Virus record (IMG/VR): IMGVR_UViG_3300031143_000017
Span: 1 to 36,466 of that record
DNA: 36,466 nt
DNA from: a virus
Reading direction: 5' to 3' (one strand)
The translations under genes and the position numbers were made by a program. Under the pieces are notes generated by a model. It was given only the letters and a program-made list of their open reading frames with translations, did not search any database and had not been told where the DNA came from. This document shows, in pieces, positions 1 to 36,466 of this stretch. How positions within the stretch are numbered: position 1 is the stretch's first letter; each line of letters opens with the position of its first letter.

Positions 1-90
1 CGAACGCTTGACTGACCTCGGGGTCGATCTATGGTTGAATTCAATTCAATCGTGGTTGAAAATTATTATTGAAAATAGTTGAGAAAAGAC

Positions 91-119
91 TTGACAAACT
101 GTTGACAGCCCTGTATAAT
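91..119 (+). promoter_or_regulatory. Early sigma70-type promoter P1
   Basis: TTGACA at 91-96 and TATAAT at 114-119 are separated by exactly 17 bp, a perfect match to the bacterial housekeeping consensus. A second TTGACA lies at 102-107 inside the spacer. It drives the gene starting at 155, whose ribosome site AAGGAG is at 139-144. It is the first of five such promoters in the left 2.3 kb. Confidence 0.85.
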
Positions 120-154
120 AGGTATGTAGAGTAGAGAGAAGGAGTTAATACATT

Positions 155-514
155 ATGAGTTCATTTGAGAGTTTAATTGCTGAGTTGAGTACTTCTGTGG
201 GACAGGGTATCTATGATTCAGTACGTTCTAATATCATCCATGAAGATCAACACTATGGCCCAGAGAACAAGAAGGACTGTCCCTGTGACACCTGTCCTAT
301 GTTCGATACCTGTAAGGTAGACATGACTGAGTGTTCTGCAATGCGTAACTGGTGTTCAACAGGAGACTATTGGGATACTGATGGTTGGGACACTAAGACA
401 GTCATAAGACTAGTGAACCATGGCCATGGGCATAACAAGACAACCAAGAAGAAGGTTGAAGTTAAGTACTGGCACAAGTCAGATGTCCAACGTCTTATAC
501 GAGAGTGTTCATAA
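155..514 (+). CDS. Cysteine-rich hypothetical protein (119 aa)
   Basis: I do not recognise a family. The ATG follows AAGGAG with about 10 nt spacing, behind a perfect promoter, so expression looks certain. Residues 42-67 hold six cysteines (C42, C44, C47, C53, C60, C67) starting DCPCDTCP, which suggests a small metal-binding, zinc-ribbon-like knuckle; metal binding is inference. The C-terminal third is basic and His/Lys-rich (HGHGHNKTTKKK). There is no signal peptide or membrane segment. Being first behind an early promoter, it may be a host-takeover or DNA/RNA-binding protein, but nothing proves this. Its last nucleotides overlap a possible tiny membrane-peptide ORF starting with GTG at 505. 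Confidence 0.75.
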   Translation: MSSFESLIAELSTSVGQGIYDSVRSNIIHEDQHYGPENKKDCPCDTCPMFDTCKVDMTECSAMRNWCSTGDYWDTDGWDTKTVIRLVNHGHGHNKTTKKKVEVKYWHKSDVQRLIRECS

Positions 515-603
515 GAGCAGTCCTCTGTATCCTAGTGGGGTCAGGGCTTTCAGCGTACCTGTACTTTGAATCAATCCTTAGAAGTATTTTCATAACCTTA
601 TAA
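505..603 (+). CDS. Possible 32-aa single-pass membrane peptide
   Basis: A GTG-started frame overlaps the end of the preceding gene and stops at TAA 601-603. The peptide (VFIRAVLCILVGSGLSAYLY then FESILRSIFITL) is strongly hydrophobic with one basic residue near the N-terminus, as expected of a one-pass inner-membrane micro-protein. Against it: the start is GTG, no ATG exists in this frame, and the Shine-Dalgarno is weak. It would depend on translational coupling to the upstream gene. A similar tiny hydrophobic ORF occurs at 3605-3673. Confidence 0.3.
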   Translation: MFIRAVLCILVGSGLSAYLYFESILRSIFITL

Positions 604-624
604 CAAAATAGTCTAACGAAACAG

Positions 625-653
625 TTGACTTGTTACCGAAACAATGTTATAAT
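625..653 (+). promoter_or_regulatory. Early promoter P2 with spacer inverted repeat
   Basis: TTGACT at 625-630, 17 bp, TATAAT at 648-653. The spacer carries TTGTT-ACCGA-AACAA (630-644), an inverted repeat placed where a repressor would block polymerase. The 55 nt from 601 align without gaps to 1229-1283 (promoter P4), 44 positions identical by hand count, so the whole regulatory block looks duplicated. It drives the gene at 684. Confidence 0.8.
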
Positions 654-683
654 AAGTTATAGAATAAAGAGAAGGAAGTTGAT

Positions 684-962
684 ATGTACTACACTTACAC
701 TAAGTCGCCCATCGGTTGTTTCACTGAGAAGGATCATGGCCAGTACTTTGAGTACTCTATGAACAAGGACACTGATGACTACTCCATGTGCATGGTAGAG
801 AACTATCCTCACAAGGTGTGGGTAGGACGTACTGATGACGAAGGGTGGCGGTATGCAATCGTCAAGAAGACTGTGGCCTATGTAGTGACAGATGAAGATG
901 ACTATGGTATGCCGGTGGTAGAGAAGTGGATGTTGAAAAAGAATAATGTTTATCTAGCATAA
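684..962 (+). CDS. Hypothetical early protein (92 aa)
   Basis: I recognise no family. The ATG is 5 nt after AAGGAAG (672-678) and 31 nt after the -10 of P2. The protein is small, acidic and rich in aromatic residues (MYYTYTKSP start, many Tyr, Trp and Asp), with no membrane segment and no cysteine cluster. It forms a one-gene unit: its stop at 960-962 is followed at once by the -35 of the next promoter (967). This arrangement of one short gene per strong promoter is typical of phage early regions. Function unknown. Confidence 0.7.
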   Translation: MYYTYTKSPIGCFTEKDHGQYFEYSMNKDTDDYSMCMVENYPHKVWVGRTDDEGWRYAIVKKTVAYVVTDEDDYGMPVVEKWMLKKNNVYLA

Positions 963-966
963 ACAC

Positions 967-995
967 TTGACAGGCATCAGAGACTATGGTATAAT
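967..995 (+). promoter_or_regulatory. Early sigma70-type promoter P3
   Basis: TTGACA at 967-972, 17 bp, TATAAT at 990-995: again a perfect consensus. Unlike P2, P4 and P5 it lacks the TTGTT/AACAA spacer palindrome. It begins 5 nt after the stop of the gene before it and drives the gene at 1029 through AGAAGG at 1015-1020. Confidence 0.85.
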
Positions 996-1028
996 AGTCA
1001 TGTACTAGAGAGAAAGAAGGATTAGATT

Positions 1029-1223
1029 ATGAAACAGATTACAGTAGAGTTATCCAAGTATCACTTGAAAGGATTGCTCGAAGGAACCACCACAGTAGAG
1101 TCAATGCGTTTCCCATCATGGAAGACTGCATGTGCTTGGGCTGGGCTTGTGACGATGAACACATGTGTACCTTATGTCGTACTCGGTATGAGTGGAGAGA
1201 ACGGAGAGGAGGCAGCCTTCTAA
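1029..1223 (+). CDS. Hypothetical early protein (64 aa)
   Basis: I do not recognise it. The ATG has AGAAGG 8 nt upstream and a perfect promoter. The N-terminal third (MKQITVELSKYHLKGLLEG) looks alpha-helical; the middle (WKTACAWAGLVTMNTCVPYV) is moderately hydrophobic but has no clear transmembrane segment. It is a single-gene unit, followed by the duplicated promoter block at 1229-1283. Function unknown; a small host-modifying protein is possible. Confidence 0.6.
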   Translation: MKQITVELSKYHLKGLLEGTTTVESMRFPSWKTACAWAGLVTMNTCVPYVVLGMSGENGEEAAF

Positions 1224-1252
1224 GTATATAACAAAACAGTCTAAGAGAAGTC

Positions 1253-1281
1253 TTGACTTGTTAACAGAACAATGGTATAAT
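1253..1281 (+). promoter_or_regulatory. Early promoter P4, drives a structured RNA leader
   Basis: TTGACT at 1253-1258, 17 bp, TATAAT at 1276-1281. The spacer holds TTGTT-AACAG-AACAA (1258-1272), a perfect 5-bp inverted repeat. Transcription should start near 1288-1291, immediately before the folded RNA at 1291-1348 and more than 210 nt before the next recognisable start codon at 1506. Confidence 0.8.
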
Positions 1282-1290
1282 AGGTACATA

Positions 1291-1348
1291 GGGTAGAGAG
1301 TCTACTGGAGTCTTCGGACTAGGGCGGCAGCGCCACTGCAAGACTCTC
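1291..1348 (+). ncRNA. Predicted three-way-junction RNA (small RNA or leader)
   Basis: Directly after promoter P4 the transcript can close an 8-bp perfect stem, GAGAGTCT (1296-1303) with AGACTCTC (1341-1348). Inside are two hairpins: AGTC-TTCG-GACT (1309-1320), a stable C(UUCG)G tetraloop that CT/AG can extend across a GG bulge, and GGCG-GCAG-CGCC (1323-1334). The second loop GCAG is also complementary to CTGC (1336-1339), so an alternative hairpin or tertiary contact is possible. A weaker GGGT/ACCC hairpin follows at 1361-1375. I found no match to hammerhead, glutamine-riboswitch or tRNA signatures. It could be a free sRNA or the 5' leader of the MazG-like gene. Confidence 0.55.
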
Positions 1349-1505
1349 GCACATCTTAGAGGGTACTCAGCACCCCCCGTCAAGACTGGCCGGGCAAAAG
1401 TAATCTATACAGAATGCAAGTACCTAAAGATTTATATCAATCAACTCAAAGCATTTTCACAGGTTCGCAAAGGGCCACCCCCAAAACTGACACAAAGAGG
1501 TTTAC

Positions 1506-2129
1506 ATGAAATACAAAATAATCGCGGGTCATTCAAACGTCCTACCAGAGTCGATGAAAGATGAATGCAGTTCGGAAGAATTCAACACCATCTGGGAGTG
1601 TGAAGAATGGATTCACAATGAAGTAGATCATCGAATGTACAAGTACGCACTCCATCTAGATGCAGACACAGAGGAAGACTTGGATCGGTTCCGTGAGATC
1701 GAAGCTAATCTAATGACAGTCATTCATCAGCATACAGGGGAGAGTGTTCCCTTCTACAAGAGTCGCAGAGTACTACCCTTTAGAACTCTGGGAGTTTTAC
1801 CCAAGGAGAATCTGAATGACTTTGATGATGAGTTCGGAGACATCGAAGCAGTTGAGAAGCAATATGTCAAGCCCATTCCTATGAACCTTTTAGAGAAGAA
1901 GGCAGAGTCCCTTGTCATTCTTATGGAAGAGTGTGGTGAGGTTATCCAAGAGGCATCGAAGTTAATTCGTTTCCCTCAGAACTTTCCTCACGCACTTGCG
2001 AAGGAGATTGGTGACTTACAGTGTATCATGGACATAGCAATGAGTATCCATGACATTAATCCTATGGACGTTATGCGTTACAAGCGTGAGAAACGGATTA
2101 AACTCGAAACTTATTCTAAGTTAGTTTAG
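1506..2129 (+). CDS. MazG-like nucleotide pyrophosphohydrolase domain protein
   Basis: The C-terminal part (about 127-200) fits the all-alpha NTP-pyrophosphatase fold: EECGE at 141-145 and EIGD at 167-170 match the magnesium-binding ExxE...ExxD pattern of MazG/dUTPase-2-like enzymes. Such enzymes hydrolyse NTPs to NMP and pyrophosphate; phage versions are thought to adjust nucleotide or ppGpp pools or remove modified nucleotides. The first 125 residues are acidic, rich in Asp/Glu/Trp, and unknown to me. The ATG has AGAGG at 1496-1500. It lies behind the structured RNA leader and promoter P4. The domain call is solid; the substrate cannot be read from sequence. Confidence 0.75.
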   Translation: MKYKIIAGHSNVLPESMKDECSSEEFNTIWECEEWIHNEVDHRMYKYALHLDADTEEDLDRFREIEANLMTVIHQHTGESVPFYKSRRVLPFRTLGVLPKENLNDFDDEFGDIEAVEKQYVKPIPMNLLEKKAESLVILMEECGEVIQEASKLIRFPQNFPHALAKEIGDLQCIMDIAMSIHDINPMDVMRYKREKRIKLETYSKLV

Positions 2130-2211
2130 ACTCTTTTGTTATATGCATATAACTTTTTGTTAAGTCGTTGTTTTCATTAGAGTTTTCCTTAAAACTATTT
2201 TCATTCTATTG

Positions 2212-2240
2212 TTGACTTGTTATCGTAACAGTGATATAAT
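2212..2240 (+). promoter_or_regulatory. Early promoter P5 with spacer inverted repeat
   Basis: TTGACT at 2212-2217, 17 bp, TATAAT at 2235-2240. The spacer holds TTGTTA-TCG-TAACAG (2217-2231), closely similar to the P2 and P4 palindromes. It heads the overlapping gene chain 2275-3673. Confidence 0.8.
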
Positions 2241-2274
2241 AGCTACATAGAATGAAGAACAGAAGAGAACGATT

Positions 2275-2457
2275 ATGACAATAGTAAACGATTCAATCAA
2301 ACCAGCAAAGATTGCACTCCCTCCCCACCTAGCCAAGTTCCTTGATGCGAATGGTAACTTAACTAAGGATGCTGAGACAAGGGTTTTAGCAGGTCAAAAA
2401 AAACGCGGTACTACTCGGTGGTTGACTACTGAACAGCTATTGGAGAAGACACTATGA
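2275..2457 (+). CDS. Hypothetical protein (60 aa)
   Basis: First gene of the operon behind P5. I do not recognise a family. It is short and basic in its second half (GQKKRGTTRW), with a proline-rich start (IKPAKIALPP). The phrase HLAKFLDANGNLTKDAETRV looks helical. The upstream AGAAGAG is a modest ribosome site. The stop overlaps the next start as ATGA (2454-2457), so the next gene is translationally coupled. A nucleic-acid-binding role is possible from the charge but unproven. Confidence 0.6.
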   Translation: MTIVNDSIKPAKIALPPHLAKFLDANGNLTKDAETRVLAGQKKRGTTRWLTTEQLLEKTL

Positions 2458-2681
2458 CTACCCCATTTATTGCAATACCATCAATCAAAGAATTTAAGGG
2501 TCGTATCCCTTCGGGTTATGACCTTGTTATCTACGAAACAGAATGTTCGCCAGTCGATGGCTACGTTCTCTACGGGTTCAATGAGATAGGGATGTTCGCA
2601 AAAGACTTTGTAAGTCCAGCGTATGGTTTCCTTTCAAGTGCATTTGATCACACAAACGAATTAGGAGTAATGAGCGTATGA
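2454..2681 (+). CDS. Hypothetical protein (75 aa)
   Basis: Second gene of the ATGA-coupled chain; it overlaps its neighbours by 4 nt at both ends. I recognise no family. It is acidic to neutral, rich in aromatic residues and glycine, and probably a small beta-rich soluble protein. There is no signal peptide. Its own Shine-Dalgarno is weak (GGAG at 2443-2446), consistent with coupled translation. Function unknown. Confidence 0.6.
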   Translation: MTTPFIAIPSIKEFKGRIPSGYDLVIYETECSPVDGYVLYGFNEIGMFAKDFVSPAYGFLSSAFDHTNELGVMSV

Positions 2682-3319
2682 GTATGACTCGATCTGAAGC
2701 TGGGCAAGTGGCAAGAGACTATGGACTCACCTATGATAACCTTGGCGACAAGTGGGCACTCTACTACCTAAAGAAGTCAAAGTCCATCAACACTAACCGA
2801 TTGCAGAACAGCGGAGTAGACAGTGGTCGATCTAAGGTCTATCAGAGTGAGTTTGCAGTTCAACGATTGTATCCAGAGTGTTCAAGTAACCTATCCGAAA
2901 AGGAATGTCAAAAGTACTTTAATCGTATTGTCAAGTCAAAGACATATCAGTCTTTGGTAACGGGTGATCGTGGTATGAGTGACCCTCAATTACGTTTTAT
3001 GAAGGCCTCTCAGAATGCTCGTGTTGCTGGACAGGCAAGTTACTATGGGATTGCACTGCGTCCCAATCACGGAACCAACAAGTACACCATCATCCATGAA
3101 CTGGCACACACGGCTGGGAACATGAATCACGATGTAGGGTTCCGACAAACATTAGTGAAGTTAGTCTCCCGTTTCTTGGGAGTACGGGTGGCGAAAGACT
3201 TGAAGAAAGAGTTTCGCTCTCGCAAGTTAAAGATGTCCGTTAGTCAAAGCATTATGTCCCCTTTGAAATGGTTAGAGAGTTATGAACGTATGGAGAAAAT
3301 ACGCAATGAAATTCGATGA
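2678..3319 (+). CDS. HExxH zinc metallopeptidase-like protein
   Basis: Residues 140-152 read HELAHTAGNMNHD: a gluzincin-type HExxH (H140, E141, H144) with a third histidine (H151) followed by DxxFR (152-156). This resembles SprT/Wss1-like and phage putative metallohydrolases with HELAH...H(D/G)xxFR, in which a zinc ion bound by the three histidines activates water for peptide hydrolysis. The last 55 residues are very basic. No signal peptide, so action in the host cytoplasm is expected. It is coupled by ATGA to the gene before and overlaps the next gene by 14 nt. The 213-aa length suits a single-domain protease. The substrate is unknown; processing of a phage or host DNA-associated protein is a guess. 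Confidence 0.65.
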   Translation: MSMTRSEAGQVARDYGLTYDNLGDKWALYYLKKSKSINTNRLQNSGVDSGRSKVYQSEFAVQRLYPECSSNLSEKECQKYFNRIVKSKTYQSLVTGDRGMSDPQLRFMKASQNARVAGQASYYGIALRPNHGTNKYTIIHELAHTAGNMNHDVGFRQTLVKLVSRFLGVRVAKDLKKEFRSRKLKMSVSQSIMSPLKWLESYERMEKIRNEIR

Positions 3320-3608
3320 GTTAAAGTTTAAAGAAACAGAAACACCCAATGGTGTTCAAGCCCTTGTTCAGTTTGGAGGGTATGAGTTATCTGTTATTAA
3401 GAATGAGATGTCCTATGGTAACAAAGAGGGACTGTATGAGATTTCGGTTTCTAAGTACTACAAGATGACTAAATCAAGGTTGCAATGTGAACTGCCTGGC
3501 ATTACTCGTAAGGGTGATACTGTAAAGGGATTCTGTTCGGAGTCTGACATAGATAACATCTTAATGAAGATGACATCGATCAGTGGTTCAGCTGGATTGC
3601 AGTTATGA
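3306..3608 (+). CDS. Hypothetical protein (100 aa)
   Basis: I chose ATG 3306 because GGAG (3292-3295) lies 10 nt upstream and it overlaps the peptidase gene only by its last 14 nt; an ATG at 3282 would add eight residues (MNVWRKYA) deeper in the overlap. The protein has a mixed alpha/beta composition, with MKFDELKFKETETPNG at the start and two cysteines. No recognisable domain. It belongs to the P5 operon and its stop overlaps the next tiny ORF as ATGA. Confidence 0.6.
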   Translation: MKFDELKFKETETPNGVQALVQFGGYELSVIKNEMSYGNKEGLYEISVSKYYKMTKSRLQCELPGITRKGDTVKGFCSESDIDNILMKMTSISGSAGLQL

Positions 3609-3673
3609 TTGAGACAGTATTGTTTATAGTAGCAATGCAACTCCTTGTGACTGTCGTGGTAAGTTACATGTAA
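3605..3673 (+). CDS. Possible 22-aa membrane peptide
   Basis: ATG at 3605 overlaps the previous stop as ATGA, the same coupling seen at 2454 and 2678. The peptide MIETVLFIVAMQLLVTVVVS plus YM is almost entirely hydrophobic, one transmembrane span. Its stop lies at the edge of the 12-bp repeat array. The coupling pattern favours a real micro-protein (holin-like, or a superinfection-exclusion or membrane-regulatory type), but coding evidence from so few codons is thin. Confidence 0.4.
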   Translation: MIETVLFIVAMQLLVTVVVSYM

Positions 3674-3750
3674 TGTACATTGTAGTATACATTGTAATGT
3701 ACATTGTAGTATACATTGTAATGTACATTGTAGTATACATTGTAATGTAT
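3665..3750 (+). repeat. Array of alternating 12-bp repeats
   Basis: Seven consecutive half-units alternate between TACATTGTAATG (A) and TACATTGTAGTA (B). The first A unit (3665-3675) lacks one T; the rest are exact (B 3676-3687, A 3688-3699, B 3700-3711, A 3712-3723, B 3724-3735, A 3736-3747), giving a 24-bp period. ATGTACAT and GTATAC palindromes recur, so both DNA-protein binding and RNA hairpins are possible. It sits in the 3' end of the early operon just before its terminator. Confidence 0.95.
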
Positions 3751-3757
3751 ATGAAAC

Positions 3758-3790
3758 AAAAGGAATGGTAGAGATGCCCTTCCTTTTTTT
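3758..3790 (+). terminator. Intrinsic terminator ending the early operon
   Basis: Stem AAAAGGAA-t-GG (3758-3768) pairs with CC-c-TTCCTTTT (3777-3787) with one mismatch and an 8-nt loop, followed by more T residues to 3790. It separates the left block from the late tail genes. Confidence 0.85.
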
Positions 3791-3814
3791 AATTTAGTAC
3801 TCCTGATTAAATCA

Positions 3815-3822
3815 CCTAAATA
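3815..3822 (+). promoter_or_regulatory. Putative T4-type late promoter (CCTAAATA)
   Basis: A variant of the TATAAATA late element recognised by gp55-type sigma factors, 27 nt before the hub gene start and just after the early terminator. It matches the motif less well than the promoters at 7569 or 12761, but its position fits. Confidence 0.45.
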
Positions 3823-3841
3823 CTTTTAAGGAGATTTATAA

Positions 3842-4894
3842 ATGGCGACAACTGACAACACATTCTTCGCTGGCCGTGACGGGTTCGTCTGGTGGTTTGG
3901 TGTAATAGAAGATAGAAATGATCCACTAGCATTGGGTCGTGTACGAGCTCGTGTATATGGTTATCACACAGCAGATAAAACTAAACTTCCCACAGTAGAT
4001 TTACCTTGGGCAGTTTGCGTACAACCAACTACATCGGCATCTGCTGGCGGTATCGGTATGTCTCCCACAGGGCCTATTGAAGGTTCATGGGTATTTGGTT
4101 TCTGGCGTGACCCAGACTTTATGCAAGAACCTATGGTGATAGGAACAATTCCTGGCATCAACTCTCCTGAGTCTGCACCCACAGGTCAATCTCCACACGA
4201 CTACTCCCCCAATCAAGAACTACCTATTCCAGAAGTAGCTGCTTCTACAACACTGGGCGATGGTACTACAACAGAATTTTCTACACCAGCAGATACGACA
4301 GACTCTACAGTACTCGTTAAGATTAATGGAGTTGTGCAAGCAGCAGAAAACAATCCCCCCGAATCTCAAAACAATATAGAGATACCACCTGACTCTTATT
4401 ATGGTGATGGTGTTACAGTGGAAGCAAGTGCATTTGAAAGGTCAAGACATAAGACTAGACTTGCTGCTCGTATTAATGAGATCGCACCAGAACTGCGTCC
4501 CAAGTTTGTTAAGGGTGTTCAAACCTTCCTTGCTAAGAATGAAGATTATGATTGTATTATATCCTATGCATACATCTCTTCTGCACAGCAACAAGAACTA
4601 CATCGAACATATAAATCTGGTGGGAAAAATGCAGCAAGGCCAGGCAGTTCATGGCACAACTTCGGTGCAGCGATTGACTTTATTATTACAGATGTTTACG
4701 GCAATGCGCTTTGGGATAAGACTCTGTATGAAGGTATTGCTCGTACTGCATTCTCCACTGCAGGCTTGAAGAATGATATTGAAAATGATAGCGGACACTT
4801 CTACCCTAATGAATTTCCTAATAAGGTTGATGATAGATTGAAATCAAAAGAGATTACTTTGGCAGAATATTCCACAGAGAGGGGAGTTTCCTAA
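3842..4894 (+). CDS. 5: Baseplate hub protein: gp5-like OB-fold with M15 peptidase
   Basis: Residues about 15-105 match the gp5 OB-fold of T4-like hubs (FGVIEDRNDPLALGRVRARV, then DLPWAVCVQP), which forms the hub ring at the tail tip. Residues about 200-330 are a VanY/M15-type zinc peptidase: S270-x-H272-x-x-G-x-A-x-D279 and H319 (SGHFY) are the three zinc ligands. This replaces the T4 lysozyme domain, so peptidoglycan would be cut at cross-links rather than glycan. Between them, residues 137-165 (GDGTTTEF..., VLVKINGVVQ) look like the first half of a small beta-domain common in this phage's fibres; its second half starts the next gene. AAGGAG precedes ATG 3842. The stop and next start overlap as TAATG. 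Confidence 0.8.
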   Translation: MATTDNTFFAGRDGFVWWFGVIEDRNDPLALGRVRARVYGYHTADKTKLPTVDLPWAVCVQPTTSASAGGIGMSPTGPIEGSWVFGFWRDPDFMQEPMVIGTIPGINSPESAPTGQSPHDYSPNQELPIPEVAASTTLGDGTTTEFSTPADTTDSTVLVKINGVVQAAENNPPESQNNIEIPPDSYYGDGVTVEASAFERSRHKTRLAARINEIAPELRPKFVKGVQTFLAKNEDYDCIISYAYISSAQQQELHRTYKSGGKNAARPGSSWHNFGAAIDFIITDVYGNALWDKTLYEGIARTAFSTAGLKNDIENDSGHFYPNEFPNKVDDRLKSKEITLAEYSTERGVS

Positions 4895-6843
4895 TGTCGT
4901 ATAGAATTGAAGCAGGCAAGGTAGTCTTCCAAGATGCACCAAGAGAAGGTTCTGAAGTTGAGATAGTTGTATCCACAGTAAACACTCTTAAAGGATTTAC
5001 TGACCCAAGAGGGTTCTATCCTCGTAGAGTTAATGAGGCAGACACTAATCGACTTGCGGTTAACGATGCACGAAACCAACACCCTGTCAACAAGTTTAAG
5101 AAAGATAATCTAGATGACTTAACGGGTGAACCAGCTCCGTCTTACAATGCACAATACCCTTTCAACCATGTACGGGAAACCGAAAGTGGTCATATTCAAG
5201 AGATGGATGATACGCCAGGCCACGAGCGTATTCACGAATACCATCGTTCTGGTACGTTCTACGAAATACATCCAGACGGAACTAAGGTAACAAAGATTGT
5301 TGGTGACGGGTTTGAAATCGTTCATCAAAACAAACATGTTCGTGTTCGTGGTAACATGAAAGTCTTTGTTGATGGTGATGCGTCTTTGTATGTCCGTGGC
5401 AGTATGGATGCTCAGGTTGATGAGAACTTAAATTTCAATGTCGGTAAGAACATAGACTTCCATGCAGGCAAGAACATTCGTATGTTTGCAAATGAATCTA
5501 TTGAGATGACAGCACAGACAACTATGGCACAACAGTCTGTTGGAAAGTTCTTACAACAATCTGTAGGGGATATGCAAATAGTTACTAGTGGTAACTTTAC
5601 AAATTCTGTTCATGGTAACTATGACATGGTGTTGGATGGTAATTCCCTCACAGATATTAAAGGTACACTTACTACCAACATCACGGGTGCAGTTGCATTG
5701 AACACAGAAGTAACTTACACTGTCGCATCAACTGGTGCAATGGTACTTGACACTGCTGGAGCATTGAACATAGGTTCTGCTGGTGCAATGAATCTTTCTG
5801 GTGCGACAATCGACTTGAACTCTGTTACAAGAAGTGCGGTAACGATCACTCCTATTGTACCTCGCACAACTCCATCCCCTGCTATTGGTGAAGACATTAC
5901 ACCAGAAGTTACATTCATGGACACTGGAGATATTGCAACAGGCATTCTACCTTGGAGTATTAATATTGGTGAGTACGAGCTTGATACATTCTCTACAAAG
6001 ATTGCTGCAATGAAACTTGCAGACATCAAGGCGGATAAAGCATTCATCCCTCTAACTGAATCAGATAGCTTCTTTGCAGGTGATGATGAAGAGAAGACTG
6101 ATAGTGATATCAAAACTGCAATTGAATCGGGTGAGGTATTGCCCTCGACTTTCTCTGACTACTCTTATAATTCACTAACAGGAAAAATTAATACCAGTGG
6201 CGCAACTAGAAAGGCTGTATCTTTACCTCGCATACCAGATGAAGGTGAAGAACATGGTACGTTAGGTTCTGACTTTATAGCGACTCCAGTTGCAACTTCC
6301 ATAACATCTTCAGCTGAGATTGCACAAGCAAATTCTAAGTATGATACTTCTGGTAATGTTATTGGTGGGGTAAACTATTCTCTTCCTCTATCTACACACT
6401 TCACACTTGGACAACTATCCAAGAACTCTGTTGTCGCATCTTCGACAATCGCCAATGGTGGCAATGAAGGTAAGACACAGAAACAAATTATTGACAAACT
6501 TAAAACTCTTGCGGTGCATGTTCTCGACCCAATCAAAGAACAGTATCCTGATATGATAGTCACTAATGCTTACAGAGGTAGGGCTGGTACAAGTCAACAT
6601 AACATTGGTGAAGCTGCGGATATTCAATTCCCTGGCCTCGCAAAATCTGGATACTTTGCAAGAGCTCAATGGATGAGAGAAAACATTCCCCATGATAAAT
6701 TGATTCTTGAATTTAAGAATACAGGTTCGGGACTTCCTTGGATACATATATCTTGTAAGGAAACTGGAAACGCTGCTCTCATTTTAACAATGTATAACCA
6801 TAGAAACTATAAGGAAACTGGTAAGTTTTACCAGTTGGCATAG
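4894..6843 (+). CDS. Spike needle protein: gp5C-like beta-helix with second M15 peptidase
   Basis: Residues about 95-130 (ETESGHIQEMDDTPGHERIH, SGTFYEIHPDGT) are the conserved entry to the gp5 C-terminal needle. A repetitive beta-helix follows to about 315 (VRGNMKVFVDGDASLYVRG and similar), forming the trimeric membrane-puncturing spike. Residues about 500-640 are a second peptidase of M15_3 type: S567-Q-H569-N-I-G-E-A-A-D576 and H618 (WIHIS). The first 26 residues (SYRIEAGKVVFQDAPREG...) resemble the second half of a fibre beta-domain whose first half is in the preceding gene. T4 gp5 is cut between its lysozyme and needle; here the break is made by separate genes. At 649 aa it is much longer than T4 gp5C. 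Confidence 0.75.
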   Translation: MSYRIEAGKVVFQDAPREGSEVEIVVSTVNTLKGFTDPRGFYPRRVNEADTNRLAVNDARNQHPVNKFKKDNLDDLTGEPAPSYNAQYPFNHVRETESGHIQEMDDTPGHERIHEYHRSGTFYEIHPDGTKVTKIVGDGFEIVHQNKHVRVRGNMKVFVDGDASLYVRGSMDAQVDENLNFNVGKNIDFHAGKNIRMFANESIEMTAQTTMAQQSVGKFLQQSVGDMQIVTSGNFTNSVHGNYDMVLDGNSLTDIKGTLTTNITGAVALNTEVTYTVASTGAMVLDTAGALNIGSAGAMNLSGATIDLNSVTRSAVTITPIVPRTTPSPAIGEDITPEVTFMDTGDIATGILPWSINIGEYELDTFSTKIAAMKLADIKADKAFIPLTESDSFFAGDDEEKTDSDIKTAIESGEVLPSTFSDYSYNSLTGKINTSGATRKAVSLPRIPDEGEEHGTLGSDFIATPVATSITSSAEIAQANSKYDTSGNVIGGVNYSLPLSTHFTLGQLSKNSVVASSTIANGGNEGKTQKQIIDKLKTLAVHVLDPIKEQYPDMIVTNAYRGRAGTSQHNIGEAADIQFPGLAKSGYFARAQWMRENIPHDKLILEFKNTGSGLPWIHISCKETGNAALILTMYNHRNYKETGKFYQLA

Positions 6844-6846
6844 GAG

Positions 6847-7149
6847 ATGCCAGCAATTTGCAGAGTGGGTGACGCACTAAATACAGGACACAGTTGTAGT
6901 ACTACGTCAACTATTGACACAGCTAATACTGACGGAACTGTTAAAGCAAACGGAATAAATATAATAGTTGTTGGTGCTCCAACAGTTTCACATACCCACA
7001 CAGGTGACAGCTGTCAGACATCTCATGTAGTTACCTTGTCTGCTGGTTCTGGTACTGTTAGTATTAATGGCAAGAAGGTGGGTAGAGTGACAGACGCAAT
7101 TGATGCTGGTGCAATGACAGCAGGCAGTGGAAATGTTTCCACTGGTTAA
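6847..7149 (+). CDS. PAAR-repeat spike tip protein (T4 gp5.4 role)
   Basis: The start MPAICRVGDALNTGHSC, the repeated short beta segments (VKANGINIIVVG, GTVSINGKKVGRVTDAIDAG) and histidines H15, H49, H51 and H60 with C17 and C56 fit PAAR proteins, which cap the spike as a sharp zinc-stabilised cone. Its length of 100 aa suits the family. It follows the needle gene by 3 nt; AGGAG sits right against the ATG, too close for normal use, so translation is probably coupled to the gene before. It would attach to the free end of the needle and be the first part to meet the outer membrane. Confidence 0.8.
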   Translation: MPAICRVGDALNTGHSCSTTSTIDTANTDGTVKANGINIIVVGAPTVSHTHTGDSCQTSHVVTLSAGSGTVSINGKKVGRVTDAIDAGAMTAGSGNVSTG

Positions 7150-7159
7150 GGAGAAGTAA

Positions 7160-7561
7160 ATGTACGAGTACACATGTAAGATAGTTAAAGTGATTGATGG
7201 TGATACCACAGATGTTGATATTGACTTAGGGTTTGGTGTTTGGTTACACAAACAACGAGTTAGGTTCTTTGGTATCGACACACCAGAATCTAGAACAAGA
7301 GACTTAGAAGAAAAGAAGTACGGACTCGCATCAAAGGAATATGTGTTGAATGCCATGCCTGTAGGTTCTACTCAAACCTTAGTCACTGTTAAAGATGGTA
7401 AGGGTAAGTACGGAAGAATACTTGGAAAGTTCAGATTGGAAGATGGTAGTATTCTTAATGACAATATGATTAAAGAACATCATGCAGTAGCATACTTCGG
7501 ACAATGTAAAGAAGATATTGAAGATGAACATATTGCAAACCGATCTTTCATTAATCTCTAG
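7160..7561 (+). CDS. Staphylococcal-nuclease-like (thermonuclease) protein
   Basis: A complete SNase fold of 133 aa with all catalytic positions visible: VIDGDT (D15), RVRFFGIDTPES (R35, D40, T41, E43) and KYGRILGK (R86), almost the numbering of micrococcal nuclease (D21, R35, D40, E43, R87). The family hydrolyses DNA or RNA with calcium. No signal peptide is present. GGAG precedes the ATG. Its place between the PAAR tip and gp25 suggests a virion-associated or late role: attacking host DNA at entry, or competing phage DNA. Similar nucleases occur near tail genes in marine T4-like phages; the true role is not known to me. Confidence 0.8.
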   Translation: MYEYTCKIVKVIDGDTTDVDIDLGFGVWLHKQRVRFFGIDTPESRTRDLEEKKYGLASKEYVLNAMPVGSTQTLVTVKDGKGKYGRILGKFRLEDGSILNDNMIKEHHAVAYFGQCKEDIEDEHIANRSFINL

Positions 7562-7568
7562 TTTTCGT

Positions 7569-7576
7569 TATAAATA
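7569..7576 (+). promoter_or_regulatory. T4-type late promoter (TATAAATA)
   Basis: Exact TATAAATA 27 nt before the gp25 start, overlapping nothing but the short intergenic gap. AAGGAG (7582-7587) would be almost at the 5' end of the transcript. Confidence 0.7.
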
Positions 7577-7595
7577 GAAGTAAGGAGATTTACAA

Positions 7596-8030
7596 ATGGC
7601 GTTGACACCGAATTCTTTTACTGATGCATCAGCATCAAAGTCTAGAAGCACCAGAGTTTATAAGGATATCAGTCTGTCTTTCAGTAGACATCCTATCACT
7701 GGAGACATTGCTAAACTGTCTGATGCTGATGCCGTAAAGAGAAGTGTAAGGAATCTTATAAGTACAGATTTCTATGAACGCCCTTTCCATCCAGAGATTG
7801 GTTCTAACATTCGAAAGACTTTGTTCGAGCCTGTGGATACGTCAACTGCTGAAAACTTAGCTACATACATTGAAGAGTGTATTTCAAACTTTGAACCTAG
7901 AGCAGAGTTATCTTCTGTACAAGTTAATGTAGCTGGGATAAACGGATACCATGTAACCATAGAATTTTATCTTATAAACTCTGCAACTGGTCTTGAGACT
8001 CTAGAGATAGGTATGGAGAGATTACGATAA
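7596..8030 (+). CDS. 25: Baseplate wedge protein gp25
   Basis: The 144-aa protein matches gp25/lysozyme-like wedge proteins: YKDISLSFSRHPITGDIAKL, the DAVKRSVRNLI helix, the FHPEIGSNIRKTLFEP segment and the EPR signature (E100-P101-R102). gp25 sits at the core of the wedge and contacts the first sheath ring, so it helps trigger sheath assembly. Its length is close to T4 gp25 (132 aa). It has its own late promoter and AAGGAG, followed by gp6 as in T4-like phages. The stop overlaps a 10-codon frame as TAATG. Confidence 0.9.
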   Translation: MALTPNSFTDASASKSRSTRVYKDISLSFSRHPITGDIAKLSDADAVKRSVRNLISTDFYERPFHPEIGSNIRKTLFEPVDTSTAENLATYIEECISNFEPRAELSSVQVNVAGINGYHVTIEFYLINSATGLETLEIGMERLR

Positions 8031-8063
8031 TGTTAAAACAATTAGAAGAGAAGAGTAACTAAT

Positions 8064-9914
8064 ATGGCAACCAAACTACAAGTCACAGAGTTAGACTTTG
8101 ATCTAATCAAAAGCAACCTCAAGACATACATGAAAAATCAGACTGAGTTTTCGGACTATAATTTTGAAGGTTCTGGTATGACTCAAATTATTGACCTTCT
8201 CGCATACAATACTCACTACCTCGCAATGAACGCCAACTTTGCAATGAACGAAGCATTCTTAGATAGTGCAACTCTTCGTTCTTCTGTTGTCTCTCACGCA
8301 AAGGGACTTGGATACACTCCTCGTTCTGCTCGAGCTCCTGTTGCATATGTTGATGTTACTTTAAATTCTTCAACGGCTGCAAGTGCAACTCTTGCAAAGG
8401 GCACACGATTTACTACAAAGATGAATGGTAGTACATTTGGATTTGTAGCAAACGAAGCAATATCTACTACTGCAACAAATGGTGTTATGAGATTCATCAA
8501 CGTGCCGATTTATGAAGGCACTCTTATCACATCCAGATACACAGTAGATTTAAATAACATTGATCAGAAGTTTTTGGTTTCTGATGATCGCGGTGACACT
8601 ACCACATTAAAGGTATCAGTACAAACTTCTGCAAGTGATGTTTCGACTACAACCTACACCCTTGCAACTGACATTACACAAGTGACTTCTGGTGCTAAAG
8701 TGTATTTCCTTCAAGAATCCTCAGACGGAAAATTTGAAGTATACTTCGGAGATGGTGTTATCGGAAGTTCAATCTCCAATGGTAACATAGTTCAACTTGA
8801 ATATATTGTCACAAACAAAGACAAGGCGAATGGTGCAAAGTTATTTTCTACAACATCTGTTGCTGGCGAAACTGATATAACTGTTGCGTCATTGGTTATT
8901 GCAACAGGTGGTGCAGAAGCAGAAACCATTGCATCTATTAAGTTTAATGCTCCTCTTGATTATGCATCACAGGGTAGAGCAGTAACTACACAAGATTATA
9001 AAACAATACTTCCAAAAGTATATGCAGGCACTAAGGCAGTTCAAGTATGGGGTGGTGAAGATAATGACCCACCTATCTACGGACAAGTATTCCTTTCTGT
9101 AAGAACTAAGTCTGGTGTTAATTTAACACAGGCTCAAAAGAATAGCATTGCATTAGATTTAAAGAAATACAATATTGCATCTATTCGTCCAATATTAGTA
9201 AACCCAGTAGCTACGAAGATTAAACTGAAGGTTGACTTTAAGTTTGATAGTAAGACTACCACAAAGACTGCTATTGATTTAGAAACTCTTATTAGAAAAA
9301 CAATATCAACTTACAATTCAAGTGACTTGACAAACTTCGATGTTGTGTTTAGACACTCCAAACTTTCTAGATTGATTGATGGTACAGACCCTTCGTTACT
9401 TTCTAACAGTACAAGACTGTCCCTCAATCAGATTATTACTCCAACGCTAAGTGAGTTGACTCAATACGTCATTAGTTTTAACAATGCATTGTATCATCCA
9501 CACACTGGACATAATGCTGCGTTGGGTGGTATTACTACTTCTACTGGATTTACTATTTCGGGAAATACCAATACGATTTATTTTGACGATGATGGTGCTG
9601 GTAAAATCAGAACTTATTATCTAGTTGGTGGTACTACCAGAACATATGTTGACACAGCAGCTGGGACGATTGATTACACTAGTGGAAAGATAGTAATTAC
9701 ATCTGTAAATATTACTTCTGCAACTAACACAGATGGGACAATATCAGTTGATATTCTTCCTGCTTCTAACGATGTTGTTTCTGTTAGGAACCAGTTGTTA
9801 GAAATTGATTTATCAAATACAACTGTAAATGGTACAGTGGATATTGTTGCTGCAGGCGGTTCTTCTGCTGGTACAGGTTACAGTACTACACAAAACACAT
9901 ACAGCTCATACTAG
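8064..9914 (+). CDS. 6: Baseplate wedge protein gp6
   Basis: The N-terminus (LDFDLIKSNLKTYMKNQTEF, GSGMTQIIDLLAYNTHY, NEAFLDSATLRSSVV) is the signature of T4 gp6, related to baseplate J proteins. gp6 dimers form the inner ring joining neighbouring wedges. Length 616 aa against 660 in T4. The middle contains the usual beta domains and the DYKTILPKVY stretch; near the C-terminus a Gly/Thr-rich beta insert (about 475-560) is probably surface-exposed. It follows gp25 by 33 nt, a gap that contains an AGAAGAGAAGAG purine run serving as the ribosome site. Confidence 0.88.
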   Translation: MATKLQVTELDFDLIKSNLKTYMKNQTEFSDYNFEGSGMTQIIDLLAYNTHYLAMNANFAMNEAFLDSATLRSSVVSHAKGLGYTPRSARAPVAYVDVTLNSSTAASATLAKGTRFTTKMNGSTFGFVANEAISTTATNGVMRFINVPIYEGTLITSRYTVDLNNIDQKFLVSDDRGDTTTLKVSVQTSASDVSTTTYTLATDITQVTSGAKVYFLQESSDGKFEVYFGDGVIGSSISNGNIVQLEYIVTNKDKANGAKLFSTTSVAGETDITVASLVIATGGAEAETIASIKFNAPLDYASQGRAVTTQDYKTILPKVYAGTKAVQVWGGEDNDPPIYGQVFLSVRTKSGVNLTQAQKNSIALDLKKYNIASIRPILVNPVATKIKLKVDFKFDSKTTTKTAIDLETLIRKTISTYNSSDLTNFDVVFRHSKLSRLIDGTDPSLLSNSTRLSLNQIITPTLSELTQYVISFNNALYHPHTGHNAALGGITTSTGFTISGNTNTIYFDDDGAGKIRTYYLVGGTTRTYVDTAAGTIDYTSGKIVITSVNITSATNTDGTISVDILPASNDVVSVRNQLLEIDLSNTTVNGTVDIVAAGGSSAGTGYSTTQNTYSSY

Positions 9915-9932
9915 CAAGGTACAAGGTTTTAG

Positions 9933-12749
9933 ATGACTAGTTCGACTTTAAAAAATAAAGTATCACCACATATAAACGAGCAACTGCCTGGCTTTATTAA
10001 GTCAGACCATCCCCTGTTCTCATCATTCTTAAAACACTACTATGAGTTTTTGGAGTCTGGTGAACTTGTCGTATCTGGTTCTAATGATTATGTAATAGAA
10101 GAGACTATCACAGAGAATTTCATTCTTAGTGAAGATGGGTTGAAGGTTGTTCTTGAAGCATCTATCGGAAAGTTTAGTGCTGGCGAAATCATTACTGGTA
10201 CTAAATCTAAAGCTACTGCCACAATACTTGTAGATGACTTTGATGCTGCCAACAGATTATTCATAACATCTCAACAAAGATTTGAAACTGGCGAAATTAT
10301 AACGGGTGCTACATCTGGTGCGACAACAACTGTTGTGTCGTATCGCGCTAACCCTGTTCAGAATATTCAGCAACTATTAGAATACGCAGATGTTGATAAT
10401 ACTGTTTATAGTTTTCTTGATAATTTTAGAAACTCTCTTATGGAGTCTATTCCCAATACCTTGGCAGAAGGTACTGAGAAAAGAAAACTCATCAAGAGTA
10501 TTAAAGACTTGTACGCAGCAAAGGGTACTGCTGATGCACACAAGCTATTCTTTAGAATTCTTTTCAACGAAGAGCCTGAGGTAATTTATCCTAGAGATAA
10601 TTTATTACGAGCCTCTGATGGTGAATGGTCAACAGACAAAGTAATTCGAATTACTGAAACTGGAAACTCTGATTTCACAAATGCAATTGGTGAATTTGTA
10701 ACTGGTTCGACTTCTGGTGCAAAGGCAATTCTCATAACTGTCATTAAGTTTAGAGAGGGCGAGGTTGACATTGCTGAACTTAGTCTAGACGAAAACTCTA
10801 TAGTTGGAGCCTTCACAACTGGTGAGGTTATTCTTTCAACTGACACTAACCAAGATTTAGAAATTGGTGGTATAGTGAAGGGGATTGTTACAGGGCTATC
10901 TCTTTCTGATAGAGGTTCTTATTATGAAGTTAATGACACTGTTAATATTGCTTCTGGTGGCAATAATGCTGCCACTGGTAGAATAGAATCTATTCAGCCT
11001 GGCGATGTAGATGATATTTTAATTGAGAGTGGTGGTACTGGATATGCAATAGGGGACGCGCTTGTATTCAATAATTCTGATACATCTGGACAAGGAGTTG
11101 TTGCGAAGGTTGCTGTAGTTGGTGGTGGAATAAACTTAGAGTCTGATACTTCGCCAGATCAAATTGTTACTGAAGACAATAAGAATATACTAGTAATTCA
11201 GAGTGACAATTTCGAAATAGAAGATGCCACATTAGGTAATGCATACTTAGTGATGGAAGATGGAAACAATCTTTTCCTAGAACAGAGCGGATCAGTACTC
11301 ACGGAAAAAACTTCTTTAGATTATGCATTAGAGGAAGGAACTTCCCAAGACCTCACTGGTGATATCATCATGGAAGATGGGTTGCAGCTTCTTAGAGAAG
11401 ATGCAGATATTTTCTTCACCTCATTAGAACAAACTATAGGCGAAGCAGACCATCTAGTACTAGAAGATGGTACACAAATTGTTTTAGAACCTCAGACATT
11501 TATTGACTTGAGTGTTTCTGCTGAAGTTGGTCAAATTACTAAGTTAGAGATAATTAACACTGGTAATGGTTTCCTAAAAACTCCAACTGTCACTGTATCA
11601 ACTTCTGGTGGTACAGGTGCAGAATTATATGCTGTCTCAACTCAATCTCCAAGAATTGGTTCGATAGGTGATGTTTCAATAACAAACTTTGGTTTGGATT
11701 ATATCACGCCACCAACTGTATCTTTTAACAGAAACTTTATCATAGAAAACTACTCTGGTACATTTGTAAAGGGAGATACTTTAACAAGTCATTCTGCAAC
11801 AGTTATAAACTTTGACAGTTCAAGAAATTTACTAAAACTACAAACTGATATAACATTAGACGATGGAGATGTGATAAGCACAATCACAGGCGCAACTGCT
11901 ACAATTGTGCAATCTAATTTTGCTATTGGTACTGTTGACATTGGTACTATCGGTGCTACTGTTGGAAACTTCGCAACGGATAGAGGTAAACTTTCAACTG
12001 AAAGTATGAAGGTTCAAGATAGTTATTACTATCAAGACTACTCATATGTTATTCGTGTTGGCGAGTCTATTAACCAGTGGAGAGATTCAATTAGACGTTC
12101 TGTTCACCCAGCTGGTTGGAACGTATTCGGTGAAGTGTCTTTTGCAACTCAAGTGGGTGCAACTATTCAAGTTCCTGCTGCTGGTACAGTCAGTGGATTC
12201 ACAGGGGATGAGACATTCTCTCCAGAACTCGCATCTACGTTCACTAACCTATTCACTACAATATTTGGTAGACGTTTGGGTACTTCCACTAACACGACTC
12301 AAAGAGTTAATGCTGGAGTAGGAGTCGTTTCTCCAAGTGGACTAACTGATAGCACAAGAGATGTTTCGTTAACAAGTGACATCAGTGTGAAAATGGATGG
12401 CCCAAGGGGTTCACAACTTACAGGCCCAACACTAGAGAATGTTGCACACTATGCGTTCTCGGTGCATCCTCAAACTATTGCTGCGGTGATACCAAATCAT
12501 CGTGACCCTAGTGGAAGGAAAGTGACTGATTCAAACAACCAATCACGCGACCAATATACACTAGCACAAATTGGATTCATTGGAATTAGAGAGATAGTAA
12601 ATGCAGATGGAACTATTCCAGAAAGTGCATTTGCAAAAAGAATTAACATCATGCCTCCAAGTGAGATTATAGTTACTACTAGCTCGAAACGATTTAGTTC
12701 TACTACTGTAAAATTTGATGCTAACGTAGAAACTTTTGACAAAAACTAA
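9933..12749 (+). CDS. Large baseplate wedge structural protein (gp7 position)
   Basis: This 938-aa protein lies where T4 encodes gp7. The N-terminus (INEQLPGFIKSDHPLFSSFL, KHYYEFLE) and the segment near 150-215 (FLDNFRNSLMESIPNTLAEG, KDLYAAKGTADAHKLFFRIL) are shared with virion proteins of marine T4-like phages. It contains repeated modules: GE-ITG-x-SGA-type beta motifs (about 75-130, 240-270), GGTGYAIGD-type turns (about 300-400) and several EDGxxLxxE repeats (about 445-530). The C-terminal part (SYVIRVGESINQWRDSIRRS, HPAGWNVFGE) also looks conserved. Assignment as a gp7 analogue rests on position and size; sequence similarity to T4 gp7 is not visible to me. Confidence 0.7.
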   Translation: MTSSTLKNKVSPHINEQLPGFIKSDHPLFSSFLKHYYEFLESGELVVSGSNDYVIEETITENFILSEDGLKVVLEASIGKFSAGEIITGTKSKATATILVDDFDAANRLFITSQQRFETGEIITGATSGATTTVVSYRANPVQNIQQLLEYADVDNTVYSFLDNFRNSLMESIPNTLAEGTEKRKLIKSIKDLYAAKGTADAHKLFFRILFNEEPEVIYPRDNLLRASDGEWSTDKVIRITETGNSDFTNAIGEFVTGSTSGAKAILITVIKFREGEVDIAELSLDENSIVGAFTTGEVILSTDTNQDLEIGGIVKGIVTGLSLSDRGSYYEVNDTVNIASGGNNAATGRIESIQPGDVDDILIESGGTGYAIGDALVFNNSDTSGQGVVAKVAVVGGGINLESDTSPDQIVTEDNKNILVIQSDNFEIEDATLGNAYLVMEDGNNLFLEQSGSVLTEKTSLDYALEEGTSQDLTGDIIMEDGLQLLREDADIFFTSLEQTIGEADHLVLEDGTQIVLEPQTFIDLSVSAEVGQITKLEIINTGNGFLKTPTVTVSTSGGTGAELYAVSTQSPRIGSIGDVSITNFGLDYITPPTVSFNRNFIIENYSGTFVKGDTLTSHSATVINFDSSRNLLKLQTDITLDDGDVISTITGATATIVQSNFAIGTVDIGTIGATVGNFATDRGKLSTESMKVQDSYYYQDYSYVIRVGESINQWRDSIRRSVHPAGWNVFGEVSFATQVGATIQVPAAGTVSGFTGDETFSPELASTFTNLFTTIFGRRLGTSTNTTQRVNAGVGVVSPSGLTDSTRDVSLTSDISVKMDGPRGSQLTGPTLENVAHYAFSVHPQTIAAVIPNHRDPSGRKVTDSNNQSRDQYTLAQIGFIGIREIVNADGTIPESAFAKRINIMPPSEIIVTTSSKRFSSTTVKFDANVETFDKN

Positions 12750-12760
12750 CATATAAGTCT

Positions 12761-12768
12761 TATAAATA
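12761..12768 (+). promoter_or_regulatory. T4-type late promoter (TATAAATA)
   Basis: Exact TATAAATA, 33 nt before the start of the fibre gene at 12794. Confidence 0.7.
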
Positions 12769-12793
12769 AAAGAAAGAAATAAGGGAAACTAAC

Positions 12794-13669
12794 ATGGCGT
12801 ATCAAGCACTAGGATTAGGTACAAATGCAAATGACGGAACAGGTGATACTTTACGCATAGGCGGCGATAAGGTTAATGACAACTTTGTAGAATTGTACAC
12901 TAAGTTTGGTGATGGTAGTACGTTATCAAGTAACGTATCAGTAGGAGGCAACGCTGCAACAGCAACTATTCTTGCAGCTTCAAGAACTATTGCTGGAGTA
13001 GCATTCAATGGTAGTGCTGCAATTACACTTGCAAGTACAAACTTGAGTAACACAGCAGCCATCTGTTTAGCCACCAATACATTAACACTCACAAACAAAA
13101 CATTGACTTCACCAGTTATTGGTGGTACTGCCACTACTGCATCTGGAAACTTAGTCGTTGACCCTGCATCACAGATATTAGAAATTAAAGGTAATGGTTC
13201 AAACTTAGAGGGAATGCTTAAACTTAACTGCCATGCAAACACTCATGGTCAAACACTCAAAGCACAACCACACAGTGCGGGCATAACAAACATAAGTTTG
13301 CTTCCTCAAGGCACAGGCACTTCTACATTGGTAAGTAAAGTTTCTACTGATATCCTTACTAACAAAACTCTTGCAGACTTAAAGACAAGTGTACAGGCTA
13401 TTACTGGTGCTGGTGCTATTAATTTAACAACTGGTGTAACAGAAATTACAACAGATTCTGCTGATGCATTTTCACTTGCTAACGGAACTGTAGGTCAAAT
13501 AAAAATTATTACATTAAAGGTTGATGCTGGAGATGCTACTATTACTCCATCTACATTTGCTGGTGGTTCAACTATTACTATGGGTGATGCTGGCGACAGT
13601 ATTATGCTCACTTACGCAACCACAATTGGTTGGGTAATTCTTTCAAATAATGGCTGTGCAATTGGATAA
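12794..13669 (+). CDS. Tail fibre / structural repeat protein
   Basis: The N-terminal signature ANDGTGDTLRIGGDKVNDNF is widespread in marine phage fibres and probably an attachment element. The rest is low-complexity beta sequence rich in Thr, Ala, Asn and Gly, with imperfect repeats such as LTLTNKTLTSPVIGGTAT and DILTNKTLADLKTSV, as in trimeric fibre shafts. The C-terminus (GDSIMLTYATTIGWVILSNN) is typical of a closing fibre domain. No enzyme motif. It has its own late promoter and is followed after 16 nt by the glycine-rich adhesin, with which it may assemble. Confidence 0.7.
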   Translation: MAYQALGLGTNANDGTGDTLRIGGDKVNDNFVELYTKFGDGSTLSSNVSVGGNAATATILAASRTIAGVAFNGSAAITLASTNLSNTAAICLATNTLTLTNKTLTSPVIGGTATTASGNLVVDPASQILEIKGNGSNLEGMLKLNCHANTHGQTLKAQPHSAGITNISLLPQGTGTSTLVSKVSTDILTNKTLADLKTSVQAITGAGAINLTTGVTEITTDSADAFSLANGTVGQIKIITLKVDAGDATITPSTFAGGSTITMGDAGDSIMLTYATTIGWVILSNNGCAIG

Positions 13670-13685
13670 CAAAGGAATATAACAC

Positions 13686-14723
13686 ATGGCAATTGATACA
13701 ATTAAATCTATAGCAGTACTGGACGGGGCAATCGCTACGGCAGATATTGCTAATGATGCAGTAACGGCAGACAAGCTTGCTAACTCAATCAATACAACTA
13801 TAGCAGCCAACACAACTACAGCTGGTGCCGCCCTACCAAAAGCTGGCGGTACGATGACGGGCGCATTAACTTTAAGTGGTGCTCCATCAGCTACTGGGCA
13901 TGCAACAACTAAAGCGTATGTTGATTCACTAACTTCACCCAGTTTTGCAGTCGGTGGAACTGTGTCAGAATATGTATCTGGTGGAACTACATACAGAGTT
14001 CACCTTTTCCTTGCAACATCAAGAATTTCATTTACTGGAAGTCTGACTTGTGATTATATGATTGTGGGTGGAGGCGGTGGTGCTGCACAGGCTGAGGGTA
14101 ATGCTGGTTCTACTGGTGGTGGTGGTGCTGGTGGTATGGTTGTCGCAACCTCACAAGCAGTCACATCTGGAAACTATGCAGTTGTAGTTGGTGCTGGTGG
14201 TGCTGCAGGAGCTAACGTGGCCGCATCTGCTGGAAATGGTGGTAATAGTTCCTTTAACGCACATACAGGAACAGGGGGTGGCGGTGCCCCAGACTACGGC
14301 ACAGATGGTAATGCTGGTGGTTCTGGTTCTGGTGGTTCAGAGAATAATACGCCAGCAGGCGCAGCTAACCAAGCATCTTACGCTGGAGTTACAAACGTAG
14401 CAGGATTTGGTAACGCTGGTGGTGCTGGTGGCGCATATGGCTCCGATGGTGGTTCGGGTGGTGGTGGTGGTGCTAGTGCTGCTGGTACTGCTTCAAATGG
14501 TAGTACTGCTGCTGGTGGTGCTGGTAAGACGAATGCATTTAGAACAGGGTCTAACGTAACATATGCGGCTGGTGGTGCTGGTGTCGCAGGCCAAACGAAT
14601 GGTGTTGCTGGTGCTGCAAACACAGGCAATGGTGCTTCGGGCGTTTCATCTACATCAGGTTCTAACACTAATGCTGCTGCAGGCGGTTCTGGTATTGTTG
14701 TTGTTAGATATGCCATATCATAA
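13686..14723 (+). CDS. Glycine-rich tail fibre adhesin
   Basis: Residues 1-75 contain fibre linker segments (IANDAVTADKLANSINTTIA; TMTGALTLSGAPSATGHATT). From about residue 118 the protein is dominated by glycine runs (VGGGGGAA, GGGGAGG, GGAGGAYG, GGSGGGGG), ending GGSGIVVVRYAIS. Such runs resemble the polyglycine-II sandwich adhesins of T-even gp38 and similar marine fibre domains, where variable loops between rigid glycine helices bind the receptor. Receptor binding is inferred. A 28-nt stretch (13747-13774) is identical to 31639-31666 in another fibre gene. A related but incomplete gene lies at the right end of the window. Confidence 0.7.
   Translation: MAIDTIKSIAVLDGAIATADIANDAVTADKLANSINTTIAANTTTAGAALPKAGGTMTGALTLSGAPSATGHATTKAYVDSLTSPSFAVGGTVSEYVSGGTTYRVHLFLATSRISFTGSLTCDYMIVGGGGGAAQAEGNAGSTGGGGAGGMVVATSQAVTSGNYAVVVGAGGAAGANVAASAGNGGNSSFNAHTGTGGGGAPDYGTDGNAGGSGSGGSENNTPAGAANQASYAGVTNVAGFGNAGGAGGAYGSDGGSGGGGGASAAGTASNGSTAAGGAGKTNAFRTGSNVTYAAGGAGVAGQTNGVAGAANTGNGASGVSSTSGSNTNAAAGGSGIVVVRYAIS
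13747..13774 (+). repeat. 28-nt exact repeat, copy 1
   Basis: Identical to 31639-31666. It encodes the shared linker around ANDAVTADK in two fibre genes about 18 kb apart and could act as a homologous-recombination site. Confidence 0.9.
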
Positions 14724-14726
14724 TAG

Positions 14727-14746
14727 GACGTATTAAATAACCGCAT
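14727..14746 (+). repeat. 20-bp exact repeat, copy 1
   Basis: GACGTATTAAATAACCGCAT is identical to 32765-32784. Both copies are intergenic, contain a late-promoter-like TTAAATA, and are followed by CATAAATA (35 and 5 nt downstream). Confidence 0.9.
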
Positions 14747-14780
14747 CAAGCCCAGACTAATTATCAAGTTTTGAAAGATG

Positions 14781-14788
14781 CATAAATA
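14781..14788 (+). promoter_or_regulatory. T4-type late promoter (CATAAATA)
   Basis: CATAAATA 33 nt before the gp8 start, differing from the consensus only at its first base. Confidence 0.6.
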
Positions 14789-14813
14789 AAAGTATAGGAA
14801 ACAGGAAACCATT

Positions 14814-16223
14814 ATGGCAGCAATTATAACAGAACATTTCAGACAGCACAATGCAGAACAATTTTTTGAATCGTTCTCGGAATCTGCTAAGACAACTTAT
14901 TATCTATTCATTGGTAAGAGTACTCCATTTACAACATCGACTACTGGTGGTGACGATACCTCTCCTCCTGTACCTATTGATGATGTAACAACGGAACATT
15001 ACAAATGGGATTCTATGCTTGCCGCAAAACTTATTTCATCATCTGATGTTTCATTTGCTCTACCTAGAAGGAACTGGGCAAACAGTACAACTTATGATAT
15101 GTACGAACATGATATCAGTGGTTCAAATACCACAACCAGCAGTGCAACAAATCTTTATGCTGGTACATACTTCTTTATGACTTCTGCTTACAGAGTTTAC
15201 AAAGTACTTGACAATAATGCTGGGGTTGCATATAGTGGTGCTGAACCTACATCTGAAACTTCAACTCCTTTTGAGTTGGGTGGTTACAGGTTGCAATACA
15301 TGTACAAGATTACAACTGCTGAAGTTACAAAATTCTTGACATCAGATTTCATGCCAGTAAGTACAGACGCAACTATTTCTGGTGACGCAGTAGATGGAGC
15401 ATTGGATGTTGTTCGTACTGTTGCTGGCACTGGTTACACAAACGGAACTTACTATTCTCCAGTTGATGGAGATGGTACAGGTGGTATTGTAAAGATTGTA
15501 GTAGCAGGTGGTGCAATTGTAAAACAAGGTTCTTCTGGTACAAACATGTACACAATCGGTAGTGGTTATAGGTTTGCAAATGTTAACTTGGCTGACGTAT
15601 ATTCTGACACATCTGTAAGTTCTGCCGCAAACATTGGTAGTGGTTCTGGTGGTTCGGTACAACCAATCATTTCACCAAAGGGTGGACATGGTAAGGATGC
15701 GGTACATGAACTTGGTGGCCACTTCGTAATAACTAACGTAAAGTTAGAACAGAATGAAGGTACAGACTTTACAGTTGCAAACGATTTCAGAGAAGTTGGA
15801 CTTGTGAAAGACCCATTCAACTTCGGCACAACAACTATTTCTACATCATCGACTGCAAGACAGACCTTAAAAGTTACCTTGGGTGCTGCTCCCTCTGCTG
15901 CATATGAGATTGATGAGGTTATCACTCAATCGGTTACTGGTGCAGTAGGTAGGGTTGTTGAGTTTGATTCAACTAACAATATTATATACTACCATCAAGA
16001 AAAATATGCAACTTATGGACTTCATGCAAATGGTAATTTAGTTGCATTTAGTGGTACTAATGTTATTACTGGCGGTACTAGTGGTGGTGTTGCTACAGCT
16101 GCAACTTATGCAACTCCAGAACTACAACCCGATAGTGGTAAGATTATCTATATAGAGAACAGGCGACCAATTAGTCGTGCCTCAGACCAAACAGAAGATA
16201 TTAAAATCGTAGTGGAATTCTAA
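14814..16223 (+). CDS. 8: Baseplate wedge protein gp8
   Basis: The N-terminal half matches gp8: TTYYLFIGKSTPF, the MLAAKLISSSDVSFALPRRN block followed by WANSTTYDMYEHD, and GGYRLQYMYKITTAEVTKFL. gp8 is a wedge subunit that in T4 binds gp7 and gp10 at the periphery. At 469 aa it is clearly longer than T4 gp8 (334 aa); the extra length lies in the middle and C-terminal half, which carries modules also seen in the other wedge proteins (GYTNGTYYSPVDGDGTGG; YEIDEVITQSVTGAVGRVVE). It has its own late promoter and is followed by the giant structural gene after 3 nt. Confidence 0.85.
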   Translation: MAAIITEHFRQHNAEQFFESFSESAKTTYYLFIGKSTPFTTSTTGGDDTSPPVPIDDVTTEHYKWDSMLAAKLISSSDVSFALPRRNWANSTTYDMYEHDISGSNTTTSSATNLYAGTYFFMTSAYRVYKVLDNNAGVAYSGAEPTSETSTPFELGGYRLQYMYKITTAEVTKFLTSDFMPVSTDATISGDAVDGALDVVRTVAGTGYTNGTYYSPVDGDGTGGIVKIVVAGGAIVKQGSSGTNMYTIGSGYRFANVNLADVYSDTSVSSAANIGSGSGGSVQPIISPKGGHGKDAVHELGGHFVITNVKLEQNEGTDFTVANDFREVGLVKDPFNFGTTTISTSSTARQTLKVTLGAAPSAAYEIDEVITQSVTGAVGRVVEFDSTNNIIYYHQEKYATYGLHANGNLVAFSGTNVITGGTSGGVATAATYATPELQPDSGKIIYIENRRPISRASDQTEDIKIVVEF

Positions 16224-16226
16224 ACA

Positions 16227-19200
16227 ATGGAAAATACAAATCTTAATGTAGCCCCGTATTATGATGATTTTGCAGAAGACAAAAACTTTCATAGGGTACT
16301 CTTTCGGCCTGGCTTTTCAGTCCAAGCGAGAGAGTTAACTGCACTTCAAACTATCCTTCAGAACCAAGTCGAAAGACATGGTAGACATATGTTCAAAGAA
16401 GGAACTGTAGTAATTCCAGGCTCAACTGGATTTACAACCGAATACTATGCAGTTAAATTAGAAGGACTTTTAGAGTCAACAGAAGTATCAGGTTACATTC
16501 AAGATTTTGTTGGTAAGAGAATCACTGGTGCTGCCAGTGGCGTTGTTGCAGAAGTTATTCAAGCAACCGCAGCAACATCAGCTGACCCTATCACTCTATT
16601 TGTAAAGTATGTTGCAACAGGTACAAACAATGTAACAACTGTTTTCAACGATGGCGAAAAGATATCTGCTAATGGTACTGTTGGTTCATTTGGTAGTGGT
16701 GTTGCCTCTGCACAACTTCAAGCACTTTCAGCAACAGCAACTGGTTCATCTGCAAACATTCAAGAAGGTGTTTACTTTGTTCGTGGACATTTTGTTAAGG
16801 TTGCAACACAAAGAATTATTCTAGACAAGTATACAAACACCCCAAACTATCGTATTGGTTTGACTGTTACAGAAACCCTAGAGACACCAGAAGAAGATGT
16901 ATCTCTTTTGGACAATGCACAAGGCTCTTCAAACGTAAACGCTAAAGGCGCGCACCGATTAAAGATTACACTTACCCTTGCAAAACTTGCTTTAGATTCA
17001 GTTCTAGATGGAGACTTCATTGAACTTCTTAGAACAAATACTGGTATCGTACAACAAAAAGCAAGAAACACAGAATACTCTGTTCTCGGCGAAACACTTG
17101 CCCGTAGAACTTTTGACGAATCTGGTGATTATTCAGTAAGTCCTTTCCAAATTGATATTCGTGAGACATCGAATGATGGATTGAATAATGGTATCTATGA
17201 CCCATTAGCAACTACTGACGATCAAAACTCTGCATCTGATGACTTCTTGACAATTCAAGTTGCGCCAGGCAAAGCATATGTTCGTGGTTATGAAGTAGAA
17301 ACTATTTCTCCAAGATACATTGATGTTCCTAAACCAAGAAGTTTTGAAAACTACAATGCCGCAGTTACCCCTGTAGAGGTTGGTAACTTTGTTCGTGTAA
17401 CAAACGCATTCAGTTCTCCAGAAATATCTCCATTCATCTCTGGCGACCTTTCAGAACCCTATAGACAGATTGGACTATTTGATACTAAAACATCATCTGC
17501 CGGATCATCGTCTGGTGCTCAAATTGGTATTGCTCGTGCAAGATCATTTGAACACTTCTCTGGTACTGCCAACAGTCAAAGTGAATTTGGTACAGACGCA
17601 GTATATAACCTATACCTTTTCGATATCAGAATGTTTACCAAAATTACATTAAGTGGTACTCCTTCTGCAATTCCTGTTGCTGGTGATAAAATCACTGGTG
17701 TAAGTACAGGTGCATATGGTTTCGTAGTTGCCCATGAGGTTGATGGTACGACTGACGTAACAGCAGCTGCTGTTGTCACAATTGCTAGTGTTACTGGTAT
17801 CTTCACTGTTGGTGAAAAGGTGACATGTTCTAGTTCTGCTGAAACTGATGAGATATTAGAAAATAGTTCAAATGCAGACTTAACACTTTCGGCTGTTAGT
17901 TCTTTTGACTTTAGTAGAGTTAAACAAGCATACATGCCCTCAACAGATAGTGGAACAGACCCACACTTTACATCTGATATTGTTCTTGAAGCAAGTACAA
18001 CTATAGCAGGACTTAACACAATTCTTACTGGTGATAAAGATGCGGTTACTGGTTTCCAGACAGACTATGGTACAGAACTAGAAGTTGGAGATATTATTTC
18101 TATACCTTCTGGTACAAGTGGTGCTTTGGAAGAAAGAAGAGTGGATGCAATTTCTGGCCAGACACTTGATTTAAGTGCTGATGTTTCTGGCGCTATTTCT
18201 TCAGTTGCCTTTGTTCGTAAGAGGGCATCTCTTCGTGACCAGAATAAAAACATTCTTCTCCGTAAACTTCAGAAGAATTCAATTAAAACATTAAAGACGA
18301 CATTAAATAACGGAGTCTCAGATACTTCAGTTGTTATTCGTAGGACTTTCGTAGGACAGTCTAACTCAGGCGGTGATCTTTCTTTCTCTGCTGGTGCAAA
18401 TGAAACATTCAATGCTGTATCTAATACCGATTATGTTTTGACTGTGTTAGTTGCTGGTACTGGTGGTACTGCTGTTGCTGGAGATAAGATTGATTTAACA
18501 AATGCACACATAACCTTTACTGGTGCTGGTACTGGCTCTATTGTGATTGGAGATAGTACTGATTCCCCATTTGGTAACGGCGCAACAGTAAGACTTATTA
18601 CTACAATTACAAGAACTACAGTACAAGAAAAATCTAAAACAAGAACTAGAATGTATCAAGTACTTGTTCATAATGCTGGTATTGGTGGTACTGCAAAATA
18701 TGGTGTTTCTGCACATCAACCTGATATTTCATTAGGTGTATCAGACATCCATAAACTATGGGCAGTGTTTGATTCTGAGGGTGCTTCAACAGACCCCGTA
18801 CTTCCTCAGTGGACAGTAACAGGTTCAACAGGTAACTTCACACAAGGTGAATTGATTACTGGTACTACGTCTGGCGCAAAGGCAAGAGTTGTAAATACAA
18901 TTTCTCCTGTGACATTCATTCCAATCAACAACACTGATTTTGAAACTGGCGAAACTATTACTGGTGCAGAGAGTGCTGAAACTGGAAGTCTAGATACCTT
19001 TACTGCTGGTTCTAGAATTATAACAAACGACTTTGTGTTAGATAATGGACAAAGAGATAACTTCTACGATATTGGTAGGATTGTTCGTAAACCAAATACA
19101 GTCGCCCCTGTTGGACGATTGATGATTGTTGCAGACTACTTTACTCATGGTACAGGAGACTTCTTTAATGTTGACTCATACAGTGCCATTAGTTACAAAG

Positions 19201-22200
19201 ATATTCCAACATATTCAGCAACTCGCGTTGACCCAGAGGTTGCAGACCCTACTGGTGAATATGACTTGCGTGATACAGTGGACTTTAGGCCCCGTGTTGC
19301 CGATGCAACTACAACAACTCAGACTATCCAAACTCAAACTGTTTATAGAGTAACTTCGTATTCCTTTAATATGGAATCACGCTCTTTTGCTGGGTCTGGT
19401 TCATCCACAGTATCAATACCAAAAGACAATTCAAACTTCATCTATGACTTAGACTTCCATGTTGGAAGAAAGGATTCTTTATTCATTGCTGCTGATGGTA
19501 AATTCAAAGTGGTTCGTGGTGCAGATTCAGAAGTTCCACAAACACCTAAGCCAATTGATGACGCAATGAAACTTGCAGATTTAGATTTGCCTCCATTTGT
19601 TATTGATGTTAATGACGTAACTTATACCTCAGTTAATAATCGTAGATACACAATGCGTGACATTGGTAAACTAGAAGCTCGTATTGAGAACATAGAATAC
19701 TACACTGCATTGAACCTTCTAGAGAAGGATGCAAATACATTACAGATTCAAGATGCTGATGGATTTGATAGATTCAAATCTGGTTTCTTGGTTGACAACT
19801 TTAAAGGACATGCAACTGGTGATGTTCAACACGCAGACTATAGAAACTCTATAGATATGCAACATGGAGAATTGCGTCCGAAGTACTTTATGAAGGGTGT
19901 AACTCTTTCAGAAGAAAATACAACTGCCTCTGATAGAAGTAATGACCAGTATGCAAAAACTGGTGACATTATAACTCTTCCTTATACACACAAGGTTGCA
20001 GTAGAACAACCATATGCAACTCGCATTGAAAACCTAAACCCCGTGTTATCATTTGCTTGGGCTGGTATTTGTAGATTATCTCCATCAGGTGATGAGTGGT
20101 TTGAAACTGCTAGAATCCCAGATTTGATTGTCAATCGTGAAGGAAACTTCGATACAGTTTTAGCACAAAATGCAAATGCATTAGGAACAATATGGAATGC
20201 ATGGCAAACTCAGTGGAGTGGAGTAACAACTTCAACTAGTAATGAGTGGAGGTCTTCGGGACGCCGTGTATTGCGTAGAACAGTAACTAATGAACGTGGA
20301 ACATTGTCTAGAAGAGGTGTTACTACTACTGTAGTTGCTCAAATAGATACAGAGTCACAAGGTGATAGAGTAGTATCTCGCGCTTTAATTCCATTCATTC
20401 GTGCAAGAAACATTACGTTTACTGTTACTGGATTGAAGCCTCTTACTAAAGTATATCCATTCTTTGACAAATCGAATGTCGCTGCCTTGGTAACACCATC
20501 TGGTGGAAGTGCTGGTGGAAACCTTGTCTCATCTGCCTCAGGAAAAGTAGAAGGTACGTTTGCAATCCCTAACCCCAATGTTCAAGGAAACTCACGTTTC
20601 AGAACTGGTGATAGGTTATTCAGATTGACCTCTTCTACTGTAAATGCACTTTCTCCAGAACCAGAAACTTTCGCACAAGCAATTTATTCTGCAACTGGTA
20701 TCCTAAGTACAATTCAAGAAACTATTGTTGCTACTCGTAATGCAAGAGTTGAGGTTCGTAATCCATCTCAACAAGAAACAACTAGCAGACAAATTTCTGA
20801 CAGAACAGCACAAGTTGGCTGGTACGACCCACTTGCACAATCATTTATGCCTGTGGCATCAGGTGGTGAGTATATTACTAAGATTGATACTTTCTTTCAA
20901 GGTAAAGATTCTACACTTCCAGTTACTATTCAAATTCGTGAAATGTCTAACGGGTATCCTACAAACAAGGTTCTCCCATTTGCTACTAAGTCACTTGAAC
21001 CTTCAGAAGTTTCTATCTCTGAAGATGCATCTGTGGCCACTACAGTTACATTTGATGAACCTGTCTATGTAAAGGATGGTGTTGAATATTGTATAGTGAT
21101 GTTCACTGACTCACAAAACTACTTAACATGGATTTCTCGAATGGGAGAAACTGATGTGGGTGGTTCTCGTTTAGTTTCTGACCAACCATATCTTGGAGTT
21201 TTATTTAAATCACAAAACAATTCTACATGGACTGCATATGATTTAGAAGACTTGAAGTTTACTATATATCGTGCAACCTTTGATATATCTAAGACTGCTG
21301 CTGTAACATTAGTTAATGATGTGCTTCCAGTTAAGACACTTAAAGAAAACCCAATTAGAACATTTGCTAGTACAAGTAAAATTAAAGTTTCTCACAACGA
21401 TCATCACATGTACACTACAACTAATAATGTGACAATTGCTGGTGTTAGTTCTGGAGTGAATACAACATTAAATAGTTCTCTAGCGGCCGGTGCAACTAGT
21501 TTATCTCTTGCATCAGATACAGGATTCCCAAATAGTGGAACTGTCTTTGTTAAGATTGGTAGTGAAATTACATCTGGAACTATTTCTGGAACAACTATTT
21601 CCTCACTAACTCGCGCAGTAGAAGGAACAGACGTTCTACATGCAGATGCTTCAGTAGTAGAGTTATACGAACTAAGTGGTATTCCTCTAACACAAATTAA
21701 CAAGACGCATGTCGCATTAGGTGACATTCAGATGGATTCGTATACTTTATCAACAACTGCTAGTGCTGATGGAAGCATTACTGGTGGTGGTAAAACTGTT
21801 ACTGCAACAGAGAATGCATTGATTGATACTATGCAAACTCTTGTTCCAGTTATTGAACATCCAAATACAACCATTTCTGCTAAGTCAAGAACAACAACTG
21901 GTACTTCTCCAAGTGGTGCTCAACAGTCTTTCGTAAAACAAACTCTGTCTCAGGCAGATCAAATTCCGATTACTGATAACTATTACTTCGAAGTACCTAA
22001 GATTATTTGTTCACAAATTAATGAGACTTCCGAGCTATCGGGTAACAAATCATTTGAACTTATCTTTACGATGACTTCATCTGCTGAAAACCTTTCGCCT
22101 ATCATAGATTTGGATAGAAAGACTTTAGTTACAGTTGCAAATAGATTAGACAACATAGATACATCAGCCGATGTATTCCCAGTTGCAGAATTTAATTCTC

Positions 22201-22580
22201 CGACTGAACCAGAAGGAGATTCGGGTGAGGTTGTTTATATTACTCGTAAGGCACAATTAAAAACTCCTGCTACATCTCTGAAGTGTTTCGTTGATGCAGT
22301 TAAGTTTGATAGTGCAGAAATTCAACTAATGTACAAAGTACTACGTTCAGATGATTCATCAGATTTCAATGAAATCGGTTGGACATATTTCAATACTACT
22401 GGTGTGCCAGATTCGAATGTTAACTCTTCAGTTGATTTTGATGACTTTATTGAAAGAGAATATAGTGTAAATAATTTACCACAATTTATTTCTTTTGCGA
22501 TTAAGATTAGAATGCAAGGAACAAACTGTGCAGAACCACCTCGTATAAAAGACTTACGAGCAATTGCATTGGCGACTTAA
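16227..22580 (+). CDS. Giant virion structural protein, DUF4815-type (gp9/gp10 position)
   Basis: This 2117-aa protein is the largest in the window. Its start (NVAPYYDDFAEDKNFHRVLF then RPGFSVQARELTALQTILQN) is the hallmark of DUF4815-type proteins of marine T4-like phages. Residues 80-950 hold repeated small beta modules (GKRITGAASGVVAEV, GDKITGVSTGAYGFV, GELITGTTSGAKARV, GETITGAESAETG). Central and C-terminal parts resemble a receptor or wedge scaffold (GWYDPLAQSFMPV, DTFFQGKDSTLPVTIQIREM). Its place after gp8 matches gp9/gp10, so a peripheral baseplate role linking wedges to fibres is likely. No enzyme motif. Translation begins 3 nt after the gp8 stop. Confidence 0.75.
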   Translation: MENTNLNVAPYYDDFAEDKNFHRVLFRPGFSVQARELTALQTILQNQVERHGRHMFKEGTVVIPGSTGFTTEYYAVKLEGLLESTEVSGYIQDFVGKRITGAASGVVAEVIQATAATSADPITLFVKYVATGTNNVTTVFNDGEKISANGTVGSFGSGVASAQLQALSATATGSSANIQEGVYFVRGHFVKVATQRIILDKYTNTPNYRIGLTVTETLETPEEDVSLLDNAQGSSNVNAKGAHRLKITLTLAKLALDSVLDGDFIELLRTNTGIVQQKARNTEYSVLGETLARRTFDESGDYSVSPFQIDIRETSNDGLNNGIYDPLATTDDQNSASDDFLTIQVAPGKAYVRGYEVETISPRYIDVPKPRSFENYNAAVTPVEVGNFVRVTNAFSSPEISPFISGDLSEPYRQIGLFDTKTSSAGSSSGAQIGIARARSFEHFSGTANSQSEFGTDAVYNLYLFDIRMFTKITLSGTPSAIPVAGDKITGVSTGAYGFVVAHEVDGTTDVTAAAVVTIASVTGIFTVGEKVTCSSSAETDEILENSSNADLTLSAVSSFDFSRVKQAYMPSTDSGTDPHFTSDIVLEASTTIAGLNTILTGDKDAVTGFQTDYGTELEVGDIISIPSGTSGALEERRVDAISGQTLDLSADVSGAISSVAFVRKRASLRDQNKNILLRKLQKNSIKTLKTTLNNGVSDTSVVIRRTFVGQSNSGGDLSFSAGANETFNAVSNTDYVLTVLVAGTGGTAVAGDKIDLTNAHITFTGAGTGSIVIGDSTDSPFGNGATVRLITTITRTTVQEKSKTRTRMYQVLVHNAGIGGTAKYGVSAHQPDISLGVSDIHKLWAVFDSEGASTDPVLPQWTVTGSTGNFTQGELITGTTSGAKARVVNTISPVTFIPINNTDFETGETITGAESAETGSLDTFTAGSRIITNDFVLDNGQRDNFYDIGRIVRKPNTVAPVGRLMIVADYFTHGTGDFFNVDSYSAISYKDIPTYSATRVDPEVADPTGEYDLRDTVDFRPRVADATTTTQTIQTQTVYRVTSYSFNMESRSFAGSGSSTVSIPKDNSNFIYDLDFHVGRKDSLFIAADGKFKVVRGADSEVPQTPKPIDDAMKLADLDLPPFVIDVNDVTYTSVNNRRYTMRDIGKLEARIENIEYYTALNLLEKDANTLQIQDADGFDRFKSGFLVDNFKGHATGDVQHADYRNSIDMQHGELRPKYFMKGVTLSEENTTASDRSNDQYAKTGDIITLPYTHKVAVEQPYATRIENLNPVLSFAWAGICRLSPSGDEWFETARIPDLIVNREGNFDTVLAQNANALGTIWNAWQTQWSGVTTSTSNEWRSSGRRVLRRTVTNERGTLSRRGVTTTVVAQIDTESQGDRVVSRALIPFIRARNITFTVTGLKPLTKVYPFFDKSNVAALVTPSGGSAGGNLVSSASGKVEGTFAIPNPNVQGNSRFRTGDRLFRLTSSTVNALSPEPETFAQAIYSATGILSTIQETIVATRNARVEVRNPSQQETTSRQISDRTAQVGWYDPLAQSFMPVASGGEYITKIDTFFQGKDSTLPVTIQIREMSNGYPTNKVLPFATKSLEPSEVSISEDASVATTVTFDEPVYVKDGVEYCIVMFTDSQNYLTWISRMGETDVGGSRLVSDQPYLGVLFKSQNNSTWTAYDLEDLKFTIYRATFDISKTAAVTLVNDVLPVKTLKENPIRTFASTSKIKVSHNDHHMYTTTNNVTIAGVSSGVNTTLNSSLAAGATSLSLASDTGFPNSGTVFVKIGSEITSGTISGTTISSLTRAVEGTDVLHADASVVELYELSGIPLTQINKTHVALGDIQMDSYTLSTTASADGSITGGGKTVTATENALIDTMQTLVPVIEHPNTTISAKSRTTTGTSPSGAQQSFVKQTLSQADQIPITDNYYFEVPKIICSQINETSELSGNKSFELIFTMTSSAENLSPIIDLDRKTLVTVANRLDNIDTSADVFPVAEFNSPTEPEGDSGEVVYITRKAQLKTPATSLKCFVDAVKFDSAEIQLMYKVLRSDDSSDFNEIGWTYFNTTGVPDSNVNSSVDFDDFIEREYSVNNLPQFISFAIKIRMQGTNCAEPPRIKDLRAIALAT

Positions 22581-22581
22581 T

Positions 22582-22809
22582 ATGGCAGATTATTTAAAAG
22601 TACAAGAACATCCAGACCTTGCCCGTGATATAGTTTCGGGGGCAATCGTCAACACAAATATGCAAGCATATGAAGCTGCTGTAAATCGCTCTAGGAATGT
22701 TAAACAACAAAAAGACAGTATTAGGGATGCAGTAAGGGACATAAATAACTTAAAGTGTGAGATGCACGAAATAAAATCTTTACTTTTAAAACTAGTGGAT
22801 AAAGAATAA
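22582..22809 (+). CDS. Small coiled-coil protein of the baseplate region (75 aa)
   Basis: I use ATG 22582 (MADYLKVQEHPDLARD), just after the previous stop, rather than an upstream ATG at 22564 lying inside that gene. The N-terminus resembles small proteins conserved in this genome position in marine T4-like phages. From residue 30 the charged heptad-like sequence (KQQKDSIRDAVRDINNLKCE, MHEIKSLLLKLVDKE) predicts a coiled coil, perhaps an assembly factor or a short trimeric connector. Its stop overlaps the next start by 1 nt (TAATG). Function unknown. Confidence 0.65.
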   Translation: MADYLKVQEHPDLARDIVSGAIVNTNMQAYEAAVNRSRNVKQQKDSIRDAVRDINNLKCEMHEIKSLLLKLVDKE

Positions 22810-23213
22810 TGGCAGATCGTAATACACCAACATCATTTACCCTTGAACAATGGAGAGTTGAGTTCAATGAACTCGCTGTGGATATCGGTGACATAGCTTC
22901 TCTTCCTAGCACAGTGGGTGGACAGTCCGTAACAGATGTTATTGAAGCAGTTGTTCAACTTAACAGTGGGTTGATAACCTCTACTTCAGTCTTAGACCTT
23001 GCAGACTCCACAGGCGCTGGTGTTGCACGAATAAAACTAGGCACATCAGACGACCTACAAATGTACCATGATGGTAATAATTCTATTATTGCACATTCTG
23101 GTACGGGTTCATTAACTTTGGCCTCAGACTCAACAACTTTAACATTCCCAGCAGTTGGTGGGGCAATTTCAACAGAAGGTTTTAGTATTGCTCTTGCGGT
23201 TGCGCTTGGTTAA
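22809..23213 (+). CDS. Small fibre-type structural protein (134 aa)
   Basis: The start TSFTLEQWRVEFNELAVDIG and the shaft-like DDLQMYHDGNNSIIAHSGTG are found in marine phage fibre proteins. The protein ends STEGFSIALAVALG, almost the same ending as the gene at 29743 (ATALAIALG); in both cases the next gene belongs to the MANxFKNA family. Probably a short fibre or fibre adaptor anchored to the baseplate. Confidence 0.6.
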   Translation: MADRNTPTSFTLEQWRVEFNELAVDIGDIASLPSTVGGQSVTDVIEAVVQLNSGLITSTSVLDLADSTGAGVARIKLGTSDDLQMYHDGNNSIIAHSGTGSLTLASDSTTLTFPAVGGAISTEGFSIALAVALG

Positions 23214-23217
23214 GACC

Positions 23218-23225
23218 TATAAATA
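23218..23225 (+). promoter_or_regulatory. T4-type late promoter (TATAAATA)
   Basis: Exact TATAAATA 30 nt before the gene at 23248, directly after the previous stop. Confidence 0.7.
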
Positions 23226-23247
23226 ATAGAGATTAAGGAAAACAATA

Positions 23248-23592
23248 ATGGCCAATAATTTTAAAAACGCATTTGCAACGAGTGTATCCACTAATGCTGG
23301 TTCTCCAACAGATGTTTATACAGCAAACAATGGAAGTGCATGTAATTCGATTCTTATCGAACTTGACATTTCAAACACAGGTACTTCAGCAGTACAGGTT
23401 ACAGTTTTAATTTTGGATAGTAGTGCAAGTGCATCATTCCATATTATTAAAAATGCTCCTCTACCAGTTGGTTCCTCGTTGAAAGTGGTGTCTGGACAGA
23501 AGGTCGTTTTAAACGGCAATGATAAGGTTCGAGTTTACGCCTCTGCAAACACTGTAGATGTAGTTGCATCCATCCTAGAAGATGTATCATAA
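23248..23592 (+). CDS. MANxFKNA-family small structural protein, copy 1
   Basis: The 114-aa protein starts MANNFKNAFATSV and has the composition of a single beta-sandwich (alternating Val/Ile/Thr strands, e.g. VQVTVLILDSSASASFHIIK and GQKVVLNGNDKVRVYAS). It is paralogous to the gene at 30398: both share the start, the DSSAS...H turn, the GQK..L...D..KV block and an acidic end. A decoration or fibre-tip role is likely from context; I know no function. It has a late promoter and AAGGAA. Confidence 0.6.
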   Translation: MANNFKNAFATSVSTNAGSPTDVYTANNGSACNSILIELDISNTGTSAVQVTVLILDSSASASFHIIKNAPLPVGSSLKVVSGQKVVLNGNDKVRVYASANTVDVVASILEDVS

Positions 23593-23604
23593 GGGAGTTT
23601 ATTA

Positions 23605-24411
23605 ATGTCGTATATAGGTACTCCATTCCACAATCAAGTCTCACCTGCTTTTCATCAGGAAGATTTCACTGACTCTAGTTTTGGAAATATTACAGTAGGT
23701 TCTATTACTCACGCCAATGCAGTCGCTCTAACTGAGTCTGTGCCAGGCAGTAACGCAGAAAACTTACAGGTTGTGATTAATAACGTAATCCAACAAGGTA
23801 CAAGTGCATACACTATTCACCAGAACGCAGCTGGCGAACCTAAGATTTTAAAACTTTCTGAGGCCGCAGCAAGTAGTTCAACTATTTACGTTATGCATAG
23901 AGGGATTGGTTCTTTCCAAATTAAACCGCCCACTGGTTCTGTTGGTGCAACTGAACTTGCCGCAAATTTAAAGTCATTTACAACTGACTTATTCACTGGT
24001 AATGGTTCTGCTACCGCATTCACTCTGTCAGAGAATCCTCCAAACGCAAACTCCGTGTTAGTGTTTGTTGATGGTATCCTACAGAAGTCCAGCACTAACT
24101 ATTCAATCAATGGCACTACACTTACATTCACTGGTGCTCCAGACGCAAGTGCAGAGATTGAAGCAAAACACTTTGGTATTCGTGGAGTGGTTCGTAGAAG
24201 TACAGATTATCAGTTAGATGTATTCGCTGGTAATGGTAGTGCAACTGCATTCACATTATCAAGTGGAACTTCAACAACAAACAGTGCATTCATTTTCTAT
24301 AATGGTATCGCTATGAAACCTACTACAGACTATTCAATCAGCGGTTCAACATTAACATTCACATTTGCGCCTGTTAATACATCCGAAATCATGGCGAGGT
24401 ATCAAAGCTAA
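23605..24411 (+). CDS. Fibre protein with three tandem beta-domains
   Basis: After MSYIGTPFHNQVSPAF the protein holds about three copies of one domain of 60-65 residues: a diverged first one (about 45-105) and two clear ones, each running from GNGSATAFTLS through a V.VDGI.Q-like strand to YSI.G.TLTF..AP. The same domain appears at 26434, 29743 and 30742 and, divided, in the two hub/spike genes. It is probably a fibre shaft or attachment module. The stop overlaps the next start by 1 nt, which suggests that the following small genes are co-translated and perhaps co-assembled. Confidence 0.65.
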   Translation: MSYIGTPFHNQVSPAFHQEDFTDSSFGNITVGSITHANAVALTESVPGSNAENLQVVINNVIQQGTSAYTIHQNAAGEPKILKLSEAAASSSTIYVMHRGIGSFQIKPPTGSVGATELAANLKSFTTDLFTGNGSATAFTLSENPPNANSVLVFVDGILQKSSTNYSINGTTLTFTGAPDASAEIEAKHFGIRGVVRRSTDYQLDVFAGNGSATAFTLSSGTSTTNSAFIFYNGIAMKPTTDYSISGSTLTFTFAPVNTSEIMARYQS

Positions 24412-24689
24412 TGCCCAGTAACTCAAAAAATATTGCAGAACTTTTAAATGGTGACACTACCATTGGTACAACAGATATTGCAAATGATGCAATCACAGCA
24501 GAGAAGATTGCTGATGCTGTTGCACTCGGTGGTCCAAGCCTTGGGACATTATCTATAATACGAACCAATGCTGCCATCATAAATGAAAATATAACTATAA
24601 ATACTAATGGAATGACCGCTGGGCCTATCACAATTGCTGATAACAAGACAGTCACTATTGGTAACTCAGGAAATTGGAGTATTGTTTAA
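24411..24689 (+). CDS. Short fibre linker protein (92 aa)
   Basis: The sequence TTDIANDAITAEKIADAVAL is the same type of linker as in the fibre genes at 13686 and 31521. The second half is beta-like (NENITINTNGMTAGPITIAD, KTVTIGNSGNWSIV), matching the start of fibre-associated shaft domains. It overlaps both neighbours by 1 nt (TAATG). It may be the N-terminal part of a split fibre whose head is the next gene. Confidence 0.55.
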   Translation: MPSNSKNIAELLNGDTTIGTTDIANDAITAEKIADAVALGGPSLGTLSIIRTNAAIINENITINTNGMTAGPITIADNKTVTIGNSGNWSIV

Positions 24690-25279
24690 TGTCTACTATA
24701 GTAGTTAAAGAAATATCTGCCCCAGCTGGGCAAGTGATAAAGGTTGCAGCTGGTAAGACACTTGATTTGAAGTCACAGGGTACTACTACTTTACCCACAG
24801 GCTCAGTGTTGCAAATTGTAAGTGCAACTTTAAAATCAGCAGTGGCAATTTCATCAAATGAAACAAACACTTATGTAGCATCAGGTCTTTCTGCTGCAAT
24901 TACTCCATCTTCTACGAGTAGTAAAATACTTGTTAGCGTAAATATATTTTATGGATATGGGCTAGGAACCATGCACTTTCGTTTAGCAAGAGGAAGTGAC
25001 TCAACCATTTGTATTGGTGATGCAGGTACTAGCAATCAACTTAGAGATACTGCGGCAGTACGAACTAACGGAACTCCTTACGCAATTGAGATGGGATCGA
25101 TGCCAATGCAGCACTTAGACAGCCCCTCAACCACAAGCGCAACAACATACTCAGTAATGGTAACGCTAGGGAATAGTTACAACTCAAATATGTACATTAA
25201 TAGACCTAACAATCAGGATAATGGCAGCTACTCTCCCCGTGGGACAAGCACAATAACTTTGACGGAGATACAAGGATAA
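24689..25279 (+). CDS. Fibre head-domain paralogue A
   Basis: I use ATG 24689 (MSTIVVKEISAPAGQVIKVA), which overlaps the previous stop as TAATG; an ATG at 24674 lies inside that gene. From residue 40 it carries the domain repeated six times in this window: P-T-G-S-V-L-Q, SAAITPSSTSSKILVSV, HLDSPSTTSATTYSV and the closing STITLTEIQG. These marks suggest a compact beta-sandwich at a fibre tip; receptor binding is inferred. No N-terminal baseplate-attachment domain is present, so it may work with the preceding short gene. Confidence 0.6.
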   Translation: MSTIVVKEISAPAGQVIKVAAGKTLDLKSQGTTTLPTGSVLQIVSATLKSAVAISSNETNTYVASGLSAAITPSSTSSKILVSVNIFYGYGLGTMHFRLARGSDSTICIGDAGTSNQLRDTAAVRTNGTPYAIEMGSMPMQHLDSPSTTSATTYSVMVTLGNSYNSNMYINRPNNQDNGSYSPRGTSTITLTEIQG

Positions 25280-25290
25280 TGGCTTCTAAA
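25264..25290 (+). repeat. 27-nt exact repeat across a gene junction, copy 1
   Basis: Spans the end of paralogue A and the start of paralogue B (ATG 25279) and is identical to 28214-28240, where the downstream gene is truncated. Confidence 0.9.
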
Positions 25291-25869
25291 ATAAAAGTAG
25301 ACTCTATAGAGACAACTAGTGGTAGTGGAACGATAGCGTTATCTAATCAGTTGTCAGGTATGACACACGCTAGTGTACCCAGTGGTTCAGTGATTCAAGT
25401 AACAAATAACACTAGAGTACACTCTGATAACTTAACTACCACTTCTACAACTATGGTTGACTCTGGTTTAGTTACAGGAGCTATTACACCTGCAAGTGCT
25501 GGGTCTAAAATAGCCGTAGATATATCAGGATTTATTATGCATGTTAACGCTAGCAACGGAAACTATGGTGTGCAGTTTCAGATGTTTAAAAGTGTAAATG
25601 GTGGAACATATGTAAAAGTAAACGCAGGTAATATGGATGGAGGTTGCTATGACGAAACAGGAACGCATGGATGGTCTGAGGAAAATGGTTCTTGCTCAGT
25701 ATTGGACACCCCCTCATATAATCTTGGGCAAGCCATAAATTACAAACTCTACTTTAGAGAAGACCACGGAAATAGTAATGGTGCCTATATAAACCATAAT
25801 GGAGGAATACTCCAAGGTGGTGCGATTAGTATAACTTCTAGAATTAGAATGACCGAGATCAAAGGATAA
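25279..25869 (+). CDS. Fibre head-domain paralogue B
   Basis: Starts MASKIKVDSIETTSGSGTIA, a beta-strand entry common in phage fibre proteins, then the repeated domain in a diverged form: VPSGSVIQV, TGAITPASAGSKIAVDI, SVLDTPS and the closing IRMTEIKG. Two cysteines (GGCYDE and GSCS) are unusual for this family. TAATG overlap with the gene before. The diverged middle, where ligand loops would lie, contrasts with the well-kept ends. Confidence 0.6.
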   Translation: MASKIKVDSIETTSGSGTIALSNQLSGMTHASVPSGSVIQVTNNTRVHSDNLTTTSTTMVDSGLVTGAITPASAGSKIAVDISGFIMHVNASNGNYGVQFQMFKSVNGGTYVKVNAGNMDGGCYDETGTHGWSEENGSCSVLDTPSYNLGQAINYKLYFREDHGNSNGAYINHNGGILQGGAISITSRIRMTEIKG

Positions 25870-25875
25870 TATCAC

Positions 25876-26343
25876 ATGACAACTACTATAACGGGTACAA
25901 CAGGTGTCAATAACATCAAGGCAGCTACAGGTGCTGTGTTGCAGGTTGTTAGTGGGACATTAACAACCACAATTACGAGTACGTCCTCTACGTTAGGAAA
26001 CACGGGCTTGACGGCAACAATAACTCCATCTAGCACTTCCAGTAAGATTCTTGTTAGCGTTCATCAAAGTGGGTTGGGAAAAGATAGTGCTAATACTCGG
26101 ATTGGTATTGCAGTCTTGCGAGGCTCAACAAACATCGGTTGGGTTTCAAAGCAGGCTGGATATACTGGCTCTACTGCGACTAATTTTGTAGCGACAGCAA
26201 GTGGCGAGTTTCTTGACAGTCCCTCGTCTACAAGTGCTGTTAGTTATAAAACGCAAATAAACTCCTATGCTAATAATGCAAATGTATACTGCAATTTAGG
26301 TGGAACTACGTCAACTATAACACTAATGGAGATTGCAGGATGA
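25876..26343 (+). CDS. Fibre head-domain paralogue C
   Basis: The shortest paralogue (155 aa) and close to the bare domain: GAVLQVVSGTL, TATITPSSTSSKILVSV, FLDSPSSTSAVSYKT and STITLMEIAG, preceded by MTTTITGTTGVNNIKAATG. It shows the minimal length of the domain, about 140 residues. It starts 6 nt after paralogue B. Like A and B it lacks its own attachment domain. Confidence 0.6.
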   Translation: MTTTITGTTGVNNIKAATGAVLQVVSGTLTTTITSTSSTLGNTGLTATITPSSTSSKILVSVHQSGLGKDSANTRIGIAVLRGSTNIGWVSKQAGYTGSTATNFVATASGEFLDSPSSTSAVSYKTQINSYANNANVYCNLGGTTSTITLMEIAG

Positions 26344-26405
26344 TTAGAGACATTAGCATGACAAAGTTAATAGATGTGTTAGAAGACAGTTATTTAACTG
26401 TATAA
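26340..26405 (+). CDS. Possible 21-aa peptide or gene remnant
   Basis: ATG 26340 overlaps the stop of paralogue C as ATGA. It encodes MIRDISMTKLIDVLEDSYLT plus V and ends inside the late promoter TATAAATA. It could be a coupled micro-gene or the leftover start of a lost gene; similar bases (CAGAGCATTAAG) follow the stop of paralogue D. Coding evidence is weak. Confidence 0.25.
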   Translation: MIRDISMTKLIDVLEDSYLTV

Positions 26406-26408
26406 ATA
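26401..26408 (+). promoter_or_regulatory. T4-type late promoter (TATAAATA)
   Basis: Exact TATAAATA 33 nt before the start at 26434. Confidence 0.7.
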
Positions 26409-26433
26409 TATGAAACATATGGGAAACAATTAA

Positions 26434-27237
26434 ATGCCATTTATAGGAAAACAACCACAAGTTGGTGCATACTCTAAGTTAGACGCTATTACAGCGTCTG
26501 CTACTGCAACGTACAACTTGGCTTTGAATAGTGGTGCATACTATCCTTCAAGTGCAAATCATCTAATGGTTTCTCTGAATGGTGTTATTCAGGCTCCACA
26601 AGATTCATTCACCATTAGTGGTAGAACAATTATATTTGATTCTGCATTAACAAGTAACGATTCTATTGACTTCATCATGGCACTTGGTGACGTTCTAGAT
26701 ATTGGAACTCCAAGTGATGGAACAGTAGTAACTACAAAGATACAAAATGCTGCCGTGACAACTGCAAAACTCGCGTCTAGTTTAGACTTGAGTGGTAAGA
26801 CAGTCACTATGCCCACAGGTGCGGTAATTCAGGTGGTTCAAACTACATTTGGGCAACAGTCCACTACTACTACCAGTACTTCATTTGCTGCAACTGGGCA
26901 TAGCGTGTCCATTACGCCATCGTCAACATCTTCCAAAATCCTTTTATATGTTATAGGAGGAGGGCAGTACCTACCATCGGGCAATACTATGGCTTCACAA
27001 ACGATATTTAGAAATTCAACAAATATTGGGGACAGTACTACGGGATTGCAGAACGCTTATACAGTAGGTACAACTGGATTCACTATCACGGGCCACTCAA
27101 TGATGGTTTTAGACTCACCCTCAACAACCTCTGCTATAACGTACCAAACGTACATGAAAACTGCTGGCGGTACATATCAGTACCAAGGAAGTGATAGAGG
27201 CGATATAAACTTTATAGCAATGGAGATTGCAGGATAA
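26434..27237 (+). CDS. Fibre protein with attachment domain and head paralogue D
   Basis: The start MPFIGKQPQVGAYSKLDAIT plus the beta-domain (MVSLNGVIQ...FTISGRTIIF) is the widespread N-terminal attachment module of marine phage fibres. A linker follows (VTTAKLASSLDLSGKTVTMP), then the repeated head: PTGAVIQVVQ, HSVSITPSSTSSKILLYV, MVLDSPSTTSAITYQTY and the ending INFIAMEIAG. This is a complete three-part fibre (attachment, linker, head) and gives the template for reading the shorter paralogues. The linker and head start are nearly identical in the gene at 30742 (SLDLSGKTVT, PTGAV.QVVQ). Confidence 0.7.
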   Translation: MPFIGKQPQVGAYSKLDAITASATATYNLALNSGAYYPSSANHLMVSLNGVIQAPQDSFTISGRTIIFDSALTSNDSIDFIMALGDVLDIGTPSDGTVVTTKIQNAAVTTAKLASSLDLSGKTVTMPTGAVIQVVQTTFGQQSTTTTSTSFAATGHSVSITPSSTSSKILLYVIGGGQYLPSGNTMASQTIFRNSTNIGDSTTGLQNAYTVGTTGFTITGHSMMVLDSPSTTSAITYQTYMKTAGGTYQYQGSDRGDINFIAMEIAG

Positions 27238-27309
27238 TCAGAGCATTAAGTATAAAAGATAACATAAATTGAGCATTACAATAAACTTAACCAAAGAAGG
27301 AAAATAACC

Positions 27310-27618
27310 ATGACAGATAAAGTAGCAGCATTACAAGCATTAACGCCCGGCGCAGAATGGGTTTTGAGAGGAGATGCTTTAGAGTGGCTTGATTCAAGTC
27401 AAACAGAACCAACAGCAGTGGCAATTGCAGCTAAGATTGTAGAATTGCAAACAGCATATGACGCTGCAGCATATCAAAGAACAAGGGCAGCAGCTTATGC
27501 AGCACTTGGTGATCAATTAGATCAACTGTATCACGATATGACTGCTGGTAAGTTAGACGCAACAGGTACTTGGCATATTGCAGTTAAAGCTGTAAAAGAC
27601 GCAGCACCTAAACCTTAG
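27310..27618 (+). CDS. Tail-fibre chaperone-like protein (102 aa)
   Basis: The C-terminal half (YQRTRAAAYAALGDQLDQLY, HDMTAGKLDATGTWHIAVKA) is a motif known from small phage proteins next to fibre genes, often annotated as fibre assembly or adaptor proteins. The N-terminal half (LTPGAEWVLRGDALEWLDSS) is a short beta unit with a helix. The protein is Ala-rich and mostly helical, unlike the fibre proteins. AAGAAGG precedes the ATG. It probably assists folding or attachment of neighbouring fibres; this rests on context. Confidence 0.55.
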   Translation: MTDKVAALQALTPGAEWVLRGDALEWLDSSQTEPTAVAIAAKIVELQTAYDAAAYQRTRAAAYAALGDQLDQLYHDMTAGKLDATGTWHIAVKAVKDAAPKP

Positions 27619-27668
27619 TAACTTGCTGCGACAACAATGGCAACATACTAGTAACTTAGGAAGAGAAA

Positions 27669-28229
27669 ATGGCGTTAATTAAAATACCTTCACGGGGAAG
27701 AGAATCACTGGTAGATGCAGATTTACCTGCTGGCTCAGTGTTGCAAGTTAATAATGTAGTTATTGATACAGTTTCAACTACATCTAACACAACATTTGTA
27801 GCAGCAGGGGGTAGTAATATAGCATTCTCTTCTTTGCGTTCTACTTCATCTAAAGTCCTTGTTAAATATAACATGTATGCCTGTAGTACAAAAGGTTCTA
27901 ATGTAATAATGAGACTTTATCGCTCTATTGATGGAGCATCATTTGCCCATGTAACAGGGCCAACATCAGCAAGGGGCAGTGGTAACATTAATACTTGGTT
28001 GAGCAATGGTTATAACCCTATAAGTACTCACCAAGATTATGATCTGGGTATGTTTTCTGGTGAGTATTTAGATTCCCCCAACACAACATCTTCTGTGACA
28101 TACAAAATCTATTTTGCATCTAGGGATACTAATGCTTGCTACATAAATAGATCAACTACATGGAGTTCTAATGATAGCGCATCTCCTTTGGTGACTTCTT
28201 CAGCAACAATTATGGAGATACAAGGATAA
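27669..28229 (+). CDS. Fibre head-domain paralogue E
   Basis: A short start (MALIKIPSRGRESLVDADLP) leads directly into the repeated domain: AGSVLQVNNVV, SSLRSTSSKVLVKY, EYLDSPNTTSSVTYKIYF and SATIMEIQG. The middle is diverged, with two cysteines. It lacks the attachment domain. Its 3' end and the following ATG are identical over 27 nt to the junction between paralogues A and B, but here the next frame ends after 13 codons. Confidence 0.6.
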   Translation: MALIKIPSRGRESLVDADLPAGSVLQVNNVVIDTVSTTSNTTFVAAGGSNIAFSSLRSTSSKVLVKYNMYACSTKGSNVIMRLYRSIDGASFAHVTGPTSARGSGNINTWLSNGYNPISTHQDYDLGMFSGEYLDSPNTTSSVTYKIYFASRDTNACYINRSTTWSSNDSASPLVTSSATIMEIQG

Positions 28230-28240
28230 TGGCTTCTAAA
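28214..28240 (+). repeat. 27-nt exact repeat across a gene junction, copy 2
   Basis: Identical to 25264-25290. It holds the last codons of paralogue E and the first codons of a frame beginning MASK. Confidence 0.9.
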
Positions 28241-28270
28241 CACTACCTAAACGATCGCACAATAGGATAA
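28229..28270 (+). pseudogene. Remnant of a paralogue-B-like fibre gene
   Basis: ATG 28229 overlaps the stop of paralogue E (TAATG) and begins MASK, as paralogue B does at 25279, then leaves that sequence (HYLNDRTIG) and stops at 28270. The DNA identity ends exactly at 28240. The simplest reading is that a neighbouring fibre gene was once present and was replaced or deleted by recombination inside its fifth codon. Confidence 0.5.
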
Positions 28271-28276
28271 TAAGAT

Positions 28277-29380
28277 ATGGCACTAAGTAAAGTAAATCCC
28301 AATTTAGTAAGTAATGGTGGGAGTCGGAGTAACATTATTATTAATGGTGCAATGAACGTGGCTCAGAGGGCTACGTCAGTGACAGGTCTTGGGGCTAATG
28401 GAGGCACTTATTCTACTGTTGATCGTTATAGGTTTGATTTTGGTTCAACTGCTGGTCGTTTAACAGCAACTCAAACTGGCATTACAGATTTAGCAGGGTT
28501 TGCTAACTGTACAAAACTTGATTGCACAACTGCTGATACAAGTATTGCTGCTGGCGAGTATTTTCAATTCGTCCAAAGGATAGAAGGACAGGATCTACAA
28601 AGGTTGGCTTATGGAACTTCCTCAGCAAAAACAACTACTGTTTCTTTTTATGTAAAAGGTACTGCTAAAACATACATGTGCGAACTACATGACGCTGAAA
28701 ACACTAGACTTGTTCAACAGCAGTTTAATGTTACAACATCTTGGACACGGGTTAGTTTAACATTTGCTGGTAATACAAGCGGTACAATCGCAGATTCTTC
28801 TGCATTGGGGTTGTATTTGAATTTCTGGTTACACGCAGGGTCTACTTACACAAGCGGAACTTATAATGCCAACGCATGGAAATCGCAGGTTAATGCTGAC
28901 AGAGCAGTAGGAATTGGTTCATTTTTCTCAAGTACCTCTAATGAATTATTTATAACAGGCATTCAATTTGAAACAGGCTCAGTAGCCACAGACTTTGAAC
29001 ACCGCAGATATGGTGAAGAATTACTTACTTGCCAACGCTATTATGAAATCATTGCTGATGGTGGTTATGATGTTGACCACATGTTTGGAATAGGACACGG
29101 AGTTAAGTCTGACCAAATAAATTGGTTCTATGATTTTAAAGCAGTAAAACGTGCAGCGTTCACATTGATAGTTGCCAGTGTGTCAGGTGGATACCACGCC
29201 AAAAATCACAGCGTCTATAAGCATCCCTCAAACACCTCCTTGGGGATGACTGCCACTGTGCAAAGTTTACACAGTATAAGTGCCTATATGACAAGCATTA
29301 CGGGTGTAACTGAGCAGTCTGCATGGACTATGCAATTAAATGGAGCAGCATGCCACATTGCTGTTAGTGCGGAGCTTTAA
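28277..29380 (+). CDS. Tail fibre with C-terminal receptor-type domain (367 aa)
   Basis: The start NIIINGAMNVAQRATSV then YSTVDRYRFDF is typical of fibre and spike proteins that carry a carbohydrate-binding-like jelly-roll (about 20-240), ending with FITGIQFETGSVATDFEHRR and YGEELLTCQRYYE. The last 110 residues (MFGIGHGVKSDQINWFYDFK onward) vary in composition and have many His and aromatic residues, as expected of a receptor-binding tip. No catalytic signature for a depolymerase is visible. It is followed after 2 nt by a fibre chaperone-like gene, the usual order of fibre then helper. Confidence 0.65.
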   Translation: MALSKVNPNLVSNGGSRSNIIINGAMNVAQRATSVTGLGANGGTYSTVDRYRFDFGSTAGRLTATQTGITDLAGFANCTKLDCTTADTSIAAGEYFQFVQRIEGQDLQRLAYGTSSAKTTTVSFYVKGTAKTYMCELHDAENTRLVQQQFNVTTSWTRVSLTFAGNTSGTIADSSALGLYLNFWLHAGSTYTSGTYNANAWKSQVNADRAVGIGSFFSSTSNELFITGIQFETGSVATDFEHRRYGEELLTCQRYYEIIADGGYDVDHMFGIGHGVKSDQINWFYDFKAVKRAAFTLIVASVSGGYHAKNHSVYKHPSNTSLGMTATVQSLHSISAYMTSITGVTEQSAWTMQLNGAACHIAVSAEL

Positions 29381-29382
29381 AT

Positions 29383-29691
29383 ATGAATATAGAAACAGTA
29401 AAAATGGAAAGCGATTGCTTTAGAGTTAATGGAACTATGATTGTCCCTCCCTCTACAGACAATGCCGATTACGTTTTTGTACAAGAATGGATTGCAGCAG
29501 GTAACACTCCTACTCCTCAGTACACAGACGAAGAGATAGCATTTAATACTCAAGCAGAAACTAACTATGCAAGTCGGGCATATCTTGCAAGTACTGATTG
29601 GTACATTAGTCGTAAGGCAGAAACAGCAGAAGCAGTGCCATCAGATGTGACTACAGCTAGAGCAGCTGCTAGAGCAGCAATTGTTGAATAA
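29383..29691 (+). CDS. Tail-fibre assembly-like protein (102 aa)
   Basis: The C-terminal half (YLASTDWYISRKAETAEAVP, SDVTTARAAARAAI) matches the ending shared by many fibre-assembly or DUF4376-like phage proteins. The N-terminal part (VPPSTDNADYVFVQEWIAAG) also fits. It lies directly after a large fibre gene, where a dedicated chaperone is expected. Together with the gene at 27310 the region has two unrelated helper-type genes, suggesting two fibre sets with separate helpers. Confidence 0.6.
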   Translation: MNIETVKMESDCFRVNGTMIVPPSTDNADYVFVQEWIAAGNTPTPQYTDEEIAFNTQAETNYASRAYLASTDWYISRKAETAEAVPSDVTTARAAARAAIVE

Positions 29692-29706
29692 CCACTACAC
29701 AATCAG

Positions 29707-29714
29707 ACTAAATA
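29707..29714 (+). promoter_or_regulatory. Weak late-promoter-like site (ACTAAATA)
   Basis: ACTAAATA 36 nt before the start at 29743, resembling the CCTAAATA before the hub gene. Two mismatches to TATAAATA; position is the main support. Confidence 0.35.
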
Positions 29715-29742
29715 GTATTATGAAAAATAAAGGTAGACAACT

Positions 29743-30384
29743 ATGAGTTATATAGGTAACGAACCCTCGTATGGTGTGTTCGACAGACAGGTTCTTGCGG
29801 GCAATGGGTCAACTACACAATACAGCTTAGATTTTTTGGTTTCACAACCTACTTCTTTACTTGTCTCTATTGATGGTGTAGTACAAGAACCAGAACATTC
29901 TTATACTATAGGACAATCTGGTGGTGTGGGGCATATCAACTTCTCTGAAGCACCAGACAACGCGGCAAGAATATTTCTCATTTACATGGGAAGACAACTT
30001 CTTACTGCACAAGCATCGACTGCCATATCACAAACACGTTTAGATGAATTTAACGGAAATGCTTCTACGACTGCATTTGTATTATCAACCACACCAGTAT
30101 CAAGTGCTGCTGTAAATTTTATGATTTATGTAGACAATGTATATCAAAGAGGTGGGAATGGACTTGCTTTTACAGTATCAGGTTCCACAGTAAACTTTAC
30201 ATCTGCACCAGCATCAGGCACAAAGAACATTCAAGTATATCAATTGAATGGTGTGAACACACTAAATACTGTCGCTGATGGTGCAATAACAACAGCGAAA
30301 CTTGGCAACGGATCGGTAACTGTAGGCAAGTTGAATTTCAGCCCAGAAGATGACGCAACTGCTCTTGCGATTGCTTTAGGATAA
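29743..30384 (+). CDS. Fibre protein with two beta-domains (213 aa)
   Basis: Begins MSYIGNEPSYGVFDRQVLAG and holds two copies of the GNGSTT-type domain (GNGSTTQYSLDF...VSIDGVVQEPEHSYTI; GNASTTAFVLS...FTVSGSTVNFTSAP). A linker (VADGAITTAKLGNGSVTVGK) leads to the ending EDDATALAIALG, shared with the gene at 22809. It appears to be an attachment module without a head. The block 29743-30398-30742 mirrors 22809-23248-23605. Confidence 0.65.
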   Translation: MSYIGNEPSYGVFDRQVLAGNGSTTQYSLDFLVSQPTSLLVSIDGVVQEPEHSYTIGQSGGVGHINFSEAPDNAARIFLIYMGRQLLTAQASTAISQTRLDEFNGNASTTAFVLSTTPVSSAAVNFMIYVDNVYQRGGNGLAFTVSGSTVNFTSAPASGTKNIQVYQLNGVNTLNTVADGAITTAKLGNGSVTVGKLNFSPEDDATALAIALG

Positions 30385-30397
30385 CAAGGAAAATAAA

Positions 30398-30730
30398 ATG
30401 GCGAACACATTTAAAAATGCAGCATTAGCAAACGTAAACCACAGTGCATATGCTACACTGTATACTGCTCCTTCTGCAACACAGGTGGTAATTCTAGGAC
30501 TTGCAATTGCGAACAAAGCAACAACATCAGTCACAGTTAAAGTACAATTTACAGACAGTTCTGCTTCTACAACTCACCAGTTGTTGGAAGACGTAACTAT
30601 CCCTGCAAAGACTACATTAGAAACTTTGGCTGGACAAAAATATATCTTAGAGGCAACAGATATACTCAAAGTACAAGCAGGAACTGCCACATCTTTGGAT
30701 GTCGTTCTTGGATTGATGGAAAAGACATAG
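30398..30730 (+). CDS. MANxFKNA-family small structural protein, copy 2
   Basis: Paralogue of the protein at 23248 (110 against 114 aa). It starts MANTFKNAALANV, has the same strand pattern (VTVKVQFTDSSASTTHQLLE, GQKYILEATDILKVQ) and ends VVLGLMEKT. One beta-sandwich, no cysteine, no signal peptide. The start is 14 nt after the gene ending ALAIALG. Conservation of the arrangement suggests that the two proteins act together in a fibre or baseplate accessory. Confidence 0.6.
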   Translation: MANTFKNAALANVNHSAYATLYTAPSATQVVILGLAIANKATTSVTVKVQFTDSSASTTHQLLEDVTIPAKTTLETLAGQKYILEATDILKVQAGTATSLDVVLGLMEKT

Positions 30731-30741
30731 GGGATTGATAC

Positions 30742-31521
30742 ATGCCATTTTTAGGTAACACGCCAGCACAGGGGTTTGCAGAATCCATAACTAAGGATAG
30801 TTTCACTCCAAATGGTTCTACGACTGCATTCACACTAAGTAAAACTGCAGCCACAAATAGTATATCAGTCTTTGTAGGTAATGTTCGACAAGAACCTACG
30901 TCTTCTTATTCTGTTTCGGGAACAACTCTTAATATGACAGAAGCTCCCTCGACAGGGACTAGCTTCTATGTACTGCATTCACAGGGAACTATTGAGAGCA
31001 CTACTGTTCTTCCAGCTGGAAGTGTGGTTACTAACTCTTTAGCCAGTTCTATAGACTTGAGTGGTAAGACAGTTACTTATGGATTGGTAAATACGGATAT
31101 GCCCACAGGGGCAGTGTTGCAAGTGGTTCAAGGGGTTAATGCAACTCAACTAGCACTAACCACAACAAGTTACACAGACTCAGGTTTAAGTGCCTCTATT
31201 ACCCCTTCATCTACATCAAACAAAATATTAGTTATGTGGAATACTCAGGGCGCGTTAACAAATGCTTCAACTAGAGGATGGGGTTCCCGTATATTACGAA
31301 ACTCTGCTATAGCATTTACAGACACAACAAATTATAGGACTTATGGGGATGGAAATACGGGAGACATAAGACTAACAATATCTCAGTCACATTTAGACTC
31401 TCCTTCTACAACTTCTGCTATTACATATAAAGTTCAAGTATCTCCACACAATACTTCTAGTACTACATTTAACCAAGGTAATGTCCAGACGCAAATAACA
31501 TTAATGGAGATCAAAGGCTAA
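30742..31521 (+). CDS. Fibre protein with attachment domain and head paralogue F
   Basis: Same three-part plan as the gene at 26434: start MPFLGNTPAQGFAESITKDS, the GNGSTT-type beta-domain (NGSTTAFTLS, VFVGNVRQEP, YSVSGTTLNM), the linker ASSIDLSGKTVT and the head (PTGAVLQVVQ, SASITPSSTSNKILVMW, HLDSPSTTSAITYKVQV, ITLMEIKG). The conserved head frame with a diverged centre suggests alternative binding tips on a constant stem. The stop overlaps the next start as TAATG. Confidence 0.7.
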   Translation: MPFLGNTPAQGFAESITKDSFTPNGSTTAFTLSKTAATNSISVFVGNVRQEPTSSYSVSGTTLNMTEAPSTGTSFYVLHSQGTIESTTVLPAGSVVTNSLASSIDLSGKTVTYGLVNTDMPTGAVLQVVQGVNATQLALTTTSYTDSGLSASITPSSTSNKILVMWNTQGALTNASTRGWGSRILRNSAIAFTDTTNYRTYGDGNTGDIRLTISQSHLDSPSTTSAITYKVQVSPHNTSSTTFNQGNVQTQITLMEIKG

Positions 31522-32438
31522 TGGCTATATCAAAAATTAATACATCAAGTCTAACAGACAATTCTGTAACAGCAGGGAAGATTGTTGCTGGTGCGGTTGA
31601 TGCAGACATTGCAGCAGGTTCAATTGACACGGCACAACTTGCTAATGATGCAGTAACGGCAGACAAACTCGCCAACGCAATCAATACAACTATTGCTGCC
31701 AAGGCTACTAACACTGCCGTTGCTCTCAAGGCTCCCATTGCTAGCCCTAGTTTTACTGCAAAAGCTACAATAAGCATTGCATCAGCGAATGGAGATATTC
31801 TTGATTTTAGATCAAATGGCTCTGACGTAGGTACGATTGGTACGTTAGGTGGCGCAACTTATTTCGGCAGTGAAGACAGCGGAATAATGTTTAATGGTGT
31901 CAATCAAAACCCAACTAGCGGTGGCTCAACGAGAGTTGATAATACCAACGATCTAGGCGCTGCAAGCTATCGGTATAAGAACATTTATCTAGGTGGTGGT
32001 GCTTTTATAGGTGGCACTGGTACAGCTAATAAGCTGGATGATTATGAAACTGGTTCGTGGACACCCGTCTATCAAGGTGCTGGCGGTACATCTGGTGGTG
32101 CATATGGCACTCGAAGTGGGACATATACAAAAATTGGTCAGCTTGTACACCTACAAGCATATGTACAAGCTACGAACAAAGGAACTTTAGCAGGTTCGTT
32201 AAAAATAGGAGGGTTTCCGTTTACTGTTAACCCAACTAACCAATCAGCAGGGGCTATAGGATACCAAATTGGTTATAACTTAGGGTCTAGTCATAATTTA
32301 GCATTATGGGCATACTCTGGTGATTTTGCATATTTGTATCAAGCGGGTGGATCAAGTAACTCTGCTGGATTAACAACAGGCGATTGCGATACTGCAATTA
32401 TTACGGCATTTTCAATCACATATCATACAAACCAATAA
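31521..32438 (+). CDS. Tail fibre with C-terminal knob (305 aa)
   Basis: Residues 1-70 hold linker segments (AISKINTSSLTDNSVTAGKI; LANDAVTADKLANAINTTIA) shared with the genes at 13686 and 35745. The middle (ANGDILDFRSNGSDVGTIGT, ASYRYKNIYLGGGAFIGGTG) is a fibre shaft of the type that often precedes a knob. The C-terminus (LDDYETGSWTPVYQGAGGTS, YTKIGQLVHLQAYVQATNKG) is a widespread phage fibre knob. Complete by length and ending. Two DNA-level repeats with gene 13686 point to exchange between fibre genes. Confidence 0.65.
   Translation: MAISKINTSSLTDNSVTAGKIVAGAVDADIAAGSIDTAQLANDAVTADKLANAINTTIAAKATNTAVALKAPIASPSFTAKATISIASANGDILDFRSNGSDVGTIGTLGGATYFGSEDSGIMFNGVNQNPTSGGSTRVDNTNDLGAASYRYKNIYLGGGAFIGGTGTANKLDDYETGSWTPVYQGAGGTSGGAYGTRSGTYTKIGQLVHLQAYVQATNKGTLAGSLKIGGFPFTVNPTNQSAGAIGYQIGYNLGSSHNLALWAYSGDFAYLYQAGGSSNSAGLTTGDCDTAIITAFSITYHTNQ
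31639..31666 (+). repeat. 28-nt exact repeat, copy 2
   Basis: Identical to 13747-13774, in the same linker position of another fibre gene. Confidence 0.9.
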
Positions 32439-32445
32439 GCAATAT

Positions 32446-32463
32446 CTAGCGTGGATGCGCTAG
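32446..32463 (+). other. Perfect hairpin before a small gene
   Basis: CTAGCG (32446-32451) and CGCTAG (32458-32463) enclose the loop TGGATG. There is no T-run, so it is not a typical terminator. GGAG (32465-32468) follows at once, so the hairpin could protect or regulate the ribosome site of the gene at 32476. Confidence 0.5.
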
Positions 32464-32475
32464 TGGAGAAATAAC

Positions 32476-32739
32476 ATGGCACTAACCAAAGTAATTACAC
32501 AAGACAAGATTGAAATCGTAGGCGAGTTTAAGCACGTTCAAGTTCGCACTTGCACTAAAGTATTAGAGGATGGTGTTGAACTATCTTCTGGCTTCTTCAG
32601 ACACGTTATAAATGCAGGTGATGACTACTCAGCAGAGAGCGCAGAAGTACAAGCAATCTGTTCAGCAGTTCATACCTCTGCTGTAGTAACAGCTTGGGCA
32701 GCAGAACACGCAGAACAAGCAGCAGCAAGTCCAGAATAG
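32476..32739 (+). CDS. Small fibre-region protein of unknown function (87 aa)
   Basis: The start MALTKVITQDKIEIVGEFKH then VQVRTCTKVLEDGVELSSGF belongs to a small family often found beside fibre genes in marine phages; I know no function. The N-terminal 50 residues look like a beta-sheet, and the end is a helix rich in Ala and Glu (VVTAWAAEHAEQAAASPE). GGAG and an upstream perfect hairpin precede the start. It closes the fibre region; a 128-nt gap with several promoter-like sites follows. Confidence 0.55.
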   Translation: MALTKVITQDKIEIVGEFKHVQVRTCTKVLEDGVELSSGFFRHVINAGDDYSAESAEVQAICSAVHTSAVVTAWAAEHAEQAAASPE

Positions 32740-32764
32740 GAGAGTGCGTAAATTATTTAATTAT

Positions 32765-32784
32765 GACGTATTAAATAACCGCAT
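32765..32784 (+). repeat. 20-bp exact repeat, copy 2
   Basis: Identical to 14727-14746. It lies in the 128-nt gap before the neck genes, followed by CATAAATA at 32789. Confidence 0.9.
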
Positions 32785-32788
32785 ACCG

Positions 32789-32796
32789 CATAAATA
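32789..32796 (+). promoter_or_regulatory. Late-promoter-like site (CATAAATA)
   Basis: The same CATAAATA as before gp8 (14781). It is 79 nt before the next start, farther than other late promoters, so it may be a secondary start or a relic of the duplicated intergenic segment. Confidence 0.4.
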
Positions 32797-32836
32797 AAAA
32801 CTCTATTTATTGGCAGAACATCTAACTCACATTCAT

Positions 32837-32844
32837 TATAAATA
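32837..32844 (+). promoter_or_regulatory. T4-type late promoter (TATAAATA)
   Basis: Exact TATAAATA 31 nt before the gene at 32868, with AAGGAG at 32852-32857. ATAAATAGA (32838-32846) is the inverse complement of 32802-32810, so the site lies in an inverted repeat. Confidence 0.7.
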
Positions 32845-32867
32845 GAACAAGAAGGAGAGTGTGTTAG

Positions 32868-33206
32868 ATGACAATAATTTCAAATATATATATTAACCAA
32901 GGTGCTGACTTCAGCAATACGGTCACTGTTTTAGATAGTGCAGGGGCAGCACTTGACCTTACAGGTTATACTGCTTTGGCTCAAATTCGTAAAACTTACG
33001 AGTCAACAACTGCTGTTGCATTTGCAACTGCCTTTAATGCATCTCGCACAACAGGTAAAATCACAATCTCACTTACTGATACTCAGACTCAAGCTCTTGA
33101 ATCTGGAAGGTATGTCTATGATCTTCTCATAACAGCTTCTGGTGGACTCAAGTCAAGGCCTGTCGAGGGTATTGCAGCAGTTAATCCAAGCGTATCTAGG
33201 AGTTAG
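32868..33206 (+). CDS. BppU-like Ig-type virion protein (112 aa)
   Basis: The pattern NIYINQGADFSNTVTVLDSA, LDLTGYTALAQIRKTYES, GKITISLTDTQTQALESGRY and VYDLLITASGGLKSRPVEGI matches the N-terminal beta-sandwich of BppU-type baseplate upper proteins and similar small virion proteins located before gp13 in marine T4-like phages. It is a single immunoglobulin-like domain with no extension, probably a virion accessory of baseplate or neck. It has a late promoter and AAGGAG and precedes gp13 by 7 nt. Confidence 0.6.
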   Translation: MTIISNIYINQGADFSNTVTVLDSAGAALDLTGYTALAQIRKTYESTTAVAFATAFNASRTTGKITISLTDTQTQALESGRYVYDLLITASGGLKSRPVEGIAAVNPSVSRS

Positions 33207-33213
33207 ATAGAAT

Positions 33214-34026
33214 ATGGCATTACCAACTACAAGGGCTACATTTAAAGAATACTGTCTAAGATCATTAGGTAAACCTGTGATCGAAATAAATGTTGACCCA
33301 GATCAAGTAGAAGACAGAATCGACCAAGCATTACAATACTTCTCGCAATATCATTATGATGGTATTGAAAGGGTGTATCTGAAGTATCAGGTTTCTGCCG
33401 CAGATATCACTAGGGCAAGGTCAGATAATTCATTATCATCCGTCACAGATGTTGATGGTAGTACTTCAGCAGTCTGGAAAGAACAGAAGAATTACATTCC
33501 TGTTCCTTCTTCAATCATGTCTATAGTAAAGGTGTTCCCCTTGAACCAAGGAAGGACTACCATGTTTGATGTTAAGTATCAAATGAGATTGAACGATTTG
33601 CATAATTTCAGTTCTACATCAATGATTAACTATGAAATGAGTATGCAACACCTAGATTTTCTAGATCATATACTTACAGGCGACACTGCTATTCGTCACA
33701 ACCAACATCAAAATAGATTGTACTTGGATATGGATTGGCAGTCAGATGTTGTTGCTGATGACTATATTGTTATTGAGTGTTATCGTAAATTAGACCCAGA
33801 AAGCTTTGGTGATGTGTATAATGACATATTCTTAAAGAAGTATGCAGCACAATTAATTAAACTTCAGTGGGGCGCAAACCTTTCTAAGTTTCAAGGTATT
33901 CAGATGTTGGGTGGAGTTGCACTAAATGGTGAACAGATATACACTCAAGCACAAGAAGAGATTAATAAACTAGAAGAACAGATACAACTTGCGTATGAGT
34001 TGCCACCAATGCATATGATAGGGTAA
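33214..34026 (+). CDS. 13: Neck protein gp13
   Basis: The 270-aa sequence matches T4-like gp13: FKEYCLRSLGKPVIEINVDP, DQVEDRIDQALQYFSQYHYD, NYIPVPSSIMSIVKVFP and DDYIVIECYRKLDPESFGDV. gp13 and gp14 form the neck that seals the filled head and prepares it for tail joining. A little shorter than T4 gp13 (309 aa). The C-terminus (AQEEINKLEEQIQLAYELPP) is the usual helical end. It lies in the canonical order gp13-gp14-gp15 with gaps of 3-4 nt. Confidence 0.9.
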   Translation: MALPTTRATFKEYCLRSLGKPVIEINVDPDQVEDRIDQALQYFSQYHYDGIERVYLKYQVSAADITRARSDNSLSSVTDVDGSTSAVWKEQKNYIPVPSSIMSIVKVFPLNQGRTTMFDVKYQMRLNDLHNFSSTSMINYEMSMQHLDFLDHILTGDTAIRHNQHQNRLYLDMDWQSDVVADDYIVIECYRKLDPESFGDVYNDIFLKKYAAQLIKLQWGANLSKFQGIQMLGGVALNGEQIYTQAQEEINKLEEQIQLAYELPPMHMIG

Positions 34027-34030
34027 CACA

Positions 34031-34891
34031 ATGCCAACTAATGTTTATTTTGATACAGGAACAAGACCAGAACAACATCTCTATGAAGATTTAATCATAG
34101 AGCAGTTGCGTATCTATGGTCAGGATGTTCATTACATTCCTCGAAACTTGGTATCAGAAGATACTTTATTTGGCGAAGACAGTCTTTCTAAATTTGAAGA
34201 TGCATATCTTATTGAGATGTATGTTGATAATGTAGACGGATATGAAGGTGAAAAAGAACTTATGTCTAAGTTTGGTTTAGACATACAGGACGATGCAACA
34301 TTCACAGTAGCTAGAAGACGATGGGAACAGTTCGTATCAGTTGATAATAATGTTATTGTTAATCTACGTCCGAATGAAGGAGACTTAATATACTGGCCCA
34401 AGGGTAACAAGTTATTTGAGATTACCTTTGTTGACCATGATGATCCATTTTATCAAGTTAACAATCTACCTACATATAAGTTGAAGTGTAAAACATTCGA
34501 ATATGGTTCTGAACAGATTGACACTGGTATTGCTGCGATAGATTCTATTGAAGCTGATAATAGTTTAGATCAACTTGCACACCAGATGACTCTTGAACAA
34601 TCAGGAATATTCAATGAGAATGTCAGTCTAGAAGACGGCACTCTATTAATGCAAGAAGATGGTTCCACAGGTGCTGGACTAGGTGATAACATACTTGGCG
34701 AAGATGACACACACAGTGGTTCTATACAGATTGAAAATACAGTACAGGGTGCAGCTGCATCATATATAATACAAGAAACTTATAAAGTTGACACTATTGA
34801 CGAAAACGCTATGAACGATTTCTTTGATACCGCTGAAGACTCAATATTGGACTTCTCCGAATCTAATCCATTCGGAGATGCAGGGAAATAA
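34031..34891 (+). CDS. 14: Neck protein gp14
   Basis: Start TNVYFDTGTRPEQHLYEDLI then EQLRIYGQDVHYIPRNLVSE, and DATFTVARRRWEQFVSVDNN, are gp14 signatures. gp14 partners gp13 in the neck. At 286 aa it is somewhat longer than T4 gp14 (256 aa). The C-terminal part holds an EDG repeat (SLEDGTLLMQEDG) that resembles repeats in the large wedge protein at 9933. It starts 4 nt after gp13. Confidence 0.88.
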   Translation: MPTNVYFDTGTRPEQHLYEDLIIEQLRIYGQDVHYIPRNLVSEDTLFGEDSLSKFEDAYLIEMYVDNVDGYEGEKELMSKFGLDIQDDATFTVARRRWEQFVSVDNNVIVNLRPNEGDLIYWPKGNKLFEITFVDHDDPFYQVNNLPTYKLKCKTFEYGSEQIDTGIAAIDSIEADNSLDQLAHQMTLEQSGIFNENVSLEDGTLLMQEDGSTGAGLGDNILGEDDTHSGSIQIENTVQGAAASYIIQETYKVDTIDENAMNDFFDTAEDSILDFSESNPFGDAGK

Positions 34892-34894
34892 ATT

Positions 34895-35716
34895 ATGATT
34901 GGAAATTACTTTTATAACAATTCAACACGAAATGTCGTAGTTGGATTTGGTTCGATTTTTAACGACATCCAACTCGCTAAGAAAGATAATGCCGGCAACA
35001 TTGCACAAACAATGAAAGTGCCTCTTGCATATGGGCCCAAGGCGAAATGGTTGGCACGATTAAGGGAAGACCCTGCTCTCAATAAAAAGGTTGCAGTAAC
35101 ACTACCTCGTATTGGTTTTGAGATCAGTGGATTAACTTATGATTCCTCAAGGAAACTAAACAAGTCTATTAAAGTTAAGAAGGCTTCTAATGGTACAGAT
35201 GACAAACAGCTTAAGTCTGGATTCATGCCTGTACCTTACAACGTAGACTTTGAACTTTTCATTATGAGTAAGAACTCAGATGATGCACTACAAATTGTAG
35301 AACAGATTTTACCATATTTTCAACCAGAGTATACAGTTACATTAAAGGAATCTGTTGAACTAGACATAATCAGAGATATTCCTGTTGTACTAAACTCTAT
35401 TGACTATGAAGATGATTACGAGGGTGACTTTGGAACTCGTAGGGCAATTATCTATACACTGAATTTTACTGCAAAGTATTACTTGTATGGGCCTGTCACT
35501 TCAGCTGGAATTATTCGTTCTGTTCAAGTCGATCAGTATACGGATGTTCAGATTAATGCACCAAAGAGAGAACAGAGATATTCTGCTACACCAAAACCAT
35601 CTGACGTTTCTCCTTCTAATTGGGACGCAGATGATGGTGATTTTGGATTTAACGAAACCTCATCTTTCTTCGAAGATGCGAAAACCTATAACCCGACCAC
35701 TGGTCAGGACGAATAA
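34895..35716 (+). CDS. 15: Tail sheath stabiliser / tail completion protein gp15
   Basis: Start IGNYFYNNSTRNVVVGFGSI and the block KVAVTLPRIGFEISGLTYDS match gp15, whose hexamer closes the head-proximal end of the tail and binds the last sheath ring and the neck. Length 273 aa, nearly the same as T4 gp15 (272). The region near 95-135 (SGFMPVPYNVDFELFIMSKN) is well kept. It starts 3 nt after gp14. The last codons overlap the late promoter of the next fibre gene. Confidence 0.9.
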   Translation: MIGNYFYNNSTRNVVVGFGSIFNDIQLAKKDNAGNIAQTMKVPLAYGPKAKWLARLREDPALNKKVAVTLPRIGFEISGLTYDSSRKLNKSIKVKKASNGTDDKQLKSGFMPVPYNVDFELFIMSKNSDDALQIVEQILPYFQPEYTVTLKESVELDIIRDIPVVLNSIDYEDDYEGDFGTRRAIIYTLNFTAKYYLYGPVTSAGIIRSVQVDQYTDVQINAPKREQRYSATPKPSDVSPSNWDADDGDFGFNETSSFFEDAKTYNPTTGQDE

Positions 35717-35719
35717 ATA
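35712..35719 (+). promoter_or_regulatory. T4-type late promoter (AATAAATA)
   Basis: AATAAATA 33 nt before the start at 35745, overlapping the stop codon of gp15. Confidence 0.55.
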
Positions 35720-35744
35720 GTCCAAAGAATTTAAGGAACAACCC

Positions 35745-36466
35745 ATGGCAGTAAGAAAAATAATATCAAGAAGTATTGCAGATGATGCTGTATTAGTAGA
35801 CGATCTTGCTAACTCAATCAATACATCTATTGCAGCTAAGGCAAACTTAGTCACAGCTAGTTCAGCACCCTCAAGTCCTGCTGCTGGAGATCAGTGGTTT
35901 GATACTACTTCTGGCGTTACTGCTATGAAGGTTTATACTGGATCTGTTTGGGATTTTATGAGTACAGGGTTTTCTGCAACTGGAGGAACAATCACTACTT
36001 CGGGAATTTACACCATTCACACCTTTACTGGCAGTGGCACATTTACACCAAACAAAAGTGGCAGTGTTGATTATCTTGTTATTGGTGGCGGCGCAGGCGG
36101 CGGTGGTTCAAGGGGTGCTGGTGGAGGCGCCGGCGGTTTTAGAGAAGGTTCATCTTTTCCTGTCCTTGCAACTGGACTAACTGTGACCATAGGCGCTGGT
36201 GGTGCTGGTGGTGCTGCCTCTGGTGCGCGAGGTGTCAATGGCGTTAATAGTGTATTTAGTAGTATTATTGCTACAGGTGGTGGTAATGGTGGTGCTGCTG
36301 GTGCTGATACAGGTGGAACAGGTGGTTCTGGTGGCGGTACTGCTAATGGCAACACCACAGGTGTTAGGACAGACAGCCCTGTTCAAGGACAGAATGGCGG
36401 TAATTCCTCTTCAACTGGTTTTCGTACAGGTGGTGGAGGTGGTGCTGGTGCTGTAGGTGGCAGTGC
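35745..36466 (+). CDS. Glycine-rich tail fibre adhesin, partial (runs off the window end)
   Basis: An open frame from ATG 35745 (AAGGAA upstream) continues without a stop to the last base, at least 240 codons. The N-terminus (RSIADDAVLVDDLANSINTS) is the linker shared with the genes at 13686 and 31521. Residues about 40-70 (ASSAPSSPAAGDQWFDTTSG, KVYTGSVWDFM) are a small module common in marine phage fibres. From about 80 (IYTIHTFTGSGTFTPNKSGS, VDYLVIGGGAGGGG) the protein becomes glycine-rich, like the adhesin at 13686. DNA at 35805-35825 is identical to 13776-13796. Probably a second receptor-binding adhesin; the C-terminal part is outside the window. Confidence 0.75.
   Translation, partial: MAVRKIISRSIADDAVLVDDLANSINTSIAAKANLVTASSAPSSPAAGDQWFDTTSGVTAMKVYTGSVWDFMSTGFSATGGTITTSGIYTIHTFTGSGTFTPNKSGSVDYLVIGGGAGGGGSRGAGGGAGGFREGSSFPVLATGLTVTIGAGGAGGAASGARGVNGVNSVFSSIIATGGGNGGAAGADTGGTGGSGGGTANGNTTGVRTDSPVQGQNGGNSSSTGFRTGGGGGAGAVGGS

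Follow-up and report, generated by a model that had tools for sequence, protein, structure and literature searches.

What kind of RNA is encoded by the segment that follows a sigma-70 promoter at position 1253 of the window, the whole analysed stretch of 36,466 nucleotides from IMG/VR virus record IMGVR_UViG_3300031143_000017, and what might it do? A preliminary description had placed a consensus promoter and a structured RNA between 1253 and 1395, with a perfect 8-bp stem closing two hairpins, one of them carrying a C(UUCG)G loop. The promoter and all of these structural parts are present (Table 1), and the fold is a three-way junction of 53 nt that begins 15 nt 3' of the promoter. Its extent is smaller than initially given: the fold takes up only 1296-1348, whereas 1253-1295 hold the promoter and the 5' end and 1349-1395 lie outside. 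MFE folding recovered the stem and both hairpins, deviating slightly where the second hairpin begins to pair. Compared to shuffled sequences, a 60-nt segment had a folding-energy z of -1.83, and the complete leader one of -0.66. As folding energy alone is unconvincing evidence of structure in the window, we turned to a comparison with relatives.

Table 1. Parts of the junction RNA and its flanking features in the window.
Feature	Position	Strand	Remarks
Sigma-70 promoter TTGACT-17-TATAAT, TG before -10	1253..1281	+	11/12 matches
P1, 5' strand GAGAGUCU (= GAGAGTCT)	1296..1303	+	Covaries at 8/8 P1 pairs across relatives
Core strand A: A-CUGG	1304..1308	+	CUGG invariant in aligned set; A1304 in A.A/U.U exchange with A1340
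P2 hairpin AGUC-UUCG-GACU, C(UUCG)G loop	1309..1320	+	U1320 shared with UAGG (first base)
Core strand B: UAGG, J2/3 = A1321 G1322	1320..1323	+	Invariant in alignment, but fixed by search patterns
P3 hairpin GGCG-GCAG-CGCC	1323..1334	+	Fold and covariation in relatives
Core strand C: CACUG	1334..1338	+	Unconstrained in first pattern scan, yet present
Bulged N+1 = C1339, then A1340, the A.A partner of A1304	1339..1340	+	Module comparison
P1, 3' strand AGACUCUC (= AGACTCTC)	1341..1348	+	Perfect 8 bp with 1296-1303
MazG-like NTP pyrophosphohydrolase gene, downstream	1506..2129	+	PHROG 4856, E 2e-9

Three close relatives carry the window RNA unchanged and were uninformative. The more distant syntenic loci L064-L067, in which the neighbouring gene is 59% identical, contain two copies of ACUGGAGUC-NNNN-GACUAGG...CACUG. 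Pattern scans of IMG/VR with CTGGAGTCNNNNGACTAGG, TAGGNTTAAGAGNCACTG (at least 80 stretches), CTGGAGCCNNNNGGCTAGG and CACTGNTCGCG..CGTCTGGAG recovered 69 distinct modules from several unrelated phage groups. A descriptor combining the three core strands with the three helices gave 165 hits in 1.68 Mb, repeats in overlapping loci included, compared to 5 in five Markov-shuffled copies. An alignment of 35 P1-open copies shows no variation in CUGG, UAGG or CACUG. Patterns and descriptor fixed parts of this core, but the first scan left CACUG unconstrained and the second CUGG, and almost every true member had the unconstrained strand as well; CAGG in L138 and UACUG in the second copy of L070 are rare exceptions. 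When a covariance model was built from 35 relatives, its training set including a locus (L001) identical to the window copy, it found the latter with 58.5 bits (E 2.6e-15), and the window copy has the core that defines the class.

Covariation was computed on a 15-pair structure across the 35 aligned P1-open copies. Paired bases occupied 87.2% of the pairing cells (63.2% in shuffled alignments), 138 cells were changed on both sides (47±6.5 when shuffled), and the covariation score was 0.629, compared to 0.198±0.018 for shuffled alignments and 0.07-0.15 when the structure was slid along the alignment. The sequences of P1, P2 and P3 are free provided that they pair. In most relatives, P3 reads G-N-UUAAGAG-N'-C, with N:N' covarying as GC, UA, AU or CG; in the others, the window copy among them, the stem is longer and ends in a tetraloop. 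Compensatory changes in homologues, whose lack the preliminary description had named as a reason to abandon its proposal, are thus found, and the comparison supports the reading of this promoter-proximal RNA as structured.

The junction itself obeys a further rule that was no search criterion. Across the 69 modules, the nucleotide immediately 5' of CUGG and the second one 3' of CACUG are A and A in 43 cases, U and U in 24, G and C in one and G and U in one. This exchange between A.A and U.U, seen without any AU or UA, holds for 67 of the 69 modules, including the window copy (A1304/A1340), and is the same in all three circular permutations described below. An exchange of this non-Watson-Crick kind suggests, as far as sequence comparison goes, a real three-dimensional contact. 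We infer that the core extends P1 by A.A or U.U, C-G, U.U, G-C and G.A. Directly after CACUG (N+1), 68 of the 69 modules have C, A or U, and one has G. Six loci (L113, L142, L155, L159 at 8527-8615, L170 and L182) share a conserved insert in P2, ACUCACCCGCCCGUCUUGAGGCG...UCAAGCAAGUGAGU, which resembles an H-type pseudoknot set within this hairpin of the junction.

The preliminary description had also noted that the loop of the second hairpin is complementary to the adjoining junction bases, and had proposed a switch between two folds. The GCAG/CUGC pairing is literally there, but it is not conserved in relatives. We rejected the two-state switch because the P3 loop differs in almost all of them (UUAAGAG, GAAA, AAAU and others). 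The CUG of the supposed switch pairing belongs to the invariant CACUG core strand.

No Rfam family matched the window or its relatives, in line with the initial impression. At the gathering cut-off, the window gave 0 hits against Rfam 15, and relaxing the limit to E 10 yielded just two sub-threshold hits, to an lncRNA region and a snoRNA. The relatives' loci gave only tRNA and tmRNA hits, elsewhere in the loci, and representatives of types I, II and III gave one sub-threshold chance hit at E up to 5. A description of this RNA class was not found in the open-access literature searched. Mimicry of rRNA or RNase P was rejected, the best score for E. coli rrnB and rnpB being 11, compared to 24 or more in real modules. 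A DNA-level element is unlikely: the U.G pair in P3 (27 of 35 copies) would be A/C on the other strand. The comparative sequence evidence thus shows the RNA at 1296-1348 to be a member of a new class of compact three-way-junction RNAs, a new RNA family.

All three circular permutations of the junction were found. The P1-open form, to which the window and most others belong, accounts for 45 distinct modules; 16 are P2-open (e.g. L119 upstream of uvsX, L123 and L116) and 8 are P3-open (e.g. L231, L234, L235, L238 and L254). Modules also occur in tandem, as in L083, L110 and L131 (three copies), or appear fused. In L130, three modules would be nested along P1 and P2 into one rod, and two would be joined in L245; fusion via a shared helix is seen as a common P3 in L064-L067 and a common P2 in L264. 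These fused forms are our reading of the pairing, of which MFE folding gives back only some. Together, tandem and helix-fused modules make up about a fifth of the loci.

The module class is found mostly in phages and, as the searches show, almost only in uncultured ones. When three variants of the consensus were compared by BLAST with 50,697 phage records, only chance-level matches resulted, and a model of the P1-open form found no module in the whole genomes of Melnitz, phiM12, Limnohabitans phage DC31 and MT835703. In the nearest isolate, Microcystis phage Mel-JY01, an 8-nt gap on the 5' side of uvsX has no room for a module. A scan of 84,980 bacterial and archaeal species genomes with one pattern form, a collection differing in size from the viral one, gave nine hits, with the fold in only two contigs, both of one SAR202 (Chloroflexota) MAG. 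Their modules (L182 and L187) match the large IMG/VR contigs L170 and L126, possibly as a hint at the host or as binning contamination. No module was found in 300 further genomes of the phylum of the SAR202 MAG. Most carriers have a single module or cluster, even on contigs of up to 174 kb. Among 18 carrier contigs compared, about ten related phages formed one group and several were unrelated; no protein family was common to all 18, a comparison narrowed by the kinship of those ten.

The genomic context of the modules varies. Among 59 distinct elements, ten are preceded at a distance of 4-36 nt by a promoter with at least 10/12 matches, compared to 2.6% of random sites. Others begin a few bases after stop codons (L070, L132, L146, L151, L159 and L168, by simple ORF picking), and the L238 module directly follows a tRNA-Leu, the sole clear tRNA association. 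Relatives adjoin uvsX, DNA helicase genes, a tRNA, many small ORFs and a gene that we ourselves interpret as DUF932-like, its PHROG having no assigned function; the downstream genes (UvsX recombinase, DUF932-like protein, small ORFs) are unrelated to each other. In the syntenic loci L064-L067, L071 and L107, the promoter is downstream of the module. The MazG-like gene predicted downstream of the window RNA is indeed present; going by the differing neighbours of the relatives, it is a neighbour and no conserved partner of the RNA.

Several further features were observed around the modules. The window derives from a T4-like phage, and its ORF at 155-514 resembles a gene of Methylophilales phage Melnitz that lies near gp5-like OB-domain and baseplate-lysozyme genes, the gp5/lysozyme neighbours being the same in both. 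The product of this ORF, located near the module, belongs to a family of small cysteine-rich proteins also encoded in Melnitz and, directly upstream of the module, in L151 (7441-7680) and L168 (2772-3017). Five near-perfect sigma-70 promoters (11-12/12; positions 91, 625, 967, 1253 and 2212) occur within a 2.2-kb part of the window, each followed by a similar purine-rich start and driving single small genes in the manner of an early-gene promoter array. A motif at 1371-1410 of the window, CCCCC..GAACUGGC.GGGCAAA.GUAAUCUAU, is conserved in the syntenic L064-L067, L071 and L107, where in L107 it begins near the transcription start, and a second one, GGGCCACCCCCAAAACUG at 1472-1489 just before the MazG-like gene, is conserved in L064-L067; the two are probably a second structured leader or a repeat. 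Another conserved motif without Rfam match, GGGUUGAAACCCGCAAGUCUUGCCCAAGUCGCAAGCAUAGU...ACUAUUCAA, lies mostly directly downstream of the module (L131, minus strand, about 3635-3705; L141, 2205-2280; L159, 8615-8690; L111, 3930-4015 and just after 5153). In L157 (minus strand, about 6600-6490), and also in L116 and L120, the P2-open module is directly preceded by a tRNA-like sequence that has a perfect T-arm but was not called by ARAGORN; it may be an atypical tRNA or part of a tmRNA. tmRNA genes are located on the module-carrying contigs L168 (824-1298, permuted) and L116 (508-864).

Since ends, loops, neighbours and promoter order are free and the junction core is fixed, the function should be contained in the junction, which would act on the RNA that carries it. 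We rank RNA processing by self-cleavage, and hence a new ribozyme class, first among the possible functions, at a probability of roughly two in five, because circular permutation is documented chiefly in ribozymes and because N+1 avoids G. In hammerhead ribozymes, the base at the cleavage site is C, A or U, not G. Self-cleavage would occur in the core, and our guess for the likeliest site is the bulged nucleotide after CACUG (C1339/A1340 in the window). Cleavage would release the phage mRNA on the 3' side, which would then start with a 5'-hydroxyl, or split it from an upstream tRNA or cistron. Held a touch more tentatively is the full proposal of a new natural self-cleaving class, with three permutations and fused multi-core forms, that processes phage transcripts. 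Circumstantial points in favor are that the carriers share neither a conserved downstream gene nor a common protein family, and the sites after promoters, stop codons and a tRNA are plausible places for transcript processing.

Among known RNAs, the hammerhead (types I, II and III) is likewise a three-way junction whose core strands are short and invariant and whose helices and loops vary freely; it too exists in all three circular permutations and has one junction position that is C, A or U but not G. However, the hammerhead core CUGANGA / GAAA / UH is absent, the module core being CUGG / UAGG / CACUG, and no Rfam hammerhead model matched the window or its relatives, whether by gathering score or with E limits of 5-10. 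We know of no fused multi-junction forms of hammerheads. Natural circular permutation of small RNAs is known chiefly from hammerhead and twister ribozymes (PMC10085705). Twister (types P1, P3 and P5) likewise shares circular permutation and phage-related contexts with the module (PMC10085705), but its core is different and no Rfam match was obtained. Theta (HDV-like) ribozymes of gut phages are small RNAs next to phage tRNAs (PMC10879173), a position reminiscent of the single L238 module after tRNA-Leu; the module, with its three-way junction as the supported fold, lacks their nested double pseudoknot and has no HDV-like Rfam match. Ribozymes located near other ribozymes are known; most new RNA motifs tried as ribozyme candidates fail to cleave, and among the HRIMA candidates only hammerheads did so (PMC10085705).

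Some features of the class fit self-cleavage poorly. A site 10-30 nt from the transcription start leaves little to remove, the preference at N+1 could be one of simple stacking, and the triple rod of L130 and the double modules of L064 and L264 would be superfluous for a ribozyme and seem to fit multivalent binding better. They bear on the main rival, nearly as likely as self-cleavage in our estimate, in which the module is a cis docking site for a conserved host factor, for instance RNA polymerase (put-like antitermination) or an RNase or ribosome component (mRNA-end protection). The junction would bind the factor, and additional modules would raise avidity, as the fifth of loci with tandem or helix-fused modules might indicate. 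The lack of a phage protein common to all carriers is expected for a host partner, and a subset of modules lies 10-30 nt from strong promoters. The HK022 put RNA is comparable in being small and folded, in its place at early promoters of the phage and in requiring no phage-encoded protein, putL being located just downstream of PL (PMC9378689). Nevertheless, put is an RNA of about 70 nt with two stem-loops and a triplex, unlike this junction. Many modules lie within operons after stop codons, away from promoters, those of L064-L067 and L107 lie upstream of the promoter, and circular permutation is undocumented for docking elements. To our knowledge, put has no permuted or fused forms.

An unlikely alternative is that the module acts in trans, as a decoy or small RNA that, on an abundant transcript, titrates a host defence factor, a toxin or an RNA regulator. 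Near-confinement to phage contigs, multi-module forms and the lack of a fixed relation to genes or promoters would all suit such a role, but one copy in most carriers and arrays of at most three would make a poor sponge. The preliminary description had also suggested an abundant early small RNA, which the segment might encode.

More improbable still is a small-molecule aptamer in a riboswitch leader, with a nucleotide as the ligand in the preliminary description. The junction core is compact, the module often lies 13-31 nt before a start codon, and tandem copies occur, as they do for glycine and glutamine riboswitches, the latter often in bacteria. The downstream genes are unrelated, however, the leaders inspected have no recurring expression platform or Shine-Dalgarno occlusion, and relatives do not preserve the loop needed for the suggested switch. 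A leader by which the MazG-like gene would sense nucleotides, which calls for a fixed position before a functionally coherent gene set, is not supported, since the relatives adjoin unrelated genes and the promoter order is flipped in syntenic phages. The glutamine riboswitch (glnA RNA) is a structured element in related marine T4-like, Melnitz-like phages (PMC9004378), but its core differs from that of the module, and neither the window nor the relatives scanned gave an Rfam match. Finally, chance hairpins after a promoter, without a function of their own, would agree with a window folding energy that only mildly beats shuffles (z -1.83), but are ruled out because the helices covary strongly in dozens of contexts that are unrelated to each other and because shuffled sequence yields almost no modules.

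Junction-core RNA classes with natural permutation have so far been chiefly ribozymes. A further one in uncultured phages would be a catalyst or else a general RNA handle on the host machinery, and new in both cases. The modules of this class measure about 50 nt, and its core is defined to the nucleotide. Its fused forms, in which the core of one module appears built into P1, P2 or P3 of another, would provide a natural set for studies of modular RNA architecture.

Follow-up and report, generated by a model that had tools for sequence, protein, structure and literature searches.

Complementary halves of a fibre-type beta-domain are encoded by the adjacent hub and needle genes of a T4-like marine myophage

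The window, which is the whole stretch of 36,466 nucleotides in IMG/VR virus record IMGVR_UViG_3300031143_000017, carries a T4-like baseplate cluster around two adjacent genes, designated A and B. The order is gene A, gene B, a PAAR-like tip gene, an SNase-like gene, gp25, gp6 and further baseplate wedge genes. Related loci are cited by L number. The features used below were as follows.

3842..4894, + strand: gene A, hub protein of 350 aa, with Gp5 OB domain, beta-domain half 1 and M15 peptidase
3866..4156, + strand: Gp5 N-terminal OB domain, residues 9-105 (PF06714, E 2e-18; alignment A1)
4241..4339, + strand: fibre-type beta-domain half 1, residues 134-166, ending VLVKINGVVQ (hhalign to template columns 5-35)
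4340..4405, + strand: flexible linker of ~22 residues from half 1 to the peptidase (pLDDT 32; mean identity 53%)
4406..4891, + strand: inserted M15 (VanY / L-Ala-D-Glu endopeptidase-like) domain, up to the gene A C-terminus (PF02557; Foldseek; ligands)
4877..4886, + strand: purine-rich Shine-Dalgarno-like run (GAGAGGGGAG) within the last gene A codons, 7 nt upstream of the gene B ATG
4892..4896, + strand: TAATG, gene A stop overlapping the gene B start (read from the sequence)
4894..6843, + strand: gene B, spike protein of 649 aa, with half 2, linker, gp5C-type beta-helix and second M15 peptidase
4897..4974, + strand: beta-domain half 2, gene B residues 2-27, SYRIEAGKVVFQDAPREGSEVEIVVS (template columns 40-63 by hhalign; strands predicted in the read-through model)
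4993..5064, + strand: GFTDPRGFYPRRVNEADTNRLAVN linker of gene B (C-terminal part of PF06714, model 71-118; follows the OB domain in unsplit hubs)
5155..5853, + strand: gp5C-type trimeric beta-helix (needle), approximate limits (phrog_430, E 4e-63)
6379..6801, + strand: second, C-terminal M15-like peptidase on the spike (phrog_894 endolysin, E 2.7e-14)
6847..7149, + strand: PAAR-like tip protein gene, directly 3′ of the spike gene (PF05488, E 3.9e-4, below cut-off)
23605..24411, + strand: fibre protein with three complete beta-domain copies (DUF4183, E 3.4e-5)
29743..30384, + strand: fibre protein with two complete beta-domain copies
30742..31521, + strand: fibre protein with a single complete beta-domain, used as the reference copy in the first-pass annotation

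LGDGTTTEF occupies residues 138-146 and VLVKINGVVQ residues 157-166 of the gene A product, and the gene B product begins MSYRIEAGKVVFQDAPREGSEVEIVV. The genes have one base in common, within the TAATG that the first-pass annotation had correctly read as the stop of the first polypeptide joined to the next ATG. The Gp5 N-terminal OB domain of the gp5 family was present in gene A above the PF06714 cut-off, and the gp5C-type needle in gene B, matched by phrog_430, was also matched by Gp5_trimer_C (E 1.2e-4, under the Pfam cut-off). The Pfam model Gp5_OB was itself divided between the proteins, with model positions 10-91 on the hub and 71-118 on the gene B product.

Around these genes, the gap 5′ of the hub gene contained 3.6 tandem copies of a 24-bp unit (TACATTGTAATGTACATTGTAGTA) at 3665-3749, and the protein encoded at 2678-3319 had a TIIHELAHT zinc-metallopeptidase-like motif and no Pfam match. 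The gene at 7160-7561, between the PAAR-like and gp25 genes, was staphylococcal-nuclease-like (PF00565, E 1e-10); a 'nuclease-like protein' is found at the equivalent position in Melnitz. No tRNA was found in the window. A domain related to the second M15-like peptidase (6379-6801) is also C-terminal in the unsplit hub L096, with ~41% identity to the spike copy of L099. Since this domain adds a second M15-like enzyme, each end of the needle has a wall peptidase of its own in this hub, and the two differ.

To compare the two segments flanking the gene break with the fibre beta-domain, a template profile was built from six beta-domain copies in three fibre proteins, all within the window, and profiles of the halves were built from 37 distinct relatives. 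Profile-profile scoring was performed with hhalign, using 300 column-shuffles as controls. Half 1 alone scored 23.2 on template columns 5-35 (shuffles: mean 8.6, max 16.8) and half 2 alone scored 25.0 on template columns 40-63 (shuffles: mean 8.3, max 14.6), which bears out the first-pass matches of hub residues 137-165 and of the gene B start to the first and second halves of the fibre domain at 30742. The joined halves scored 40.6 (P 5.6e-8), above all shuffles; half 1 joined to shuffled half 2 gave a mean of 25.7 and a maximum of 30.9, shuffled half 1 joined to half 2 a mean of 25.9 and a maximum of 33.2, and the halves in reversed order 24.6. The two halves lay on the template in order and without overlap, with ~4 hairpin residues absent at the join. 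The likeness of the halves to the fibre domains is beyond chance, and hub residues 134-166 and gene B residues 2-27 are confirmed as complementary halves of one fibre-type beta-domain. That domain is complete on one chain in fibres and is here divided over genes A and B.

DUF4183 was matched across the join of the halves, below cut-off. Simple HMM scoring of the joined halves was weak per sequence: the window pair scored 15.7 bits, a value reached by 14 of 1525 foreign N-termini, the top two of which were other fibre-domain proteins of the window. This scoring was superseded by the profile-profile comparison with shuffles. As beta-domain halves, the most divergent members (L051-L053, L057, L058 and L062) scored weakly. 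A search of solved structures with an alignment of the fibre copies and the joined halves gave matches to the P-SCSP1u fibre (8i4m) at E 2.9e-7 and, at E 1.5e-7, to a capsule depolymerase (9k4a). 8i4m carries seven extra residues in the loop equivalent to the beta-domain hairpin; the hairpin therefore tolerates insertions.

Between the halves lie 184-185 residues that contain the VanY-like peptidase, in agreement with the roughly 185 residues noted at first pass. Pfam VanY matched gene A with E 2e-4 and 21.4 bits, below the curated cut-off of 25, and the M15 fold was identified by Foldseek (2vo9, Ply500, E 1.6e-5, prob 1.00; 6akv, LysB4, E 1.9e-4). The metal ligands H272, D279 and H323 (L019 numbering) were invariant in alignment A6; the M15 ligand motif SxHxxxxxxxD ... 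H was present in 54 of 55 distinct relatives and DxGHFY in all 55. In the window hub and in one other pair, the M15 YRS motif has Ile in place of Arg (AYISSAQQ in the window hub, residues ~243-250); this Arg is present in 52/55 distinct relatives, and the metal ligands of the window hub are intact. In L027, an in-frame TAG (L027:2828-2830) lies inside the hub peptidase in a reading frame that is otherwise open, and reflects either an error in sequencing or a genuine nonsense mutation. An intein as the identity of the insert was set aside because of the M15 fold and the terminal stop codon.

Among the relatives found outside the split group, the inserted peptidase was closest in sequence, at 37-40% identity, to C-terminal modules encoded by baseplate genes of other marine T4-like loci (L257, L268-L273). 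The L268 gene ends at about the place where gene A ends, which puts the break at the natural end of the module and suggests that the peptidase may have brought its own stop codon.

Genes A and B were separate ORFs in 107/107 locus pairs in which both genes were readable (55 distinct). The 107 junctions comprised 98 TAATG (frame relation -1), 3 ATGA (-4) and 6 in-frame TAAGAAATG (+3); in L062 the junction was TAACATG (+1). A Shine-Dalgarno-like purine-rich run with 3-6 matching bases was found in the last gene A codons at 34/34 distinct junctions, all of which kept the ATG at the break. Frame relations vary among relatives, and therefore no common recoding event restores one chain; on the same ground, a recoding signal (slippery site or read-through) was ruled out. 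In an OB-domain tree that combined 22 split with 70 unsplit hubs, a single change accounted for the split state (branch SH-aLRT 99). Mean identity was 0.65 in the halves and 0.49-0.53 in the adjoining segments. Both halves were under purifying selection (dN/dS 0.22 for half 1 and 0.25 for half 2), the retention of both parts that marks insertional gene fission. The gene break is real and old, and has a single origin.

For structure prediction, use was made of L019-L022, in which both frames are in register (TAA GAA ATG), so that reading through the TAA gives a single chain with both halves; the L019 translation could therefore be folded as one chain. The AlphaFold run was performed with 33 alignment rows in which the halves were correctly placed, and alignments A2 and A4 were excluded because MAFFT had shifted hub C-termini onto half 2. 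In the read-through model, half 1 had pLDDT 73/81/61 in residues 131-140/141-150/151-160 and predicted strands at 131-138, 145-147 and 156-161, and half 2 (351-380) had pLDDT 66/77/68 and predicted strands at 357-361, 364-367 and 376-383. When the hub was modelled alone, with the same hub family in the alignment, the half 1 blocks fell to pLDDT 29/27/22 with zero strands. The peptidase was confident in both models. The read-through model was modest overall (mean pLDDT 55, pTM 0.40, OB domain <60) and is a monomer only. Foldseek with the predicted beta-domain returned weak, short matches (a DUF4183 protein over 28 columns, rmsd 1.1; T7 fibre over 39 columns, rmsd 1.9). In these AlphaFold models, folding of half 1 is thus predicted only for the chain that also contains half 2. 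The first-pass proposal that the halves complete one domain is computationally well supported, by the complementary profile scores and by the contrast between the read-through and hub-alone models, and assembly of the halves in trans is predicted.

Unsplit relatives were represented by Vibrio D479 and PG216, DLP6, Mosig, HTVC008M, L096 and ~90 viral-contig ORFs. The ~99 unsplit outgroup ORFs containing hub OB and needle had neither M15 nor beta-domain at that place. In unsplit hubs the OB domain leads to the linker and needle directly or via other inserts, and the nearest of them have no enzyme between OB and needle. An unsplit hub with the whole beta-domain was not found with hub queries from divergent members, with an OB profile or in a motif screen of the 99 ORFs; L294, L314 and L315, which matched beyond the OB domain, were without it. 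The unsplit OB-beta-domain-gp5C gene that had been anticipated among related phages was thus not found in these searches, and no relative was found with the peptidase in an unsplit context. The order of insertion and break is accordingly inferred.

In P-SSM2, the OB and needle genes are separate. L268 belongs to a marine T4-like lineage with a second break, at the GFxDP linker: at L268:3-4207, a gene ending in Amidase_2 is followed by one that starts at a GFSDPEGQYP linker and continues into the needle and a C-terminal M15; no OB match was found in the L268 fragments. Given the separate genes of P-SSM2 and the L268-type break, separation of hub and needle genes is not unique. What sets the split group apart is a break inside a shared domain.

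Taken together, these results make it likely that the hub and needle of this T4-like marine myophage are two polypeptides that share one beta-domain and are joined in trans. The ancestor would have been an unsplit, enzyme-free OB-needle gene. A fibre-type beta-domain would have come to separate the OB domain from the GFxDP linker, and an M15 peptidoglycan peptidase would then have entered its hairpin loop, the frame ending at the natural C-terminus of the peptidase. Translation of gene B would restart on the overlapping ATG by means of the Shine-Dalgarno-like run in the peptidase end. Protein A would consist of the OB domain, the first strands, a flexible tether and M15, and protein B of the last strands, linker, trimeric needle and second M15. 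Three A and three B would assemble, each A-B pair completing one beta-domain, which would serve as the needle-hub joint in place of a covalent link. The peptidase would be looped out on its ~22-residue flexible linker with a free C-terminus, and may open the host cell wall. It is possible, although on balance doubtful, that the completed domain is also a release joint that holds in the virion, parts on puncture and frees the hub-tethered peptidase, the whole being an independent, gene-encoded two-chain spike.

An unlikely alternative is that the halves are relics which survive in A as a disordered tail and in B as a short extension of the N-terminus, and that the proteins meet through OB-needle contacts alone. 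This would fit the disorder of half 1 in the hub-alone model, and also the most divergent branch, in which half 1 reads VLVTKDGESD, with the NGVVQ signature lost, and has a score close to zero. However, both halves exceed their flanks in conservation and are under purifying selection, their strand patterns are retained down to ~50% hub identity, and they fold together in the read-through model. It is hardly credible that stop read-through or frameshifting yields a single chain, with the domain completed in cis and the break only apparent: L019-L022 could give a read-through product, but close relatives differ in frame, as does L062, and the Shine-Dalgarno-like run and ATG stand at the break in every distinct junction.

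The shared domain joined in trans, as preferred here, must also be set against T4. T4 gp5 is cut between Ser351 and Ala352, in the linker between lysozyme and needle, and both parts are kept, as (gp27-gp5*-gp5C)3 (PMC3004832). The first-pass annotation had proposed that gene splitting could replace this maturation cleavage, and the functional parallel stands; the historical part is not supported. A scenario in which an ancestral hub containing an enzyme was cleaved in each virion, and its gene was later split at the cleavage site so that the break stands in for the T4 cut, is very improbable. The order of OB, wall enzyme, break and needle is that of mature T4 gp5* and gp5C (PMC3004832), but the enzymes are unrelated (M15 peptidase vs T4-type lysozyme) and lie on opposite sides of the linker: in T4 gp5 the GFxDP..YPRR..DTN linker (GFSDPTGQYPRRLGNDTN) precedes the lysozyme, and here it follows the peptidase. 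The insertion sites are therefore not homologous, and the enzymes were gained at different places. OB and needle genes are, moreover, separate in other lineages such as P-SSM2, and no enzyme stands between OB and needle in the nearest unsplit relatives; the two-chain outcome is thus a route convergent with T4 and not a substitute for an inherited cut.

The locus presents an essential trimeric injection machine whose continuity would run through a domain common to two gene products, an arrangement kept across a widespread group of marine phages. As a natural experiment, it bears on the reason for the chain break in the T4 spike, with another enzyme, another insertion site and gene fission vs proteolysis. 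The annotation is corrected, in that an 'OB domain protein' and a 'tail lysozyme' are one device, and the split beta-domain may serve protein work as a ready-made two-part docking domain. No earlier description of split hubs was found in the literature searched, with most subscription journals outside its coverage.

Among the closest known systems are the Methylophilales phages Melnitz EXVC043M/044M/040M/039M (MZ577095-98), which have the same two genes with the same overlap, a hub 63% identical and an identical architecture. In EXVC044M the genes are annotated as 'OB domain protein' and 'baseplate hub subunit/tail lysozyme'; the deposited annotation is silent on a shared domain, and neither the hub nor its lysozyme nor any peptidase is discussed in the main text of the Melnitz paper. 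The beta-domains of T7 and cyanophage tail fibres (DUF4183-like; P-SCSP1u gp28, 8i4m; K1-specific depolymerase, 9k4a) agree in sequence pattern and segment order, but are complete on one chain and lie in fibres, whereas the present one is in a hub. Ply500 and LysB4 share the fold, by Foldseek, and the metal-ligand motif with the inserted peptidase; they are free lysins, whereas the peptidase is part of a hub protein. P-SSM2 encodes its OB protein and VgrG-like beta-helix protein separately, but no shared domain is seen across that break and M15 is absent at that place. In mitochondrial cox2 fission (PMC5374615), an insertion likewise splits a gene into two complementary genes, but the protein is unrelated, and the present case concerns a phage gene into which an enzyme domain is inserted. 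T4 gp5/gp5C shares with the present hub an OB domain, a needle formed by a trimeric beta-helix, an enzyme that degrades the wall and lies between these two, and a break after that enzyme. In T4, OB and needle are on one gene product with a T4-type lysozyme between them; here there are two ORFs and an M15/VanY enzyme. The T4 break is made by proteolysis, after a lysozyme that follows the GFxDP linker, whereas here the break is encoded in the DNA, follows an M15 peptidase that precedes the linker, and lies inside a domain of its own.
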